DNA of 64,000 bases from Rhizobium brockwellii. Its GTDB lineage: Bacteria; Pseudomonadota; Alphaproteobacteria; Rhizobiales; Rhizobiaceae. The stretch lies in contig NZ_CP053439.1 in the NCBI RefSeq assembly GCF_000769405.2, positions 124,001 to 188,000 on the forward strand, in the 5' to 3' direction. This document shows, piece after piece, positions 1 to 64,000 of this stretch (positions are counted from its first letter, which is position 1; the number at the start of each line of letters is the position of its first letter). The notes beneath the pieces are model-generated. The model ran no database searches and had not been told where the DNA came from. It saw nothing but the letters and a program-made list of their open reading frames with translations. A program made the translations under genes and the position numbers.

Positions 1-1706
1 TCATCCATTGTCCGCGGCTCCGGCAGATGGCCGGACAGGCCGCGGATCAGCTTGTCATTGCCATCAGTTGCCTTCTGATGGTGGAAGACACCGTTCGATT
101 GCGGCGTCAGCGGCGCATCGTGCACGCTTTCTTCGATCGTCGCCCAGGCCGGCGGCGCCTGCCAGCCGAATTCAGAGCAGAAGCGTGGGATATAATTGCG
201 GTAGACCTCGTAGCCGACATCGTTCCACACGTCCCAGATATGTTTGCAGCCATGGCCGTCGGCATTGGGTTCGATCTCCATCGAGCCAGAATAGGGACTG
301 CCGGGATAATAGGGACGGTCCGGATCGAGTTCGGCTGAGAGTTTCGGCAGCAGGTCGAGATAATAACCGAGGCCCCAGCTTTCGCCCGCCTTGATGATCG
401 GCCGCCAGCCCCATTCGTCGAAGCCCCAGATATTCTCATTATTGCCGTTCCAGAGCACCAGCGAGGCATGCGGCATCAGCCGCACGACATTGTCACGCAC
501 CTCCGCCTCGACCTCGCTTCTGAGCGGCTCTTCCTCCGGATAGGCGGCGCAGGCAAAGAGGAAATCCTGCCAGACCAGCATGCCCATGCGGTCGCAGGCC
601 TCATAGAATTCGTCGGTCTCGAAGATGCCGCCGCCCCAGACGCGCAGCATGTGGATATTGGCGGCCTTTGCCTCCTCGATCCGCGCGGCATAACGCTCGG
701 CCGTCACCCGCGGGGGAAAACAATCGTCGGGAATCCAGTTCGCCCCACAGATGAAGAGCGGTACGTCGTTGATGACGAAGGTAAAGGCCGAGCCGTGCTC
801 GTCGGCCGAGGTATCGAGCCGCAGCGAGCGGAACCCGAGTTCGCGCTCGTGAGCGTCGAGCAGATCGTCGCTCCCATCGCCGATCAGCCGGAGCGTCATC
901 GGATAGAGCGGCTGCGCGCCGAGATGGTGCGGCCACCAGAGCTGCGGCGAGGCGAGGGCAAGCTCGAAGGAAACCTCGTCTTCGTCGGCGGCGATCACCA
1001 CCGTCTTGGTCACGCCGCCGATTTCGGCAATGAGCCTCAACGGCGTCGTGTCACCATGCCGCGCCAGCCTGGCATCCACTTTTATCAGCCCGTCGCCGCC
1101 GGCAAGCGTCGCGGAAACCCTGGTTTCGGCAAGCCGCGCCCGATCCCAGCTTTCCAGCCGGACCGGCTTCCAGACGCCTGCCGTCACCAGCGTCGGCCCC
1201 CAGTCCCAGCCGAAATTGCAGGCCATCTTGCGCAACAGATTGCCCGGTCCCGGATAGTTGTTAGGACGGTAGCCGTAATGTTTTTCCATCTCCGCGCCAT
1301 AGGCGTAGGCGGAGCGAAAGGTGACAGAAAGGTCGTTGGCGCCAACCTTCAGCAGCCGGGAAACATCGAAACGATAGGTGCGGTGCATGTTGAAGGTGCG
1401 GCCGATCTCTTCGCCGTTGAGCGATATCACCGCGACCGTATCGAGCCCGTCGAAGACGAGTTCCTGCACCTTGCCATCACCAGGCATCGCCTCGAAGCTG
1501 CAGCGATAGGTCCAGTCGGTTTTGCCGATCCAGTCGTTGGTGATCTCATTGACGTCGATATAAGGATCGGGGATGAGCCGGTTGGCGAGAAGGTCGAGAT
1601 GCACGCAGCCCGGCACCGTCGCGGGGATGGCGGCAGGCAGGCCGAGCCTTTCTGTATCGTTACAGGAGAGCGTCCAGCCGGAATTGAGCGCAGTCTTTTC
1701 GATCAT
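1..1706 (-). CDS. Beta-mannosidase, glycoside hydrolase family 2 (C-terminus beyond window)
   Basis: Retaining exo-beta-mannosidase that releases mannose from the non-reducing end of beta-mannosides. Read on the minus strand from ATG at 1706 (AGGAG a few bases upstream), the frame stays open to base 1. The N-terminal part is a GH2 sugar-binding/jelly-roll domain (DWIGKTDWTYRC, FDGLDTVAVISLNG). The catalytic barrel contains LVLWNGNNEN, which carries the acid/base Glu, and further on FCSEFGWQ, which carries the nucleophile Glu. About 568 codons are visible; family members run to about 820, so roughly 250 residues are missing. No signal peptide is seen, so it is probably cytoplasmic and would act on imported mannosides. 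The active-site strings favour beta-mannosidase over beta-galactosidase or glucuronidase. Confidence 0.9.
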   Translation of the reverse strand, partial: MIEKTALNSGWTLSCNDTERLGLPAAIPATVPGCVHLDLLANRLIPDPYIDVNEITNDWIGKTDWTYRCSFEAMPGDGKVQELVFDGLDTVAVISLNGEEIGRTFNMHRTYRFDVSRLLKVGANDLSVTFRSAYAYGAEMEKHYGYRPNNYPGPGNLLRKMACNFGWDWGPTLVTAGVWKPVRLESWDRARLAETRVSATLAGGDGLIKVDARLARHGDTTPLRLIAEIGGVTKTVVIAADEDEVSFELALASPQLWWPHHLGAQPLYPMTLRLIGDGSDDLLDAHERELGFRSLRLDTSADEHGSAFTFVINDVPLFICGANWIPDDCFPPRVTAERYAARIEEAKAANIHMLRVWGGGIFETDEFYEACDRMGMLVWQDFLFACAAYPEEEPLRSEVEAEVRDNVVRLMPHASLVLWNGNNENIWGFDEWGWRPIIKAGESWGLGYYLDLLPKLSAELDPDRPYYPGSPYSGSMEIEPNADGHGCKHIWDVWNDVGYEVYRNYIPRFCSEFGWQAPPAWATIEESVHDAPLTPQSNGVFHHQKATDGNDKLIRGLSGHLPEPRTMD

Positions 1707-1787
1707 GGCGGGCTCCTGTTGCATGCCGCTTGAAGCTGTGGGATTATCTGTGGTTTGGAACGTACCGGTGGTTCGGCATGGGATGCG

Positions 1788-2183
1788 TCAGAGAAACCGG
1801 CCGTGGCGCTGCAGCACCTCGATCTTGTAGCCATCCGGATCGCTGATGAAGAAGAAGAGACCGAAGAGCTTGTCGTCGCGGTTGAGCTCGACCAGTTCAC
1901 CCGGATTGAGCCCGAGCGTGGACAGCCGCTCTCGCTCGACCGCCACCTCTTCGACCGAGACGGCAAGATGGCCATAGGCATTGCCGAGGTCATAGGGCGC
2001 GGTCCGGCCCTTGTTGACGGTTAGTTCCAGCTCAAAGCCGGTCTCGGCATTGCTCATATAGATCAGGGTGAAGGTTTCGAAATCGACGCGGTCGGCGACC
2101 GAAAGGCCGAAGGCCCTCTCGTAGAATTCGACGGAGCGCGCCTCATCGAAAACGCGGATCATGGAGTGGATCATCTTCGCCAA
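1788..2183 (-). CDS. VOC-superfamily protein, glyoxalase I-like
   Basis: 131-residue single-domain vicinal-oxygen-chelate protein. It begins MAKMIHSMIRVFD and contains SVEFYERAFGL and, near the end, FFISDPDGYKIEVLQ. These are the usual beta-alpha-beta-beta-beta modules of the glyoxalase/bleomycin-resistance fold. Metal-ligand positions resemble glyoxalase I: a His near the start, a Glu in the ELELT strand, a His in YGHLAVSV and a Glu in IEVLQ. Lactoylglutathione lyase activity is therefore possible, but the family also includes dioxygenases and epimerases. It lies between the beta-mannosidase and the osmoprotectant transporter, both on the same strand, with 48 bases to the transporter's last gene, so read-through from that operon is possible. 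Family assignment is firm; the substrate is not. Confidence 0.8.
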   Translation of the reverse strand: MAKMIHSMIRVFDEARSVEFYERAFGLSVADRVDFETFTLIYMSNAETGFELELTVNKGRTAPYDLGNAYGHLAVSVEEVAVERERLSTLGLNPGELVELNRDDKLFGLFFFISDPDGYKIEVLQRHGRFL

Positions 2184-2231
2184 GTCTGCCTCCCATTATC
2201 ATCAATTACGGCAGTCTTGGTACCCGTCCTT

Positions 2232-2981
2232 TTACGCCGCGCGCAAGCCGATTCTTCGCGTAATCGCCGCTTCGACGAGGCCCATGGCGTCATAGATCAG
2301 CACCGCCATCAGGCCGACGATCAGGCCGCCCTGCAGGATGAAGGCGGTATTGTCGGAGATCAGCCCGGCGATGATGACCTCGCCGAGACCCTTGGCCGCA
2401 ACCGTCGAGCCGATCGTCGCCGTGCCGATATTGATGACGGTGGCGACCTTCAGCCCTTCGAGGATCAGCGGCAGGGCCAGCGGCAGCTCGACGCGAAACA
2501 GCCGCTGCGTGCCGTTCATGCCCATGCCGTCGGCGGCATCGAGCACTTGTGGCGAAACCTGCTTCAGCCCGGCGACGGTGTTTTCGAAGATCGGCAGCAG
2601 GCCGTAGAGAAAGAGCGCGATCAGCGTCGGCATGGCGCCGAAACCGGTGGCGGGAACGGCGAGCGCCAGCACCGCGACCGGCGGAAACGTCTGCCCGGCA
2701 TTGGCGATGGCGCGCGACAGCGGCAGAAAGTCAGCCCCGCTTTCCCGTGTCACGAAGATGCCGCCGACAACGGCAAGCACGGCGCTACAGACGATCGAGC
2801 CGATCACCAACTGCAGATGCCCGACAGCAAGCGAGGCAAGGCTGTTTTGCGTATAGACGGGAGGTGCATTGTTGCTGGTCAGCGGCATTAGCATGAAGGA
2901 AAGCCACTCCGTCCTGAACAGCAGGATCAGGAGCAGGGCGAGCGCCGCCAGGCGGAAGAGATTGGCGACGAGGAGCTTCAT
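2232..2981 (-). CDS. ABC transporter permease, YehW/OpuCD type
   Basis: 249-residue inner-membrane permease of a quaternary-amine (glycine betaine/choline/carnitine) ABC importer. It has about six hydrophobic segments and the EAA-type loop (VLDAADGMGMNGTQRLFRVELPLALPLI) that docks on the ATPase. Its length matches E. coli YehW (about 243). Its start ATG overlaps the stop of the ATPase gene by four bases (ATGA), so it is translationally coupled as the last gene of the four-gene operon 6085-2232. It would pair with the longer permease at 3919-5094 to form the heterodimeric channel. Confidence 0.88.
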   Translation of the reverse strand: MKLLVANLFRLAALALLLILLFRTEWLSFMLMPLTSNNAPPVYTQNSLASLAVGHLQLVIGSIVCSAVLAVVGGIFVTRESGADFLPLSRAIANAGQTFPPVAVLALAVPATGFGAMPTLIALFLYGLLPIFENTVAGLKQVSPQVLDAADGMGMNGTQRLFRVELPLALPLILEGLKVATVINIGTATIGSTVAAKGLGEVIIAGLISDNTAFILQGGLIVGLMAVLIYDAMGLVEAAITRRIGLRAA

Positions 2982-3922
2982 GCCTTGCGGCCCAGTTCGA
3001 GAAGCCGCGTCATCGAGATCGATCCCACAGGCGCCTTTTCGCCGTCCTGCACGGCCGCCTCATCGACCCCCTGCCAGATCATCTCGGCCAGCGCATCGCG
3101 CAGGCTGAGCGACTGCGGCAGGGCATAGGCGAGGCCATTCTTGGCCGGCTCCATGCTCTCCTTCAGCGGCAGCAGCGACATCAGCTTCAAGGCCCGGTCG
3201 GACGTCCCGGTTAATTGCTGGACGAAGGGATCGGCGGGTTCGGTGAGGATCTTTTCCGGCGTCGAGCATTGCAGCAACCTACCCTCGCTCATCACCGCGA
3301 TCTGGTTGCCGAGATGGAAGGCCTCATCCATGTCGTGGGTGACGAGAATGACAGTCGTGCCGAACTGCTTCTGGATCGCCAAGAGATCGTCTTGCGCCTT
3401 GCCGCGGATGACCGGATCGAGCGCGCCGAAGGGTTCGTCCATCAACAGCAGCTCCGGTTCGGCGGCCAGCGCCCGGGCGACGCCGACGCGCTGCTGCTGG
3501 CCGCCGGAGAGCTGATGCGGATATTTGTCGGCAAAGGTTGCCGGATCGAGGTTGAAGAGCCCGAGCAGTTCCTCGACGCGTTTGGCGATGCGGGCGGAAT
3601 CCCAATCGAGAAGCTGCGGCACGGTGGCGATATTCTGCGCCACGGTCCGGTGCGGAAAGAGGCCGTGCCCCTGGATCGCATAGCCGATCTTGCGGCGAAG
3701 CTCGGTCACCTCAACGTCCATCACATTCTGCCCGCCGACGAAGATTTCGCCTTCGGTGATCGACACCAGCCGGTTGATCATCCGCATCAGCGTCGATTTG
3801 CCCGAGCCCGACGTGCCGACGATGACGGTGATCTCGCCCTTCTCGACGCTCATCGAGACGTCGTCGACGACGGTGGCGGCGCCATAGCGCTTGGTGACGT
3901 TCCTGATCTCGATCATGGTCAT
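2978..3922 (-). CDS. ABC transporter ATP-binding protein, YehX/OpuCA type
   Basis: 314-residue ATPase energising the quaternary-amine importer. Walker A is GTSGSGKST, the signature LSGGQQQR, Walker B LLLMDEPFGALD and the H-loop VTHDMDEA. After the nucleotide-binding domain (about 1-240) a C-terminal tail of some 75 residues follows; it is too short and divergent for a clear CBS pair. I chose ATG at 3922 over the ATG two codons later (3916) because it makes an ATGA overlap with the upstream permease stop. The 3' end overlaps the next permease the same way. In another reading this frame runs on upstream as a long open frame into the permease; that part is a shadow. Confidence 0.9.
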   Translation of the reverse strand: MTMIEIRNVTKRYGAATVVDDVSMSVEKGEITVIVGTSGSGKSTLMRMINRLVSITEGEIFVGGQNVMDVEVTELRRKIGYAIQGHGLFPHRTVAQNIATVPQLLDWDSARIAKRVEELLGLFNLDPATFADKYPHQLSGGQQQRVGVARALAAEPELLLMDEPFGALDPVIRGKAQDDLLAIQKQFGTTVILVTHDMDEAFHLGNQIAVMSEGRLLQCSTPEKILTEPADPFVQQLTGTSDRALKLMSLLPLKESMEPAKNGLAYALPQSLSLRDALAEMIWQGVDEAAVQDGEKAPVGSISMTRLLELGRKA

Positions 3923-5094
3923 GCGGCGGATCCCCGGATGCTGTCGATGACCGCATCGAGGATGACGGCCGATGAGAAGGCGAAGAAGACGGTCGGCACG
4001 GCGCCGAGCAGGACGAGGTCCATGGCCGTCTGGCCGAGCCCCTGGAAGATGAAGATTCCGAAGCCGCCGCCGCCGATCAGCGCGGCGATCGTCACCATGC
4101 CGATCGCCTGCACCAGCACGATGCGGATGCCGGTGAGGATCACGGGAAAGGCAAGCGGCATGTCGATTCCAACAAGGATCTGTAAGCGTGTCAGCCCCAT
4201 GCCGGCTGCAGCATCGCGCACCGAGGGGTCGACGCCCTGAAGGCCGACGACGGTGTTGGCGACGATAGGTAGCAGCGAATAGAGCACCAGCGCAATCAAG
4301 GCAGGCGCCGTGCCGATGCCGCGGATGCCGATCGCGGCGGCGAGCGGCACATGGGTGGCGAGATAGCCGAGTGGCAGCATCAACAGGCCGAAGAGTGCCA
4401 GACTCGGGATCGTCTGGATGAGGCTGAGCCCCTGCAGCACGATGGCGCGCAGCTTCGGCACCCAGAAGCAGAGGATGCCGAGCGGCAGGCCGAGAACAAT
4501 GGCGATGGCAAGCGAGCCGAACGCGAGCAGCAGATGCGAGATCGCTTCGGTCTGGAATTGCGGGGCCCGGGTCGAGAATTCCTTCATGATCGAAAGGCTG
4601 TCGAGCAGGCCGGAGGAGAGCGAGATGAAGAGCAACGCCGTATAGGCCGCAAGGGCTGCGACCCGCATCCACGGCGCCAGCCGGATCTTCACCAGTGCAT
4701 CGGATATGACGAGCCCGATCACCGCAAACAGCGCCCAGAAGCCGCCGCCGGGCGTCATCCGCGCCACCGTGCTGCCGGGGGGCGTTGCCGCGGTCGAGAC
4801 GAGGCCGATCGCAACGATCAACGCCGCAAGACAGAGTGTCGCAATCGCAAGCCGCGCGATCGCATGGCGTAGGAACAGCGTGGCGAAGGCGGTGAGAAGG
4901 AGAAGGACGGTCAGGATGATGACGGAAGGCTGGGGAAGAAGCTGCATCAGCAGCATCGGCTTGCCGGCGGCGATGCGGTTTGCCTTCACGTAGAGGAAGG
5001 GCATCAGTGCAGTCGCCGCGATGCCGCCGGCCACCAGAACCACGCCGAGCCGGTCCAGCCTGCGGACCGCTAAGGTTTCTGCCATGAATCCCAA
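3919..5094 (-). CDS. ABC transporter permease, YehY type, with N-terminal membrane extension
   Basis: 391-residue permease of the same quaternary-amine importer. Its C-terminal half carries the channel domain and EAA loop (VRDAAAGMGLTRLQILVGIDMPLAFPVI). The N-terminal 170 residues add several more hydrophobic segments (LGVVLVAGGIAATALMPFL; VIILTVLLLLTAFATLFL; FWALFAVIGLVISDALV). This long form matches E. coli YehY (about 385 aa) rather than the short OpuCB/OsmW permeases and is a main reason for calling the locus Yeh/OsmU-like. An ATG three codons in (5085, MAETLAV) is an alternative start. The gene follows the binding-protein gene after a hairpin, and three short near-copies of a CTGACAGG-TTGG unit lie just before its start (about 5090-5143). 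Confidence 0.88.
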   Translation of the reverse strand: MGFMAETLAVRRLDRLGVVLVAGGIAATALMPFLYVKANRIAAGKPMLLMQLLPQPSVIILTVLLLLTAFATLFLRHAIARLAIATLCLAALIVAIGLVSTAATPPGSTVARMTPGGGFWALFAVIGLVISDALVKIRLAPWMRVAALAAYTALLFISLSSGLLDSLSIMKEFSTRAPQFQTEAISHLLLAFGSLAIAIVLGLPLGILCFWVPKLRAIVLQGLSLIQTIPSLALFGLLMLPLGYLATHVPLAAAIGIRGIGTAPALIALVLYSLLPIVANTVVGLQGVDPSVRDAAAGMGLTRLQILVGIDMPLAFPVILTGIRIVLVQAIGMVTIAALIGGGGFGIFIFQGLGQTAMDLVLLGAVPTVFFAFSSAVILDAVIDSIRGSAA

Positions 5095-5143
5095 TCCTGT
5101 CTGGCCAACCCTGTCAGGAAAGCCAATCCTGTCAGGAAAGAAA

Positions 5144-5167
5144 GCTCCGCCCTTAATCGGGCGGAGC
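5144..5167 (-). terminator. Intercistronic hairpin after the osmoprotectant-binding protein gene
   Basis: A perfect 9-bp stem, GCTCCGCCC / GGGCGGAGC, with a 6-base loop, lies ten bases after the binding-protein stop. On the minus strand it is followed by TTTCTTTC. It looks like a partial terminator or mRNA-stabilising hairpin that would keep binding protein in excess over the membrane parts, a common arrangement in ABC operons. The effect on expression is inferred. Confidence 0.6.
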
Positions 5168-5176
5168 GGGCTATGA

Positions 5177-6085
5177 CTACTTCAGGAAGCCTTTTTCCTT
5201 GAGATAGGCTTCGGCGACCGACTTTGCCGGCTCGCCGTCGACCTGGATCTTGGCGTTGAGCTTGCGCAACTCGTCGGCGGTCAGGCTCTTGAAGATCGGC
5301 GAGAGCACTTCCTCGATCTTCGGATTGGCCTTCAACACCTCTTCGCGGATGATCGGCGTCGGGGCATAGACCTGCTGCACGTTCTTGTCGTCTTCGAGAA
5401 CGGTGAGTTCGGCCGCTTCGATGGCGCCGTCGGTGCCGTAGACCATGGCGGTGTTGACGCCGTTCGTCTGGTCGGCGGCCGCCTTGATCGTTGCCGCCGT
5501 GTCGCCGCCGGAAAGAACGACCATCTGGTCGGGCTTCAGCTGGAAGCCGTAGGTCGTCTGGAAGGCGGGAAGCGCGCCGGCCGAATTGACGAATTCAGCG
5601 GAGGCGGCAAGCTTGGCGGCACCGCCGCCGGCAACCCATTTGCCGAAGTCCGTGAGGCTCTTCAGCTTGTTCGGGCCGGCGACGTCGCTGCGCACGGCGA
5701 GCGCCCAGGTGTTGTTGGCAGGCGACGGCGTCAGCCAGACGATCTTGTTGGCATCGTAATCGAGCTTCTTCGCCAGCTCATAGCCCTGGTCGATGTTCTT
5801 CCAGGCGGCGTCATCGGCCTTGTTGAAGAAGAAGCCGGCATTGCCGGTATATTCGGGATAGATGTCGATTTCGCCTGCGGTGATCGCCTTGCGCACGACG
5901 GGTGTCGCGCCAAGCGCGATGCGGTCCTGCGTCTTGATGCCGTTCGCTTCGAGAGCGAGCGCGATGACGTTGCCGAGCAGCGTGCCTTCCGTGTCGATCT
6001 TCGACGAGACGACGATGTCGGCGGCATGGGCCGCACCCACCGCGAAGGCGGAGAGCGAAACGGCAAGTGCGAGTTTCTTCAGCAT
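5177..6085 (-). CDS. Glycine betaine/quaternary amine substrate-binding protein, YehZ/OsmF type
   Basis: 302-residue periplasmic binding protein. The signal peptide is MLKKLALAVSLSAFAVGAAHA, cut after AHA, and the mature part starts ADIVVSSKIDTEG. The fold is the OpuAC/type II kind (KIDTEGTLLGNVIALALEA, EIDIYPEYTGNAGFFFNK, TDGAIEAAELTVLEDDKNV). I chose ATG at 6085 because AAGGGGAT precedes it and the signal peptide then begins correctly; an upstream in-frame ATG at 6145 would add 20 unlikely residues. First gene of the operon that continues into the YehY-, YehX- and YehW-like genes. Related Yeh systems bind betaine weakly and are stress-induced, so an osmoprotection role is not certain. Confidence 0.9.
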   Translation of the reverse strand: MLKKLALAVSLSAFAVGAAHAADIVVSSKIDTEGTLLGNVIALALEANGIKTQDRIALGATPVVRKAITAGEIDIYPEYTGNAGFFFNKADDAAWKNIDQGYELAKKLDYDANKIVWLTPSPANNTWALAVRSDVAGPNKLKSLTDFGKWVAGGGAAKLAASAEFVNSAGALPAFQTTYGFQLKPDQMVVLSGGDTAATIKAAADQTNGVNTAMVYGTDGAIEAAELTVLEDDKNVQQVYAPTPIIREEVLKANPKIEEVLSPIFKSLTADELRKLNAKIQVDGEPAKSVAEAYLKEKGFLK

Positions 6086-6605
6086 GGAATATCCCCTTGT
6101 TAAACACCGTTGACCTACAGCGCCGCACGTCTTTCGGAGGTGCAAGGACGCTGTAGCACTTTGAATTTCTGCATAATTTATCCTGAAATCGGTTCCGATT
6201 TAAGGAATTATGCAGTGGCTCAAACCCCTGGCGGGAGGCCTGCGCATAGGAAATCTGCCGGCGAAGGCGACCAAGTCGCCATCATGCCGGAATTGCGTGC
6301 GTGATGGAAATAGCGTGCATGCCCGAAAAATCGATGCAAGCCCCCTCCAGTATTTGCGGTCGCGGCACAATTATGGCGGCGAATGCACGTCCGCGCTCGG
6401 AAACGCATTCCCTTTTCCAAGGCCGGCGCGATTTGTTTTTGTCCCCTTGCGTGTTTCCACGATATTCCCAGGCTCTGTTGCGGATTCCCGCCGCCCGGAT
6501 TTTTCTATGATCGAACGATAGCCCGCCTCTCCGGAGGCAGGGATATCTTTTTTCCTGAACACATCATATCGTCCGGTTTTTCCAGCGCTTTCCGGAGGCG
6601 GCCGT
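6086..6605. other. Intergenic region between the transporter operon and the LysR gene
   Basis: 520 bases without a gene. It must hold the promoters of the divergent binding-protein and LysR genes. The first 130 bases contain a palindromic repeat (listed separately). The rest is of lower GC than the flanking genes, and I see no clear coding frame in it. Confidence 0.6.
6114..6214. repeat. Two-hairpin palindromic intergenic repeat
   Basis: Two consecutive inverted repeats. The first has arms CTACAGCG (6114-6121) and CGCTGTAG (6149-6156). The second runs from TGCATAATT (6170-6178) to AATTATGCA (6206-6214), with inner arms AAATCGG and CCGATTT. The organisation resembles intergenic palindromic elements common in Rhizobium genomes. 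A truncated, diverged piece of the middle (AATTATGCAG plus TCCAAAG) recurs at about 61520-61540. It may serve as a transcript end or a nucleoid site; the function is unknown. Confidence 0.65.
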
Positions 6606-7847
6606 TTGCATCTTGGTGCCCTGTTCATCGCAAGCCATGTCCTGACCTCCGGTTCGGTCCGCGAGACCGCGCGGCGCTTCCAGCTGTCGCCTTCCACCGT
6701 CTCGACGGCAATCCATAATCTCGAGACCGAACTGGCGATGACGTTGACAGAACGCGCTTCCGGGGAGCTGGCGACGCTGATCGCGAGCGGCAGGGTGCTC
6801 GAAGGCCTGGAGCCGATCATGGCTGCGATCGGCGAACTCGGCCAATGGGCCGGTCACGACGGCGCCGGGATCGACGAGGCCTGGGCATCCCGCATTCCCG
6901 TCAAGATCGTCACGATGGAGCGTTTTCTCGAAGTTGCCGACCAGGGCAGCATCAACCGGGCCGCCCGCCGCCTTCGCCTCGGTCAGCCGCAGCTTTCGCT
7001 TCAGCTTGCCAATCTTGAGAAATTTCTGAGGCACCGCCTGTTCGAGCGGCAGGCGCAGGGGTCGGTGCTGACGGAGGAGGGCAGGCGCGCCTACCAGATC
7101 TTCATGGCGATCAGCCAGGCGTGGAACGATCTCAAATCGTCGGCCGACGAGCGTTATCGGCGCACTGCCCGGTCGCTGCGCATCGGCTCGATCATTCCGA
7201 CCGGATCGGAAAGCTGGGTGGCACGCTGCCTGGGGTCGCTGGTCTCCGAATGGAATGCGCGCCGCAACAACAATGCGATCTCGCTGGTCTCGATGACCGC
7301 CGACGATCTGCGCGAGGCGCTGAAGAACGGCCGCATCGATATCGCAATCCTGGATTCGGTCTTCGGGCTCGAAAGCTTTCGGCATCGCAAATTGCTGCAG
7401 ACCGACATGGTGGTGATCGCGCCACCTGATAGCATCGAGACCAGCGTTGCCGATCTCGTCGCCGGCCACCCGATCTGCATGCCGAGCCCGCGGACCGGCC
7501 TCGGCCACGCGGCCATGGCCTTCAGCTACGAACGCGCGCCCAACCGGCGTCGGCGCGGCCAGGATATCACCGCGGCGGATTCGCTGCCTGTCATCGTCGA
7601 CCTCGTCGCCAATCACGGTTACGTCTCCTTCCTCGGCCGCGTCAGCGCCATGCCGATCGCCGACAAGGTACGCATCGTCGATCTCGACGAGCACCTGCCG
7701 ATGTCCTATCACGTCGCCTTCAACCATCGAAAAGCCGCCGCCGATGCCTGCGCTGTCATCATCGAGGTGGCGGCCAGAATTACGTCGGAAACCGTCGTAC
7801 GCACCATAAGGCCGACGGACGCCGGAGCCAGGGAGACTGCAGCGTGA
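6606..7847 (+). CDS. LysR-type regulator with two tandem HTH domains
   Basis: 413-residue transcription factor of unusual build. Residues 2-52 form a LysR-like winged-helix N-terminus (SGSVRETARRFQLSPSTVST, AIHNLE). Residues 101-160 form a second, more canonical LysR HTH (MERFLEVADQGSINRAARRL, GQPQLSLQLANLEKFL, LFERQ, LTEEGR). A co-inducer-binding domain follows (about 185-400). Standard LysR proteins have one HTH and about 300 residues. The start is a TTG at 6606 with CGGAGG seven bases upstream; no ATG gives both domains. Its stop overlaps the cutC start (GTGA), so the two are co-expressed. It is divergent from the osmoprotectant operon, but nothing in the sequence proves it controls that operon. 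The ligand is unknown. Confidence 0.85.
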   Translation: MHLGALFIASHVLTSGSVRETARRFQLSPSTVSTAIHNLETELAMTLTERASGELATLIASGRVLEGLEPIMAAIGELGQWAGHDGAGIDEAWASRIPVKIVTMERFLEVADQGSINRAARRLRLGQPQLSLQLANLEKFLRHRLFERQAQGSVLTEEGRRAYQIFMAISQAWNDLKSSADERYRRTARSLRIGSIIPTGSESWVARCLGSLVSEWNARRNNNAISLVSMTADDLREALKNGRIDIAILDSVFGLESFRHRKLLQTDMVVIAPPDSIETSVADLVAGHPICMPSPRTGLGHAAMAFSYERAPNRRRRGQDITAADSLPVIVDLVANHGYVSFLGRVSAMPIADKVRIVDLDEHLPMSYHVAFNHRKAAADACAVIIEVAARITSETVVRTIRPTDAGARETAA

Positions 7848-8572
7848 CGATTTTGCTCGAAGTATGCGTGGACAGCGCCGAAGGCCTTGCCGCCGCGATC
7901 GAAGGTGGGGCCGGGCGCATCGAACTCTGCTCGGCGCTGGAGCTCGGCGGCCTGACGCCGCTGCCGAGCCTGATGCGGATCGCCGCGCGGGCACCCATTC
8001 CGGTCTATGCGATGATCCGCCCGCACGCCGGCCCGTTCATCTTTGACGGGGCAGACGAGGAAGCGATGATGATCGATATCGATGCCGTGCGCGCCGCTGG
8101 CCTCGCCGGCGTCGTCGTCGGCGCCAACCGGCCGGATGGTACGCTCGACATGCCGTTGATCCATCGTTTGAAGGCGCATGCCGCCGGTCTCGGCTCGACG
8201 CTGCATCGCGCTTTCGATCTGGTGCCGGATGCCGACCAGGCGCTGGAGCAGGCGGTCGAGCTCGGCTGCGAACGCATCTTGACCTCCGGCTGCGCGCTGA
8301 AGGCCGCCGATGGCCTCGACACGCTGAAGCGCATTTCGGCAAAGGCGGCCGGCCGGATCGAGATCATGCCGGGCAGCGGCATCCGCCCCACCAATGTCGG
8401 CGAGATATTGAAGGCGACCGGCGCCCGCGAGGTCCACGGTTCCTGCAGTTCACCGGTCGAAAGCGCCGATCCGCGCGCGGTCGCTTTTGGTTTCGAGGCG
8501 AGAAGCACGAACAAGACCGATGTCGCCGTCGTCAGGCAGATGCGCAGGGCGATTGAGGCGGTTGCAGGATAA
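7844..8572 (+). CDS. cutC: CutC-family copper homeostasis protein
   Basis: 242-residue cytoplasmic TIM-barrel protein of the CutC family. Recognisable strings are LLEVCVDSAEGLAAAIEGGA, RIELCSALELGGLTPL, IRPHAGPF, STLHRAFDLVPD, ILTSGCALKA, IMPGSGIRPTNV and EVHGSC. The family is linked to copper tolerance in E. coli, but its biochemical activity is not settled. The start is GTG at 7844, which overlaps the LysR stop by four bases; this coupling is the best evidence for the GTG. Length is normal for the family. No copper-related neighbour is present, so the local role, perhaps in sugar metabolism, is open. Confidence 0.9.
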   Translation: MTILLEVCVDSAEGLAAAIEGGAGRIELCSALELGGLTPLPSLMRIAARAPIPVYAMIRPHAGPFIFDGADEEAMMIDIDAVRAAGLAGVVVGANRPDGTLDMPLIHRLKAHAAGLGSTLHRAFDLVPDADQALEQAVELGCERILTSGCALKAADGLDTLKRISAKAAGRIEIMPGSGIRPTNVGEILKATGAREVHGSCSSPVESADPRAVAFGFEARSTNKTDVAVVRQMRRAIEAVAG

Positions 8573-8603
8573 CGGAGCCTGCGTTTGTCGATTGCATCCC
8601 TCA

Positions 8604-8661
8604 ACCTCCGTCATGCTCGGGCTTGACCCGAGCATCCACGGCCAAGCACTCTGCCTGCATG
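8604..8661 (+). repeat. Palindromic repeat copy A (left of the GIY-YIG gene)
   Basis: 58-base copy whose core is a perfect stem ATGCTCGGG / CCCGAGCAT with loop CTTGA (8613-8635), preceded by ACCTCCGTC and followed by a conserved tail that ends at the start of the nuclease gene. It is near-identical to 9107-9163 in the same orientation. Confidence 0.85.
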
Positions 8662-8916
8662 GCGGGATATGTTTACATCGTGACCAACCAGAAAAACGGC
8701 ACGCTCTATATCGGCGTGACATCCGATCTGGAGCGTCGCATCTATGAGCACCGCGAGGGGCTGACGCCGGGATTTGCCTGGAAGTACGGCTGCACCCGCC
8801 TCGTCTGGTACGAGGAACATTGGGATATCGGCAGCGCGATCCAGCGCGAGAAGTCGTTGAAACGCTGGTACCGGCAATGGAAGATTGATCTTGTCGAGAC
8901 CATGAATCCCGATTGA
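8659..8916 (+). CDS. Small GIY-YIG nuclease-domain protein
   Basis: 85-residue protein consisting only of a GIY-YIG domain: GYVYIVTNQKNGTLYIGVTS gives the two YI strands, LERRIYEHREG the conserved Arg and His region, and AIQREKSLKRWYRQWKIDLV the helix with the conserved Glu. These are the catalytic Tyr, Arg and Glu of the superfamily (UvrC, homing endonucleases, UPF0213). I start it at ATG 8659 (MAGYVYIV), because an in-frame ATG at 8623 would translate the palindromic repeat. The gene is bracketed by two direct copies of a palindromic repeat with a third inverted copy downstream, which suggests that gene and repeats move or spread together. The cellular role of these stand-alone domains is unknown. 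Confidence 0.88.
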   Translation: MAGYVYIVTNQKNGTLYIGVTSDLERRIYEHREGLTPGFAWKYGCTRLVWYEEHWDIGSAIQREKSLKRWYRQWKIDLVETMNPD

Positions 8917-8991
8917 AACGATCTCTATCTTACGCTGTGGTGATGTTGTTGTCTTTGTCAGCGTGAGCGCGAAAGTCGCTTGCGGCCATGG

Positions 8992-9014
8992 GTCCTCGGG
9001 TCAAGCCCGAGGAC
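8992..9014 (-). repeat. Palindromic repeat copy B (inverted)
   Basis: Stem GTCCTCGGG / CCCGAGGAC with a five-base loop TCAAG, in opposite orientation to copies A and C. Both arms differ from copy A at matching positions (GTC versus ATG), so the pairing is kept by compensating changes. Confidence 0.8.
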
Positions 9015-9106
9015 GACGGAGGGTGGGGGAGCCGCAAGTACCGCCAGCGCAGCGGTTTTGTTGGAATTCCTCCAGACGTCCCGCCTCTTGCCGGTCTTTG
9101 TCCCCC

Positions 9107-9163
9107 ACCTCCGTCATGCTCGGGCTTGACCCGAGCATCCACGCCCAGCACTCAGCGTGCATG
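9107..9163 (+). repeat. Palindromic repeat copy C (right of the GIY-YIG gene)
   Basis: 57-base direct copy of 8604-8661, with the same ATGCTCGGG / CCCGAGCAT stem and CTTGA loop and the same tail up to GCATG, differing at only a few positions. It ends 14 bases before the stop of the convergent dehydrogenase gene. Copies A and C enclose about 445 bases holding the nuclease gene. Confidence 0.85.
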
Positions 9164-9177
9164 TTACGCGTCGCACT

Positions 9178-10197
9178 CTAGCCACCTACGCGGATCACAG
9201 CCTTGATCAGCCCATTCTTCTCATGCGCCCAGCGCGCGAGATCGCGCGGCGCATCGGCAAGCGTCGTGCGGTGGGTGATGAGCTTGTCCACCGGCACCAG
9301 CCCTTTGGCGATCGAATCCGCCACATGCTCGAAATCGACGCGGGTGGCGTTGCGGCTGCCGATCACCATCATCTCGCGCTTGTGGAATTCGGGGTCGGAG
9401 AAGCCGATATCGTCCTTGACGACGCTGACCAGCACCAGCGCGCCGCCATGGGCGACGAAGGAGAAGGCCTTTTCCATGGAAGGCCCGTAACCCGTCGCAT
9501 CGAAGACCACGTCGAAACCATCGCCATTGGTCTTTTCCAGTACGGCCTCCGCTGTCGCCTCGTTGGCAACGATGCCGGAGGTGAAGCCGAAGCGTTCCGA
9601 CGCCATCTGCAGCCGCTCCGTACTGGTATCGAGCAGCGTCACCTCATGGCCGGCGATGCGCGAGAAGATCGCCGCCCCAAGCCCGATCGGCCCGGCGCCG
9701 ATGACGAGCGCCCGCGCTCCCGCACCGGTCATCGAACGGCGCACCGCATGCGCGCCGATCGCCAGGAACTCGGTCGTTGCAGCCGCTTCGAGGCTTACAC
9801 CTTTCGCGGCATAGAGGTTCTCGGCCGGAACCGAAATCTCCTCGCAGAAGGCGCCATCCGTATGGACGCCGAGCACCTTGATATTGGTGCAGCAATTCGG
9901 CTTGCCCTGACGACAGGCGATACATTGCCCGCAGGAGAGATACGGATTGACGATGACGGGCGTGCCGACCGCCATGGCAACGCCGTCGCCCGCTTCCAGC
10001 ACCGTTGCCGAGATCTCGTGCCCCATCACCCTGGGATATTCGAGGAAGGGATGTTTGCCCTCGAAGATGTGGTAATCGGTGCCGCAGATGCCGACATGGC
10101 TGACGGCAAGCCGCACCCAGCCGGCGGCGGGAGCCGCTGGCGAAGGACGCTCGACGATATCGAGCACGCCGGGCTCCCGGCAAAGAACTGCTTTCAT
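9178..10197 (-). CDS. Zinc-dependent medium-chain alcohol dehydrogenase
   Basis: 339-residue MDR-family NAD(P)-dependent sugar/polyol dehydrogenase. The catalytic zinc motif is GICGTDYH with GHE at about 61. The structural zinc cysteines are in CGQCIACRQGKPNCC. The Rossmann fold is ALVIGAGPIGLGAAIF followed by Asp in LLDTS, which favours NAD. It resembles sorbitol, threonine and L-galactonate/L-gulonate dehydrogenases. It lies downstream of the sugar importer (9178-14116, same strand) after a 265-base gap that holds a palindromic repeat, so it probably oxidises an intermediate of the same aldose pathway. The exact substrate cannot be read from sequence. Confidence 0.85.
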   Translation of the reverse strand: MKAVLCREPGVLDIVERPSPAAPAAGWVRLAVSHVGICGTDYHIFEGKHPFLEYPRVMGHEISATVLEAGDGVAMAVGTPVIVNPYLSCGQCIACRQGKPNCCTNIKVLGVHTDGAFCEEISVPAENLYAAKGVSLEAAATTEFLAIGAHAVRRSMTGAGARALVIGAGPIGLGAAIFSRIAGHEVTLLDTSTERLQMASERFGFTSGIVANEATAEAVLEKTNGDGFDVVFDATGYGPSMEKAFSFVAHGGALVLVSVVKDDIGFSDPEFHKREMMVIGSRNATRVDFEHVADSIAKGLVPVDKLITHRTTLADAPRDLARWAHEKNGLIKAVIRVGG

Positions 10198-10277
10198 GGC
10201 GGGTCTCGCATTCTTCGAAAGGAGGAAGCCGGTTTGTCTGGCCGGCTCGCGCCGATGTGGCGCCGTATCAAAAACAT

Positions 10278-10425
10278 CTGCCCCTCACCCTAACCCTCTC
10301 CCCGTAAAAAACGGGGAGAGGGGACGTGCCAAACGGGATGCTGGCAAGGGACGGAGAGGTTTACGGCATATCCCCTTCTCCCCGTCAAAACGGGGAGAAG
10401 GTGCCGGCAGGCGGATGAGGGGCAG
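10278..10425. repeat. RIME-like palindromic intergenic element, copy 1
   Basis: About 148 bases with two stems: CTCTCCCCGT / ACGGGGAGAG near 10296-10320 and CTTCTCCCCG / CGGGGAGAAG near 10375-10400, ending in a tail GCCGGCAGGCGGATGAGGGG. It resembles the Rhizobium-specific intergenic mosaic elements (RIME). Other copies lie at 18553-18700, 32711-32985 (broken) and 44147-44289, all between genes. Confidence 0.8.
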
Positions 10426-10462
10426 GCGACGATCTCCCGGCCGGCGATCTCTTGCTCGCCTC

Positions 10463-11437
10463 TCAATTGCTCCGGCGGCGGCGCAGCTGGTCGAAGAACA
10501 CGATCACGATGATCAGCAGACCGGTGATGATGCGCTGCCAGAAGGAGTTGACGTTCAGAAGGTTCGCGCCGTTGTTGATGGTGGCGAGAATGAAGGCGCC
10601 GATCAGCGGACCGTGCACCGAGCCGACCGCGCCGAACAGGCTGGTGCCGCCGATGACGGAGGAGGCGATTGCCTGCAGTTCCCAGCCGTCGGCCTGCGTC
10701 GCATTGCCGATGGCGATGCGCGAGGCGAGCAGCACGCCGACGAAGGCGGCGAAGGAGGCAGACAGGATATAGGCGAGGTAGATCATGCCCTTGACGTTGA
10801 CGCCGGAAAGGCGCGCCGCCTCGGCATTCGAGCCGACCGCAAAGAGATAGCGGCCCCAGCGGCTCAGATGCAGGAAGATGAAGGAGGGGACCGCCACCAG
10901 GATGACCATCCAGAACAGGCTCGGAATACTGAGCAAATCGGCGCGGGCGAAATTGCTGAAGCCCTCATTGGTGATGTTGATCGTCGAACCGTTGGTGATC
11001 AAAAGGCCAATGCCGCGCAGCGATGTCAGGGTTGCCAGCGTGATGATGAACGGCGGCAGGCCCATATGCACGATGCCGAAGCCATGAAAGGCGCCGATCG
11101 CCACACCCATGAGCAGCGTCAGCGCGATCGCACCCCAGACCGGCACGCCCGCCTGCAGCAGCCAGGCGATGATCACCGTGCAGAAGCCGACGATGGCGCC
11201 GACCGAAAGGTCGATGCCGGCGGTGATGATGACGAAGGTCTGGCCGAGCGCCAGGATCGCCGTCATCGCGCCCTGACGCAGCAGGTTGGAAATGTTGAGC
11301 GGCGTCCAGAAGCTCGGGGTGACAACGCCAAGCACAATCCAGAGGAAGATCAGCAGGCCGATCAGTGTCAGGCCGAACAGGATGTTCATTTTCCGGCGCG
11401 GCGGCGGCGCGACGATTTCGGTGGGGGTGGCAGTCAT
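10463..11437 (-). CDS. Sugar ABC transporter permease, RbsC family
   Basis: 324-residue inner-membrane permease of a carbohydrate (CUT2) importer. About eight to ten hydrophobic segments are visible (NILFGLTLIGLLIFLWIVLG; GAMTAILALGQTFVIITAGI), and GIDLSVGAIVGF is the typical RbsC string. In CUT2 systems two copies of one permease form the channel, and only one permease gene is present. Last gene of the importer set, 27 bases after the ATPase gene. It would carry the sugar bound by the protein at 13127-14116. Confidence 0.9.
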   Translation of the reverse strand: MTATPTEIVAPPPRRKMNILFGLTLIGLLIFLWIVLGVVTPSFWTPLNISNLLRQGAMTAILALGQTFVIITAGIDLSVGAIVGFCTVIIAWLLQAGVPVWGAIALTLLMGVAIGAFHGFGIVHMGLPPFIITLATLTSLRGIGLLITNGSTINITNEGFSNFARADLLSIPSLFWMVILVAVPSFIFLHLSRWGRYLFAVGSNAEAARLSGVNVKGMIYLAYILSASFAAFVGVLLASRIAIGNATQADGWELQAIASSVIGGTSLFGAVGSVHGPLIGAFILATINNGANLLNVNSFWQRIITGLLIIVIVFFDQLRRRRSN

Positions 11438-11464
11438 GAATTTTCTCCCTCTTATTCTTTTGGC

Positions 11465-13018
11465 TCAGACGCCGATCGCTTCGCTGAGCACTTCTTCATG
11501 CGTCGCCGCGTGATAATCATGGCTCGCGACGATTTTGCCGGCGCGGAAGACGTGCAGCCGGTCGGCCAGTTCGTAGACCTCGGGCAGATAGGAGGAGATC
11601 AGGATGATGCCGGCGCCGTCCTTCAGAAGCTTGGCGAACAGCCGGTAGATCTCCGCCTTGGTGCCGACGTCGACGCCGACGGTCGGCTCGTCGAAGATGA
11701 AAAGCCTTGCGCCATGGCTCAGCCACTTGCCGATGACGATCTTCTGTTGGTTGCCGCCCGACATGCTGGAGGCCGGAACGCGCCGGCTCGGCGTCTTGAT
11801 GCTGAGATTGCGGATCTGCTGGTCGGCATTGGCCGATTCGCGTGTGTGGTTGATCACCGGCCCGTGGCTCAGCCGCCCGAACACCGGCAGGTTGATGTTG
11901 AGGCCGATCGGCAGGTTGAGGCAAAGCCCCTGGTCGCGCCGGCTTTCCGGCGCCAGCGCAATGCCGAGCTCCATCGCCGTGCGTTCGTTGCGGATGTCGA
12001 CACGTTTGCCCATCCATTCGACATCGCCGGATGTCGTCGGCTGGCGGCCGTAGAGCCCGAGCGCGAATTCGCTGCGTCCGGCGCCGATCAGGCCGTAGAG
12101 GCCGACGATCTGTCCCGCCTTGACGCTGAGCGACACATCTTCGAAGCCCGGGCCGGAGAGGCCGTTGACCGTGAGGATCGTCTCGCCGATCGCGATTTCT
12201 TCCTTGTGGTAGATCTGTTCGATCGAGCGGTTGATCATCAGCGAGATCAGTTCGGCATCGTTGGTCTCGCCGATCAGGCGCGTGCCGACATGCGTGCCGT
12301 CGCGCAACACCGAGACACGGTCGGCAAGCTCGAAGACTTCCTCCATGCGGTGGCTGATATAGACGATGGTGACGCCTTCGCCCTGCAGGCGGCGGATCAG
12401 CTTGAAGAGCTGCGCCGATTCCTGACGGGTGAGATAGGCTGTCGGTTCGTCGAAAATCAGGAACTGCGTGCCGCGCATCGCCGCGCGCGCGGTTGCCACC
12501 AATTGCTGCTGGCCGATGGTCAGCTCGCTTAGCAGCGCACCCGCCGGCAGGCCGAAACCGAGATCGTCGAGCACGGCCTGGGCCATCTTCTCCATCTGCT
12601 TCTTGCGCATCAGGCCATAGCGGTTGACCTCGTCGCCGAGGAAGAGATTGGCAGCGACCGTCAGGTGCCGGCAGAGCACGACTTCCTGGTGGACGGCGTT
12701 GATGCCGCGGGCGATCGCCTCGTTCGGCGTCGCCAGCCCCACCGGCTGGCCGCACCACAGCACTTCGCCGGCGGTGCGGGTGATGACGCCTGTCAGCAAT
12801 TTGATGAGGGTGGATTTGCCGGCGCCGTTTTCGCCGACGATGGCGTGGATTTCACCGGCGAGAAAGGTCAGCGTCGCTGGCTTCAGCGCCTGCACATGAC
12901 CGTAATTCTTCTGCAGGCCCTTGAGTTCGAGGATAGGCGATCCGGCGGGAATTCGATTGGCTTCTTTCAGCGTCGCGCTGTCATCATGGCGATGACTGAC
13001 CTCTTCCAGTCCGATCAT
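11465..13018 (-). CDS. Sugar ABC transporter ATP-binding protein, RbsA family
   Basis: 517-residue double ABC ATPase (CUT2). The first domain has Walker A GENGAGKST, signature-region LTIGQQQLV and Walker B FLIFDEPTAYL. The second has a degenerate Walker A (GLIGAGRSE, normal for RbsA), signature MSGGNQQK and Walker B LFIFDEPTVGVD. I chose ATG at 13018 (MIGLEEVSHRHDD) because AGGAGGAGAGG sits directly upstream; an earlier ATG at 13063 would read through that ribosome-binding site. It lies between the binding protein, with a hairpin in the gap, and the permease. Confidence 0.9.
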   Translation of the reverse strand: MIGLEEVSHRHDDSATLKEANRIPAGSPILELKGLQKNYGHVQALKPATLTFLAGEIHAIVGENGAGKSTLIKLLTGVITRTAGEVLWCGQPVGLATPNEAIARGINAVHQEVVLCRHLTVAANLFLGDEVNRYGLMRKKQMEKMAQAVLDDLGFGLPAGALLSELTIGQQQLVATARAAMRGTQFLIFDEPTAYLTRQESAQLFKLIRRLQGEGVTIVYISHRMEEVFELADRVSVLRDGTHVGTRLIGETNDAELISLMINRSIEQIYHKEEIAIGETILTVNGLSGPGFEDVSLSVKAGQIVGLYGLIGAGRSEFALGLYGRQPTTSGDVEWMGKRVDIRNERTAMELGIALAPESRRDQGLCLNLPIGLNINLPVFGRLSHGPVINHTRESANADQQIRNLSIKTPSRRVPASSMSGGNQQKIVIGKWLSHGARLFIFDEPTVGVDVGTKAEIYRLFAKLLKDGAGIILISSYLPEVYELADRLHVFRAGKIVASHDYHAATHEEVLSEAIGV

Positions 13019-13079
13019 GGGACCTCTCCTCCTTGTGTCGCGTCTGCTCTCCATCCCCCGCAAAACATAGCACGGATGG

Positions 13080-13114
13080 AAAAGGCCGCGCCGGTTTTTG
13101 AAGCCGGCGCGGCC
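13080..13114 (-). terminator. Strong hairpin between sugar-binding protein and ATPase genes
   Basis: An 11-bp stem, GGCCGCGCCGG / CCGGCGCGGCC, with a nine-base loop, followed on the minus strand by TTTT, 12 bases after the binding-protein stop. It is probably a partial terminator that keeps the binding protein more abundant than the ATPase and permease. Confidence 0.65.
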
Positions 13115-13126
13115 TGTCTGTTGTTA

Positions 13127-14116
13127 TTACTTGATCTTCGGATTCAGCAGCGCGTCGATCTTCGGATCGGCCATATTCGCCTTGGTGACGAGGTTTGCGC
13201 CGGTGTCGACGTTCTCTTCGACCTTCTCGCCCTTGGAGACGGCAAGCGCCGTCTTCACGCCGTCATAACCCATGCGGTAGGGGTCCTGAACGACGAGGCC
13301 GGCGATCGCACCATCCTTGAGGAAGCCGACCGTCTTGTCGTCGCTGTCAAAGCCGATGACCTTGATCTTCTCGCCGAGCTTGTTTTCGGCAATCGCCTGG
13401 CCAACGCCCTGCGCCATGATCAGGTTCGAGGCGAAGATGCCGACGAGGTTCGGGTTTGCCGTGATCAGGTCGGTCATCATGTTGAGGCCGGTCGTTGCCT
13501 GGCCGTCGCCGTACTTGTCGGCAATCACCTTCAGGCCCGGATACTTGGTCTTCACCTGATCCAGGAAGCCTTCGCGGCGCTGTTCCAGCGAGCCGACGCC
13601 CGGAAGGTTGGTAAGGATGACGACTTCGCCCTCTTCCTTGCCGGTGGCGCCCTTGATAGCGGCGGCCAGACCGTCAGCGGCGATGCGGCCGCCCTGAACG
13701 TTGTCGGTCGTCAGGAACGACTTGAACGCCTTGGAGTCGGCGCCCGAGTCGATGCCGATGATCGGTACCGACTTGGCCGCTTCATCGATCGGCTTGCCGA
13801 GCGCCTTGAATTCGGTCGGCGAAATGACGATGGCCGCCGGCTTGCCGGCAACAGCGTTCTCAAGAATGCTGATCTGGCCGTTGACGTCGGATTCGGCCTG
13901 TGCGCCGAGTTCCGGCACGTTGACGCCGAGATCCTTGCCGGCCTTGCGGGCGCCGGCCAGAACGATCTGCCAGTAGAAGGACGTCGTGTCCTTGACGATG
14001 ATCGGGATCGTCACGTCGGCTGCAAACGACGGTGCCGGCATTGCCGTGGCGATAACCGCGGCGCCTGCAAGCGCGGTAAAGGCGCGGCGGGACAGAAGGG
14101 ATTTCACGAAACTCAT
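13127..14116 (-). CDS. Periplasmic sugar-binding protein, RbsB family
   Basis: 329-residue type I periplasmic binding protein. The N-terminus (MSFVKSLLSRRAFTALAGAA up to APSFA-ADVTI) is an export signal with a twin Arg. The mature part has the ribose/galactose-binding fold (IPIIVKDTTSFYWQIVLAGA, GIDSGADSKAF, TTDNVQGGRIAADGL, GIFASNLIMAQGVGQAI, VIGFDSDD). Start at 14116 is set by GAGAGGAG upstream; a longer frame to 14281 lacks any signal. A candidate operator lies at 14181-14197. First gene of the importer transcript. By neighbourhood (mutarotase, aldose dehydrogenase, UxaA-like dehydratase) the ligand may be L-fucose or a related aldose, which is inference. Confidence 0.9.
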   Translation of the reverse strand: MSFVKSLLSRRAFTALAGAAVIATAMPAPSFAADVTIPIIVKDTTSFYWQIVLAGARKAGKDLGVNVPELGAQAESDVNGQISILENAVAGKPAAIVISPTEFKALGKPIDEAAKSVPIIGIDSGADSKAFKSFLTTDNVQGGRIAADGLAAAIKGATGKEEGEVVILTNLPGVGSLEQRREGFLDQVKTKYPGLKVIADKYGDGQATTGLNMMTDLITANPNLVGIFASNLIMAQGVGQAIAENKLGEKIKVIGFDSDDKTVGFLKDGAIAGLVVQDPYRMGYDGVKTALAVSKGEKVEENVDTGANLVTKANMADPKIDALLNPKIK

Positions 14117-14180
14117 AAGGGTTCTCCTCTCAGGGTGCGTTCTCCTCCGAATAAATCGACCGCTGAACGCAGGCGGACGA

Positions 14181-14197
14181 TTTTTATCGATAAAAAA
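14181..14197. promoter_or_regulatory. Palindromic AT-rich operator candidate upstream of the sugar-binding protein gene
   Basis: TTTTTATCGATAAAAAA is a near-perfect palindrome 65 bases before the binding-protein start, followed by CATTT. The block matches the sequence in front of the UxaA-like gene (17445-17468), where the spacing ATC-ATAAA-CATTT recurs with small changes. It is a candidate site for the local GntR/FCD regulator. Confidence 0.55.
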
Positions 14198-14324
14198 CAT
14201 TTGCCAGGTGAAGCTAGCCGAGGCGCACTCAAATTGCAAGAGTGCCAAACAGGCTTTTTTTCTTCGGTAAACTCCCGCCAAGCAACTGATTTTATTCCAA
14301 TACCACGATCCCCTAAAATAGGGA

Positions 14325-14771
14325 TCAGGCTTGATCGACCTCGTGCGGATGGACGACGCCCTTTTTCAAAATCAGGTTGCCGTACAGCCGGAATTCCGTC
14401 GTAGCGACGATGTAGGTGGCCTTGCGGGCCATCGCGTAGAAAGCAAAACGCTCGACCGGCACGATGCGGAAATCGCCGGCGTGCTTGGAAACGATTTGCT
14501 GGAATTCGGTGCAGACCTCGGGCATCGCATCGGGATCGCCGACCACCTCCATCCGCCACGCCGCTTCCGGCACGAAAGTGTCGAGCGTCATATGGGTCAG
14601 GATGGCCGCGGCCATGTCAGTGGCGCTGACGCCGTCGGCGCGAATGACCGGAGGGCCCATCGAGCCCGAGGGAAAATTGGCGTCCGATATGACGATATCG
14701 TCGCCATGTCCCATGGTCTTCAATGCATGGAGCAGGTCGGGGCCAAGCAGCGGATGAATACCCTTGAGCAT
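14325..14771 (-). CDS. fucU: RbsD/FucU-family sugar mutarotase
   Basis: 148-residue cytoplasmic mutarotase that interconverts alpha and beta anomers, probably of L-fucose. The family strings MLKGIHPLLGPDLLHALKTM, GHGDDIVISDANFP (His and Asp of the active site), MEVVGDP, ERFAFYAMARKATYIVATTE and LYGNLILKKGVV fit FucU better than RbsD. It starts ten bases after the aldo/keto reductase stop, in the order UxaA-like, reductase, mutarotase, binding protein. Anomer choice matters because the neighbouring dehydrogenase acts at C1, so the pairing makes metabolic sense. Confidence 0.85.
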   Translation of the reverse strand: MLKGIHPLLGPDLLHALKTMGHGDDIVISDANFPSGSMGPPVIRADGVSATDMAAAILTHMTLDTFVPEAAWRMEVVGDPDAMPEVCTEFQQIVSKHAGDFRIVPVERFAFYAMARKATYIVATTEFRLYGNLILKKGVVHPHEVDQA

Positions 14772-14780
14772 AAACTCTCC

Positions 14781-15803
14781 TCAGACTCGCACGGCTTCGG
14801 CGCCGAGTGGCGGCGCGACCAGCGTATAGGGTTCGAATTCGGCATAGATCTCGTCGGCAAGCCGCGGCTCGACGGTCTCCATATTGCGCGTCAGGCTCGA
14901 CGGCTTGGCCGTGCCGATCAGGACCGATGCGACGATCGGTTCGCGCAGTGGAAACTGCAGGGCGGGCGCTGCCAGCGGCACGCCGTGGCGTTTGGCGATC
15001 GCCTCCATCGCGCCGACCTTGGCAAGCACATCGTCATCAGCCGGCATATAGTCGAAATGCGATCCGGGGACCGGACCGGTGGCGAGGATGCCGGAATTGA
15101 AGACGCCGCCGACGACGAGCGACGTGCCCTTCTGCCGGCAGAGCGGCAGCAGTTCGGCGACGGCCGAGCGGTCGAGCAGCGTGTAGCGGCCGGCCATCAG
15201 GATGCAGTCGAGATCGGAATGGCGCATGACGTCAAGGCAGACCGGCACTTCGTTGACGCCGAGGCCGAAGGCGGAGATCGCGCCAGACGACTTGAGTTCT
15301 TCCAGCGCCTTCACGCCGGAATCGAGAAACTGCTTCTGGTGGACCGCATTCTTCGCCGCGCCATGTGTGTAGACGCCGAGATCGTGCACATAGAGAATAT
15401 CGATGCGGTTGAGGCCGAGGCGCGCATAGCTGAACTCGACCGAGCGCATGATGCCATCATAGGAATAGTCGTAATCGGCATCGAAGGAGAGAGGATCGAC
15501 ATAGCTGTAATCAGGCACGGTGCCGGTCGGCACCGGCCGAAGCAGCCGGCCGACCTTGGTGGACAGCACGTAAGACCTATCCGGCTGGTCGCGCAGAAAA
15601 TCGCCGACCCGCCGCTCGGCAAGGCCGAGCCCATACCAGGGCGCCACGTCGAAATAGCGGATGCCGCTATCCCAGGCCGCCTGCAGCGTGTCCATCGCCA
15701 CCTCGCGCGGGCATGCGCGGTAGAGACCGCCGAGAGCGGCTGCGCCGAAACTGATTTCGGTCACCTCCAGCTTGGTCTTGCCGATCCGTCTCGTCTTCAT
15801 CAT
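14781..15803 (-). CDS. Aldo/keto reductase, D-threo-aldose 1-dehydrogenase (L-fucose dehydrogenase) type
   Basis: 340-residue TIM-barrel NAD(P)-dependent oxidoreductase. The AKR pattern is complete: GAAALGGLYR, SGIRYFDVAPWYGLGLAERR with catalytic Asp and Tyr, STKVGR with the Lys, and ILYVHDLG with the His. Relatives oxidise L-fucose, D-arabinose or L-galactose at C1 to lactones, and pyridoxal dehydrogenases are also close. With FucU next to it, C1 oxidation of L-fucose is the simplest reading. An alternative start one codon on (15800) exists because the gene begins MM. No lactonase or aldolase is visible nearby, so the rest of the pathway must lie elsewhere. Confidence 0.83.
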   Translation of the reverse strand: MMKTRRIGKTKLEVTEISFGAAALGGLYRACPREVAMDTLQAAWDSGIRYFDVAPWYGLGLAERRVGDFLRDQPDRSYVLSTKVGRLLRPVPTGTVPDYSYVDPLSFDADYDYSYDGIMRSVEFSYARLGLNRIDILYVHDLGVYTHGAAKNAVHQKQFLDSGVKALEELKSSGAISAFGLGVNEVPVCLDVMRHSDLDCILMAGRYTLLDRSAVAELLPLCRQKGTSLVVGGVFNSGILATGPVPGSHFDYMPADDDVLAKVGAMEAIAKRHGVPLAAPALQFPLREPIVASVLIGTAKPSSLTRNMETVEPRLADEIYAEFEPYTLVAPPLGAEAVRV

Positions 15804-15889
15804 TCCTCCTCACCAAGAAGCTGAACTATCCGGAGCAGTCCCAGGAAAAGCGTGAAGCGGTTTTCCCAGGGATTGCGTAAAACAAAAGG

Positions 15890-17392
15890 TCAGAGCGTCG
15901 CGCCGAGATGCCACGGCACAAATTCATTGTCGCCGTAGCCGAAGAGCTCGCTCTTGGTCTTCTTGCCCGAGGCCGTATCGACGATGAGATTGAAGATCTC
16001 GCGGCCCTTGCCGCTGATCGTCGCGTCGCCCGTGGCGATCGTGCCGCAATCGATATCCATATCCTCTTCCATCGAGGCATAGAGCGCCGAATTGCTGGAA
16101 AGCTTCAGCGATGGCGCCGGCCGGCAGCCGAAGCAGCTGCCGCGGCCTGTGGTAAAGGCGATCATGTTTGCCCCGCCGGCCACCTGGCCGGTCGCCGAGA
16201 CCGGGTCGTAGCCGGGCGTGTCCATGAAGACGAGGCCGGGGGCCGTGACCCGCTCGGCATAACCATAGACCGCTGTCAGCGGCGAGCGCCCACCCTTGGC
16301 AACCGCGCCGAGCGACTTTTCAAGGATGGTCGTCAGCCCGCCGCGCTTGTTGCCGGGCGACGGGTTGTTGTCGAGCGAGGCGCCGTGCAGGGCGACGTAA
16401 TCTTCCCACCAGGCGATCTTGTCGTCGAGCTTCTTTGCCACTTCGTCGCTGACGGCGCGGCTGCGCAGCAGATGTTCGGCACCGTAGATTTCCGAGGTTT
16501 CAGACAGGATCGCCGTGCCGCCGGCTGCTGCCAGCAGGTCGGCCGCCACACCCAGCGCCGGATTGGCGGTGATGCCGGAAAAGCCGTCCGAGCCGCCGCA
16601 TTGCAGGCCGATGATGATCTCGCCGATCGACATCGGTACGCGCTTTTCCTTGCCGACATCGGCGGCAATTTCGCGCAGCATGCCCATGGCGCGCTCGACC
16701 GCGCGGCGCGAACCGCCGGCATCCTGGATATTGAAATGCCGCTTCGAGGCGCCCGCACCACTCTGGCCGTACAGCGTCAGCTGGTTGACCTCGCAGCCGA
16801 GGCCGATCATCAGCACGCCGCCGAAATTCACATGTCTTGTGTAGCCGGCGAGCGTCCGGTGCAGCACGTTCATGCCGTCGCCGGTCGAGCTCATGCCACA
16901 GCCCTGGTCGTGCACGATCGGCACGAAACCGTCGATGCCCTCGTAATGCGGCAGGATCGTCCGGTTCGCCTCGTCGGCGATTGCCCGGCAGACCGTGGTG
17001 GAACAGTTCACGCTGGCAATGATGCCGATATAGTTGCGTGTCGCCGCCCGCCCGTCGGCGCGGCGATAGCCCATGAAGGTGCGCGCCTTGTCATCGGTGG
17101 TCGCCGCTTCCGGCGCCGAATTGGCGGTCGCCGCCAGCCGGTCGTTTTCGAAATGCAGGTTGTGGCTGTGCACATGGTCGCCGGCCTTGACCTCGGCCGT
17201 CGTGCGGCCGATCGCCTGTCCGTATTTCACCACGGGCGAGCCGAGCGGAATATCCGCTATCGCCACCTTGTGGCCGGGGTCGATCTTCTCGCGGGTCTGA
17301 ATGCCGGCAACCGTCGAACCCGGCGCGATTGCCGCCGTTGCGACCGCGACATTGTCACCGGCCGAAAGGATGATCCAAGGCAGTTTGTCCAA
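15890..17392 (-). CDS. UxaA-family dehydratase (altronate/galactarate dehydratase-like)
   Basis: 500-residue iron-dependent sugar-acid dehydratase. The N-terminal SAF domain (about 1-95: DNVAVATAAIAPGSTV, GHKVAIADIPLGSPVVKYGQ) is followed by the long catalytic domain with GYRRADGRAATRNYIGIIAS, VNCSTTVC, VHDQGCGM, GLGCEVNQ, LQCGGSDGFSGITANPALG, FMDTPGYDPVSATGQVAGGA and TGRGSCFGC. Conserved cysteines are present. E. coli UxaA acts on D-altronate; in this context the substrate may instead be L-fuconate or another aldonate made by the adjacent dehydrogenase. It heads the minus-strand set and is divergent from the GntR regulator, with a candidate operator in between. Confidence 0.87.
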   Translation of the reverse strand: MDKLPWIILSAGDNVAVATAAIAPGSTVAGIQTREKIDPGHKVAIADIPLGSPVVKYGQAIGRTTAEVKAGDHVHSHNLHFENDRLAATANSAPEAATTDDKARTFMGYRRADGRAATRNYIGIIASVNCSTTVCRAIADEANRTILPHYEGIDGFVPIVHDQGCGMSSTGDGMNVLHRTLAGYTRHVNFGGVLMIGLGCEVNQLTLYGQSGAGASKRHFNIQDAGGSRRAVERAMGMLREIAADVGKEKRVPMSIGEIIIGLQCGGSDGFSGITANPALGVAADLLAAAGGTAILSETSEIYGAEHLLRSRAVSDEVAKKLDDKIAWWEDYVALHGASLDNNPSPGNKRGGLTTILEKSLGAVAKGGRSPLTAVYGYAERVTAPGLVFMDTPGYDPVSATGQVAGGANMIAFTTGRGSCFGCRPAPSLKLSSNSALYASMEEDMDIDCGTIATGDATISGKGREIFNLIVDTASGKKTKSELFGYGDNEFVPWHLGATL

Positions 17393-17444
17393 TTTATTCT
17401 CCCTGGGAAAGGCTCGCTACATCGGCGAAAGCGCATTGATTTTG

Positions 17445-17468
17445 TTTTTTATCTACAATAAACATTTT
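17445..17468. promoter_or_regulatory. Operator candidate in the UxaA-like/GntR divergent promoter
   Basis: An AT-rich block TTTTTTATCTACAATAAACA followed by TTTT lies 52 bases before the UxaA-like start. It aligns with the palindrome at 14181-14203 (TTTTTATCGATAAAAAACAT followed by TT). Two such blocks in front of the two minus-strand transcripts of one locus suggest a common regulator. Confidence 0.5.
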
Positions 17469-17618
17469 CAAGTCAACGGGAATATTGATCCTGTGGACGA
17501 GGGAGGCAATGAGCCGCAGGCGACCGGAAATAAGCTAAAGGTCGTTTGAACAAGCCCCGGTCCGCTCCGTCCTGCTTTGAAGCGGGGCGACGGTCACGAG
17601 GGCGGAAAGCGGGGTCTG

Positions 17619-18518
17619 GTGGCAAGGCAGAATACGGTCTTCAAGGAAGCCTACAACAGGTATGCCGTAGCCCTGCGCACGGATACCGCGCTGCCCTCGG
17701 AACCGGAGATCGCCGCCCAACTCGGCGTCAGCCGCTCGACGGCGCGCGCCATCCTGACGCGGCTCAGCGAAGAGGGCATCATCCGCTGGAACAAGCGCCA
17801 GAAGACCGTGCTGCGCCAGCCGACCGACCATGACCTCTTTCCCTCCGAAGAAACCGACTCCCTGCATGATATCATCGAGCGCAGCTTCATGCAGCGCATC
17901 CTTGCCGATGATGCAGCACCCGGCATGCAGATCAACGAGCTGGAGCTTGCCCGCGAGATCGGCACCGGAACGACCAGCGTGCGCGAATTCCTGATCCGCT
18001 TCTCCCGCTTCGGCCTCATCGAGAAACGGCCGAACAGCCACTGGACGCTCAAAGGCTTCACCCGCGAATTCGCCCTCGAGCTTGCCGATGTGCGCGAAAT
18101 GTTCGAACTGCATTCCGCCGCCGAATTCGGCCGGCTTTCCAGGGATAATCAGAGCTGGGCCGATCTTGCCGCTATGCGCGACGAACATCACGCCATGCTT
18201 GCCGACATCAACCAGCGCTTCAAGGATTTCTCCGTTCTCGACGAACGCTTCCACTTGCTGATCCACCGCGCCTCGAAGAACCGCTTCATCGCCGATTTCT
18301 ACGACGCGATCGCTATCGTCTTCCACTATCACTACCAGTGGAACAAGACTGCCGCCCGTCAGCGAAACGAGCGCGCCATCCACGAACATCTGGATTATAT
18401 CGCAGCGCTGGAATCCGGCGATCAGGCCGCAATCGAAATCGCCTGCCGCGCCCATCTGCACTCCGCCCGCCAGACCCTGCTGCAATCCCTGCCACAAGTC
18501 GCGACAGAGAGCGCCTGA
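17619..18518 (+). CDS. GntR/FCD-type regulator with two winged-helix domains
   Basis: 299-residue regulator divergent from the sugar catabolic genes, so probably their local repressor. Residues about 8-63 form one winged helix (LPSEPEIAAQLGVSRSTARA, ILTRLSEEGIIRW). Residues about 83-145 form a second (DIIERSFMQRIL, INELELAREIGTGTTSVREF, LIRFSRFGLIEKRP). An all-helical FCD ligand domain follows (155-290: LADVREMFELHSAAEFGRL, HHAMLADINQRF, DERFHLLIHRAS, HLDYIAALESGD). Ordinary FadR-subfamily proteins have one winged helix and about 240 residues. I chose GTG at 17619 (VARQNTVFKEAYNRY); a TTG at 17577 would add 14 residues and is possible. Confidence 0.83.
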   Translation: MARQNTVFKEAYNRYAVALRTDTALPSEPEIAAQLGVSRSTARAILTRLSEEGIIRWNKRQKTVLRQPTDHDLFPSEETDSLHDIIERSFMQRILADDAAPGMQINELELAREIGTGTTSVREFLIRFSRFGLIEKRPNSHWTLKGFTREFALELADVREMFELHSAAEFGRLSRDNQSWADLAAMRDEHHAMLADINQRFKDFSVLDERFHLLIHRASKNRFIADFYDAIAIVFHYHYQWNKTAARQRNERAIHEHLDYIAALESGDQAAIEIACRAHLHSARQTLLQSLPQVATESA

Positions 18519-18552
18519 GCGGGGGACATCTCGGCCCAGAGATCGCCGATGC

Positions 18553-18700
18553 CAGCCCCTCATCCGCCTGCCGGCACCTCTCCCCGCTTGCGGGGCTAAG
18601 GGGATATGCCGCGACCTCTCCATCCCTCTATCGCGTCTCGTATGGCACGTCCGCTCTCCCCGTCAGAACGGGGAGAGGGTTAGGGTGAGGGGCAGATGTT
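18553..18700. repeat. RIME-like palindromic intergenic element, copy 2 (inverted)
   Basis: Reverse-orientation copy of 10278-10425: it starts with GCCCCTCATCCGCCTGCCGG and ends with AGGGTTAGGGTGAGGGGCAG. The match to copy 1 extends past the stem into ATGTTTT-CGATAC, which helps define the element's edge. It occupies most of the gap between the GntR gene and the ABC exporter gene. Confidence 0.8.
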
Positions 18701-18761
18701 TTCGATACGGCGGATGGCAGCCAGCATGAAACATTTCGATGTGTAAGCCGTTATCGCGCTT

Positions 18762-20762
18762 ATGGCCGACGCTAAACTCAAACCGAAATCGGTCGACGGC
18801 ACCGAACCGCACGGTGCCGGGAACTCACCTCCAGAGACGGCATCGACTGTCGAGGTCATGCCGCCACCAGATGCCATCGAGCCCGATCCGGAGTTGACAC
18901 CTGAAGAGGCCGAGCAGGCGCGCAAGCGGTATCTGCTCAAACGTTTCTGGATCAGCGCGCGCCGTTACTGGGGCCGCGGTGGCGACAAGTTCGCTTGGCC
19001 CTTCTCGATCGGGCTATTGGCCCTGATCGGCATGAATGTCGGCTTCCAGTACGGAATCAATCTGTGGAACCGCGGGATCTTCGACGCCATAGAGCGACAC
19101 GATGCCGGCACCGTCTATTTCCTGAGCGCCGTATTCGTGCCGCTCGTGCTCGGAACTGTCGCCATTGTCACGATACAAGTCGCCGTGCGCATGATGATCC
19201 AACGTCGCTGGCGTTCCTGGCTGACAACATCAGTCATCGCGCGCTGGCTTGCAAACGGCCGTTACTATCAGTTGAATCTCATCGGCGGCGACCACAAGAA
19301 CCCCGAAGCGCGCATTTCCGAGGATTTGCGGATTGCCACCGAAGCACCCGTCGATTTCATCGCCGGTGTCATTTCCGCATTTCTGGCGGCCTCGACCTTC
19401 ATCGTGGTGCTCTGGACGATCGGCGGGGCTCTCACTCTGCCGATCGCAGGTTTCACCGTTACCATTCCCGGCTTTCTCGTCGTCACTGCGGTCCTCTACG
19501 CCGCGATCACCTCTACTTCGATGGCGGTCATCGGCCGCTATTTCGTCCACGTCTCCGAGGCCAAAAATCAAGCAGAAGCCGAGTTTCGCTACACGCTGAC
19601 GCATGTCAGGGAAAACGGCGAGAGCATCGCGCTTCTCGGCGGCGAAGAGGAGGAGCGTAACGACCTCGATAAGACCTTCGCCAATGTGCTCAGGCAATGG
19701 GCGCTGCTTGCCCGCCAGCACATGCGCACAACGCTTGTGTCGCATGGGTCGATGCTGATTGCGCCTGTTGTGCCGGTCCTGCTTTGCGCACCGAAATTTC
19801 TCGAAGGCAGCATGAGCCTCGGACAGGTCATGCAGGCCGCCTCTGCTTTTGCCATCGTTCAGGGCGCGTTCGGCTGGCTGGTCGACAACTATCCCCGTCT
19901 TGCCGATTGGAATGCCTGTGCACGGCGCATCGCCTCGCTGATGATGTCGCTCGACGGGCTGGAGCGCGCCGAACAGAGCGACTCGCTCGGCCGCATCAAG
20001 CATGGTGAGACCGAAGGCGAGGCGATGCTCAGCCTCAACGATCTCTCCGTGTCGCTTGACGATGGCACCGCCGTGGTCACGGAAACCCGGGTTGAAATCG
20101 AACCCGGCGAGCGGGTGCTTGTGTCAGGCGAATCCGGGTCGGGCAAAAGCACGCTGGTGCGGGCCATCGCGGGTCTTTGGCCTTGGGGCTGCGGCAGCGT
20201 CAATTTCCATGCCGACCGGCGATTATTCATGTTGCCGCAACGGCCCTATATCCCTTCGGGCACGCTTCGCCGCGCGGTCGCCTATCCCGGCGCCGCCGAT
20301 AGCTGGACGCCGGATGAGATCAAGGCGGCACTCGCCAAGGTGGGACTGGATTATCTGAACGACAAGATCGAGGAAGATGCGCCATGGGACCAGACCTTGT
20401 CGGGCGGCGAAAAGCAGCGGCTCGCCTTTGCGCGTCTGCTGCTGCACCAACCCGATATCATCGTGCTGGATGAAGCAACGGCAGCACTCGATGAGAAGAG
20501 CCAGGATAAAATGATGCAGATGGTGATCGATGAATTGCCTGAAGTCACCATCCTAAGCGTCGCGCATCGCGCTGAGCTGGAAGTCTTCCATAGCCGCAAG
20601 ATCACGCTCGAGCGGCGCGAGGGCGGCGCAAAGCTTGTCAGCGATATCGATCTGATCAAGCGCAAGAGAAAACGGAACTTGCTGTCACGCGTTTTGGAGA
20701 AGCGCCGCTCCTCGCCGAAAGGCACTACGACCTCGAATGAAGGCGGCACAGTCCCCAAATAG
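18762..20762 (+). CDS. ABC transporter, fused permease/ATPase, SbmA/YddA-like (ABCD-type)
   Basis: 666-residue half-transporter. A disordered N-terminal stretch (1-60) rich in Pro and Glu precedes the membrane domain (about 75-400), with segments such as FAWPFSIGLLALIGMNVGFQ, VYFLSAVFVPLVLGTVAIVT and FIAGVISAFLAASTFIVVLW. Strings such as LWNRGIFDAIE, RWRSWLT, RWLANGRYYQL, NPEARISEDLR and GRYFVHVSEAKNQAEAEFRY are typical of the SbmA/BacA/YddA family. The nucleotide-binding domain has Walker A SGESGSGKST, signature LSGGEKQR and Walker B IIVLDEATAALDE. It would act as a homodimer. Substrates of the ATPase-bearing branch are poorly known. It is a single-gene unit following a repeat. Confidence 0.87.
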   Translation: MADAKLKPKSVDGTEPHGAGNSPPETASTVEVMPPPDAIEPDPELTPEEAEQARKRYLLKRFWISARRYWGRGGDKFAWPFSIGLLALIGMNVGFQYGINLWNRGIFDAIERHDAGTVYFLSAVFVPLVLGTVAIVTIQVAVRMMIQRRWRSWLTTSVIARWLANGRYYQLNLIGGDHKNPEARISEDLRIATEAPVDFIAGVISAFLAASTFIVVLWTIGGALTLPIAGFTVTIPGFLVVTAVLYAAITSTSMAVIGRYFVHVSEAKNQAEAEFRYTLTHVRENGESIALLGGEEEERNDLDKTFANVLRQWALLARQHMRTTLVSHGSMLIAPVVPVLLCAPKFLEGSMSLGQVMQAASAFAIVQGAFGWLVDNYPRLADWNACARRIASLMMSLDGLERAEQSDSLGRIKHGETEGEAMLSLNDLSVSLDDGTAVVTETRVEIEPGERVLVSGESGSGKSTLVRAIAGLWPWGCGSVNFHADRRLFMLPQRPYIPSGTLRRAVAYPGAADSWTPDEIKAALAKVGLDYLNDKIEEDAPWDQTLSGGEKQRLAFARLLLHQPDIIVLDEATAALDEKSQDKMMQMVIDELPEVTILSVAHRAELEVFHSRKITLERREGGAKLVSDIDLIKRKRKRNLLSRVLEKRRSSPKGTTTSNEGGTVPK

Positions 20763-20788
20763 AAACTCGCCGTTTGGCCACAAAACCA

Positions 20789-21247
20789 TCAATCACCGGG
20801 CGAAGGCGCCGCGGTCGCAATTTGATCCAGATTGCCGATCAGCCGCTTGAGCAGATCGACAAGTTGTCCCGCTTCCGCATCCGTGAACCCGGTCAATGCC
20901 TCTTTATTCCCTTGAAACAAGACCGTAATCGCCTCCGGCATCCGTTCCTGTGCGGTTTTCGTCAACACGATACGGCTGCTGCGACCGTCAGCCGGGTCGC
21001 GTGTCCGCTCGATCAAGCCATCCCTCTCCATGCGTGCGAGCATCTGCGCCATCGGCGGTTGCTCGATCCTGGCAAAGCGGGCGAGGTCGCGTTGCGTGCT
21101 GGCCTTGCCATTTTGCAGCGCGACCAGCACCGGCAACTGGCCGACACCGAGGCCGAGCGGTTTAAGGCGTGACTCGCTGAGGCGGGCGAACCCCCGCGCC
21201 GCAAGACTGATGAGATGCCCCGGCGTTGAAAGCACGTCTTCGTCCAT
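20789..21247 (-). CDS. MarR-family transcriptional regulator
   Basis: 152-residue winged-helix regulator. The DNA-binding core is STQRDLARFARIEQPPMAQM with LARMERDGLIERTRDPADGR as recognition helix and wing, flanked by dimerisation helices. I chose ATG at 21247 (MDEDVLSTPGHLISLAARGF) because AAGGGGTGAG precedes it; the longer frame to 21409 reads through a palindromic operator. Divergent from the SnoaL-like gene, with a 26-base inverted repeat 31 bases from its own start, so it is probably autoregulated and controls that neighbour. The ligand is unknown. Confidence 0.87.
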   Translation of the reverse strand: MDEDVLSTPGHLISLAARGFARLSESRLKPLGLGVGQLPVLVALQNGKASTQRDLARFARIEQPPMAQMLARMERDGLIERTRDPADGRSSRIVLTKTAQERMPEAITVLFQGNKEALTGFTDAEAGQLVDLLKRLIGNLDQIATAAPSPGD

Positions 21248-21277
21248 TCGGCTCACCCCTTGTCCTCGCTTGACCGT

Positions 21278-21303
21278 AAGATATATATGTACGTATGTAT
21301 CTT
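21278..21303. promoter_or_regulatory. 26-base palindromic operator in the MarR/SnoaL intergenic region
   Basis: Left arm AAGATATATATGT (21278-21290) and right arm ACGTATGTATCTT (21291-21303) pair at 11 of 13 positions. It sits between two divergent genes, one encoding a MarR protein, and has the size expected for a MarR dimer site. Confidence 0.7.
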
Positions 21304-21374
21304 GGTGCGCGGCAAGAGGCAATGGCGTTTCGATGCCGCACAGCGAATGTTTCAATCTCCACCGAGGAAACGAT

Positions 21375-21752
21375 ATGTCTGAAAATGACGTCGAAATGAT
21401 CAAGCGCATCTATGCCAGCTTCAACGCCAGAGACATTGACGGTGTGCTTGCCGTGCTTTCCGATGATGTCACCTGGGCCAACGGCATGGATGGCGGCCAC
21501 ATCAATGGCCGTCAGGCCGTACGCGACTATTGGACACGCCAGTGGGCCGTCATCAGTCCACATGTCGAGCCGGTCGCATTTGCAGAAACCGAAGATGGTG
21601 CTGTCGCTGTCGAGGTGATCCAGTCGGTCTTTGACCTCGATGGCCGGCCGCTGGAGGGGCAGGCCCACGGACTGAAGGACAAGACCGTGATGCATATCTT
21701 CCGCATGGAAGGCGACAAGATCGTCCGTTTCGATATCCGGGATGCCCTGTAA
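21375..21752 (+). CDS. SnoaL-like/NTF2-fold protein
   Basis: 125-residue protein of the cone-shaped alpha+beta-barrel family (SnoaL/ketosteroid isomerase-like). The N-terminal helices MSENDVEMIKRIYASFNARD and IDGVLAVLSDDVTWAN are typical, with strands ending HIFRMEGDKIVRFDIRDAL. Start ATG 21375 has GAGGAAACGAT upstream; the longer open frame comes from antisense reading of the MarR gene. Family members bind small hydrophobic molecules or act as isomerases/hydrolases, and none can be chosen here. It is probably induced through the adjacent MarR regulator. Confidence 0.82.
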   Translation: MSENDVEMIKRIYASFNARDIDGVLAVLSDDVTWANGMDGGHINGRQAVRDYWTRQWAVISPHVEPVAFAETEDGAVAVEVIQSVFDLDGRPLEGQAHGLKDKTVMHIFRMEGDKIVRFDIRDAL

Positions 21753-21861
21753 GCTGGTACTCCCTATGCGGGATGTTGTGACGCGCCATTGTCAGGCCCG
21801 CCTTTCGGCCGTCGGGGGTCTGGCTTGTGCGTTCAATTCGCGTTTAGCCGGCGGTATCGGT

Positions 21862-22098
21862 TCAGAGCTTGCGCGCTTCCAGACGCCGCTTGTCGCGCTC
21901 GACATAGTCGGAGCCCAGCTCTGTCAGACGGAATTGCCGTTTTTGAAATTCCCCGCGGATCAAGATGAAGCCTTGCTCCTCGGCTTCGCTCAATGTCTTC
22001 AGGCTGGTGCCTTTAGGGGGAGACTGCCAAGCCAGGCCATCGGCGCTGTGCAGCAAGACCATGATCTTTAGAATTTTGTTTCTCCATGGCTGATGCAT
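21862..22098 (-). CDS. Small hypothetical protein, possibly winged-helix
   Basis: 78-residue frame from ATG 22098 (MHQPWRNKILKIMVLLHSAD). The pattern helix, KTLSEAEEQGFILIR, then FRLTELGSDYVERDKRRLEA resembles the recognition helix and wing of small PadR/MarR-like winged-helix proteins (the LTELG string is common there), but I do not recognise a family. It is preceded by weak ribosome-binding sequence and sits alone between the SnoaL-like and methyltransferase genes. It could be a remnant. Confidence 0.45.
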   Translation of the reverse strand: MHQPWRNKILKIMVLLHSADGLAWQSPPKGTSLKTLSEAEEQGFILIRGEFQKRQFRLTELGSDYVERDKRRLEARKL

Positions 22099-22390
22099 AC
22101 AGCCGGGCTGCACCGCTTCAGCAATCCGCTTGTTCCGTATTCTCGATTTGGCGCCATCCAGGAGAAGCCCATTGATTTAAAAGGATTAATTTTGGCCAAT
22201 CCGGAGTTTCGCAAAAGCTATTGTATAAAAGCTCCAATAGTCTTGGTCAATTCAATCACTCCGTCCCAACAAGTTTGGTCCTGCCTGGCGATTGGCCCGA
22301 TGGCGCTTATTTCCATTGAATCCTGCCATCAGCGGCGCATAGTGCCGACGTTCCCGGCTTTGCCGGTTGAACGGATGGGGGAGCCGGTGC

Positions 22391-23236
22391 ATGTCAGCAA
22401 ATCTCGACGATATCCGTAACCAGCAACGTGAGACCTGGGACAAGTTTTCCGCCGGCTGGAAGAAATGGGACAGCTTGGTTCTCAACTGGCTCGCCCCGTT
22501 TGGTGACGCCATGCTCCGGCGCGCAAATCTCTCCAACGGTTTCAGCGTGCTCGACATAGCAGCTGGCACTGGCGAACCCGGCCTGACGGCGGCGGCGGCA
22601 ATCCCCGAGGGTCATGTTGTCGTCACCGATCTCTCGGAAAATATGCTGACTGCTGCCGCCGAAAATGCGGCCAGACGTGGCCTCAAAAACTTCGAAACTC
22701 GCCTATGCGATGCGGGAACGTTGCCTTTTGCCGATGCCAGTTTCGACGCCGTCCTATGCCGGTTTGGGTTTATGTTCTTCCCTGATATCGCTGCCGCCGC
22801 CGGGGAGATGGCGCGCGTGGCAAAGCCCGGTGCGCGCGTCTGCGCCGCAGTCTGGAGCGTGCCTGCCAAAAATTCATGGGCGACCACGGTCATGGGTACG
22901 ATCGCCCGCCACGTGGAAATGCCCTCGCCACCACCCGGCTCTCCGGGCCTGTTCCGCTGCGCGGGGGAAGGCATGATGGTCGAGACCTTCAGAGAGGCAG
23001 GCCTTCGCGATGTCGCCGAGGAAGAGGTGTCGGCGATGATGGTGCACGATACCCCCGAGCGTTACTGGGACTTCATGACCGAGATCGCCGCGCCTGTTGT
23101 CGCCGGACTATCCAGGGCAGATACGGCAACACGGGAGAAAATCCGCGCCGAGGTCCTGGAGCTAGCGCTCCAATCCGTCAGCAATGGCAAGGTTCACCTT
23201 CGCTCAACGGCAACCGTCATCACAGGCACGCGATAG
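22391..23236 (+). CDS. Class I SAM-dependent methyltransferase
   Basis: 281-residue cytoplasmic methyltransferase, UbiE/Methyltransf_11 type. Motif I is VLDIAAGTGEPGLTAAAA, followed by the acidic VVTDLSENML, motif II RLCDAGTLPFADASFDAVLC and motif III VAKPGARVCAAVW. Start ATG at 22391 (MSANLDDIRNQQRETWDKFS) follows GGTGC; an ATG eight codons earlier is possible. The acceptor is unknown: members modify quinones, lipids or small metabolites. The 290 bases upstream are unusually AT-rich, with no gene that I recognise. Confidence 0.82.
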   Translation: MSANLDDIRNQQRETWDKFSAGWKKWDSLVLNWLAPFGDAMLRRANLSNGFSVLDIAAGTGEPGLTAAAAIPEGHVVVTDLSENMLTAAAENAARRGLKNFETRLCDAGTLPFADASFDAVLCRFGFMFFPDIAAAAGEMARVAKPGARVCAAVWSVPAKNSWATTVMGTIARHVEMPSPPPGSPGLFRCAGEGMMVETFREAGLRDVAEEEVSAMMVHDTPERYWDFMTEIAAPVVAGLSRADTATREKIRAEVLELALQSVSNGKVHLRSTATVITGTR

Positions 23237-23280
23237 CCTCAGAATCTCCTCGACAACGACCGTGAGCGGGGCTGCACTCC

Positions 23281-23847
23281 TCAGGCGCTGCGTGTCATAA
23301 CATGATCCCGTATTGCCGCAGCACTTTCGAAAGGCGACATGAACGTCACATCCAAGGTCAGCGCGTGCTCGTGCGGGATATCAAGAACCACGGCCTGTTG
23401 GTTTCGTTGTCTTGAAGTCTCGACGTCGGTCGTTTTCAAATGGTCGCGCCGTGCGGGGGAGGAAACGCGACGCGCCAGTTCTTCTTCGGCACACAGCAAT
23501 CTCACCGGAACAAACATCGCGGCGCGCTGTCCGGCGGCGTCAACGAACTGTTGGTACGTCCGCGCGCTCCGCTCATCGCCTTCGACACCGGCATGGGTGA
23601 AGATGAAATTCGCCGACGGGCCGCTATAGGCGGTGATCGCATCCAGGACGGCCTGCCGGACCCTGCCAGTGTACTCCCATATACCCTTAGGCAGCGGAGC
23701 AGTCCCCTCCTCGTCGAGGAGACGCAAGATCGGGTTGTTGAACCAATGATTATCAACGATCTTTGCTGAGATAAGCGAGCCGAGTTCTCTAGCGATTGTC
23801 AGCTTCCCGACGCCCGGGAACCCCAAGAGCAGCACGAAAACACTCAT
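23281..23847 (-). CDS. AAA-family P-loop kinase-like protein
   Basis: 188-residue P-loop NTPase. Walker A is at the very start (VLLLGFPGVGKLTIARELGS), followed by KIVDNHWFNNPI, a Walker B-like FIFTHAG and a lid region with VRLLCAEEELARRVSSPARR. It resembles shikimate/gluconate/chloramphenicol-type small-molecule kinases. In an overlapping longer frame it looks fused to a reading-frame shadow of the efflux pump; the true start is ATG 23847 (MSVFVLLLGFPG). It is convergent with the methyltransferase and 74 bases downstream of the efflux pump gene. The substrate is unknown. Confidence 0.72.
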   Translation of the reverse strand: MSVFVLLLGFPGVGKLTIARELGSLISAKIVDNHWFNNPILRLLDEEGTAPLPKGIWEYTGRVRQAVLDAITAYSGPSANFIFTHAGVEGDERSARTYQQFVDAAGQRAAMFVPVRLLCAEEELARRVSSPARRDHLKTTDVETSRQRNQQAVVLDIPHEHALTLDVTFMSPFESAAAIRDHVMTRSA

Positions 23848-23921
23848 CGTCCGACAACTTTCCCAACACAATCCACCGCTGTCGAAACACAGCATGTCTG
23901 CGTTTCCACAAGCCGAACCGA

Positions 23922-25412
23922 TTAATGCGAAGCGGCCTCGCTTGGAACCGCCGCCCCTTCGCGCTTCTGGCCATGACCGACCGGGATCAGCCAGGTGGTG
24001 AAGAAGGTCAGCACAGCGACGACGACCACGCCCCAGAAGCTCCAGTGCAGGGCCGCATTGAAGATCGAGCGGATCGCCGGATCGGCGGCGAGCACGGAGA
24101 GCCCGGTCGGCTGGTTCAGCGCCTCGTGCAGGCCGGCCGCCGCCTCGCCGCTCGCATAGTGGTTGATCCCGGCATTGAGGATGGCGCCGAGCACGGTGGC
24201 GCCGAGCGTATTGCCGAGGCTGCGGGAAAAGATGATCGAGGCCGTAGCGCTGCCGCGCATCGACCACTCGACACTGTCCTGCACCAGCACGATGCTGGTG
24301 AGGCTGATGAGACCCATGCCGAAGCCCATGAAGAAGGAGCCGGCGCCGGCAACGATCGGCGAGCTTTCCTGTGTCAGGAACAACAGGAAACAGGCACCAA
24401 AGGGAAACATCAGGCTGCCGACGCGCAAGGTACGCTGGATGCCGAAGGCCCTGTAGAAACGGCCGGAGAGAATCACCGCCAAGGGCCAGCCGACAACGAG
24501 CATGGTGAGCGTGAACCCCGCGACAAGAGGCGAGCGGCCGAGCACGCCTTGCACATAGAGCGGCAGGATTGTCGAAAGCCCGATCAGCGCCATGCCGGCC
24601 AGCAGCGTCGCCGCATTGCTGGTCGCAATCAGCCTCCGGCTCCAGAGCGGGATCGAGATGATCGGCTCCGGCGCCCGCTTCTCCTGGGCGAGAAAGAGCA
24701 GGCCCGCGATCACGAAGACGGCGAAAAGCGAAATCAGGATCCAGGCGCTGGCATCGGTTTCCGTCAGCATGACGAGCAGTGCGACGATCGAGATCGAAAA
24801 CAGCACCGATCCGAGGTAATCGATCTTTGCCTGCTTGTGCGCCACGTCCTCCTTGAGGAAGATCATGAAGGCGATGATCGAGATGACGCCGATCGGCAGG
24901 TTGATCCAGAAGATCCAGGCCCAGGAGATGTTGTCGACGATGATGCCGCCGGCCAGCGGCCCGACGACAGCCGACGTCGCCCAGACGGTCGCCATCGCGC
25001 CCTGCACGCGGCCGCGCTCCTCGAGCTTGAAGAGATCGCCGATGATCGTCGTCGTCACCGGCTGGATGGCGCCGGCGCCCAGCCCCTGCAGCAGCCGGAA
25101 CAGCACCAGCGACATCATCGACCAGGCAAGCCCGCAGAGCAAAGAGCCGACCAGGAAGATCAGGATGCCGCCGATCAGCACCGGCTTGCGCCCGAAAATG
25201 TCGGAAAGCTTGCCGTAGATGACCGTCGTCGTCGACTGCGCCAGCAGGAAGGCCGAAAACACCCAACTGTAATAGGAAAAGCCGCCGAGCTCCCCGACGA
25301 TGCGCGGCATCGCGGTCGCCACGATCGTCGCCTCGATCGCCACCATGAAGGTCGCGAGCATGATGGTGGCGACGATAAGCACACGGTTCGAGCGTTGCGC
25401 TGCATTCGACAT
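23922..25412 (-). CDS. MFS drug efflux pump, DHA2 family (14 TM, EmrB/QacA type)
   Basis: 496-residue proton-driven exporter. Motif A is GKLSDIFGRKPVLIGG, motif C is in SAVVGPLAGGIIVDNISWAW with IFWINLPIG, and the N-terminal MLATFMVAIEATIVATAMPR is the DHA2 hallmark. About 14 hydrophobic segments are present. I chose ATG at 25412 (MSNAAQRSNRVLIVAT) with GAGGA just upstream; a frame to 25565 adds 51 hydrophilic residues without a better site. No adjacent EmrA-like membrane-fusion gene is seen, so it may act alone. Substrate unknown. Confidence 0.87.
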   Translation of the reverse strand: MSNAAQRSNRVLIVATIMLATFMVAIEATIVATAMPRIVGELGGFSYYSWVFSAFLLAQSTTTVIYGKLSDIFGRKPVLIGGILIFLVGSLLCGLAWSMMSLVLFRLLQGLGAGAIQPVTTTIIGDLFKLEERGRVQGAMATVWATSAVVGPLAGGIIVDNISWAWIFWINLPIGVISIIAFMIFLKEDVAHKQAKIDYLGSVLFSISIVALLVMLTETDASAWILISLFAVFVIAGLLFLAQEKRAPEPIISIPLWSRRLIATSNAATLLAGMALIGLSTILPLYVQGVLGRSPLVAGFTLTMLVVGWPLAVILSGRFYRAFGIQRTLRVGSLMFPFGACFLLFLTQESSPIVAGAGSFFMGFGMGLISLTSIVLVQDSVEWSMRGSATASIIFSRSLGNTLGATVLGAILNAGINHYASGEAAAGLHEALNQPTGLSVLAADPAIRSIFNAALHWSFWGVVVVAVLTFFTTWLIPVGHGQKREGAAVPSEAASH

Positions 25413-25669
25413 GACGATCCTCTTCGGGTGCTCCGCAGATGCCGGAAATATCGGCAGGCTGGCGAGATGTGGGGCGATGCGCCGCTTGCGGAGTGATGCC
25501 CGCTCTTTTACGTCCTCAGGGCTGAACGGTAAAGCAGTCCGCGACCGGTTTCTGTCGGCAGCCATTGTTTTCGCGTGATGTCAGGGAAGTTTCGGCCGAA
25601 AGCGCAGGCCCGGCGCCATTCCGCTCCGGGCCCTTCATTCTGTCAGGAAGGCGAACAATCACCTCATCC

Positions 25670-26062
25670 TCATTGCGGGCATGCCTCGCCCTGCGAGCCG
25701 GTATCCGCGCTTCCGCTGGTGCAACCCGGCGTTTGCTGCAGGTTGGGATTGACCCCGCCGGGATTGATCGTGCTGCGGCCGCTATTGAGATTGACGCCGC
25801 CATTGCCGGTGGTGCTGCCGGTGGTGCCGGAATCGGTGCCGACAGACCCTGTGCCTGTTGCACCGCCGCCGACAGACCCAGTGCCAGCCGACCCGGCCCC
25901 GGCGGAACCGGCGCCCGAACTCCCCGATCCGCCTATAATCGGTGCCACCGAAAGCCGCCCATTGGCATCCGCACCCCCGGCCGTCTGCGCCAGCGCCGGG
26001 CCGGCCAGGCCGATCGAAAGCAGTGATATCGCGATGAACTTGCAGGACATGATTTTCTCCAT
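25670..26062 (-). CDS. Secreted Gly/Ser/Thr-rich low-complexity protein
   Basis: 130-residue exported protein. MEKIMSCKFIAISLLSIGLA followed by GPALA-QTAGG is a signal peptide. The mature part is low complexity: repeats of the type GSAGAGS, GSVGGGA, TGTGSVG and GSTTGNGG fill residues about 45-90. The C-terminus has two cysteines (PGCTSGS and EACPQ) that could form a disulfide. Start at 26062; an ATG five codons later is also possible. I recognise no family. It stands alone between the efflux pump and the toxin-antitoxin module. Confidence 0.6.
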   Translation of the reverse strand: MEKIMSCKFIAISLLSIGLAGPALAQTAGGADANGRLSVAPIIGGSGSSGAGSAGAGSAGTGSVGGGATGTGSVGTDSGTTGSTTGNGGVNLNSGRSTINPGGVNPNLQQTPGCTSGSADTGSQGEACPQ

Positions 26063-26277
26063 GCTTGTTGTCTCACGGGAGGAAACCGGCACGGGGGTGG
26101 CATTGTTCCTGTCGGGGTTGCGGTTTTCACGGCCGTTTGATTGGGGCAGATAATGGCGCTTGGGGGGACTACTGGACCTGTATCTCCATGATGGGCAGAG
26201 AATCGGGCTGTCGAGGCTCGAAACTTTGTTTAAAGGCCAGATCGGCCGCAGCGTCCGAATTGGTTGGATCGTGCTTG

Positions 26278-26601
26278 CTAAGCAGATCGACGCGCGTCCT
26301 CGTGTGTATCTGAATCATCCACACGCGTCGCTGTCAGCTTGTATCCAAGAGCTGCGGCAACACCGATAAGCGTCGAGAGTTTTGGGTCGCCTTTTTCACT
26401 GAGAGATTTGTACAGAGCCTCGCGGGTAACGCCGGCATCCCGGGCGACTTGTGACATGCCACGAGCTTTCGCAACAACGCCCAATGCGTGCGCAATATAA
26501 CCTGCGTCACCGCTTTCAAACGCATCTTCAATGAGATGGGTCTGAGATTCCTCGGTATCCAGAAACTCGGTTGCGTCAAAAGGGATGATTTCAAGCGCCA
26601 T
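26278..26601 (-). CDS. HTH antitoxin of a type II toxin-antitoxin pair
   Basis: 107-residue antitoxin of the addiction-module antidote family. The N-terminal FDATEFLDTEESQTHLIEDA is typical, followed by a Cro/C1-type HTH (ALGVVAKARGMSQVARDAGV, TREALYKSLSEKGDPKLSTL) and a charged tail. Start ATG 26601 lies one base after the toxin stop, with AAGGAG inside the toxin's last codons, so the two are coupled. Toxin-first order is as in HigBA and related modules. It would neutralise the partner and repress the shared promoter. Confidence 0.85.
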   Translation of the reverse strand: MALEIIPFDATEFLDTEESQTHLIEDAFESGDAGYIAHALGVVAKARGMSQVARDAGVTREALYKSLSEKGDPKLSTLIGVAAALGYKLTATRVDDSDTHEDARRSA

Positions 26602-26602
26602 C

Positions 26603-26968
26603 TCATATCTCCTTGGACATTTCGATTGCTCGCTTGATGTCCCGCTCCTGGCTGCCCTTGTCGCCCCCGCACAGGAGAATAACGACAACGCTGCCCTGCA
26701 TTGCAAAATACAAACGATACCCAGGACCGTAGTCGAGCCTCAATTCCCCGATGCCATCGAAGAATTTGTGGTCTCCCAAATTGCCAGCCTCCGCACGAAC
26801 GATGCGCGCAACAATTCGGTCTCTCGCATTCCGGTCCTTCAGCTTACGTAGCCATTTCTGGAATTCGACTGTCTGGAGAACCGTGTATTTCTGTGAACTA
26901 TAGTTAACACCCTCCCGCGAGTAGTCAACTTTTTGTTGACCGGAGTGCTGAGACGGCCCTCCTGTCAT
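26603..26968 (-). CDS. RelE/HigB-like toxin of a type II toxin-antitoxin pair
   Basis: The recognisable toxin domain begins at KYTVLQTVEFQKWLRKLKDR and continues RIVARIVRAEAGNLGDHKFF, GIGELRLDYGPGYRLYFAMQ and VVILLCGGDKGSQERDIKRA. This is the Gp49-like/RelE-family addiction-module killer pattern, an mRNA interferase-like fold. The only in-frame start upstream is ATG 26968, overlapping the preceding gene's stop by ATGA, which adds 27 unusual residues encoded across two palindromes that look like an operator. The true start is therefore uncertain. Length from 26968 is 121 residues against about 95-100 in the family. Confidence 0.8.
   Translation of the reverse strand: MTGGPSQHSGQQKVDYSREGVNYSSQKYTVLQTVEFQKWLRKLKDRNARDRIVARIVRAEAGNLGDHKFFDGIGELRLDYGPGYRLYFAMQGSVVVILLCGGDKGSQERDIKRAIEMSKEI
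26893..26940. promoter_or_regulatory. Two palindromes at the 5' end of the toxin gene
   Basis: GTGAACTATAGTTAAC (26893-26908, 7 of 8 pairs) and GTCAAC-TTTTT-GTTGAC (26924-26940, perfect 6-bp arms). On the minus strand a TTGACT about 17 bases before AACTAT could serve as -35 and -10. Together they look like an autoregulated toxin-antitoxin promoter inside or just before the toxin frame. Confidence 0.5.
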
Positions 26969-27438
26969 TCGTCATCCATCAAGAGAAACTCCCGCGCCGC
27001 CTGAGGGCAGAGGAGCTTGAACTGCTTGATCAGCGGCGGCATGCCTGAGGCGCACGACACATCTGCGTCCTCTGGTAATGGAAAAGTGACACGCAGCGGT
27101 TCTCCACGAGGAGGAACGAAGGAAAGGGTGCCTTCGATGCAATTGGCGGTGGAGCGGTAGGTGTCTTTCCCATTCGCTTTTGTATACGTCGCCACGCACT
27201 GCTTTACAGTAAGTTTGCCGCCATGGGCTGTTGTCTCCCATCCTGGGTCTCGCTTGCAATATTCCTGGAAGTCGGCCCGAGTGACCTTTCCTTCCATAAC
27301 TGCAGTGCTTGAATCGATGCCGGTCTTGCTGACAAGCGTTCCATTCCATCCGGCACAGGAGGCGAGAGGGAAGTCTGCTGCCTGTGCAGCGGAAAAGCTA
27401 AATGTGAAAAGCGCGATGCTTAAAAGCGATGTCCTCAT
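26965..27438 (-). CDS. Secreted hypothetical protein
   Basis: 157-residue protein with a clear signal peptide (MRTSLLSIALFTFSFSAAQA, then ADFPLA). The mature part has six Cys (SCAGW, YCKRD, QCVAT, NCIEG, SCASG, LCPQA), consistent with a disulfide-bonded periplasmic protein. Start ATG 27438 is supported by a near-ideal TAGGAGGATCT just upstream; longer frames run into the tRNA-Thr gene. I do not recognise a family. Its stop overlaps the ATG assigned to the toxin, so it may drive expression of the toxin-antitoxin pair. Confidence 0.7.
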   Translation of the reverse strand: MRTSLLSIALFTFSFSAAQAADFPLASCAGWNGTLVSKTGIDSSTAVMEGKVTRADFQEYCKRDPGWETTAHGGKLTVKQCVATYTKANGKDTYRSTANCIEGTLSFVPPRGEPLRVTFPLPEDADVSCASGMPPLIKQFKLLCPQAAREFLLMDDE

Positions 27439-27632
27439 AGATCCTCCTAATCGCAAACCTGCTCTCGTTCGATAGATATCGGTCGCGCATATGTAGGTGA
27501 AGGGCAGCCCAACCGCCTTGAGTGAAATAGCGCTCAAGCTGTTGAGGCTTTGCCTGCCGAATGGCCAAAGGTGGACGCAGAATTTTAAGAGAGGCTTAAA
27601 ATGCGGGGTTTCAGCACGCGATGAAAGAAAAA

Positions 27633-27708
27633 TGGTGCCGCTTGCAGGACTCGAACCTGCGACCCCATCATTACGAATGATGTGCTCTACCACCTGAGCT
27701 AAAGCGGC
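27633..27708 (-). tRNA. tRNA-Thr (anticodon CGT)
   Basis: 76-base cloverleaf on the minus strand. The acceptor stem is GCCGCTT / AAGCGGC with discriminator A and encoded CCA, the D-loop is AGGTGGTAGA, the anticodon stem ATCAT / ATGAT encloses TTCGTAA (anticodon CGT, reads ACG), and the T-arm contains GGTTCGAACC. All stems pair. No integrase or repeated tRNA end is seen next to it. Confidence 0.95.
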
Positions 27709-27828
27709 CCCTCACGGCCGAAGCATGCGGCCTGCGATTTGCATGGCGCTGATACAGCCATTGTTGGAAGATTTCAAGCACCCTGTCATGGCTTTGGCAA
27801 AAAAGAGGGGAGGGACGGCAAGGGCGCC

Positions 27829-28788
27829 TCAGAGCGCCAGCCGGGTGCGCGCCGCCTTGTATTCGGCCTCCAGCCGGTCGACGAGTTTGGCCACCGGCTC
27901 GACCGCCTTGATGGCGCTGATGCCCTGGCCGCTGCCCCATATGTCCTTCCAGGCCTTGGCGCCGCCGACGGCCTGCTCGAAATCCATCTTCGAGACATCG
28001 GCTAAGGGGAGATTGTCGGGGTCCATGCCGGCCGCCACGATCGAGGGTTTGAGATAGTTGCCGTGCACGCCGGTGAAATAGTTGGAATAGACGATATCGC
28101 TGGCGGCCCCTTCGACGATCGCCTGCTTGTAGGCGTCCGCGGCGCGCGCCTCTTCAGTGGCGATGAAGGGCGAGCCGATATAGGCCATGTCGGCGCCCAT
28201 CGCTTCTGCGGCAAGGATGGCGCCGCCCGTGGCGATGGCGCCGGCGAGCAGCAGCGGCCCGTCGAACCATTCACGGATTTCCTGGACGAGCGCAAAAGGA
28301 GAAAGCGTGCCGGCATGGCCGCCGGCGCCGGCCGCCACCGCGATCAGCCCGTCGGCGCCCTTGCGGATCGCCGAATGGGCATGGCGGTTATTGATTATGT
28401 CATGCAGCACGATGCCGCCATAGGAATGCACGGCGGCATTGACCTCCGGCACGGCGCCGAGCGAGGAGATGACGATCGGCACCTTGTATTTGACGCAGAG
28501 CGAGAGGTCATGCTCCAGCCGCTTGTTCGACATGTGGACGATCTGGTTGACGGCAAAGGGCGCGGCCGGCCGGTCCGGATGGGCGGCGTCGTGGCGGGCA
28601 AGCTCCTCGGTAATCTCCGCCAGCCATTCGTCGAGCTGGCTTTCCGGCCGGGCGTTCAGCGCCGGAAATGCTCCGACGATGCCCGCCTTGCATTGCGCCA
28701 GCGTCAGCGCCGGGTGCGAGATGATGAACAGCGGCGAGCCGATGACCGGCAGTCTCAATCTGTCCTTGAGGATCGGGGGCAGGGCCAT
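27829..28788 (-). CDS. NAD(P)H-dependent flavin oxidoreductase/nitronate monooxygenase
   Basis: 319-residue FMN-binding TIM barrel of the 2-nitropropane dioxygenase family. Supporting strings are MALPPILKDRLRLPVIGSPL, KAGIVGAFPALNARP, VISSLGAVPEV, ADGLIAVAAGAGGHAGTLSP, LLLAGAIATGGAILAAEAMG and GADMAYIGSPFIATEEA. GAGGHAG and GAIATG are the phosphate-binding loops for FMN. Family members oxidise nitronates or act as enoyl reductases. Start ATG 28788. A perfect 24-base inverted repeat 15 bases upstream suggests specific regulation, possibly tied to acyl-CoA or branched-chain catabolism. Confidence 0.87.
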   Translation of the reverse strand: MALPPILKDRLRLPVIGSPLFIISHPALTLAQCKAGIVGAFPALNARPESQLDEWLAEITEELARHDAAHPDRPAAPFAVNQIVHMSNKRLEHDLSLCVKYKVPIVISSLGAVPEVNAAVHSYGGIVLHDIINNRHAHSAIRKGADGLIAVAAGAGGHAGTLSPFALVQEIREWFDGPLLLAGAIATGGAILAAEAMGADMAYIGSPFIATEEARAADAYKQAIVEGAASDIVYSNYFTGVHGNYLKPSIVAAGMDPDNLPLADVSKMDFEQAVGGAKAWKDIWGSGQGISAIKAVEPVAKLVDRLEAEYKAARTRLAL

Positions 28789-28802
28789 GGGTCACCACTT
28801 CC

Positions 28803-28826
28803 ATTGACGTTTACGAAAACGTCAAT
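28803..28826. promoter_or_regulatory. Perfect inverted repeat upstream of the flavin oxidoreductase gene
   Basis: ATTGACGTTT (28803-28812) and AAACGTCAAT (28817-28826), separated by ACGA, form a perfect 10-bp-arm palindrome just upstream of the gene. It resembles operators of regulators of acyl-CoA and branched-chain catabolism (LiuR-like TTGACGTTTACG patterns). The regulator itself is not in the window. Confidence 0.6.
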
Positions 28827-29074
28827 CTCATAACAGAGATGAAAAGGCGATAAAAGAGCGGCTGCCATGCCTTCGTCGATTTCAGCCCGAATATATACGT
28901 CCGAGAAAGCTAATAGAATAAGGCCCGCAAGCGGTGAAACCTGCCGATATCCCCGCCGATCGATGGCCGCCACCCTCGCAAGGCTTGCGGTTTGCCGCAC
29001 TTGACGCTACCGAATTTTGATGGAGAACGGCGGGGATTGCAGTCCGATGCCGAATTCAAGGTGAAGGACTGAAT

Positions 29075-30259
29075 GTGAGCGGATTAGAAACGGCCATCAG
29101 AACGGCGCTCGAGAATTCCGATCGCGATAATCCGGAGGTTCGAGCGAGGATCTATCAGTCGGCCCGCCAGGCGCTGGAAGCCGGCCTGCGCAAGCAGGAT
29201 ATCACCGACACCGAAGTCGTCGCCCATCACCGCCACCGCCTGGAAAGCACCATCCACGCCATCGAAGGCGAGGAGCGCGACCGCCTTCACCCCCGCCAGA
29301 GGCCGCCTGAAGTACCCGTGCCGCCGGTCGTGGAAATGCCGGCGCCGCCGGTTCACCAGGCCGAAGCCGATGAGTTCGATGGCCCGATGGTGTCAGGCGA
29401 GACCCGCGCACCTGAGGTTATGCACCGCGGCGACGAGTCCAGCCTCGACGACGTGCATGCCGGCAATACAGATCATCTGGCCGCCGCCCCCGTCGGCGAG
29501 GAGCGGCTTGCCCGCGGTCAGCGCGCCACCAATATGGATTTCCGCCCGGAGCGGGCCGCAGGCCGTCGCAAGCCGCGCAAATTCTTTTCGAGGCTGCTCG
29601 TCTGGTGCGTGCTGCTGGCCTTCATCGGCATCGGCGCCTGGTGGGCGCATACGTCGGGCCTATTGATGTCGGCGGCCGAGCGCGACACCAGCGTCGCCAA
29701 TCCGCCGGCAAGCACCCAGCCGGAGGATTTTACCGGCAATGACGACAGCGCCGGGAATGCGGGTTCTCACACCGATGAGCCGGTGACCATCGATCCGCAG
29801 AACAGTTTCTCGGCCGATTGGATCCCGCTGTTCAAGCCTGAGGACGCCGACAAGATCCAGAGCGGCCCGCGGGCGCGCACCGAGAAAATCGCCGAGAATG
29901 ACGGTCCCGCTGTCCGGCTGATTTCCGAAAGCGGTGCGGCCGATGGCAATGTCTCGATCAGCGTGCCGCCATCGGTGCTGCAGCAGCTGGCCGGCAAATC
30001 CTCGACGATCGCGCTGACGCTGCAGTCCACCACCGACGAGCCGACCCAGATCACCGTCGAGTGCAATTTCCAGACGCTCGGCAATTGCGCCCGCCATCGC
30101 TTCACCGTCACCCGGGAAAAGTCGGATGCGCTGCTGCAGGTGAAGTTCGACCGCTCGCTGGCGCCGAATTCGCCGGGCACGCTGACGATCAACAGCGATC
30201 TCGACGGCAAGGCGCGCGGCATCAACCTCTTCGCCATCCGCATCCTGCCGGGGCAGTGA
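29075..30259 (+). CDS. Single-pass membrane protein with C-terminal beta-rich domain, unknown function
   Basis: 394-residue protein with three parts: a cytoplasmic N-terminal helical segment (1-70: SGLETAIRTALENSDRDNPE, VRARIYQSARQALEAGLRKQ), a Pro/Glu-rich linker (70-165) ending in a basic stretch RRKPRKFFSR, and one transmembrane helix (about 170-192, LLVWCVLLAFIGIGAWWA). The periplasmic C-terminal domain (about 245-394) has strands typical of a jelly-roll (STIALTLQSTTDEPTQITVE, TLTINSDLDGKARGINLFAI). The start is GTG 29075; the ATG two bases earlier is out of frame and stops at once. I recognise no named family. It stands alone, convergent with ppk2. Confidence 0.7.
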   Translation: MSGLETAIRTALENSDRDNPEVRARIYQSARQALEAGLRKQDITDTEVVAHHRHRLESTIHAIEGEERDRLHPRQRPPEVPVPPVVEMPAPPVHQAEADEFDGPMVSGETRAPEVMHRGDESSLDDVHAGNTDHLAAAPVGEERLARGQRATNMDFRPERAAGRRKPRKFFSRLLVWCVLLAFIGIGAWWAHTSGLLMSAAERDTSVANPPASTQPEDFTGNDDSAGNAGSHTDEPVTIDPQNSFSADWIPLFKPEDADKIQSGPRARTEKIAENDGPAVRLISESGAADGNVSISVPPSVLQQLAGKSSTIALTLQSTTDEPTQITVECNFQTLGNCARHRFTVTREKSDALLQVKFDRSLAPNSPGTLTINSDLDGKARGINLFAIRILPGQ

Positions 30260-30344
30260 TCCCGGTCCCGGTGGAGCCGGTGGCCCGGTCCCGGCAGAGC
30301 CGGTGGCCCCGGCTTCGATTGCGGGCCAGCCTGTTCGGAAAGCC

Positions 30345-31226
30345 CTATTTCAGGAAGCCTAGCCCTGAGCCGATGATCTCCTCGTCGACCGTTCCCAGCA
30401 CTTTTTTGTCCTTACCGTCATAATCCATCTTGTTCAGCATGTGGCGGATGAGCTCAAGGCGCGCCCGCCGCTTGTCATTGGCGCGGATCACCGTCCAGGG
30501 CGCGAAATCCGTATGGGTTTCCTTCAGCATCCGGTTGCGCTTGTCGCTGTAGTCGTCCCATTTGGTCAGGGCGGCGATGTCCATCGACGACAGTTTCCAG
30601 ACTTTCAGCGGATCGTGCCGGCGGTCGTGGAAACGCTTGAGCTGCATCTCGCGGCCGATATCGAGATAGAATTTGAAGAAGAAGATGCCCTCATGGGCGA
30701 TGATCTTTTCGAGCTGCGGCGTCTGCTTGAGGAAATCCTCATATTGCTGCGGCGTGCAGAAACCCATGACAGGCTCGACGCCGGCGCGGTTGTACCAGGA
30801 GCGGTCGAACAGCACGAATTCGCCAGCGGTCGGAAACTGCGCCACATAACGCTGGAAATACCATTGCCCCTGTTCGCGCTCGGTCGGCTTGGTCAGTGCC
30901 ACGACGCGGGCAAGGCGCGGGTTCATACGCGCCGAAGAGGCCGAGATCGTGCCGCCCTTGCCGGCCGCATCGCGGCCCTCGAACAGCGCCATCACCCGCT
31001 TGCCGGTCGCCTGCAGCCAGAACTGCACCTTGACGAGTTCGATCTGCAGCTTCTCCAGCTCCTCCAGATAGTCCTCTTCCTTGAGCTTCTTCTTGTAAGG
31101 GAAGTCGCCGGATTCCAGCGCGTGCTCGTCCACCCAGTTCGGCAGGGCGGGGTCGTCGACATCGAAGGTGCGTTTCTTGCCGCGGATCTCCAGCTCCACG
31201 GCCCTGTTTTCGACGTCCTCGTCCAT
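30345..31226 (-). CDS. ppk2: Polyphosphate kinase 2
   Basis: 293-residue PPK2-family enzyme that transfers phosphate between polyphosphate and nucleotides. Walker A is GRDAAGKGG, Walker B is [20 protein letters not shown], and the lid has [15 protein letters not shown]. The N-terminal extension [20 protein letters not shown] fits class I PPK2 (short, one domain). I chose ATG 31226 because GAGGAGG precedes it; a frame to 31271 is open but lacks a site. It is divergent from phoR, 147 bases away, so polyphosphate metabolism sits beside the phosphate-starvation regulon. Whether PhoB controls it cannot be told; I see no full Pho box in the gap. Confidence 0.9.
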
Positions 31227-31373
31227 ATCAGCCTCCTCAGCCCGATCGCTTCTCGTCCTCCAAGCGAACATATTTACCGTTGAAAATCAAATCTCTCGCG
31301 GCCGGCCGGCAATTTTTCATGGGTTTCGGCTGCTGCCTTTCGCTTGGGACGCGGCAACCCGAAAACTTCTGTC

Positions 31374-32693
31374 ATGAATTGCCGCTATCAGGCAGAGTTC
31401 AATATAACGAAAAACGAATCGACGCCGCGAGGGCACTTGCCAGACGAAACTCCATGGAGAAAAAGCCTGTTGGCGCGCATAAGGCGCGAACGGCCGGTGC
31501 TGCTTGCGGCGATCCTCAGCGCGCTCGCCGCGCTTGCCGCCGGCATGAACAAGTGGGTTGTGCTCGCCCTGCTGCTTGTGATGATCCTCACCGCGCTCTT
31601 CAATGAGGCGCCCGTCATCGAGGCAGAACCCGCCCTGCCGGTGGAAATCAAGCCGGAGGCGCCGCCAAGCCGCCTGCCGGAAGTTTCCGCCACACTTTCG
31701 GGCCTCGATATCCCCGTCATGCTGCTGTCGGAAGACGCCTCGGTGCTCTTCCAGAACCGCGCTGCCGAAAAGGCCTTCGGCGAGGTGGCGCTCGGCGCCC
31801 ATATATCGGCCCGTATGCGTTCGCCCGGCGTGCTCGACATGGTGCGCGAAACCATCGCCACCAACGCGCCGAACCAGATCGAGCATTCCGAGCGGCTGCC
31901 CTCCGAGCGCGTCTATATCGTGCGCAGCGCCCCCATTGAATTCGCCGCTGAGGACGGTCCGCGTGAGCGCTATTTCATCCTCTCCTTCCGCGATATATCT
32001 GAGGTCCGCCGCATCGACCGCATGCGCTCGGATTTCGTCGCCAATGCCAGCCATGAGCTGCGCACGCCGCTTGCCTCGCTGCGCGGCTTCATCGAGACCA
32101 TCCAGGGACCGGCGAAGAACGATCTGAAGGCGCAGGCGCGTTTCCTCAACATCATGCTCGATCAGGCGACGCGCATGAGCAGGCTGGTCGACGACCTGCT
32201 GTCGCTCTCCCGCCTGGAGCTGAAATCGCACATCGCGCCGGATGAGAAGATCGATCTGGTGCCGCTGCTCGGCCATGTCAGGGATTCGCTGGTGCCACTG
32301 GCAAAGGACGTCGGCGTCGACATCAACCTGCATTTGCCGGAAGGCAAGGTCGAGGTGCTGGGAGACCGCGACGAACTTGTCCAGGTCTTCGAGAACCTGA
32401 TGGAAAATGCCTGTAAATACGGCCAGGAGGGCGAGGTCGTCGACGTCTGGGTGAAGAACGGCGCCGGCCAGCCGGTCGAGGTCAGCATCGTCGACAAGGG
32501 GCCGGGCATTCCGGCCGAGCATGTGCCGCGCCTGACCGAGCGCTTCTACCGCGTCAGCATCGAGGACAGCCGCTCGAAAAAGGGCACCGGCCTCGGCCTT
32601 GCCATCGTCAAACACATCCTCACCCGCCACCGGGCGCGACTGATCGTCAAGTCGGAAGTCGGCAAGGGCACCGATTTTACGGTGCGCTTCTGA
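31374..32693 (+). CDS. phoR: Phosphate regulon sensor histidine kinase PhoR
   Basis: 439-residue membrane sensor kinase. Hydrophobic segments PVLLAAILSALAALAAGMN and WVVLALLLVMILTALF form a short two-pass anchor. A PAS-like domain follows (about 105-215: PEVSATLSGLDIPVMLLSED, FQNRAAEKAFGE), then the H-box FVANASHELRTPLASLRGF, the N-box ENLMENACKYG and the G-boxes VDKGPGIP and GTGLGLAIV. ATG 31374 overlaps a TGTCATGAAT half Pho box, and a TTG at 31437 (GAGGG upstream) would give 418 residues, nearer the usual size, so the start is uncertain. It pairs with PhoB at 39005 across the pst operon. Confidence 0.9.
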   Translation: MNCRYQAEFNITKNESTPRGHLPDETPWRKSLLARIRRERPVLLAAILSALAALAAGMNKWVVLALLLVMILTALFNEAPVIEAEPALPVEIKPEAPPSRLPEVSATLSGLDIPVMLLSEDASVLFQNRAAEKAFGEVALGAHISARMRSPGVLDMVRETIATNAPNQIEHSERLPSERVYIVRSAPIEFAAEDGPRERYFILSFRDISEVRRIDRMRSDFVANASHELRTPLASLRGFIETIQGPAKNDLKAQARFLNIMLDQATRMSRLVDDLLSLSRLELKSHIAPDEKIDLVPLLGHVRDSLVPLAKDVGVDINLHLPEGKVEVLGDRDELVQVFENLMENACKYGQEGEVVDVWVKNGAGQPVEVSIVDKGPGIPAEHVPRLTERFYRVSIEDSRSKKGTGLGLAIVKHILTRHRARLIVKSEVGKGTDFTVRF

Positions 32694-32710
32694 CGTATGT
32701 GTCGCGTGAG

Positions 32711-32985
32711 GAACGGAGAGGCTGCCGCAAATCTCTTCTCCCCTCGGGGAGAAGGTGCCGGCAGGCGGATAAGGGGGCCACACCGCACACCCTCACGTAA
32801 AACCTATTCCGCAACAGCTGCCCAAGGGCCTGACGATGGTCGAGACGACGTCTGCACGGTTGCATGGGTCATAGGAAAGACCGGCTTCGCTGGCCCCCCT
32901 CATCCGCCCTCCGGGCACCTTCTCCCCGAGGGGAGAAGAGGGAGTCGAGACGCTGCGGCATGTCCCTTAGCCCCGCGAGCGGAGA
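32711..32985. repeat. RIME-like element, broken into an inverted pair
   Basis: A half element at 32711-32778 (TCTTCTCCCCTCGGGGAGAA, then GGTGCCGGCAGGCGGATAAG) faces an inverted half at 32893-32985 (CCCCCCTCATCCGCCCTCCG, then CTTCTCCCCGAGGGGAGAAG). Loops differ from the other copies (CTCGGGG rather than CGTAAACG), so this is a diverged subtype. Confidence 0.7.
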
Positions 32986-33140
32986 GAAGGTGGCGGCCGC
33001 AAGCGGAAAGTGCCCGCAACCGATCGCCTATCTGTCGTCAATTTTACAACGCGAGGTGGATTGACCGCCGAGCTTTGCCGGTCGCCCGACACGATCGATC
33101 GGTCGATTTAAAAAATAACATTACCAATCAACAGCTTAAC

Positions 33141-33158
33141 CTGTCACAAATGTTTCAT
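33141..33158 (+). promoter_or_regulatory. Pho box upstream of pstS
   Basis: CTGTCAC-AAAT-GTTTCAT is a 7-4-7 direct repeat close to the PhoB consensus. It replaces a -35, and CATAAA about 9 bases downstream can serve as -10. It lies 118 bases before the pstS start and should drive the pst operon under phosphate limitation. Confidence 0.85.
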
Positions 33159-33275
33159 CGCTTTGACATAAAAGGACGGTGCTTACAGCGCTAAGAGAGT
33201 CTCGCCGATGAAAAAAGGCAATGCGAGGGCCTCTCTAAGGCCGCACTCACACAAGCCCAATGCCGGGAGATTTAC

Positions 33276-34310
33276 ATGAACACCTTCAAGCTCACCGTTG
33301 CCGCGCTCGCCGCAACTGCTGCTTTCGCTGGCGCTGCCGTCGCCCGCGACCAGATTCAGGTTGCTGGTTCGTCCACCGTCCTGCCTTACGCAAAGATCGT
33401 TGCCGAGTCCTTCGGCGAAACCTTCACCAACTTCAAGACGCCGGTCGTTGAATCCGGCGGCACGGGCGCTGGTCTGAAGGAATTCTGCAAGGGCGTTGGC
33501 GAAGACACCATCGACATTGCAAACGCCTCGCGTCCGATCAACAAGAACGAAGCCGAAGCCTGCAAGGCTGCCGGCGTAACCGACATCCAGGAAGTCAAGA
33601 TCGGCTACGACGGCATCGTCTTCGCAACCGACGCTTCCAACCCTGACGTCGCCTACGTTCCTGCCGACATCTACAAGGCCCTCGCAGCCCAGGTCGTCGT
33701 CGACGGCAAGCTCGTCGCCAACCCCTACAAGAAGTGGTCGGAAGTCAACCCGAAGCTTCCGGCTGTTGATATCGCGGCCTACATCCCGGGCGAAAAGCAC
33801 GGCACCCGCGAAGTCTTCGAACTGAACGTTCTCGCTGCCGGCTGCAAGGCCGCTGGCGCACAGGAAGTCATCGCCAAGGAAGTCGCCGACAAGGCTGCCC
33901 AGGCGAAGGCCTGCGTCGCAGTCCGCAAGGACGGCGCTGCTGTCGACATCGACGGCGACTATCCGGAAACCCTGGCACGCATCGCCGCCAACAAGACCGG
34001 CGTCGGCGTATTCGGCCTTTCCTTCTATGAAAACAACGCCGACAAGCTCAAGGTTGCGAGCATGAGCGGTATCGTTCCGTCCACCGAAACGATCGCCAAC
34101 GGCACCTACCCGGTTTCCCGCCCGCTGTTCTTCTACGTCAAGAAGGCACATCTCGGCGCTGTTCCGGGCCTGAAGGAATACGTCAACTTCTTCGTATCCG
34201 ACCAGATGATCGGCCCTGACAGCCCGCTCGTCGAATACGGCCTCGTTGCCGCTCCGGATGCCGAGCGCGACGCAATCCGCAAGGACGTCGAAGCCGGCAA
34301 GTCCATGTAA
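33276..34310 (+). CDS. pstS: Phosphate-binding protein PstS
   Basis: 344-residue periplasmic phosphate-binding protein. The signal peptide MNTFKLTVAALAATAAFAGA ends at AVA. Ligand-site strings are IQVAGSSTVLPYAKIVAESF, VVESGGTGAGLKEFCKG and DIANASRPI, giving the usual Ser/Thr/Gly phosphate cradle. The sequence favours GAA, CTC and TTC codons, as expected of a highly expressed gene. Start ATG 33276 has GGGAGAT upstream. It is followed by a strong hairpin and then pstC, consistent with excess PstS. Confidence 0.95.
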   Translation: MNTFKLTVAALAATAAFAGAAVARDQIQVAGSSTVLPYAKIVAESFGETFTNFKTPVVESGGTGAGLKEFCKGVGEDTIDIANASRPINKNEAEACKAAGVTDIQEVKIGYDGIVFATDASNPDVAYVPADIYKALAAQVVVDGKLVANPYKKWSEVNPKLPAVDIAAYIPGEKHGTREVFELNVLAAGCKAAGAQEVIAKEVADKAAQAKACVAVRKDGAAVDIDGDYPETLARIAANKTGVGVFGLSFYENNADKLKVASMSGIVPSTETIANGTYPVSRPLFFYVKKAHLGAVPGLKEYVNFFVSDQMIGPDSPLVEYGLVAAPDAERDAIRKDVEAGKSM

Positions 34311-34317
34311 TCATTTT

Positions 34318-34348
34318 GCCGGCGCGGTCCTTCTTGGCCCGCGCCGGC
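34318..34348 (+). terminator. pstS-pstC intercistronic hairpin
   Basis: Perfect 10-bp stem GCCGGCGCGG / CCGCGCCGGC eight bases after the pstS stop, without a T-run. It is more likely an mRNA-stabilising or attenuating structure than a full terminator. Confidence 0.6.
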
Positions 34349-34480
34349 ATTGCTTATGTCCCTGCGCGCCGGCGGTTCTGGAGCTGCAGGGTTGGAATTC
34401 CTTCTCCATGATTGGAAGCTGAAGGCAGGCTGATGAAGCTGCCGGGCTTTTTGGGGGCTATGGGCCTGGGGACGTAACGA

Positions 34481-35962
34481 ATGAGCACATCCATCATACT
34501 TTTGTGCCTTGTGGTGATCGGTGCCGCCGCCTATCTGGTCGCGCGCAGTCGTGCCACGGCGCTTGCCGGAGGCCGATCCTCCGCATTGCATTCACGGCCG
34601 GTCTATTACGGCGCCTATGCGGCGATCTGGGCAGTTCTTCCCGCCCTCCTCGTCCTCTGCCTCTGGCTCTCCATCAGCCCCGGCATCATTCAGTCCTCGG
34701 TTCGCGGTGCTTTCCCCGACGACATCAAAGCGCAAGCCGCAGTCGAGCAGGATCTCGGCTATTCGACGGTGGCGACGGTTGCCCGCGGCATGACGATGCT
34801 GACCTCGGATGAAACTGCCGCGGTCGCCAACGATCCGGCTGCCCTGCAGGCCAAGCTCCTCGAAAAGGGCGTGCCGCTCGCCAGCCAGCCGCTGCCTTAC
34901 ATGCTCGACGCCGCCAAAAAGCTCAACGCGATGAGCATGACGAGCCGCATCGCCATGACGGCGATCGTCTTTGCTCTCGCCGTTGCCGGTGCCTTCTATG
35001 CGCTGCGTTCCATCGCTCCGCGCTTCCGCGCCCGCAACCGGGTCGAGCGCGTCATGCTCTGGGGCCTGCTGCTTGCCTCCTCGATCGCCATCCTGACGAC
35101 GATCGGCATCGTCTTCTCCATGCTGTCGGAAGCCGCCCGCTTCTTTGCGGCCGTTCCCGCCATGGACTTCTTTTTCGGCACCGTCTGGGATCCGCGCTTT
35201 GCCGGCGCCGGCAGCTCCTCCTTCGGCCAGTTCGGCTTGATCCCGCTGCTGCTCGGCACGATCTATATCGGTCTGGTCGCCATGCTGGTCGCCGTGCCGG
35301 TCGGCCTCTTTGCCGCCATCTACATGGCCGAATACGCCTCGCCGAAGCTGCGCGGCGTCGCCAAACCGCTCCTCGAAGTGCTCGCCGGCATTCCGACGAT
35401 CGTCTACGGCTTCTTCGCGCTCGTCACCGTCGGCCCGTTCCTGCGCGATTTCTCAGCCCAGATCAGCGGCCTTCTGTCCGGCAACTACAGCAACTTCATC
35501 CAGGCGCAGAGCGTTCTGACGGCCGGCATCGTCATGGGCATCATGCTGATCCCTTACGTCTCCTCGCTGTCGGACGACATCATCACCGCCGTGCCGCGGA
35601 CCTTGCGCGACGGTTCGCTCGGTCTTGGTGCCACACGCTCCGAAACCATCAAGAAAGTGGTTTTGCCGGCCGCTCTTCCCGGCATTGTCGGCGCATTGCT
35701 GATGACGGCCTCGCGCGCCATCGGTGAAACCATGATCGTCGTGCTGGCCGCCGGTGTCGCCGCCCGCATCCAGATCAACCCCTTCGAGCCGATGACGACG
35801 GTGACCGTCAAGATCGTCAACCAGCTGACCGGCGACCTTGAGTTCACCTCGCCGCAGACGCTGGTTGCCTTTGCCCTTGGCATCACCCTGTTCTGCATCA
35901 CGCTTTGCCTCAATATCTATGCGCTCTACATCGTGCGCAAATACCGGGAGCAGTACGAATGA
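34481..35962 (+). CDS. pstC: Phosphate ABC transporter permease PstC
   Basis: 493-residue permease. The C-terminal channel domain (about 255-490) carries the strings AIYMAEYASPKLRGVAKPLL, AGIPTIVYGFFALVTVGPFL and the EAA loop SLGLGATRSETIKKVVLPAA. The first 230 residues add membrane segments and a large periplasmic loop, so the protein is far longer than E. coli PstC (319); this long form is usual in rhizobia. It overlaps pstA by four bases. Confidence 0.93.
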   Translation: MSTSIILLCLVVIGAAAYLVARSRATALAGGRSSALHSRPVYYGAYAAIWAVLPALLVLCLWLSISPGIIQSSVRGAFPDDIKAQAAVEQDLGYSTVATVARGMTMLTSDETAAVANDPAALQAKLLEKGVPLASQPLPYMLDAAKKLNAMSMTSRIAMTAIVFALAVAGAFYALRSIAPRFRARNRVERVMLWGLLLASSIAILTTIGIVFSMLSEAARFFAAVPAMDFFFGTVWDPRFAGAGSSSFGQFGLIPLLLGTIYIGLVAMLVAVPVGLFAAIYMAEYASPKLRGVAKPLLEVLAGIPTIVYGFFALVTVGPFLRDFSAQISGLLSGNYSNFIQAQSVLTAGIVMGIMLIPYVSSLSDDIITAVPRTLRDGSLGLGATRSETIKKVVLPAALPGIVGALLMTASRAIGETMIVVLAAGVAARIQINPFEPMTTVTVKIVNQLTGDLEFTSPQTLVAFALGITLFCITLCLNIYALYIVRKYREQYE

Positions 35963-37281
35963 CGGATATTGTTTCTCCCACATCAGGCGTCACCGTTTCC
36001 AAGGCGCCAGTGCGCCGCGATATCGGCATCAAGCGCCGCTATGCCGCCGAGCGCCGGTTCCAGGCCTATGGCATCGCCGCCATCACCTTCGGTCTCGTCT
36101 TCCTCTTCATCCTGCTGTGGACGGTGATCGGCAAAGGTTATACCGCCTTCCAGCAGACGGCGATCACCCTGCCGATCGAATTCTCCGAGAAGACGATCGA
36201 CCCGAACAACAAGCGTGCGACCGACCCTTCGGTGTTGATCGCCGCCAACTATCCGGTTCTCCTGCGCGACGCGATCGTCAAGCAGCTGAACGTCAATGCC
36301 GCGAGCCGTCCCGATGTGCGCGATGCATCCGCCATGCTCTCCAAGGGTGCGCCGGTTCAGCTGCGCGACATGGTCGTCGCCGATCCGTCGATCATCGGCA
36401 AGACGGTCAATGTCACGGTGCTTGCCGACGCCAATGTCGACAGCGCCAACAAGGGCCAGATCGATCTGTCGGTCGATGAGAAGAACCGCAAGGTCAACGA
36501 CAAGCAGGTTGGCTGGATGAACGAGCTGAAGGCGAGTGGCGCTCTCCACAAGCAGTTCAACACCGGCCTCTTCGTCAACGGCAATTCCAGCCGCCCGGAG
36601 GCCGCGGGCCTGGGCGTCGCCCTGATCGGCTCGCTCTACCTGATGCTGATCGTGCTCGTGCTGGCGCTGCCGATCGGCGTCGCCGCCTCGATCTATCTCG
36701 AGGAGTTTGCGCCGAAGAACAAGCTGACGGACCTGATCGAGGTCAACATCAACAACCTCGCCGCGGTCCCCTCGATCGTCTACGGTCTGCTCGGTCTTTC
36801 CGTCTTCATCAACTTCATCGGCCTGCCGCGCTCGGCCTCGCTGGTCGGCGGCCTGGTGCTGACGCTGATGACCCTGCCGACGATCATCATCGCGACGCGC
36901 GCCGCCCTTCGCGCCGTGCCGCCGTCGATCCGCGCCGCGGCCCTCGGCCTCGGCGCTTCGAAGATGCAGATGGTGTTCCACCATGTTCTGCCGCTCGCCA
37001 TGCCCGGCATCCTCACCGGCACGATCATCGGCCTGGCGCATGCGCTCGGCGAAACCGCGCCGCTGCTTCTGATCGGCATGGTCGCCTTCGTCGCCAACGC
37101 GCCGACGACACCGCTCGATCCCTCGACGGCTCTGCCCGTACAGGTCTATATGTGGGCCAACGAGGCCGAACGTGCCTTCGTTGAGCGTACTTCGGGTGCC
37201 ATCATCGTCCTGCTCCTGTTCCTGATCGTCATGAACATGGGCGCCATCCTCTTGCGTCGTCGCTTCGAGCGCCGCTGGTAA
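35959..37281 (+). CDS. pstA: Phosphate ABC transporter permease PstA
   Basis: 440-residue permease, also long compared with E. coli PstA (296). One membrane segment (about 40-60: [20 protein letters not shown]) and a periplasmic loop of about 150 residues precede the channel domain, with [40 protein letters not shown] and the EAA loop [20 protein letters not shown]. Start ATG 35959 overlaps the pstC stop (ATGA), which decides against an upstream in-frame ATG at 35905. Confidence 0.93.
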
Positions 37282-37297
37282 ACGGAGTTACAAGATC

Positions 37298-38113
37298 ATG
37301 AACATGTTGACGGAAGCTGCAGTTGAAAAGGCGCTGGATCACAAGATGAGCAACGTCCCGTATAAGATGATCGGAAAGGATGTCTCGGTTTACTACGGCG
37401 AAAAGCGCGCGCTATTCGATGTGAACCTGAACATCCGCGAAAACACCGTAACCGCCCTGATCGGCCCGTCCGGCTGCGGCAAGTCGACCTTCCTGCGCAG
37501 CCTCAACCGCATGAACGACACGATCGACGGCTGCCGCGTCACCGGCAAGATCACGCTCGACACCGACGATATCTATGATCCCGATATCGACGTCGTCGAA
37601 CTTCGCGCCCGCGTCGGCATGGTCTTCCAGAAGCCGAACCCGTTCCCGAAGACGATCTACGAAAACGTCTCCTACGGCCCGCGCATCCATGGCCTCGCCA
37701 AGTCGAAGGCCGATCTCGACCAGATCGTCGAGACCAGCCTGCAGCGCGCCGGCCTCTGGAACGAGGTCAAGGACCGCGTGCACGAGTCCGGCACCGGCCT
37801 GTCGGGCGGTCAGCAGCAGCGCCTCTGCATTGCGCGTGCCGTCGCCGTCAGCCCGGAAGTGATCCTGATGGACGAGCCCTGCTCGGCGCTCGACCCGATC
37901 GCCACCGCCAAGGTCGAGGAGCTGATCCACGAGCTGCGCGAGAACTACACGATCGTCATCGTCACCCACTCCATGCAGCAGGCCGCGCGTGTTTCGCAGC
38001 GCACCGCCATGTTCCACCTCGGCAATCTCGTCGAGGAGAACGACACCGACAAGATGTTCACCAATCCCGACGATCCGCGCACCCAGGACTACATCATGGG
38101 TCGCTTCGGCTGA
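37298..38113 (+). CDS. pstB: Phosphate ABC transporter ATP-binding protein PstB
   Basis: 271-residue ATPase of the phosphate importer. Walker [11 protein letters not shown]-loop [20 protein letters not shown], signature LSGGQQQR, Walker [14 protein letters not shown] and H-loop [12 protein letters not shown] are all intact, and the sequence ends [10 protein letters not shown] like other PstB proteins. It follows pstA by 16 bases with ACGGAG upstream and precedes phoU by 44 bases. Confidence 0.95.
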
Positions 38114-38157
38114 TTTTGGCGTCACCAAGCCTTTCCGTTATTCGAGGATAAAGCCCC

Positions 38158-38871
38158 ATGGCATCGACACATATTTATTCTGCCTATGATGATGATCTGA
38201 AGTTCCTGTCCAGGCGGATTTCCGAAATGGGCGGCCTGGCCGAGCAGATGGTCGCCGAAGCCGTGCGGGCGCTCGTCAACGGCGATACCGCGCTGGCGCA
38301 GAAGGTCATCTCCGACGATGTGATCCTCGATCACGCCGAACGCGAAATCGGCGACAAGGCGATCGTCACCATCGCCCGCCGCCAGCCGATGGCCGCGGAC
38401 CTGCGCGAAATCATGGGTTCGATCCGCATCGCCGCCGATCTCGAACGTGTCGGCGACCTCGGCAAGAACACTGCCAAGCGCGTCATCGCCGTCCAAAGCA
38501 CCGGCGTTCCCCGCAAGCTCGCCCGCGGCCTCGAGCATCTGTCCGAGCTGGCGCTCGTCCAGCTCAAGGAAGTGCTCGACGTCTACACCAATCGTTCCGC
38601 CGACAAGGCGAATGCGATCCGCGAACGCGACAACGAGATCGACGCGATGTACACCTCGCTGTTCCGCGAGCTCCTGACCTACATGATGGAAGATCCGCGC
38701 AACATCACCAGCTGCACGCATCTTCTCTTCTGCGCCAAGAACATCGAGCGCATCGGCGACCACGCCACCAACATCGCCGAGACGATCTTTTACATGACGA
38801 CAGGCGCGCAGCCGGAAGGCGACCGTCCGAAGGACGACAGCGCCAACACCGTCGGCGCGGTCACCGAATAA
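38158..38871 (+). CDS. phoU: Phosphate-signalling protein PhoU
   Basis: 237-residue cytoplasmic protein of two similar three-helix bundles. Each bears a metal-binding signature: DHAEREIGDKAIVTIARRQP with DLREIMGSIRIAADLERVGD in the first, and ERDNEIDAMYTSLFRELLTY with HLLFCAKNIERIGDHATNIA in the second. It links Pst to PhoR so that PhoB stays off when phosphate is plentiful. Start ATG 38158 has GAGGATAAA upstream. Confidence 0.95.
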   Translation: MASTHIYSAYDDDLKFLSRRISEMGGLAEQMVAEAVRALVNGDTALAQKVISDDVILDHAEREIGDKAIVTIARRQPMAADLREIMGSIRIAADLERVGDLGKNTAKRVIAVQSTGVPRKLARGLEHLSELALVQLKEVLDVYTNRSADKANAIRERDNEIDAMYTSLFRELLTYMMEDPRNITSCTHLLFCAKNIERIGDHATNIAETIFYMTTGAQPEGDRPKDDSANTVGAVTE

Positions 38872-39004
38872 CCGCCTACACCCCGCCGCTTGCGTGCGCG
38901 CCCATCCGGGCGCGCAAGAGGTCGCAGCCAATTTCTGAATTTGCGCAGGATGCATTGCTTAAATCACCCTGGTTTAAGGATCATGCGCGAGGAGACCGAC
39001 ACGC

Positions 39005-39688
39005 ATGATCCCGAGAGTTGCAGTTGTTGAAGACGAGGAAGCCCTCAGCGTGCTTCTTCGCTACAATCTCGAAGCGGAAGGCTTCGAGGTCGATACCATC
39101 CTTCGTGGCGACGAAGCCGAAATGCGGCTTCAGGAGCGCACGCCCGATCTTCTCATCCTTGATTGGATGCTGCCCGGCGTCTCCGGCATCGAGCTCTGCC
39201 GGCGCCTGCGCATGCGGCCGGAGACCGAGCGTCTGCCGATCATCATGCTGACGGCGCGCGGCGAAGAGAGCGAGCGTGTCCGCGGATTGTCGACGGGCGC
39301 CGACGATTATGTCGTCAAGCCCTTCTCGACCCCCGAGCTCGTTGCCCGCGTCAAGGCGATGCTGCGTCGCGCCCGTCCCGAGGTGCTGTCGACGGTGCTG
39401 AAATGCGGTGACATCGAGCTCGACCGTGAGACCCATCGCGTCCATCGCAAGACCCGCGAAGTCCGCCTCGGCCCCACCGAATTCCGCCTGCTGGAATTCC
39501 TGATGTCGTCGCCGGGCCGGGTCTTCTCCCGCTCACAGCTGTTGGATGGTGTCTGGGGCCACGATATCTATGTCGACGAGCGCACCGTCGACGTCCATGT
39601 CGGCCGCCTGCGCAAGGCGCTGAATTTCTCCAACATGCAGGACGTCATCCGCACCGTCCGCGGCGCCGGTTATTCGATGGAAGCCTGA
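39005..39688 (+). CDS. phoB: Phosphate regulon response regulator PhoB
   Basis: 227-residue OmpR-family regulator. The receiver domain has the acidic pocket (VVEDEEA), phospho-acceptor D53 in LLILDWMLPG, Thr in IIMLTARG and Lys in DYVVKPFS. The C-terminal winged helix has GPTEFRLLEFLMSSPGRVFS, RSQLLDGVWG and DERTVDVHVGRLRKAL. It is activated by PhoR and binds Pho boxes such as 33141-33158. Last gene of the run, 133 bases after phoU, so it may also have its own promoter. Confidence 0.95.
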   Translation: MIPRVAVVEDEEALSVLLRYNLEAEGFEVDTILRGDEAEMRLQERTPDLLILDWMLPGVSGIELCRRLRMRPETERLPIIMLTARGEESERVRGLSTGADDYVVKPFSTPELVARVKAMLRRARPEVLSTVLKCGDIELDRETHRVHRKTREVRLGPTEFRLLEFLMSSPGRVFSRSQLLDGVWGHDIYVDERTVDVHVGRLRKALNFSNMQDVIRTVRGAGYSMEA

Positions 39689-39738
39689 GGGCTTTCATCT
39701 GAGCCTGCTGGCAAAGCCCCGGCAAAACCCGCGACGTC

Positions 39739-39848
39739 ATCCTCGGCCTTGTGCCGAGGATCTGCGCACGCCAAATTAAGCATTTGAAAATAAAGTTTTT
39801 TCTCTCAAGTGGTTGAGGTGATCAGATGCTCGGCACAAGGCCGAGCAT
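39739..39848. repeat. Inverted pair of palindromic repeats downstream of phoB
   Basis: ATCCTCGGC-CTTGT-GCCGAGGAT (39739-39761) and, in opposite orientation, ATGCTCGGC-ACAAG-GCCGAGCAT (39826-39848). They are the same family as the repeats around the GIY-YIG gene (ATGCTCGGG stem), with paired substitutions that keep the stem. The spacer is AT-rich. Confidence 0.8.
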
Positions 39849-39881
39849 GACGGAGGGAAACCTGAGCTTCCATCCGCGCAT

Positions 39882-39906
39882 AAAAAAACGGGCCACTCGG
39901 CCCGTT
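39882..39906 (-). terminator. Rho-independent terminator of gcrA
   Basis: On the minus strand ACGGGCC-GAGT-GGCCCGT is followed by TTTTTTTA, 28 bases after the gcrA stop. On the plus strand it is also followed by TTTTC and could end read-through from phoB. Confidence 0.85.
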
Positions 39907-39934
39907 TTCTGCATTCTAACGATGGTCAGCCCCC

Positions 39935-40468
39935 TCAGCTGGCCCGCGCGGCTGCCCGGCGGCGTTCGTTGACCGGCTGGTAGGCAAGCTTCTGGTGATA
40001 GCTGCAATAGGGCGAATTGTCGGGGGATTCGCAGCCGCAGAAATGGAAGTCGTCCTTCAGCGGATCGCCGACCGGCCACTTGCAGGTGCGCTCGGTCAGT
40101 TCCGTCAGGCCGAGGCGGCGCGAAATCGGCACCACCACATTGCCTCTCGGCACGTATTCCATTTCCTCGATCGTTTCGATCTCGATCTCTTCCTTCAGCA
40201 TCGTCGCGCCCTGCTGGCGGGTGACGGTGCGGGTGGTGATCCGAGAGGCGAAGTTCGGCGCGCGCGGCGCCGATGTATTGCGCTTCGGCGTTCGCGCCGC
40301 GGTGTTGGTGCCGCCGGCCTTGGCACGGCCGGGAAGGCACAGCCGGTGCACTTTACCGATGACCGCGTTTCGGCTGACACCGCCAAGTTGTGCCGCGATC
40401 TGGCTGGCGCTCAGTCCTTCGGCCCAAAGCTTCTTGAGTTTCTCGACCCGCTCGTCTGTCCAGTTCAT
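39935..40468 (-). CDS. gcrA: Cell-cycle regulator GcrA
   Basis: 177-residue GcrA-family protein. The start MNWTDERVEKLKKLWAEGLS, ASQIAAQLGGVSRNAVIGKV, HRLCLPGR is the DNA-binding HTH that reads CcrM-methylated GANTC sites. The C-terminus TCKWPVGDPLKDDFHFCGCE, SPDNSPYCSYHQKLAYQP is the sigma-70-binding part. Start ATG 40468. Upstream, four GANTC sites fall within 37 bases (40614-40650), as expected for a gene controlled by methylation state. A terminator follows the gene. Confidence 0.95.
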   Translation of the reverse strand: MNWTDERVEKLKKLWAEGLSASQIAAQLGGVSRNAVIGKVHRLCLPGRAKAGGTNTAARTPKRNTSAPRAPNFASRITTRTVTRQQGATMLKEEIEIETIEEMEYVPRGNVVVPISRRLGLTELTERTCKWPVGDPLKDDFHFCGCESPDNSPYCSYHQKLAYQPVNERRRAAARAS

Positions 40469-40888
40469 GCCCTGTCTCCACCTTTTGCGTTGGTGATGGC
40501 AGAATCCCTCACCGTTGTCCCGGGAGCTCCGAAACAAGAAACGCTTGATCAATTTTGGTGACTAGTTCCGCCGCATGCAGTCTAGTAATTGATCTTTAAC
40601 CTAGTGTGAGCCTGACTCCGTGACAAGAGTCGCATGAATCCGGATGAATCGAATTCGTAGTTTTCCCCAACTTGCTGTCCCTGCGTGGCATTTCTGCAAT
40701 AATGCCTGTTGAAGACTGAAAATGCCGCTGTACACCTGTGCTGCATACGCTAAGGGCGCCGTTTTGTTGACATTGCAGCGCGAAAAGGAAATAGTGCCAC
40801 TCGCCGCCGCAAGGCGGCATTTTTGATTTTTCGGGCCTGGTTTCCTTAGCCGGAGTCATTGCCCGGCAACTTTGATGGAGATCGCGCC
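40469..40888. other. Divergent promoter region gcrA/argD
   Basis: 420 bases without a gene. It holds the two promoters and five GANTC sites. A possible -10 or leader near argD could not be defined with confidence. Confidence 0.6.
40614..40650. promoter_or_regulatory. Cluster of four GANTC (CcrM) sites upstream of gcrA
   Basis: GACTC at 40614, GAGTC at 40627, GAATC at 40636 and GAATC at 40646, with a fifth GAATC at 40502 nearer gcrA. GANTC is expected once per few hundred bases, so four in 37 bases is a clear excess. In Caulobacter-type circuits GcrA and CcrM act through such sites. Confidence 0.75.
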
Positions 40889-42088
40889 ATGGCTGAAGCC
40901 GCGCCGCTTTATGACACCTATTCTCGTGCCCCACTGCGGTTCGAGCGAGGCGAGGGCGTATGGCTGATCACCGAAACTGGCGAGCGATATCTCGATTTCG
41001 GCGCCGGCGTCGCCGTCACCTCCGTCGGCCACAGCAATCCGCATGTGGTCGGCGCGCTGAAGGAGCAGGCCGACAAGGTCTGGCACCTGTCGAACATCTA
41101 TGAGATCCCCGGACAGGAGCGTCTGGCTAAACGCCTGACCGACGCCACCTTCGCCGACAAGGTGTTCTTCACCAACTCAGGTGCCGAGGCGCTCGAATGC
41201 GCGATCAAGACGGCCCGCCGCTATCAGTTTTCCAAGGGCCATCCCGAGCGCTTCCATATCATCACCTTCGAAGGCGCCTTCCACGGACGGACGCTGGCGA
41301 CGATCGCCGCCGGCGGCCAGGAAAAATATCTCGAAGGTTTCGGCCCCAAGGCGCCGGGTTTCGATCAGGTGCCTTTCGGTGATATCGAAGCGGTCCGCGC
41401 CGCGATCACCGAGGCGACGTCCGCCATCCTCATCGAGCCGGTGCAGGGCGAGGGCGGCGTTCGTCCTGCCACGCCTGAGTTCATGAAGGCGCTTCGCCAG
41501 CTCTGCGACGACAACGATCTGCTGTTGATCCTCGACGAGGTCCAGACCGGCGTCGGCCGCACCGGCAAGCTCTTCGCCCATGAATGGTCGGGCATCACAC
41601 CCGACATCATGGCGGTCGCCAAGGGCATCGGCGGCGGTTTCCCGCTCGGCGCCTGCCTTGCCACATCAGAGGCCGCCTCCGGCATGAAGGCCGGCACCCA
41701 TGGTTCGACCTATGGCGGCAATCCGCTTGCCATGGCCGTCGGCAGCGCCGTGCTCGACATCATCCTGGCCGATGGCTTCCTCCAGCAGGTGCGCGATGTC
41801 GCGTTGGTCTTCCGCCAGGGCCTCGCCTCGCTGAAGGATCGCTACCCCGATGTGATCGAGGATATCAGAGGCGAGGGGCTGTTGCTCGGCATCAAGGCTG
41901 CCGTTCCCTCAGCCGAACTGCTGCAGGCGATCCGCGCCGCCCATCTGCTCGGCGTACCCGCCGGCGACAACGTCATTCGCCTTCTTCCGCCGCTCGTGGT
42001 CACCGCCGAGGAAGCCCGCGAGGGCCTTGCCCGCGTCGAGCGCGCCGCCGAGAGCATTCGCGCCTCCAAGGTCAAGAAGACGGCTTGA
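40889..42088 (+). CDS. argD: Acetylornithine aminotransferase ArgD
   Basis: 399-residue PLP enzyme, step four of arginine synthesis (may also act in lysine synthesis). Strings: [72 protein letters not shown] and the PLP-lysine [15 protein letters not shown] chose ATG 40889 ([13 protein letters not shown]); a TTG ten codons earlier is unlikely. It leads argF by 42 bases, forming argDF. Confidence 0.95.
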
Positions 42089-42130
42089 AGAGATTGCCGC
42101 CTTCGGGCGCAGCACAGGTAAGAAGACGAT

Positions 42131-43045
42131 ATGAGCCCTAAACATTTCCTCGATCTTTCGGCAGTCACATCAGCCGATCTCAGAACCATCATGAACGATG
42201 CGCTTTCCCGCAAGCAGGCCTTCAAGGCAGGCCAGGGCGACAAGCCGCTCGCCGGCAAGATGCTGGCGATGATCTTCGAGAAGCCGTCGACCCGCACCCG
42301 CGTCTCCTTCGACGTCGGCATGCGCCAGCTCGGCGGCGAAACGCTGTTCCTCTCCGGCACCGAGATGCAGCTTGGCCGCGCCGAGACGATCGGCGACACC
42401 GCCAAGGTGCTGTCGCGTTATGTCGATGCGATCATGATCCGCACCACCGAGCATTCCCGGCTGGTCGAGCTGGCCCAGCATGCGACCGTGCCTGTGATCA
42501 ATGCGCTGACGGATGACACCCATCCCTGCCAGATCATGGCCGATATCATGACCTTCGAAGAGCACCGCGGCCCGATCAAGGGCAAGACCATCGCCTGGAC
42601 CGGCGACGGCAACAATGTGCTGCATTCGCTGGTCGAGGGTGCCGCGCGTTTCGGCTACCGCATGAACATGGCCGTACCCCTTGGCTCGGAGCCCAAGGAT
42701 CACTATCTGAACTGGGCCCGCAATGAGGGCGCCGAAATCATGCTCTGCCATGATGCCGACCGTGCGGTCGCCGGCGTCGATTGCGTGGTGACCGATACCT
42801 GGGTCTCCATGAATCAGGAACATCGGGCCCGGGGTCACAATGTCTTCCAGCCTTATCAGGTCAACGCGGCCTTGATGGCGAAAGCCGGCAATGATGCATT
42901 GTTCATGCATTGCCTGCCCGCTCATCGCGGTGAGGAAGTGACGGACGAAGTGATCGACGGTCCGCAATCCGTGGTCTTCGATGAGGCGGAAAACCGTCTT
43001 CATGCGCAGAAGTCGATTCTTGCTTGGTGCCTGGGCGCGATCTGA
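42131..43045 (+). CDS. argF: Ornithine carbamoyltransferase ArgF
   Basis: 304-residue cytoplasmic enzyme joining carbamoyl phosphate and ornithine to citrulline. The carbamoyl-phosphate loop is [15 protein letters not shown], with HPCQIMAD and the C-terminal [11 protein letters not shown] carrying the catalytic Cys. Length is typical. It begins 42 bases after argD and is followed by hslO after 90 bases, as in other rhizobia. Confidence 0.95.
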
Positions 43046-43135
43046 ACCATAATCGGACGTCGCGAGAGACAGACTCGCGACCGCGTGAGCGAAGGGCACG
43101 CTGGCCCATCGCTCTGAAACTAGGAGTTAAAAGCC

Positions 43136-44128
43136 ATGGCAGAAGCTGCAGCCGCCCTCGGCCAGTTTGATTTCGCCGGCGATGACCATGTCGTCCCCTT
43201 CCAGGTGGAAGGGCTGGATGTGCGCGGCCGCGCCGTCCAGCTCGGCCCGATGCTCGATGCGATCCTCGAGCGTCATCATTATCCCGCACCCGTTGCCCGG
43301 CTGCTTGCCGAAGTCGTCGTGCTGACGGTGCTGCTCGGCACCTCGCTGAAGTTCGACGGCAAGTTCACGGTGCAGACCAAGGGCGACGGCCCGGTCGATC
43401 TTCTCGTCGCCGATTTCTCGACGCCGGAAAATGTCCGCGCCTACGCCCGTTTCGATCAGGCGCTGCTCAACAAGGCGATCGAGTCAGGCGAAACCGAGCC
43501 GGAGCAATTGCTCGGCAAGGGCATTCTCGCCTTCACCATCGACCAAGGCAAGTTCAGCCAGCCCTACCAGGGCATCGTTCCGCTCGACGGCACCACGCTG
43601 GAAGATATTGCCGGCGTCTATTTCCGCCAGTCGGAGCAGATCCCGACGCGCGTCCGTCTTGCCGCGGCCGAACTGTTCGACCGTGACGATGCGGGCAAGC
43701 CGCGCCATCGCTGGCGGGCAGGCGGCCTCGTCGCCCAGTTCCTTCCGGAAGCGCCGGAGCGCATGCGCCAGCCGGATCTCCACGGCGGCGACGGCGACAC
43801 CGGCAGCCGCCCGCATGGCGAGGACGATGCCTGGCTCGAAGCCCGTTCGCTGGTCGAGACCATTGATGCCGATGAACTGACCGATCCGCTTGTTGGCACC
43901 GAGCGGCTGCTGTTCCGCCTGTTCCACGAGCGTGGCGTGCGCGTCTACGAACCGCGCGCCGTCTTCGACCGCTGCAGCTGCTCGCGCGACAAGATCAAGG
44001 GCGTGCTCAAGGGCTTTTCGGCCGAGGAGATCGAAGCCAGCCAGGAAAACGGCGAAATCGCCGTCACCTGCGAATTCTGCTCGACCACCTACCACTTCGA
44101 GCCGGCCGAGCTTCAGCCGGCCGAATAG
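43136..44128 (+). CDS. hslO: Redox-regulated chaperone Hsp33
   Basis: 330-residue cytoplasmic holdase activated by oxidation. The four zinc-binding cysteines are in DRCSCSRDKIKGVL (CxC) and VTCEFCSTTYHF (CxxC). The N-terminal domain contains GRAVQLGPMLDAILERHHYP and VTVLLGTSLKFDGKFTVQTK. Start ATG 43136 has TAGGAG upstream. It is probably read partly with argF. A RIME-like element follows. Confidence 0.94.
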   Translation: MAEAAAALGQFDFAGDDHVVPFQVEGLDVRGRAVQLGPMLDAILERHHYPAPVARLLAEVVVLTVLLGTSLKFDGKFTVQTKGDGPVDLLVADFSTPENVRAYARFDQALLNKAIESGETEPEQLLGKGILAFTIDQGKFSQPYQGIVPLDGTTLEDIAGVYFRQSEQIPTRVRLAAAELFDRDDAGKPRHRWRAGGLVAQFLPEAPERMRQPDLHGGDGDTGSRPHGEDDAWLEARSLVETIDADELTDPLVGTERLLFRLFHERGVRVYEPRAVFDRCSCSRDKIKGVLKGFSAEEIEASQENGEIAVTCEFCSTTYHFEPAELQPAE

Positions 44129-44146
44129 GCTCAGTTCGCATTGACG

Positions 44147-44289
44147 GCTGCCCCTCACCCTAACCCTCTCCCCGTAAACGGGGCGAGGGACGTGCCTTGC
44201 GAGAGGTGGGCGAGGAACGGAGATGTCGGCGGCATGGTCCTTTCTCCCCGTTTACGGGGAGAAAGTGGCGGCAGCCGGATGAGGGGCCG
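44147..44289. repeat. RIME-like palindromic intergenic element, copy 4
   Basis: Same orientation as copy 1: it begins GGCTGCCCCTCACCCTAACC, has stems CTCTCCCCGT-AAACGGGG and CTCCCCGT-TTAC-GGGGAG, and ends GCCGGATGAGGGG. It fills the gap between the convergent hslO and apaG genes. Confidence 0.8.
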
Positions 44290-44340
44290 GTATCGGCGAT
44301 CTCGTGGGCCGAGGTGTCGTACCGCCTGTGGCGTCATACC

Positions 44341-44733
44341 TCAGTTAAGCACGCGCAGCAGCCCAGGCGAATCCAGCGAGAAGGCGGGGATGTCGACATC
44401 GAACATCTCGCCTTCGTCCGTTTCCATCTGGTAATGACCGAACATCAGTCCTGAGGGCGTGTCGAGCGGGCAGCCGGAGGAATATTCGTAGGTGTCGCCA
44501 GGGCTGAGCCGCGGCTGTTCGCCGACGACGCCGGGACCGGTGACCTCGTCAACCTGGCCGTTCTGGTCGGTGATGTTCCAGTAACGATTGACCAGCCGAA
44601 CGGCGATGCCGGAATTGTTGCTGATTACAATCCGATAACCCCAGACATAGCGGTCATCGTCCGGATCGGATTGCTCCTCCAGATAGAACGGTTCGACGAC
44701 AACTTCGATGTCTCTTGTGAGGGCGCGATACAT
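44341..44733 (-). CDS. apaG: ApaG protein (Co2+/Mg2+ efflux-associated, fibronectin III-like fold)
   Basis: 130-residue ApaG-family protein. [80 protein letters not shown] and [20 protein letters not shown] are the conserved blocks. Start ATG 44733 gives the standard length; an ATG six codons earlier is less typical. The family is linked to metal homeostasis in Salmonella; its precise role is not settled. Confidence 0.93.
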
Positions 44734-45055
44734 GCCTTGCACCTTAGTCAAGATATCTTACCCGTATCTTATAAGAGGCCCTGTCCGTCAAGAAACGGAA
44801 CAATTATCATCGCTGAAATGGCTGTGATCCGAAGGGTTTTCGATCGTTAAGCCTAATTGTCAGTGTTAATTCCGTTTCGGAACGCCGCGGCGGGCAAACT
44901 TGTTCCCCCCCCCCCCGGTCTCACCTTGGTGAGATCCGGCCTCACCTTGGTGAGGTCCAGCACGGCCGAACCCCGAGCATGTCGCGCAAAGATCGCGACG
45001 TGCTTTGATGAGATCCGGCCGAACCCGCGTGAGATCCGGCCGTCATGACTGTCGA
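44734..45055. other. Intergenic region between metZ and apaG
   Basis: 322 bases without a supported gene. It holds a 12-base C run and a set of short palindromes and GAGATCCGGCC repeats (listed separately). A 63-residue frame at 44857-45048 is made of these repeats and is not convincing. Confidence 0.65.
44905..44955. repeat. Poly(C) tract with two covarying palindromes
   Basis: Twelve consecutive C (44905-44916) are followed by TCTCACC-TT-GGTGAGA (44919-44934) and CCTCACC-TT-GGTGAGG (44940-44955). The outer base pair changes from T-A to C-G between copies. Related TGAGATCCGGCC units recur at about 45010-45045, just past the metZ stop. A C run of this length can vary in number by slippage. 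Confidence 0.7.
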
Positions 45056-46240
45056 TCAGGCCGAGACCTTGGCAAGCGCCTTGGCGAAATCCTCGATCAG
45101 GTCGTCGGTATCCTCGATCCCGGCCGAAAGGCGGACCGTGCCCGGAGAAATGCCGAGTTCGGCGCGCGCCTCATCCGTCAGGTTCTTGTGCGTCGTCGTC
45201 GCCGGATGGGTGATCAGGCTCTTGCTGTCGCCGAGATTGTTGGAGATCTTGACGATATCGAGCGCGTTCTGCAGCGCAAAGGCCGCATCCTTGCCGCCCT
45301 TCAGCTCGAAGGCGACCAGCGTCGAGCCGCCGGTCATCTGCTTGGCGATGATATCGGCCTGCGGATGGTCCTTGCGGCCGGGATAGATCACCTTGGCGAC
45401 CTTGCCCTGCTCGGCCAGGAAATCGGCGATCTTTGCCGCATTCTCGGTCTGCTGACGCACGCGCAGCGGCAGCGTCTCGATGCCTTTCAACAGTGTCCAA
45501 GCATTGAACGGCGACATGGCCGGGCCGGTATGGCGAAAATAATCGTGCAGGTTCTCGTCGATCCATTCCTTGTCGGAAAGCACGACGCCGCCGAGGCAGC
45601 GGCCCTGGCCGTCAATATGCTTGGTGGCGGAATAAACGACGATATGGGCGCCGAGCTCCAAAGGCTTCTGGAAAAGCGGCGTGGCGAAGACATTGTCGAC
45701 GACGACCTTGGCGCCGATCTGGTTGGCGAGCTTGGCGACGCCTGCGATATCGATTACTTCGAGCGTCGGATTGGTCGGGCTTTCCAGGAAGAACACCTTG
45801 GTCTTTGGCGTGATCGCCTTTTCCCAGTTCGCCAGATCCCGGCCGTCGATCAGCGTGCAGTCGATGCCGTATTTTGGCGCCAGCGTCTCGACGACCCAGC
45901 GGCAGGAGCCGAACAGGGCGCGCGCGGCGACGATATGATCGCCTGATTTCAGCTGGCAGAGGATCGCCGCGGTGACGGCGGCCATGCCGGAAGCCGTGGC
46001 GCGGGCGTCTTCGGCGCCTTCGAGCATGCACATGCGCTTTTCGAACATGTCGTTGGTGGGGCTGCCGTAGCGGGCATAGATGAAGCCCTCCGTCTCGCCC
46101 TTGAAGCGGGCTTCGGCCGCCTCCGACGTCTCGTAGACGAAACCTTGGGTGAGATAGATTGCCTCGGACGTCTCGCCATATTGCGAACGCAGCGTGCCAC
46201 CGTGGACGAGTTGGGTTGCCGGGCGCCAGGTCTTGCTCAT
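45056..46240 (-). CDS. metZ: O-succinylhomoserine sulfhydrylase
   Basis: 394-residue PLP enzyme of methionine synthesis, making homocysteine from O-succinylhomoserine and sulfide. Typical MetZ blocks: WRPATQLVHGGTLRSQYGET, SEAIYLTQGFVYETSEAAEA, GFIYARYGSPTNDMFEKRM, and the PLP-lysine VVYSATKHIDGQGRCLGGVV. I chose ATG 46240 because the upstream frame would translate the riboswitch and terminator. It is preceded by a SAM-II riboswitch, so it is switched off when S-adenosylmethionine is high. Confidence 0.95.
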   Translation of the reverse strand: MSKTWRPATQLVHGGTLRSQYGETSEAIYLTQGFVYETSEAAEARFKGETEGFIYARYGSPTNDMFEKRMCMLEGAEDARATASGMAAVTAAILCQLKSGDHIVAARALFGSCRWVVETLAPKYGIDCTLIDGRDLANWEKAITPKTKVFFLESPTNPTLEVIDIAGVAKLANQIGAKVVVDNVFATPLFQKPLELGAHIVVYSATKHIDGQGRCLGGVVLSDKEWIDENLHDYFRHTGPAMSPFNAWTLLKGIETLPLRVRQQTENAAKIADFLAEQGKVAKVIYPGRKDHPQADIIAKQMTGGSTLVAFELKGGKDAAFALQNALDIVKISNNLGDSKSLITHPATTTHKNLTDEARAELGISPGTVRLSAGIEDTDDLIEDFAKALAKVSA

Positions 46241-46256
46241 GCCATCACCTTCACAT

Positions 46257-46288
46257 AAAAAAAACCGGTCGCAAAAGCAGACCGGTTT
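46257..46288 (-). terminator. Attenuator terminator in the metZ leader
   Basis: On the minus strand AACCGGTC and GACCGGTT form an 8-bp stem followed by eight T, between the riboswitch and metZ. The left arm can instead pair with GACCGG just upstream (46297-46292), so two exclusive hairpins are possible. This fits a transcriptional expression platform. Confidence 0.75.
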
Positions 46289-46291
46289 CAA

Positions 46292-46350
46292 CCCGGTCTT
46301 TTTAGCCACTTGTTTAACGTGGCTGCAAGCCGACCGGCCAAATCACCACG
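46292..46350 (-). ncRNA. SAM-II riboswitch upstream of metZ
   Basis: The minus-strand leader reads CGTGGTGATTTGGCCGGTCG, GCTTGCAGCCACG, TTAAACAAGTGGCTAAAAAG. This matches the SAM-II (metA motif) layout: stem CGTGG / CCACG, the conserved GTGATTTG element, and the 3' TTAAACAAG-GGCTAAA segment that closes the pseudoknot. SAM-II elements are found mainly in alphaproteobacteria before met genes. Binding of S-adenosylmethionine would reduce metZ expression. Confidence 0.9.
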
Positions 46351-46432
46351 GGATAATTCTGCAATACTGCTGTTAGCTGCTTGCGTCAATTCCCCGAGTT
46401 TGGTTTTGTCGGCGGCAAATGATGGATGAGGC

Positions 46433-47527
46433 ATGATGGCTCGCGAAACGGGAATTCTGGCGGATCGCGCGATCTCCGCGCTGTTCGAAACGGGGCGTCT
46501 GATCTCCGAGCGGGAGCTGGACCGCGACCAGATCCAGCCGGCAAGCCTCGACCTGCGCTTGGGCGGCAAGGCTTTTCGCGTGCGCGCCAGCTTCATGCCA
46601 GGCCCCTCGCATCTGGTGTCCGACAAGCTCGACCGGCTGAGCCTGCACGTGATCGACCTGTCCGAAGGCGCGGTGCTCGAAACCGGCTGCGTCTACATCG
46701 TGCCGCTGATGGAGAGCTTAGCGCTGCCGGTCGACATGTCGGCCTCGGCCAATCCGAAGAGCTCGACCGGGCGCCTCGATATCTTTACCCGCGTCATCAC
46801 CGATTACGCCCAGGAATTCGACAAGATCCCGGCAGGCTATTCCGGCCCGCTCTATCTCGAAATCAGCCCGCGCACCTTCCCGATCGTCGTGCGCCGCGGC
46901 TCACGCCTGTCGCAGATCCGTTTCCGCGTCGGCCAGGCCCTGCTCGGCGAGCCGGAACTGTTGAAGCTGCACGAGAGCGAGACGCTAGTCGCCAGCAAGC
47001 TGCCGAACGTATCAGGCGGCGGCATTGCCCTGTCGATCGACCTCGCCGGAGACAAGGACGGCCTGATCGGTTATCGCGGCAAACATCACACTGCCGTCGT
47101 CGACGTCGACAAGAAGGCCGAGCACGACCTCTTCGATTTCTGGGAGCCCCTCCACAGTCGCGGCCGCAACGAGCTGATCCTCGATCCCGACGAATTCTAT
47201 ATCCTCGTCTCGCGCGAGGCCGTGCACGTGCCGCCGGATTATGCAGCCGAGATGACCCCGTTCGATCCGCTGGTCGGCGAATTCCGCGTTCATTATGCCG
47301 GCTTCTTCGATCCGGGCTTCGGCCATGCGCCTGCCGGCGGGCGCGGCAGCCGTGCCGTGCTCGAAGTGCGCAGCCACGAGGTGCCCTTCATCCTCGAAGA
47401 CGGCCAGATCGTCGGCCGCCTCGTCTACGAACATATGCAGGAAAAGCCCGCCAGCCTCTACGGCTCCGGTCTCGGCTCGAACTACCAGGCCCAGGGCCTC
47501 AAACTCTCGAAGCACTTCCGCATCTGA
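46433..47527 (+). CDS. dcd: 2'-deoxycytidine 5'-triphosphate deaminase, two-domain form
   Basis: 364-residue deaminase converting dCTP to dUTP. The standard bacterial Dcd has about 190 residues. Here an N-terminal Dcd/dUTPase-like barrel (DQIQPASLDLRLGGKAFRVR, MSASANPKSSTGRLDIFTRV) is followed by a second one (FYILVSREAVHVPPDYAAEM, VGEFRVHYAGFFDPGFGHAP), as is usual in rhizobia. The C-terminal QAQGLKLSKHFRI is conserved. It begins ATGATG; either codon may be used. It is divergent from metZ. Confidence 0.88.
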   Translation: MMARETGILADRAISALFETGRLISERELDRDQIQPASLDLRLGGKAFRVRASFMPGPSHLVSDKLDRLSLHVIDLSEGAVLETGCVYIVPLMESLALPVDMSASANPKSSTGRLDIFTRVITDYAQEFDKIPAGYSGPLYLEISPRTFPIVVRRGSRLSQIRFRVGQALLGEPELLKLHESETLVASKLPNVSGGGIALSIDLAGDKDGLIGYRGKHHTAVVDVDKKAEHDLFDFWEPLHSRGRNELILDPDEFYILVSREAVHVPPDYAAEMTPFDPLVGEFRVHYAGFFDPGFGHAPAGGRGSRAVLEVRSHEVPFILEDGQIVGRLVYEHMQEKPASLYGSGLGSNYQAQGLKLSKHFRI

Positions 47528-47586
47528 GCCTTCCCGACCGCCGCGACTTGACAGCGGCCCACATCTGTTGGAAATCTCGCTTCATC

Positions 47587-47660
47587 GCGGGTGTAGCTCA
47601 ATGGTAGAGCAGCAGCTTCCCAAGCTGAATACGAGGGTTCGATTCCCTTCACCCGCTCCA
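47587..47660 (+). tRNA. tRNA-Gly (anticodon CCC)
   Basis: 74-base cloverleaf: acceptor GCGGGTG / CACCCGC, discriminator T and encoded CCA, anticodon stem CAGCT / AGCTG around TCCCA (anticodon CCC, reads GGG) and T-arm GAGGG-TTCGATT-CCCTT. Its 3' end recurs at 56953-56980, which marks the tRNA as the integration site of an island. Confidence 0.95.
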
Positions 47661-47866
47661 GCTATTCATCCATCGATATTAGATAACGGCGGCTGGCGAC
47701 CCAGTTAAGCCAAGGCTTTCCAGTTTTTCTTATGTTTCCGGCAGAACTTGCTGGGGACCGGTGAAAGCTGGTCCCCATCGACTTTCGGAGAAGCAAGCTG
47801 CAACTCGCTGTGCTTGAACGAGTTGGAAACCTTCGGCACTACCTCACTTCGGCAGTTGAGATTTAC

Positions 47867-48010
47867 ACGCCGACCAAGACCTAATCCCCGAAAAACCGGA
47901 TCTGCTTGTACCGACGATGCGCGATGGTCACGCTCCTGTCGGGCCAGATGATATAGGCTTCCTCCACGTGCCGGCGCTATTAGTCGATGAAATCATGCGG
48001 AAAGGCCGAG
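47867..48010 (-). pseudogene. Decayed copy 1 of the small lipoprotein gene
   Basis: About 145 bases matching the 3' half and flank of the intact gene at 57013-57291: shared CACGCCGACCA and CTAATCCCCGAA before the stop, and CGATGAAATCATGCGG at the far end. The reading frame is broken and the 5' half with the lipobox is absent. The rest of the 460-base gap (47661-48121) shows no gene; a GGGGACC / GGTCCCC hairpin lies near 47755-47780. Confidence 0.75.
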
Positions 48011-48121
48011 CGTTGCGGCCCTTGTAGCCGGCATCGGCGACGATACGGGAAAGCGTTGCAACACATTGTCCGATGCAGCGTGCCGGCTTAAGGATGCGCC
48101 CGGTCATTCCGGGGAAGAACG

Positions 48122-48817
48122 ATGGACGGCAAATTCGAAAGTTACGATGCTGAACAGCGGGCCATGATAGATTGGTTGACCGGCCGGTCCCCCGATGCTC
48201 GTCATGCTATTGCGCAAGATCTGAACTTCGACTTCGCTGAAGATGTGTTCGAGTGGATCCTGACGCAGCCGGACTGCGATCTGGCAACTGCCGCAAGCTA
48301 TTTCTGGCGGACAGAACCTTTCGACCTTCTCGAAAATTCTGCCTACAGGAGCGAAGACAGCATGACGGTGCAGCGGCTGATAGACCGCGTCAATGCGGGT
48401 TTTTATAGCCGGTCGGAGATTTTTTATGGCGGGCAGGAGCCGCGAGAAGGCGAAGAGGTGGACAGCTCGACACTTGAAGAAGCCGAACTGCTTCGAGAGT
48501 TTGCGCACGACCATAAGGCTTCCAATCTTCCCTGGACTTTACCTGAGGCGTTAGTGCCGCCGTTTGGGCATCGCGCAGTTCGCATCTCGGATGAAGAAGA
48601 TCCCGATAAATCGGAAGAGCTCAGAAAGCTCTTTGCCGGGCTCGGGACAGGTTCCGGACTAATTCCAGCAGAAGCGATGGGGGCGGATCAGCCTCCAGGA
48701 AAGATGCCGCAGCCGGCGCAACAATTCACCGTCGGAAAAAAGCAGCAGCGTCGAGCAGGTCGCCTTTCACGCCGTTCTACCTTTACATCGCATTCGTTGC
48801 GGCGGGATGGGGATTGA
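48122..48817 (+). CDS. DUF4274-like protein, possible immunity protein, 3' end perhaps frameshifted
   Basis: 231-residue cytoplasmic protein. The N-terminal part (DAEQRAMIDWLTGRSPDARH, FAEDVFEWILTQPDCDLATA, ASYFWRTEPFDLL) resembles DUF4274, a domain found in immunity and toxin-associated proteins. After residue about 200 the sequence turns into a basic low-complexity tail. In the +1 frame beyond a run of six A (about 48736-48741) a hydrophobic stretch FYLYIAFVAAGWGLSYVF opens, which looks like a membrane segment. The gene may therefore be frameshifted, or the A-run a programmed slip site. Codon use and lower GC suggest transfer. Confidence 0.6.
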   Translation: MDGKFESYDAEQRAMIDWLTGRSPDARHAIAQDLNFDFAEDVFEWILTQPDCDLATAASYFWRTEPFDLLENSAYRSEDSMTVQRLIDRVNAGFYSRSEIFYGGQEPREGEEVDSSTLEEAELLREFAHDHKASNLPWTLPEALVPPFGHRAVRISDEEDPDKSEELRKLFAGLGTGSGLIPAEAMGADQPPGKMPQPAQQFTVGKKQQRRAGRLSRRSTFTSHSLRRDGD

Positions 48818-48912
48818 GCTACGTCTTCGACCCTCCCAGGCACGTATATACGGTGATGCTCTGTTGCTGTCTCGGGTTCGCCCGCGCCACGTTCACGCAA
48901 GTGCGATTTGGA

Positions 48913-49596
48913 ATGAAAGAGAAGGCTGACAAACGAGTGCAGACAGTCTCAATGGAGAGAAGCGTGGGTACCGCCAGGGTGAAGCCTCAAGGAATTTACA
49001 TACTCGATTCAAATGAAAATTATGGCTGGGAGTTCGCGAACCGGAAGAGGCTGCAGCCAGATAGCGGCCGCCTCGGCCTTAATCACTTGGGCGTTCCGTG
49101 GCCGAGTAGCATGCTCGATTTGCCGCGTGGCCCGTGGCGAATACCGGACTATGCCGAAACGCCAAAGCTGATATTTGATCCGAAGCGAAAGGTGCAAGAC
49201 ATTTATGCGGTAGAGTATTTCCTCTTCATCTCCGACAAAATGAAGAGCTTGCTTGAGGAATTTGCTCCAATGTCATGCGAATATCTGCTTTGCGAGACCG
49301 AGTTTTCGAATGGAAAAGCCGGCCCGAGAATCTGGCAGTGCAGCGTTGTCGATTCATACCGCAAGGCAGTGGATGTCGAGAGTTCCCCCTTAATTCGCGT
49401 CACTCAATGGGGCGGCTATATGATATCGGGCGGAGCTGACTGGCATTTTCTGCCTGATGTCCTCAAGGGCACGCAGCTCTTCCGCCTGGTTGAGTATGCG
49501 GGGTCAATTTTTTGCGATCAAACATTCAAGGACCTTTGCAAAGACAGAGGTATTAAAGGCACCTCTTTCCAACAGGTCGGCTTTTTACCGAAATAG
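48913..49596 (+). CDS. Imm11/DUF1629-like immunity protein
   Basis: 227-residue protein from ATG 48913. The blocks GIYILDSNENYGWEFANRKR, PKLIFDPKRKVQDIYAVEYF, LFISDKMKSLLEEFAPMSCE, RVTQWGGYMISGGADWHFLP and QLFRLVEYAGSIFCDQTFKD resemble the DUF1629/Imm11-type immunity proteins of contact-dependent or polymorphic toxin systems. The frame is open upstream to 48814 and beyond; the start could also be ATG 48952. No toxin gene is next to it, so it may be an orphan immunity gene. Lower GC than its neighbours. Confidence 0.65.
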   Translation: MKEKADKRVQTVSMERSVGTARVKPQGIYILDSNENYGWEFANRKRLQPDSGRLGLNHLGVPWPSSMLDLPRGPWRIPDYAETPKLIFDPKRKVQDIYAVEYFLFISDKMKSLLEEFAPMSCEYLLCETEFSNGKAGPRIWQCSVVDSYRKAVDVESSPLIRVTQWGGYMISGGADWHFLPDVLKGTQLFRLVEYAGSIFCDQTFKDLCKDRGIKGTSFQQVGFLPK

Positions 49597-49601
49597 GGGC
49601 C

Positions 49602-49808
49602 TCAAACCCCGAAAAACCGGATCGGCTTGTAACGGCGATGCGCGATGATCAGGCTTCTGTCGGGCTGGATGATGTAGGTTTCCTCCACCTGCTGGCCGTA
49701 TTGATCGATGAAATCATGCGGAAGGCGGAACCAACCGGTGATTTGGTCAGTTTGGTGCGCGGCTGGCTATAGGTCATGCTTCCAGGGATGGGCTCGAGGC
49801 CGGGGCCG
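49602..49808 (-). pseudogene. Decayed copy 2 of the small lipoprotein gene
   Basis: About 207 bases matching the intact gene at 57013-57291 from GPGLEPIPGS through KLTKSPVGSAF, then out of frame (a frameshift near 49727) but still alignable to the stop. The signal peptide and lipobox are missing. It sits just after the Imm11-like gene on the opposite strand. Confidence 0.8.
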
Positions 49809-49927
49809 TCCGTTCGCCGCCTTTTGAAGGCGCTTCGTGATCTTTTATGAAAAGGGTTGCGCGCAGGCATCGGCTCCTACAAGGAAACAGATGGCGCCTC
49901 GGCCGCGCGCAACCCCTAGCTTCGCCT
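49809..49927. repeat. Long inverted repeat downstream of the DUF995 gene
   Basis: GGGTTGCGCGC (49854-49864) and GCGCGCAACCC (49905-49915) are perfect 11-bp arms separated by 40 bases, ending 12 bases from the DUF995 stop. It may act as the operon's transcript end. The rest of the gap shows nothing further. Confidence 0.6.
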
Positions 49928-50437
49928 TTATTTGGTCTTACTGACGCTCGTCTCAATCCTCCCCAATTGAGAGCTCACGTAGTCGCCATGGCGAAGCTTA
50001 GCGAATTCGTCGGTGGCTTGTGCCGGTGCGCTCTTGAAAACGTACCATTCACCGTCCGGTTCGCGTTTCTGATAGATCAGGCCGCCCTTCTTGCGGTGGC
50101 TGAAGCAGGTGATTGCTGTCGCCGTTCCGGTCTTGGCGTGCCAGTCGGCGTTGAAGCAGAGTTTACCCGTCTCCGTGATGAACCAGCGGCCCATGCCGAA
50201 GGACGGCGAGCCATTTTCCTGCGACCAGGCGGTAAAGCGACGCGCCTTTGCGGAGAAGTAGCCGGCGCCGGCTTTCCACATCCAGGAATTCTGGTTGTAG
50301 AGCCGATAGATTTCCGCGCTGCTCATCGGCTTTGCGGTCTCGATCCCCGCAGGCTCATTGGTTCCGGAAGCCGACGCGGCCGTGGCGATACCGCTGGTCA
50401 GGGCCACGGCCAGGAACATTTTTTGAAGCATGGACAT
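49928..50437 (-). CDS. DUF995-family secreted protein
   Basis: 169-residue exported protein. The signal peptide is MSMLQKMFLAVALTSGIATA, cut near ASA. The mature part (MSSAEIYRLYNQNSWMWKAG, AGYFSAKARRFTAWSQ, WFITETGKLCFNADWHAKTG, TCFSHRKKGGLIYQKREPDG, EWYVFKSAP) is the DUF995 pattern, common in rhizobia and of unknown function. Last gene of the polysaccharide operon, 18 bases after the GH26-like gene, so it may help polymer export or modification. Confidence 0.8.
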   Translation of the reverse strand: MSMLQKMFLAVALTSGIATAASASGTNEPAGIETAKPMSSAEIYRLYNQNSWMWKAGAGYFSAKARRFTAWSQENGSPSFGMGRWFITETGKLCFNADWHAKTGTATAITCFSHRKKGGLIYQKREPDGEWYVFKSAPAQATDEFAKLRHGDYVSSQLGRIETSVSKTK

Positions 50438-50455
50438 GTTCAGGTTCCTTCTTGT

Positions 50456-51415
50456 TCAATTGATGCTTTCGCGGACGACCCGCCAGTCGGGGCGGCCATA
50501 GCCGTCCGGCCACGGATAGACTTCACGGTCGTTGAAGTAGATAACGGCGCTGAGCGCCGGGAACTGGGGATAGCGTTTCGTTACGCTCTCAGCCCAGTTT
50601 CGCACGAAGGAATCGCCGCCTTCGTAGCCGAGTTCGGCAACCATAATGGGCTTGCCGTAAGCGGCGACACGGGCGTATCCGGGCGCAAGGTGCTCGGCAA
50701 ACGTCTGGTCACGGCCAGTCTTGTCCCTGTCGTATTGCTCCAGGCCAAAGACCGAGAGCCCGATGAGATCGACGACATCGTTGCCGGGATAAAAGGCTTG
50801 AAGCCCCTCATTGCCCTTCGGTGACCACATGTATTTGGCCGTCTTCAGGTGGACCTTGCAGACCTCCACCATCCGGCGATAGGCCTTGGCATAATCGTCG
50901 CCCTGCCAATGCGACCAGGAGAACTGGCTGTCGGTTTCGTCCATTTCCTGTCCCCAGCGAACGATGACCGGACTTTTCAGCTTGGCAGCAGTCGAGCAGA
51001 CGGCGGCCATGTTCGCATCGCGCGAACCGTTGAGGATGCTGTGCAGCAGTTCCTGCGAGGTTTGGCGCGAACCGGTCGACCAGGTCCAGGGCTCGACCGA
51101 GATCAGCAGGGTGCGGCCACGCGCTTGCGCATAATCATCGGCGAGGGCGAGCGTGCCCAGATCGACATCTTCCCAGGGCAGGAAGAGGTGTTCGATCTTC
51201 GAATCGGGCGAGGCGCCCAAATCTCCGTGCGGATCATAGGCGCCGAACGTGATCGACTCCTTCGTGACGACCGGCATTTTGGTCGGCGGCGCAATGGACG
51301 ATGTCGTCAGCGGCTGCCCTTCGGCAAAGCTGCCCAGAGCGGTCGGCAGGACCGCGACTCCCGACAGCAACAGGCCGGTTAACGACAACAGGGCTATTTT
51401 GGATGGGCTATGCAT
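50456..51415 (-). CDS. GH26-like secreted glycoside hydrolase
   Basis: 319-residue protein with an N-terminal signal/anchor (KIALLSLTGLLLSGVAVLPT). The TIM-barrel strings FLPWEDVDLGTLALADDYAQ, LLISVEPWTW, VIVRWGQEMDE, WSPKGNEGLQAFYPGNDVVD, LIGLSVFGLEQY and PIMVAELGYEGG resemble GH26 beta-mannanase/endoglucanase, with candidate catalytic Glu in GQEMDE and AELGYE. I chose ATG 51415, which has GGAGGAAATAC upstream and overlaps the GT2 stop by eight bases. In this operon it probably trims or releases the polymer made by the GT2 synthase. Confidence 0.82.
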   Translation of the reverse strand: MHSPSKIALLSLTGLLLSGVAVLPTALGSFAEGQPLTTSSIAPPTKMPVVTKESITFGAYDPHGDLGASPDSKIEHLFLPWEDVDLGTLALADDYAQARGRTLLISVEPWTWSTGSRQTSQELLHSILNGSRDANMAAVCSTAAKLKSPVIVRWGQEMDETDSQFSWSHWQGDDYAKAYRRMVEVCKVHLKTAKYMWSPKGNEGLQAFYPGNDVVDLIGLSVFGLEQYDRDKTGRDQTFAEHLAPGYARVAAYGKPIMVAELGYEGGDSFVRNWAESVTKRYPQFPALSAVIYFNDREVYPWPDGYGRPDWRVVRESIN

Positions 51416-53315
51416 TGTGTATTTCCTCCACGCTCGGCCGCACATCCGGGTGAGCGGCATCCGTTCTCAGTTGGATCTCCTCCGGATCGGAAATCCATCG
51501 TGGTTTGAAGAAGATCGTGCGCAGCGCGGTCCCGCCCCGGCCTGCACCGGAGGCGGCGTAGCGCTCTTCGAACAGCTGAAGGCGGCCGCTGCCCCAGGCG
51601 AGTGCCTCGGTCGCATCCTTTCCGCGCATGACGGTTGCAACCCCCGGCAGCGCGACGAGCGCAAGAAGCACGGTCGCCATCGCCGGACGGTAGAAACGCG
51701 GGGCCGCCGCAACAGTATTTTCCTTCGAATGGCGCCCGACGATGACCAAAAGCAGCGCGCAGTAGATTGCCGCGTTCAGAATGGTAAAGAAGTAACCACC
51801 CTTGGAGGCGCCGGCATCGCCGATTGCCAGCGCAGGCAATACCGCCATCAGCGCCAGCAAACCGTAGGGCGCCAGGACACGCACCGGCAGCAGATCGACT
51901 TCGGACCGCCCTTTCGGCGTGACGCGGAAATCGACGAAGGAGCCTGTCACAAAATCGTGCACCGCCGCCAGCGTGCCGGCGAGCGCCCAGGGCCAGCGCG
52001 CGAAGAGAAAGAGCATGCATTCCCAGCTCAGGATCTTGGCGTCGTAGGGGCGAAACGAGCTGCTGGCGCGCCAGCGATAGGCCATGACCACGAGAGCGAT
52101 AGAAAGCGGTGCGAAATGCGCCAGGAAATCGGGATAGGTCACCGTCACGAAGTTCTGGCCGCGCACGAGCGCGATGATCGGCAGCGCAAACATGAGCAAC
52201 ATAAAGAACGCAAAAAGCGGATACCAGAGTTGCGAAAAGAGGAACTGGAACTTGAGCCGGGGCGGCAGCCGGCCGACGAGGCTCGGCGAGTACCGCAACA
52301 GCACCATGACCAGGCTGCGCGACCACTGGAATTCCTGCGTCACGAGGTCGCTGAAGGTTCTGGGGCCGTCACCATGGGCGATGGCATCCAGCGCATGCAC
52401 CCCCCGCCAGCCATCGGCATTCATCATCAATGTCGTCGAATGGTCTTCAGCCAACTCCGGACCGAGGCCGCCGATCTGTTTGAGGGCGACGGTACGCACC
52501 GCGTAATGCGACCCTATGCACATCGGCGCCAGGCCGCCATTGTAACCGGCTTGGAGCGAGCCATGCATGCTGGCCTCGGCATAGAGCCTTCCACGTGCCG
52601 ACCAGCTTTCGGAAGCGTTCTTGTCGCAAATGCTGGGGGCCGAGACATAGCCGACCTTTGGATCGGCGAACGGACGCAGCATCTGGAAAAGATAGTCGGG
52701 CGCGGGAACATGATCCGCATCGAGTTGCGCCACGAAATCGTAGCGGCTGTAGCCGTAGTGATCGTAGAAGAAGGCGAGGTTGCCTTCCTTGCACCGCGTG
52801 CGTCGGGGCCACGACGTCCGATGATAATCGGATCGCCCCTTGCGGGTCGAGACGAGGACCCCGTGACGGGAGCACCAGTCGAGAGTCTCGGGGGAAGGGT
52901 CTTCGTCGGCAAGCCAGGTGTCGTGTTCCACCTCCTGGGCAAGCATCGCCAGCAGGGTTTCACTGACGACCGAGAAGGGTTCGGCCGGCGCCTTGGTCAC
53001 GACCATGGCCACTCGACTGCCCGCCGGCAGGCGCAAGGGACCGTTCGGTCTTGCCGCCCGATAGAAGACGACGATGAAATAGGCCGGCAGAGCGGTAACC
53101 CAGGCAAGAACGAGGCTCACCGTAATTGTGCCGAAAGCATCGACGTGATGGCGCGGCTCCAGCCACCAGATCCAGAAATAGGCGAAGGCGCAGGCCCATA
53201 CGGCCGCCGAGAACAGATATTCGGTCCGCCGATGTCCGGTCAGAACCGGGACAAGAAGCGGCTCGTGGGAGGGTTCCGGAGCATGCGTCGCTTGGATAAT
53301 CGCAAGTTCGGTCAC
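51408..53315 (-). CDS. Membrane polysaccharide synthase, GT2 family (cellulose synthase-like)
   Basis: 635-residue inner-membrane glycosyltransferase. Two TM segments near the start (FSAAVWACAFAYFWIWWLEP; ITVSLVLAWVTALPAYFIVV) precede the GT-A domain, with DADHVP as the DxD site, the acidic LAEDHSTTL motif and EFQWSRSLVMVLLRYSPSLV as the Q-x-x-RW-like motif. Further TM helices follow (LWYPLFAFFMLLMFALPIIA, GLLALMAVLPALAIGD). It would polymerise and extrude a glycan from nucleotide sugars made by the two upstream genes. The Q(Q/R)xRW motif is altered to QWSRS, so the substrate may differ from UDP-glucose. Confidence 0.87.
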   Translation of the reverse strand: MTELAIIQATHAPEPSHEPLLVPVLTGHRRTEYLFSAAVWACAFAYFWIWWLEPRHHVDAFGTITVSLVLAWVTALPAYFIVVFYRAARPNGPLRLPAGSRVAMVVTKAPAEPFSVVSETLLAMLAQEVEHDTWLADEDPSPETLDWCSRHGVLVSTRKGRSDYHRTSWPRRTRCKEGNLAFFYDHYGYSRYDFVAQLDADHVPAPDYLFQMLRPFADPKVGYVSAPSICDKNASESWSARGRLYAEASMHGSLQAGYNGGLAPMCIGSHYAVRTVALKQIGGLGPELAEDHSTTLMMNADGWRGVHALDAIAHGDGPRTFSDLVTQEFQWSRSLVMVLLRYSPSLVGRLPPRLKFQFLFSQLWYPLFAFFMLLMFALPIIALVRGQNFVTVTYPDFLAHFAPLSIALVVMAYRWRASSSFRPYDAKILSWECMLFLFARWPWALAGTLAAVHDFVTGSFVDFRVTPKGRSEVDLLPVRVLAPYGLLALMAVLPALAIGDAGASKGGYFFTILNAAIYCALLLVIVGRHSKENTVAAAPRFYRPAMATVLLALVALPGVATVMRGKDATEALAWGSGRLQLFEERYAASGAGRGGTALRTIFFKPRWISDPEEIQLRTDAAHPDVRPSVEEIHNA

Positions 53316-54298
53316 GCGCGCGCCTCCAGTCCGAAGAACGGAGCCGCCGTCCGCACGATGGTTTCGAGGTCGGAATATCGAGGCTGGAAGCAGAGCGTCT
53401 CGCGGGCCAGGCTGGCGTCGGCGTAGAGGCTGGGCGGATCGCCCGGCCGGCGTGGATGAATGACGACCGGGACTTCGCAGCCGGTCGTTTCCTGGATCAC
53501 GCGCAGCACGTCCCTGATGGAAAACCCCCGCCCCGTGCCGAGGTTGACAGCGAGATTTGCTCCGCCTTTGGTGAGATGGGTGAAGGCCTGAACATGGGCA
53601 CGCGCCAGATCTGCGACGTGAATATAGTCCCTTATGCAGGTGCCGTCAGGGGTGTCGTAATCATCGCCGAATATCTCCAGGTGCGGAATCCGGCCGGCCG
53701 CGGCCAGCAGCGCCCGCGGAATGAGATGGGTTTCCGGAACGTGCCATTCGCCAAGCTCGCCGTCCGGATCGGCTCCACAGGCATTGAAGTAACGCAGGGC
53801 AACATACCGCAGGCCGTAGGCCGCCGCATAATCGGCGAGCATATGCTCGAAGATCAGCTTGGTCTTGCCGTAGGGATTGATCGGAGCCTTCGGCAACGTC
53901 TCATCGATCGGCAGCACGGAAGGGACGCCGTAGACGGCACAGCTCGATGAGAAGATGACGTTTTGAAGCCCCGTCTGCCGGCAGGCATCGATAAGCGACA
54001 ATGCACCGCAGACATTGTTATTGTAATATTTCGCCGGGTTTTCCACGGACTCGCCGACGTAGGCCGAGGCGGCAAAGTGGATGACGGCATCGGGAGCATA
54101 TTTCTCGATGACCTCGATCAGGCATGACGTGTCGAGGACGTCACCTTCGACGAAAGGCCCCCAGCGCACGGACGAACGGTTTCCGGTCGTGAGATTGTCG
54201 TAGACGACAGGCTCAATCCCCTCCGAGCGGAGGAGCTTGGCCGTGTGGCTGCCGATATAGCCGGCACCGCCCGTGACCAGGACCCGGGGCGCATCCAT
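53312..54298 (-). CDS. UDP-sugar 4-epimerase (GalE-like; probably UDP-xylose 4-epimerase)
   Basis: 328-residue extended SDR. NAD site GGAGYIGSHTAKLL, SSSCAVYG with catalytic Ser, and YGKTK as YxxxK. Sequence alone reads as GalE, but its partner is a UDP-xylose synthase, so it more likely makes UDP-arabinose from UDP-xylose, as Uxe proteins do in S. meliloti. It overlaps the GT2 gene by four bases and the uxs gene by one base (TGATG), so the operon is tightly coupled. Confidence 0.85.
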   Translation of the reverse strand: MDAPRVLVTGGAGYIGSHTAKLLRSEGIEPVVYDNLTTGNRSSVRWGPFVEGDVLDTSCLIEVIEKYAPDAVIHFAASAYVGESVENPAKYYNNNVCGALSLIDACRQTGLQNVIFSSSCAVYGVPSVLPIDETLPKAPINPYGKTKLIFEHMLADYAAAYGLRYVALRYFNACGADPDGELGEWHVPETHLIPRALLAAAGRIPHLEIFGDDYDTPDGTCIRDYIHVADLARAHVQAFTHLTKGGANLAVNLGTGRGFSIRDVLRVIQETTGCEVPVVIHPRRPGDPPSLYADASLARETLCFQPRYSDLETIVRTAAPFFGLEARA

Positions 54299-55344
54299 CA
54301 GACCGCCTCCAGCTCGCGTGCCGGACGGGTGAGAACGCCATCGAAATAGTCGATCGTCTGACGCAGGCCGCTCGACAAGTCGATCTTCGGCCGCCAGTCG
54401 AGTTCCTGCATGGCAAGCGAAATATCGGGGCGACGCTGACGGGGATCGTCAACCGGCAGAGCGCGATGGATGATTTGCGACCGGGAACCGGTCAATGCGA
54501 TCACCTGCTCGGCCAGCTCCCGGATCGTGAATTCGCCCGGATTGCCGAGATTGACGGGCCCCGTCAGCGACGACGGCGAGGCCATCATGCGGACCATGCC
54601 GCCGATGAGATCATCGACGAAACAGAACGAGCGGGTCTGGGAACCGTCGCCATATATCGTGATGTCTTGCCCCGTCAGGGCCTGGACGATGAAATTCGAG
54701 ACGACGCGGCCGTCGTCCGGACGCATCCGCGGGCCGTAGGTGTTGAAGATGCGGATGATCTTGATCTCGACGCCGTGCGTGTTGTGGAAGTCGAAGAACA
54801 GCGTCTCGGCGCACCGCTTGCCCTCGTCATAGCAGGAGCGCGGCCCGAACGAATTGACGTTGCCCCAGTAGCTTTCGACCTGCGGGTGGACGTTCGGGTC
54901 GCCGTAGACTTCGGAGGTGGATGCCTGAAGGATGCGTGCGCCGGTGCGCGCGGCCAGCTCCAGAAGGTTGAGGGAGCCCAGCACGCAGGTCTTTGTCGTA
55001 TGGATCGGATCGGCCTGATAATGCGGGGGCGATGCCGGGCAGGCGAGGTTATAGATCTCGTCGACTTCCAGATCGAGCGGGTGGACGATATCGTGGGCGA
55101 CGACATTGAAGCGATCGACTCGCTTCAGATGGACGATATTGCGCCGCATGCCGGTGGAAAAGTTGTCGAGGCAGATCACCTGGTGTCCGGCGGCCAAAAG
55201 CGTGTCGCACAGATGCGATCCGAGGAAACCCGCACCGCCGGTGACAAGAACTCTCTTGGGAGCGCGAGATATTCCGGATGAATAATTTGTATCACGAGCC
55301 GAAGCTTGTACAGAGCGCGCACGAATCCTGCCAAGATAGTTCAC
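54298..55344 (-). CDS. uxs: UDP-glucuronate decarboxylase (UDP-xylose synthase)
   Basis: 348-residue extended SDR converting UDP-glucuronate to UDP-xylose. NAD site [35 protein letters not shown], the UXS-specific [30 protein letters not shown], catalytic SCYDEGKR (YxxxK) and [20 protein letters not shown]. It is soluble, without the membrane anchor seen in animal forms. First gene of the operon and divergent from the AraC regulator. Confidence 0.9.
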
Positions 55345-55697
55345 GACTACCTCCCGTGTTTTCAGATTTTGCTATGGGATCTTCGATCTTTACTTCGACA
55401 TCTCGCGAAACCAAGTCGTTCGATCATGCGAATATTTTATTCGTCCGGTTTTTCTTTTGGAATGAACCGATGCTTATTTAGATACAGCTAAGAAAGGCAA
55501 TTGTCGTTATCCTCACGTCCTGGAAATTATCGCTCCGTACATTTCAGAGCGAAAAGGTGTATGGTAAACAACTTATGGAGGAGAATCTTCGGGCAATTCC
55601 GCTTTTTCAGACGGAGTTCTGCGGAGATTTCAGCCGCAAAACAATTGCTTTTCTCAATTTCCATGGCTCGGATTGGGTTATGCGCTGGAGGAATTGG
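55345..55697. other. Divergent promoter region uxs/AraC regulator
   Basis: 353 bases, markedly AT-rich around 55370-55470, with no gene. It must hold the promoters of the polysaccharide operon and of the regulator, and probably the regulator's binding site; I could not single out a repeat with confidence. Confidence 0.6.
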
Positions 55698-56846
55698 ATG
55701 GCTAAAGGGTCTGAATCCGACGATGATCCTGCCGCGGAACAGGAACGGCCGGCGCATATGGAGCGGCGGCGCTGGCCGCGTGAACCGGCCATGCGCAAGG
55801 AACGCCCGCCCCACGCCTCCCCTGCACTCGTGCCGCTGCGATTCTCGACGCAGGACCTGCCACCGGCAGAACAATTCCAGGCCTGGCGGGCACATATGGC
55901 GCCGCTCGTGGATGTTCATCTGCCGGAGGGAAAATCACCGGAAGACGGGTTCCTCGCGGAGCAGATCGGCTGGCATCTCGGCGATATCCTGATCGTCCAG
56001 CAGCGCGCGCATGCCCACAGATATGTCCGCGATCAGGCCATGCTTCGATCGAGCCCCATCGACCATTGGAACGTCGGCCTGCAGCGCAGCGGCCAAGCCT
56101 GGACCGAGGTCAACCGTCGTGTCACCGAGACCAGTGCCGGCGAGATACTTTTCATCTCTCTCGGCAGCCCCTATCGCGGACGGATGACCGATACCGAAGC
56201 TTTGCTCGTGTTCCTGCCGTATGAGCTGCTGGCTCGCGATGCGAGCCTTCTCCAGAGCGCCGGCAACACGGTTCTTTCGGGCAGCCACGCCGAGTTGCTC
56301 ACGGGCTATCTCACGGGCCTCGAAACGAACCTCGGGAATCTGACGATAGAGGAAGTGCCCCGGATCATCCAAACCATCGGCGATATGGTCGTTGCGGGCG
56401 CCGCGTCGTCCACAAGGACTGATACAGGTCAAAACCAGACCAACGTGGGACTGATGGAGCGGGCGCACCGCTACATTCACGTCAATCTCCATTCGGAAAA
56501 CTTGACACCGGACATGATGTGCCGCGCGTTGGGGATTTCGCGTACGCGGCTTTACCAGCTGTTTGAGGCGAACGGGGGCGTGCTCAATTATATTCGCAAG
56601 CGGCGATTGCTGCAGGCCTATGCGGATCTCAGCAATTCGGCCGACCACAGGCCGATTTCAGAAATCGCAGAAGCCGCCGGTTTCGAGGTCGCCGCCAATT
56701 TTACGCGCGCCTTCATCCACGAATTCGGGCTGAGCCCGCGTGAAATCCGAAGGACGATGGCAACCCAACAGCGGCCGGCTCCGGCCATCCGCTCGACGCG
56801 GCGTTACGGAAAAACGATCGGTGATTGGCTGGCCCTGACGAGTTGA
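55698..56846 (+). CDS. AraC-family regulator, CuxR-like
   Basis: 382-residue regulator. The N-terminal 40 residues are charged and contain an Arg-rich patch ERRRWPREPAMRKER with an RxxxR spacing (R24/R28). An AraC sensory domain follows (about 45-250: RFSTQDLPPAEQFQAWRAHM, DHWNVGLQRSG), then the double HTH (ENLTPDMMCRALGISRTRLY and RPISEIAEAAGFEVAANFTR, AFIHEFGLSPREIRR). I chose ATG 55698 because TGGAGGAATTGG lies directly before it. Divergent from uxs as cuxR is in S. meliloti, where the protein binds cyclic di-GMP and activates an arabinose-polysaccharide operon. Cyclic di-GMP binding here is inference. Confidence 0.82.
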   Translation: MAKGSESDDDPAAEQERPAHMERRRWPREPAMRKERPPHASPALVPLRFSTQDLPPAEQFQAWRAHMAPLVDVHLPEGKSPEDGFLAEQIGWHLGDILIVQQRAHAHRYVRDQAMLRSSPIDHWNVGLQRSGQAWTEVNRRVTETSAGEILFISLGSPYRGRMTDTEALLVFLPYELLARDASLLQSAGNTVLSGSHAELLTGYLTGLETNLGNLTIEEVPRIIQTIGDMVVAGAASSTRTDTGQNQTNVGLMERAHRYIHVNLHSENLTPDMMCRALGISRTRLYQLFEANGGVLNYIRKRRLLQAYADLSNSADHRPISEIAEAAGFEVAANFTRAFIHEFGLSPREIRRTMATQQRPAPAIRSTRRYGKTIGDWLALTS

Positions 56847-56952
56847 CCCGGCTCGGGCTGAAATCCGGACTCGAAGTCCGTTCAGCGGCGGTCGACGCGC
56901 TTGCCGAAGACACAGCGGACTTGATCCAGACCCATGGCCTCCGTTCGCAATT

Positions 56953-56980
56953 GAGGGAATATTTCCCTTCACCCGCTCCA
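56953..56980 (+). other. att-like partial copy of the tRNA-Gly(CCC) 3' end
   Basis: GAGGG, six divergent bases, then TCCCTTCACCCGCTCCA, the T-arm, acceptor and CCA end of the tRNA at 47587-47660. The same length and order as 47633-47660 argue for an attachment-site duplication and against chance. Confidence 0.75.
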
Positions 56981-57012
56981 TCTCCCGCAAACCACGCCGA
57001 CCAGGAAAGGCT

Positions 57013-57291
57013 CTAATCCCCGAAGAACCGGATCGGCTTGTATTGCCGATGCGCGATGATCAGGCTCCGGTCGGGCTGGATGATGTAGGTTTCTTCCACT
57101 TGCCGGCCGTATTGGTCGATGAAATCATGCGGGAAGGCGGAACCAACCGGCGATTTGGTGAGCTTGGTGCGCGGTTGGCCGCTATAGGTGATGCTTCCCG
57201 GGATGGGTTCGAGGCCCGGGCCGCTGTAGCTGACGGTGTTGCATCCCGCGAGAACGAGCGTGCCGACGAGGCCGATGATTGCAGGTTTCAT
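57013..57291 (-). CDS. Small lipoprotein (intact copy)
   Basis: 92-residue lipoprotein: signal MKPAIIGLVGTLVLAGC with lipobox LAGC, then NTVSYSGPGLEPIPGSITYS, KSPVGSAFPHDFIDQYGRQV, EETYIIQPDRSLIIAHRQYK and a final RFFGD. I chose ATG 57291, which has GGGAGGG at good spacing; ATG 57297 would sit directly on that site. I recognise no family. Two decayed copies lie inside the adjacent island (47867-48010 and 49602-49808), so the locus has been duplicated repeatedly. Confidence 0.75.
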   Translation of the reverse strand: MKPAIIGLVGTLVLAGCNTVSYSGPGLEPIPGSITYSGQPRTKLTKSPVGSAFPHDFIDQYGRQVEETYIIQPDRSLIIAHRQYKPIRFFGD

Positions 57292-57710
57292 ATCCATCCC
57301 TCCCAATGCCGTGAATTGTGTCACTCTACGCCTTGCCGGAGAGAGTTCACGACACAAATGCCCATGCCGCTCCTCAATCCTTTGGGAAGCATTCCCGGGG
57401 ACGTCGTGATCGAGCGGCCGGACGCAACATCACCTATGGATATTAGGGTGAGAATCCCGTTCCTCCAGATGCGCCGACGCATCCATTGCCGAAACCGGTG
57501 CTGTCTGCTAGATCGGCATCGTCGAAAAAGGCAGGATCGGTTGAGGTAAGCCCGGTCCCTTCCGTAAAGCGTCAAGAGCGCTCTCACGGAAGCTCTGCTC
57601 CGTGCCATGGCACGAGAACCCGCGACGTGATCCGCATGAAGATGCGGGATCCCGGCGGCGTGCGGAGACGGCAAAAAGCAGTCCCGGGATTTTTTCGAAC
57701 GGAGACTGTC
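57292..57710. other. Intergenic region between the lipoprotein and VOC genes
   Basis: About 420 bases with no gene I can support. It contains the lipoprotein promoter and, near 57550-57590, short inverted pieces (CTTCCGTAAAG / CTCACGGAAG) that may form a hairpin. No recognised element. Confidence 0.5.
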
Positions 57711-58091
57711 ATGCGCTTGAACCATCTCGATTTCCACGTTCCCGACATCGCTGCCACGGCGGATTTCTTCATCTGCCATTTCGGTCTGAAGCTTAAGGAT
57801 ATGCGCGGTCAGAACGGCCTCGCGATCCTGGAAGACGATACCGGCCTCGAAATCGTCCTCAGCCACGCAATCGCAAAATTCGGCACCGCCGATCAGGTGG
57901 AGATGGGACGCCAGACCTATCACATCGGCTTCATCCTGCCCGAAAGGGCGGATGTCGATGCGGTCCATGCCGGGCTTGCGGCCACCGGTGCTGACCTGTC
58001 CGGTCCGCCGGCCGCCATGCGCGGCGGCTGGCTGTTTTATTGCACGGCGCCCGGAAACATCCTCGTCGAGATCGGCTGGCGGCCGGGTTAG
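57711..58091 (+). CDS. VOC-superfamily protein
   Basis: 126-residue single-domain VOC protein: MRLNHLDFHVPDIAATADFF with the first His, DTGLEIVLSHA, YHIGFILPERADVDAVHAGL and a final GNILVEIGWRPG with the last Glu. It resembles glyoxalase/dioxygenase family members; activity unknown. Start ATG 57711 has CGGAG upstream; the open frame extends further but without a site. Convergent with the chemoreceptor. Confidence 0.8.
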   Translation: MRLNHLDFHVPDIAATADFFICHFGLKLKDMRGQNGLAILEDDTGLEIVLSHAIAKFGTADQVEMGRQTYHIGFILPERADVDAVHAGLAATGADLSGPPAAMRGGWLFYCTAPGNILVEIGWRPG

Positions 58092-58098
58092 ACGATAC

Positions 58099-58130
58099 CC
58101 AAAAAGGAAAGGGCGGCCGAAGCCGCCCTT
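58099..58130 (-). terminator. Rho-independent terminator of the chemoreceptor gene
   Basis: Stem AAGGGCGGC / GCCGCCCTT with loop TTCG on the minus strand, followed by TCCTTTTT, 22 bases after the chemoreceptor stop and 17 after the convergent VOC stop. It could end both transcripts. Confidence 0.8.
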
Positions 58131-58152
58131 GCCAATGCCTGTTTTGGCCGGC

Positions 58153-60144
58153 TTAGAATTCCGTCCAGTCGGGATCCTGGCTCGGCGATGTGCTGCTGCC
58201 GGCGCCGAAGGCGTTGGCGATCTTCTGGCCGAGCGCGCGGGCCGGCGAGGCGGCCGGGCGGGCGGTGCCTTCGCGGGCGACGCAGATCGGGGCTGCCCTG
58301 GTTGCCGGGCGGGCGGCAGCGCGTGGTGCTGCGGCGATTGGCGCACTCGTGGTGAAGCCGCCGGTGCCGGTCAGCCTGAATTGGCTAAGCAGATTGTTGA
58401 GCGCTGCCGCTTCCGTTGCCAGGTTATGGCTGGCGGCTGTCGATTCCTCGACCATCGCCGCATTCTGCTGCGTGCCCTGGTCCATGGTGTTGACGGCGGT
58501 GTTGATCTCCTGCAGCCCGATCGATTGTTCGCGGGAGGCTTCGGCGATCGCGTGGACGTGCTGGTTGATCTCCTGCACCTCTTGGACGATCGCGTCGAGC
58601 GCCTTGCCGGTCTCGCCGACCAGCGAGACGCCGGTCTGCACATGCGAGCCGGAGGTGCTGATCAGCGCCTTGATCTCCTTGGCGGCCTTCGCCGAGCGCT
58701 GGGCGAGCTCGCGCACTTCCTGGGCGACGACGGCAAAACCCTTGCCGGCATCGCCGGCACGGGCAGCTTCGACGCCTGCGTTCAGGGCCAGAAGATTAGT
58801 CTGGAAGGCGATGTCGTCGATGACGCCGATGATGTTGGAGATTTCGCCCGAGGACTTCTCGATCTGCTGCATGGCGGAGACCGCCTTGCGGACGACCTCG
58901 CCGGATTTCTCGGCGCCGAGGCGGGTGCGGGCGACGAGCTGGCTTGCCTCCTCGGCCCGCTTGGCGGCGTCGCGCACCGTCGTTGTGATCTCCTCCAGCG
59001 CCGCTGCCGTTTCTTCGACGGAGGCCGATTGCTGTTCCGTCCGCTGGGAAAGCTGGTCCGCGGAGGAACGAATCTCGTTGGCGCCGGCACCGATCGCCCG
59101 GGCATTGGCGCCGACCGTATGCAGGGTCTCGTTGAGCTTCTCGACCGAGTTGTTGAAATCCTCACGCAGCGCATCGAGATGCGCGACGAAGGGTTCGGCG
59201 ATATGCGAGGCGAGATCGCCGGCGGCAAGGCGGCGCAGGCCGTCGCCGAGCGCGGTGACGGCGCGGTCGAGTTCCGATGCTTCGCGGGCCTTCTGCGCCT
59301 CGCGGTCGCGGCGCTCGCTGTCGCTGACGTCGCGGTCTGTTTCGGCGCGCGCTTCGATCCGGGCGCGCTCGATCGCATTGTCGCGGAAGACCGAAACGGC
59401 CTTTGCCATCTGGCCGACTTCGTCGCCGCGGTCGAGGCCGCTGACATCGCTTGTCGTATCACCCTCGGCAAGCCGGGTCATGCGCAGGCGCAGCTGCGTC
59501 ATCGGGCCGGCGATGCCCTTCTGGGCGACGACCACGCTGAAACCGACGGCGGCGAGAACGGCGATACCGATCAGCACGAAACAGAAGACGATTCGCCCGT
59601 TGACGGAAGCAGAGAGTGCGTCGCCGCCGTCGTTGAGCATCGCCATCATCGCATCATTGTTGGCGATCATCTTCGGCGTCAGCGCATCAAGCTTGGCATT
59701 GATCAGGGCAACATTCGAAAGCGCACCGGCGCTGTCCTTGGCCTTGCTCTGTTCGATGATCTTGTTCGCCAGAGTTTCGATCTCATCGATGCCCGCCTGA
59801 ATTTCATCGATCGCCGGCTTGCGGCTGGGCACCAGCGCCAGCGCCTGCTTCATGCGGTCACGCGCCTGCGGCAGCTTGCTCGGTGTGGCGAGCGCCGTCT
59901 GGAATGCCGGCGTATCGGGCTTCATGTCGGCAAGCAGGGTGACCTGCAACACCGAGGCCACCGCCGATGCGCTGGCGCGCGCGCTCAGCATCGAGGCCTG
60001 CGCCTCATGATCGATGAAAGCGCTGTAGGCAGCGTCCGCTCGGCGGAACTCGGAAATGACGTAGATCAGCCCGGCCATGGTGATCAGCCCCAGGAGCGCC
60101 ACGACCGATATGATTTTGGTGCGGATTTTCAAATGTTTCAGCAT
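58153..60144 (-). CDS. Methyl-accepting chemotaxis protein
   Basis: 663-residue transducer. TM1 9-31 ([20 protein letters not shown]), a periplasmic helical sensor of about 150 residues, TM2 185-207 ([20 protein letters not shown]), HAMP about 209-260, a second HAMP-like stretch, then the cytoplasmic coiled coil with the conserved hairpin tip region ([40 protein letters not shown]). The C-terminus DPDWTEF resembles the CheR-docking pentapeptide (NWETF type). The ligand is unknown. It stands alone, away from che genes. Confidence 0.92.
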
Positions 60145-60645
60145 GGAAATGTCACCCGATTGACTGGGCGTGCTCGCGCGCCCGGTGCTTTTGAAATCAA
60201 TTGCTGCAGAAAAAGTGCTGCTTCAATATCGCGGTTTAGGGATTACGTTTGGGCTGACGCTTGCATCATGCGATCGGCTGGCGGGGTCCGATGTCGTCGC
60301 AACAAATAAGAGGCGATATTCTTTAATTCCGCGCTAACACGAGGGTGATGGATGACTGTGATTTTTAAGGGCTGAATTGTCGTCTCGGGTACGTTGCCAT
60401 GGCGGGCATTACGGCGTCGGATCTCTGCAAGGAGCGGCGTTGCGGCGTGTCCTTCGAGGCTCCGGCCCTTGGCCTCCGCACCTCAGGAAGAGGTGCGTCA
60501 GAGGGTGGCGCGCTGCTACGAGGCCGATGAGTTCGTGACCGTCATCCGCGGCCCTTACTCCCACGCATATTCCCCGCCAGGCATGACTCTGATACATCTT
60601 GCCGACGCCGCACGCTTCGCGCTTAACCCAGAGACCAAGATCACG
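60145..60645. other. Intergenic region upstream of the solute-binding protein gene
   Basis: About 500 bases between divergent genes. A frame is open from 60394 into the binding-protein gene, but its first 84 codons lack a signal peptide or known domain and are not credited. Otherwise nothing recognisable. Confidence 0.5.
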
Positions 60646-61521
60646 ATGATGCAATCCAAGCTGGCATCCCTGACTCTGAAGGGTTTTTTCGCGCTCGGCC
60701 TGTTTCTCGGCGCGCTCTTTTCGAGTTTTGCCGCATCTGCCCAACAGGCGTCGCCCTCGCTGCCGCTGCTCTTCGATGCGCGCGAACGTCTTGCGAGACC
60801 CGATCTCTCCTCGCTGGTCCGCTTGCGTTTCCTGACGTCGGTCGATTTCCCGCCCTTCAATTTCACCGATCAGAACGGCAAGCTCTCCGGCTTCAATGTC
60901 GACCTCGCCCGCGAAATCTGCAGCGAGCTGGAGATTTCAGACAAGTGCCAGATCCAGGCACTCCCCTTCGCCGACCTCAGGGATGCGCTCGCCGCCTCGC
61001 AGGGCGATGCCGTCATCGCCGGTTTTGCCGTGACGCCGGAACTCCGCCGGCAATTCGTCTTTTCCAGACCCTATCTGATGCTGCCGGCGCGCTTCGTGCG
61101 CAATCTCGCCGTGCCGCTCGACGGAAGGACGGCTTCAGCCCTTTCCAGCCACCCGGTTGGTGTTGTCAGGGGGACGGTGCATGAGTCGATGCTGGCAGCC
61201 TTTTTCCCCACGCTCAAGGCCGAGCCGTTCGACACGAAGGACGCCCTGCTTGCGGCGCTCAAGGATCGCAAGGTCGATGCCGCCTTTGCCGATGCGCTGC
61301 AGCTTTCCTTCTGGGTTTCTTCGCCGGCCTCAGCCAAATGCTGCGCGCTGTTCGACGGCCCCTATCTCTCCGAGCATTTCCTCGGCGAGGGCATGACGAT
61401 CATGCTGCGGCAGAAGGACAGCGTGCTGACATCAGCCATCGACCACGCGCTCGCCACGCTGTCGCGCAACGGCCGCCTCCAGGAAATCTATCTGCGTTAT
61501 TTCCCCTACGGGCTTTATTGA
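60646..61521 (+). CDS. Periplasmic solute-binding protein, amino-acid (family 3) type
   Basis: 291-residue exported protein. The signal peptide is MMQSKLASLTLKGFFALGLF to ASA. The mature protein has the SBP_bac_3 pattern: RFLTSVDFPPFNFTDQNGKL, SGFNVDLAREICSELEI, LPFADLRDALAASQGDAVIA, FSRPYLMLPARFV, VGVVRGTVHESMLAAFFP and DAAFADALQLSFW. Either ATG of the ATGATG at 60646 may start. No permease or ATPase gene is adjacent, so it may be an orphan receptor or serve a distant transporter; the chemoreceptor beside it is a possible partner. The stop lies in a remnant of a palindromic repeat. Confidence 0.83.
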   Translation: MMQSKLASLTLKGFFALGLFLGALFSSFAASAQQASPSLPLLFDARERLARPDLSSLVRLRFLTSVDFPPFNFTDQNGKLSGFNVDLAREICSELEISDKCQIQALPFADLRDALAASQGDAVIAGFAVTPELRRQFVFSRPYLMLPARFVRNLAVPLDGRTASALSSHPVGVVRGTVHESMLAAFFPTLKAEPFDTKDALLAALKDRKVDAAFADALQLSFWVSSPASAKCCALFDGPYLSEHFLGEGMTIMLRQKDSVLTSAIDHALATLSRNGRLQEIYLRYFPYGLY

Positions 61522-61549
61522 ATTATGCAGCAGTCCAAAGCTGATGCAT

Positions 61550-61963
61550 TCAGCCCTTGCGGAAGCGGGCAATCGCGCTGCGCTCGATCGCCGCGCAGGT
61601 GAGCTTGTCGAGGCCGAGCCGGTCGCGCAGCAGGCTGAGCAGCCGCAACTCCTCCGCCTTGACCGAAAGATCGGCGGATGCCACCTCGACGGCCAGCGCA
61701 TAGGCCGTGTCGTAGAGCTTTGCGGGGAGGGTGTCGCGCACGGTTTCGAGAACGACGTCGAGACCTTCCGGCCCGGCCAGCAGCGAGGCGCAGTCGCGCG
61801 CCACCGCAATCAGCTTGTCGTCATCGAAATCCCGGAAAACAGGCAGGAATCCGATCAGTTGGCCGATCCTTTCCATTTCCCTGTCGTTCATCGTGCTGTC
61901 GACGGCGGATGCCATCACCATCACGTAGATCAGCGCATCATGGGCGGAAAGCGGCTTATTCAT
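61550..61963 (-). CDS. TerB-family tellurite-resistance-like protein
   Basis: 137-residue all-helical cytoplasmic protein with the TerB domain: LSAHDALIYVMVMASAVDST, MNDREMERIGQLIGFLPVFR and DLSVKAEELRLLSLLRDRLG. Acidic helix ends suggest metal binding, as in TerB. Single-domain TerB proteins occur widely outside ter operons and their role is unclear. No other ter gene is nearby. It lies 28 bases from the convergent solute-binding gene. Confidence 0.85.
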   Translation of the reverse strand: MNKPLSAHDALIYVMVMASAVDSTMNDREMERIGQLIGFLPVFRDFDDDKLIAVARDCASLLAGPEGLDVVLETVRDTLPAKLYDTAYALAVEVASADLSVKAEELRLLSLLRDRLGLDKLTCAAIERSAIARFRKG

Positions 61964-62065
61964 CTCTGATTCCTTTTTCGATCAGCCGAGATTAGGAATT
62001 GGCGACAGCCATTACAAGGGATCGGCCCGATCCGGGACTGCCCGATCGCTGTCATGACTGCCGGT

Positions 62066-62776
62066 TTAATGGCGGCGCGGGTCGTCGCCGTAAAGGCCTT
62101 TTCCTGCCTGCCTGGCCTTTTCGGCGGCCGCCGTAAGCGGCGAACCCACTGCTGCTTCCGCCCAGCCGTTTTCTGCGAGCCACGCGCCGAGATCCTCTGT
62201 GCCGAGCCGGCAGGCAGTCGTTACTGTTTCCTTCCATTCCACCGTCTCGAGATCGCAGCTGACGCTGCGGTTACGCAACAACAGGCGCAGCGCCGTCTTC
62301 GCCAACATGCCGCAGGGCCATTGCCGGCCCGCTGGCCCGCATATCCTGTCGACAGGCGTCGGCACGATGCCGGCAATCTGAAGCCGGCGCTCGCCGAAGG
62401 AAAGCATGCCGGCATTGTCGACCATCGGCCGCGCCAGCTCCGTCGCCTTTTTCGCGGTCGGACTTGCCGCTTGCCCGGCCGCCGTCTCTGCTTGTTGCGG
62501 CAGATCGGCCGGTTTGGATGTCACCCCGTCGCCTGGCGCCGGAGAGGGCGGAGCCGCCGGTTCCGCTGAGCGAGCAATCACTTCGGCACGGTCGTCCGAG
62601 ATTGTCGCACCTTCGCCGGCGTCGGGGGCAGCATCCGCCGCTGCCGTCGCCGTCTCCTCTGCGGACGCCGTCTCTTCGCCGGCTGTTCCGCCGCCAAGCC
62701 TTGCTTCGCCTGCCAGCAGCAGGCCGGCCACCACCGCCATCCCTGTGATACCTGTGATGAAGGCGGCAGGACGCAT
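62066..62776 (-). CDS. Thermonuclease (SNase)-like secreted or anchored protein
   Basis: 236-residue protein. N-terminal hydrophobic segment MRPAAFITGITGMAVVAGLL, a low-complexity Ala/Thr/Glu/Pro-rich linker (about 28-115), and a C-terminal SNase-type domain (about 120-236: LQIAGIVPTPVDRICGPAGR, CDLETVEWKETVTTACRLGT and AWLAENGWAEA with ARQAGKGLYGDD). The Arg/Asp/Glu set of active thermonucleases is not clearly complete, so catalytic activity is doubtful. Rhizobial relatives are often annotated as succinoglycan-related (ExoI-like). ATG 62776 has AGGAAG upstream; the longer frame to 63487 is a shadow of the next gene. Confidence 0.78.
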   Translation of the reverse strand: MRPAAFITGITGMAVVAGLLLAGEARLGGGTAGEETASAEETATAAADAAPDAGEGATISDDRAEVIARSAEPAAPPSPAPGDGVTSKPADLPQQAETAAGQAASPTAKKATELARPMVDNAGMLSFGERRLQIAGIVPTPVDRICGPAGRQWPCGMLAKTALRLLLRNRSVSCDLETVEWKETVTTACRLGTEDLGAWLAENGWAEAAVGSPLTAAAEKARQAGKGLYGDDPRRH

Positions 62777-62787
62777 GGAATATCTTC

Positions 62788-63465
62788 CTATTGGCTGGCC
62801 CAGATGATGCGGGCGATCCAGTCGACGTCGGAAAGCTCGAGGGTGCGGTTGGGATGTTCGGGATTGAGCGACAGCAGCTCGATCGATCGCGGGCTCTGGC
62901 GCAGCAGCACCTTGGCCATCACCTCGCCCTCGTTTGTGCGCACGACGACACGGTCGTTGCGGCGCACCTGCGCCCCCGGCTCGACGATCAGCACGTCGCC
63001 GTCGCGATAAAGCGGCATCATACTCTCGCCCTGCACCTCCAGCGCATAGACACCGGCCTTTTGCGACGGGGCAGCCGGAAATTCCACCACGTCCCAGCCC
63101 TGGCCAGCCGGAAAGCCGCCATCGTCGAAGAAGCCGCCAGCGCCCGCCTGGGCGAAGCCGAGCAGCGGAATGGAGCTGCCTTGTGGCGGAAACACGTTTT
63201 CCTGCTGCCCGGCCGGCTGCTTGGAAAGACCGGCGTCCGGCCGCATGAAAGCCAGAAACTGATCCATGCTCGCCCCTGTGGCGTCGAGCACCTTGGCGAT
63301 CGACTCCGTCGAGGGCCAGCGCAGCCGCCCATCGGCGGAAAGCCGTTTCGATTTGTTGAAGGAGGTCGGGTCGAGGCCGGCGCGGCGCGCAAGTCCGGAT
63401 GGCGTCAGCTCGTGCCGTTCGGCAAGCCTGTCGAGCGCTTCCCAGATCTGGTTGTGTGACAGCAT
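62788..63465 (-). CDS. LexA-like S24 peptidase-domain transcriptional regulator
   Basis: 225-residue regulator. The N-terminal HTH (IWEALDRLAERHELTPSGLA, RRAGLDPTSFNKSKR) is followed by an S24/LexA-type self-cleavage domain, with Ser in VQGESMMPLY and Lys in EVMAKVLL forming the catalytic dyad. The linker contains AQAGAGGFFDDGG, the likely cleavage region (Ala-Gly). It would be cleaved on stress, as LexA and phage repressors are. Start ATG 63465; a longer frame to 63504 is open. It lies 11 bases upstream of the SNase-like gene and probably shares its transcript. Confidence 0.85.
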   Translation of the reverse strand: MLSHNQIWEALDRLAERHELTPSGLARRAGLDPTSFNKSKRLSADGRLRWPSTESIAKVLDATGASMDQFLAFMRPDAGLSKQPAGQQENVFPPQGSSIPLLGFAQAGAGGFFDDGGFPAGQGWDVVEFPAAPSQKAGVYALEVQGESMMPLYRDGDVLIVEPGAQVRRNDRVVVRTNEGEVMAKVLLRQSPRSIELLSLNPEHPNRTLELSDVDWIARIIWASQ

Positions 63466-63587
63466 GCGCGCGATTCCGTCGCGGCATTCAACGCCGCGCT
63501 TCAACCATGTCGAATATTAATCGACCGTGCCGTCTGAGTAAAGATGAAAGAGGAATAAAATCCTGTTTCCAAAGGGAAATGTATCGC

Positions 63588-64000
63588 TCAGGCGACCATC
63601 GCCATGTTGATCTTGCCGAGCTGGATGACCGCCTGCGTCCGGCTGTCGACGTCCAGTTTCAACAGGATCGCCGAGACATGCGCCTTGATCGTCGCCTCGG
63701 AGACGCCGAGTTCATAGGCGATCTGCTTGTTCAGCAGCCCTTCGCCAAGCATGGTCAGCACCCGGCTCTGCTGCGGCGTCAGCGTATGCAGACGGTGGAT
63801 CAGGTCGGCGACATCGGGATCCTGCTCCTGCCCGTCGCGATAGCTTTCCGGCGTGGCGATGTCGCCGGCAAGCACGGTCTGGATGCTGCGGCGAATATCC
63901 TCGATGCCGGAGGATTTCGAAATGAAGCCGGAAGCGCCGAGCTCCAGCGCCCGGCGGATGGTCGTCGCATCGTCGGTTGCCGAGACGATGACGATCGGCA
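63588..64000 (-). CDS. LuxR-type response regulator (N-terminus beyond window)
   Basis: 137 codons visible of a NarL/FixJ-family response regulator. The visible receiver part (PIVIVSATDDATTIRRALEL, GASGFISKSS with the conserved Lys) is followed by a linker and a LuxR HTH: LHTLTPQQSRVLTMLGEGLL, NKQIAYELGVSEATIKAHVS and AILLKLDVDSRTQAVIQLGK. The phospho-acceptor Asp lies outside the window. Its kinase is not visible. Confidence 0.88.
   Translation of the reverse strand, partial: PIVIVSATDDATTIRRALELGASGFISKSSGIEDIRRSIQTVLAGDIATPESYRDGQEQDPDVADLIHRLHTLTPQQSRVLTMLGEGLLNKQIAYELGVSEATIKAHVSAILLKLDVDSRTQAVIQLGKINMAMVA

Follow-up and report, generated by a model that had tools for sequence, protein, structure and literature searches.

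A CuxR-APS-like polysaccharide operon in a decayed island at tRNA-Gly(CCC) on the chromosome of Rhizobium brockwellii

The closest described counterpart of the operon considered here is the APS cluster of Sinorhizobium meliloti, which lies on the megaplasmid pSymB in the order uxs1-uxe-apsS-apsH1-apsE-apsH2. Its activator CuxR uses an RxxxR motif for c-di-GMP, as stated in PMC9045272; R. favelukesii has an APS cluster, and no Congo red phenotype was seen in it, according to PMC7902896. The labels apsH1, apsE and apsH2 are ours and follow the order of genes in the operon that PMC7902896 names. Two kinds of island offer a comparison for the chromosomal site: CIMEs, in which the att sites are kept while integration and transfer genes are lost (as outlined in an excerpt of PMC5704250), and the tRNA hotspots of S. 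meliloti, where several kinds of island occupy one tRNA 3' end with a direct repeat (excerpt of PMC11476347). Among the top-listed openly licensed PMC papers we found none reporting for R. leguminosarum that the APS cluster sits beside a tRNA gene.

The window analysed here is a stretch of 64,000 nucleotides of R. brockwellii (contig NZ_CP053439.1, positions 124,001 to 188,000). It contains, as the integration target, a tRNA-Gly(CCC) gene (47587-47660, plus strand; ARAGORN, anticodon ccc), the 3' 18 bases of which, TTCCCTTCACCCGCTCCA, constitute the left att copy (47643-47660, plus strand) and recur as attR at 56963-56980 on the same strand. The GAGGG of the T-arm stem is also kept at 56953-56957, and over the extended repeat of 28 bases 23 are identical. 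These figures confirm those of an earlier sequence-only reading, which had placed the distal copy immediately after the AraC gene; it is indeed downstream, although a gap of 116 bp separates it from the end of that gene at 56846. The 18-mer has exactly two matches in the whole 7.1-Mb genome, against none for the reversed control, and none in 100 shuffles of the window; the chance matches at many loci that had been named as grounds for refutation thus did not appear.

Beyond attR, a spacer (56981-57012) leads to the intact gene of a small putative lipoprotein, hereafter LP (57013-57285, minus strand), for which no Pfam match was found. The 64 tabulated congeners comprise 27 empty sites, 14 APS carriers, 19 other insertions and four loci on split contigs. 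At the empty sites LP follows the tRNA after 9-41 bp, precisely the adjacency that had been predicted for island-free strains, and intact tRNA-spacer-LP arrangements extend to distant congeners; in most rows of the comparison the similarity with the congeners breaks off close to the 3' end of the tRNA or exactly there. Judged by these alignments, LP is the original right neighbour of tRNA-Gly(CCC). The same gene order conserved without the tRNA repeat in distant rhizobia, the other named ground for refutation, is absent: cuxR has a DNA match in 59 of 148 congeners and adjoins the tRNA only in the 14 carriers, all of which belong to the near group.

Other islands use the same tRNA-Gly(CCC) site. 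In congener G104, which has no operon, 30 kb separate a tyrosine integrase gene next to the tRNA from a 23-nt repeat immediately ahead of LP; in the 17.5-kb integrase island of G037 a right repeat was looked for and not found. The operon of G036 is flanked on both sides by att copies (18/18 twice) and that of G033 likewise (14 nt on the left, 18/18 on the right), with extra DNA between the tRNA and the left copy in both strains. Such stacking in G036, G033 and G037 is like the tandem accretion of CIMEs, and the variety of islands at one tRNA 3' end with a direct repeat is like the S. meliloti hotspots, although the tRNA genes named in the excerpt of PMC11476347 are 010, 030 and 039, and tRNA-Gly(CCC), gene 009, is not among them. 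In G010, the tRNA is followed by 75 bp that match the left end of the G037 integrase island at 92% identity, and then by the operon. Site-specific integration at the tRNA, as the earlier reading had proposed, is supported by this integrase-island end together with the two-site repeat and the empty sites. It could still be argued that the repeat matches by chance or is an unrelated piece of a tRNA and that plasmid recombination or transposition brought in the operon, as two plasmid copies lie beside transposase- or recombinase-like DNA (the recombinase by annotation, the transposase by our own reading); this is hardly credible, since the unique 18-mer and the empty sites contradict it, and the att copies around the operon in G036 and G033 and the island end in G010 speak against it as well.

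An integrase gene adjoins the tRNA in the occupants G037, G036 and G104, and none does so here. None of the seven PF00589 (phage integrase) matches in the genome falls within the island (C1:171,560-181,300 in the coordinates of this genome), the nearest one listed on the same contig being at C1:1421506. The statement that no integrase remains is therefore borne out, and the description of the island as domesticated fits the missing integrase, the erosion of both ends and the intact reading frames. Among the 14 carriers the right repeat is complete (18 bp) in four, reduced to a shorter remnant in six and not visible in four, while a long left-end remnant is present only in G010; in the others about 13 bp are left, or nothing. 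The right end of the island (G029 positions ~161-242), searched for in 148 congeners, gave matches only in APS carriers, apart from weak rows that are tRNA-end or short matches; it therefore did not lead to the integrase that brought the island, the type of which we infer. The locus is a decayed, CIME-like island, the outcome of a familiar process, and it leaves the known integration mechanism unchanged. In the window both attL and attR are kept with the integrase and transfer genes gone, as in the CIME description excerpted from PMC5704250; the truncated host-gene copies LP' and LP'', in contrast, fall outside that excerpted description. The trace of ancestry observed is the integrase-island end in G010, and descent of the island from an ICE or IME, or from a conjugative ancestor, is putative.

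The cargo, as far as homology identifies it, is the known c-di-GMP-activated APS system of S. meliloti in the form cuxR-uxs1-uxe-apsS-apsE-apsH2. Pfam confirms the enclosed polysaccharide operon and regulator of the first description, with an AraC, a DUF4274 and an Imm11 gene. All of the biosynthetic genes lie on the minus strand and retain intact reading frames: uxs1, a predicted UDP-xylose synthase (UDP-glucuronate decarboxylase; 54298-55344; PF01370/PF16363; 82% to S. meliloti); uxe, a predicted UDP-sugar 4-epimerase (53312-54298; PF01370, E 2e-60; 80%); apsS, a putative membrane glycosyltransferase of family 2 (51408-53315; PF13632 and others; 80%); an apsE-like gene for a GH26-like glycosidase (50456-51424; PF02156, weak at E 2e-5; 65%); and an apsH2-like gene for a DUF995 protein (49928-50437; PF06191, E 2e-54; 62% to the terminal gene in S. 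meliloti). Divergent to uxs1 is cuxR (55698-56846, plus strand), by homology an AraC-type c-di-GMP-dependent activator, at 66% to its S. meliloti counterpart and retaining the motif as RRRWPR. Its start is likely the internal ATG at 55698 and not the GTG at 55557, and from its Met48 the product aligns over the full length with a solved structure, 5nla chain A (residues 1-378; E 3.5e-166). The gene order and the five biosynthetic orthologues at 62-82% are thus shared with S. meliloti, whereas the location differs, a chromosomal tRNA island here and a megaplasmid there, and apsH1 is apparently missing: no gene occupies its position between apsS and apsE, and the sole DUF995 gene follows apsE.

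Rhizobium plasmids carry close copies of the APS block, among which those of the chromosomes are nested. The edges of the block were set by comparison with copies on plasmids and other contigs, and the part common to the plasmid copies spans about 49809-56939 (edges 49799/49808/49839 to 56852/56939 in four plasmid copies). A tree, from which six of the 28 candidate rows were left out as only their cuxR end matched, separates the 14 chromosomal copies by one branch from the plasmid copies, which fall outside. The chromosomal group is modestly supported (73/98; recovered in 74% of bootstrap trees) and depends on a single distant outgroup. This grouping, along with the nine of 14 carriers in which the bases from the repeat to LP are nearly alike, would suit a single ancient chromosomal insertion inherited only vertically, the operon-free strains representing losses. 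Under such descent, however, the synonymous divergence of the operon should not be lower than that of both flanks by a factor of about 3-4, as it is; its dS is below that of the flank in 91/91 pairs for dcd, 90/91 for LP and 76/76 for VOC+mcp, from which it follows that the block spread after these lineages had separated. The intact empty sites, distant congeners included, are also at odds with vertical descent, and we reject it as very improbable, barring a much lower mutation rate in the operon, the GC3 of which (0.72-0.76) is similar to the 0.75 of the VOC gene in the flank. The dN/dS of the operon (~0.11-0.47, from medians) is above that of the flanking genes.

After one site-specific insertion the block may have been moved between strains by ordinary homologous recombination through the flanking DNA, with tRNA/dcd as the left arm and LP and what lies past it as the right arm, and not by renewed site-specific integration, a route to which we give about an even chance. 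The spacer shared by nine carriers argues for it, as excision and reinsertion would not bring the spacer along, and ten distinct spacers occur among the empty strains; the LP copies supply extra homology. On the other hand, this spacer resembles that of the empty strains G030 and G003, though not of all empty strains, and may be an old allele. LP, the first gene past the spacer, already shows full divergence, and the divergence gradient away from the right junction that would mark homologous recombination was looked for and not seen, a result that decides nothing on that process. Rather unlikely is the idea that the att-flanked APS-cuxR block is a still transferable cassette, moved by integrases of stacked islands or by LP repeats acting as portable homology arms; if so, a c-di-GMP-controlled adhesion trait would keep moving among Rhizobium species, and the tRNA site would act as a port through which genes for surface, efflux and defence functions are exchanged.

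Taking together what was observed directly (the duplicated att site, the empty sites, the edges of the block and its relatives on plasmids, divergence below that of the flanks, intact frames and orthology), we consider it very probable that an APS block of plasmid-related lineage entered an ancestor of the R. leguminosarum group by a tRNA-Gly(CCC) island, which decayed, and later spread between lineages. Counting against this account are the shortened or missing right repeat in ten of the 14 carriers, the modest tree support, the confinement of the long left-end remnant to G010 and of the island's right end to APS carriers, the missing right repeat of the G037 island, and the raised dN/dS of the operon. 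The CuxR-controlled block would have passed from plasmid to chromosome, a direction that we infer, its carrier island inserting at the tRNA 3' end and duplicating it; deletion of the integrase and most of the island would then have left the order tRNA - operon - attR - LP, and the block would have passed between already separated lineages. By homology, high c-di-GMP would lead CuxR to turn on uxs1-uxe-apsS-apsE-apsH2, and the UDP-xylose and UDP-arabinose made would be polymerised into a secreted adhesive polysaccharide, presumably arabinose-containing. This links a surface polysaccharide under c-di-GMP control, described until now from the megaplasmid of S. meliloti, to a defined chromosomal site of the R. 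leguminosarum group, and relatives on plasmids, unoccupied sites and intermediates in partial decay can all be seen. The presence of the adhesion trait in inoculant-type rhizobia may be predictable by one PCR across tRNA-Gly(CCC) and LP, and the locus may serve as a test bed for the domestication of a mobile cassette.

The island had been regarded as one unit; the polysaccharide operon is there, but the enclosed DNA combines the APS block with a second, accreted layer. This layer, the left 2 kb, lies between two truncated LP copies and, in this strain, would have come to sit between tRNA and operon as a further addition. It holds genes for a DUF4274 protein (48122-48817, plus strand; PF14096, E 7e-14) and an immunity-like protein of the Imm11 family (48814-49596, plus strand, start uncertain; PF07791, E 3e-25). 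The GC contrast with the flanks that had been suggested as a check is confined to this stretch (DUF4274 55.6%, Imm11 51.4%), as the operon, at 60.5%, differs little from the 62.0 and 62.9% of the flanks and composition alone would not reveal it. The two genes are not a linked pair: both occur together only in the window and in G037, and the other 12 genomes that match have one half in six cases and the other half in six. A scan of the neighbours of some homologues for a cognate toxin showed an AHH nuclease-domain protein adjoining the Imm11 homologue of locus L069, and nothing ties AHH to the window. In blastn against the fetched congener loci, the DNA between the tRNA and LP'' (47661-47880) has no match over 47661-47814, and 47815-47880 matches G037 only, save for its last bases, which resemble the tRNA-LP spacer. 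The truncated copies themselves do not figure in the sequence-only account: LP'' (47881-48009, minus strand) is the 3' 129 bp of the gene, a member of repeat family D1 at 85% to the intact copy, and LP' (49602-49808, minus strand; 3' ~213 bp) abuts the APS block on its left, with a junction common to G037, G032 and G065.

The terminal 18 bases of tRNA-Gly(CCC) (47587–47660) recur at 56963–56980 of the window (C1:124001–188000), and in the 7.1-Mb genome of our strain (7 contigs) this 18-mer is present in exactly two copies, with no match for the reversed control and none in shuffled windows. Over a longer repeat 23 of 28 bases are identical, and the distal copy retains the T-arm stem GAGGG to its left, with an altered loop. 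The repeat claimed in the sequence-only reading is thereby borne out, and the operon, AraC gene, DUF4274 and Imm11 content that it listed is confirmed. The claimed absence of an integrase also holds, all seven PF00589 matches of the genome lying outside the island. The reading of an island is upheld, its cargo now being named and its block delimited, with layering and spread added. Decayed tRNA islands of this sort, which come close to a CIME, are a known type, and the mechanics of integration are standard. Elsewhere in the genome a phage-integrase gene (C1:1421506) and a second tRNA-Gly-like match (C1:1425286) are separated by about 3.3 kb, perhaps a further island.

The dcd-to-tRNA-Gly stretch is present in 148 of 148 congeners, own genome included, and among the matches listed, own genome excepted, the alignments stop at or before base 47680, mostly at 47660–47663. 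The small putative lipoprotein gene LP (57013–57285, minus strand) marks the other side; it belongs to a small family with no Pfam entry, and relatives at 73–74% identity are found at C2:911254–911408 and C1:231289–231448. Among the matches listed, 64 genomes had a usable LP match and were tabulated, the 84 others falling outside the table. The 50 near genomes (LP at least 84% identical) comprised 14 carriers of the arabinose-containing polysaccharide (APS) operon between tRNA and LP, 17 empty sites, 16 with another insert (from 428 bp up to 34 kb in length) and 3 with tRNA and LP on separate contigs; the 14 farther genomes comprised 10 empty, 3 with another insert and 1 split. Because of this occupancy, direct tRNA–LP adjacency is the older arrangement. 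In one congener (locus L084, 869–5780) a TetR regulator and an RND efflux pair (HlyD-type, AcrB-type) adjoin the same tRNA, and genes similar in size occur at L086, L051, L058 and L052, as recognised from ORF sizes, L084 alone having been scanned. Defence-like genes are present in integrase islands at this tRNA (L042 8730–11588, L050 4649–8020, L041 6909–9161); they match HmaC with 1472 bits and a type IIG restriction enzyme with 1374 bits, and include a mad3-like protein.

Traces of an integrase island persist at the block ends. Carrier G036 has the full 18-bp repeat on each side of the operon, and G033 has 14 bases of it on the left and the full copy on the right; both hold extra DNA with an integrase-like gene between the tRNA and the left copy, that of G033 (L042) scoring slightly below the PF00589 cut-off. 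G104, which lacks the operon, has a tyrosine integrase after the tRNA and a 23-base repeat directly before LP, 30 kb apart. In G010 a 75-bp remnant directly 3' of the tRNA, followed by the operon, shares 92% identity with the left end of the G037 integrase island and 86% with the G036 counterpart; in several carriers only the first dozen bases remain. The longest right end (G029, G031) consists of about 160 bp resembling the plasmid copies, about 80 bp of island end and the repeat, and about 115 bp of this version are missing from the window. The right repeat is full in four carriers, a shorter remnant in six and not seen in four of the 14 (G010, G037, G066, G006). Given these varied remnants, the ends have eroded separately.

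The block itself (uxs1-uxe-apsS-apsE-apsH2 with cuxR, about 49809–56939) has close kin on plasmids. In four genomes the operon lies on another contig, at 94–95% identity to the window block, with left edges at 49839 (G035, G030), 49799 (G127) and 49808 (G058) and right edges at 56852 (G035, G127, G030) and 56939 (G058), beyond which there is no match. In PLSDB, 18 plasmid records contain 80% or more of the block, at 94–95% identity; they include R. leguminosarum pRlvE, with a recombinase gene and repC near the block, and one conjugative plasmid, from Rhizobium sp. C104. The tree was built from 22 rows, of which 14 were chromosomal, 7 were from plasmids and 1 was from Neorhizobium; 6 more, without the operon, were excluded. 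One branch separates the chromosomal copies (support 73/98; 74% of bootstrap trees), and rooting on the outgroup places the plasmid copies as earlier branching. Transfer from plasmid to chromosome would be the simplest reading, tentative because the outgroup is single and distant.

The left layer (47661–49808) lies outside this block and holds LP'' (47881–48009; 85% to LP over 129 bp), DUF4274, Imm11 and LP' (49602–49808; about 213 bp of LP). The joint between LP' and the operon falls at the left block edge in four of 14 carriers (window, G037, G032, G065), where a few bases look alike by eye. The layer is also present in G037, at 97%, but there a 17.5-kb integrase island separates it from the tRNA; a right repeat for that island was searched for and not found. 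We infer that, on two or more occasions, DNA from an APS-free chromosome, with an LP copy at its end, became attached in front of the operon. Elsewhere in the genus DUF4274 and Imm11 are found apart; at L069 (3–3002) an Imm11 homologue lies between an AHH nuclease-domain gene and a DUF4261 gene, a set that looks like a toxin-immunity cluster.

Among the 14 carriers the median synonymous divergence of the six pooled operon genes is 0.068, lower than that of dcd in 91 of 91 pairs (median ratio 3.2), of LP in 90 of 91 (4.0) and of VOC plus mcp in all 76 pairs with data (3.0), which indicates that the block spread after the lineages had diverged. It may have crossed between strains by homologous recombination in the flanks, as favoured by the almost identical spacer that nine carriers have to the right of the repeat, although divergence shows no gradient outward from the junction, or it may have done so by renewed site-specific insertion. 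GC3 of the operon (0.72–0.76) is like that of VOC (0.75) and slightly below dcd, metZ and mcp (0.82–0.83). No in-frame stops were flagged in the operon genes among the matches listed, and dN/dS from medians, about 0.11 (uxe) to 0.47 (apsH2), exceeds that of flanking genes, indicating functional selection, yet looser or more recent.

CuxR (from 55698) aligns to residues 1–378 of chain A in PDB 5nla, and this chain in turn corresponds to the gene beside uxs1 on S. meliloti pSymB; the two proteins are 66% identical and RRRWPR is retained. Binding of c-di-GMP by CuxR through RxxxR is described in PMC9045272, and a value of 6.7 µM is given in PMC10519070. The window shares every gene of the pSymB order (cuxR, uxs1, uxe, apsS, DUF995, GH26, DUF995) except the first DUF995, so that by position the absent gene is apsH1. 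APS production would be expected at high c-di-GMP; in PMC7902896 R. favelukesii, which has such a cluster, displayed no such (Congo red) phenotype. On our strain's own chromosome (C1:4533409–4538584), in a stretch (L002, L004) with no cuxR match, lies a second uxs-uxe-apsS-DUF995-GH26 cluster at about 42–63% protein identity.
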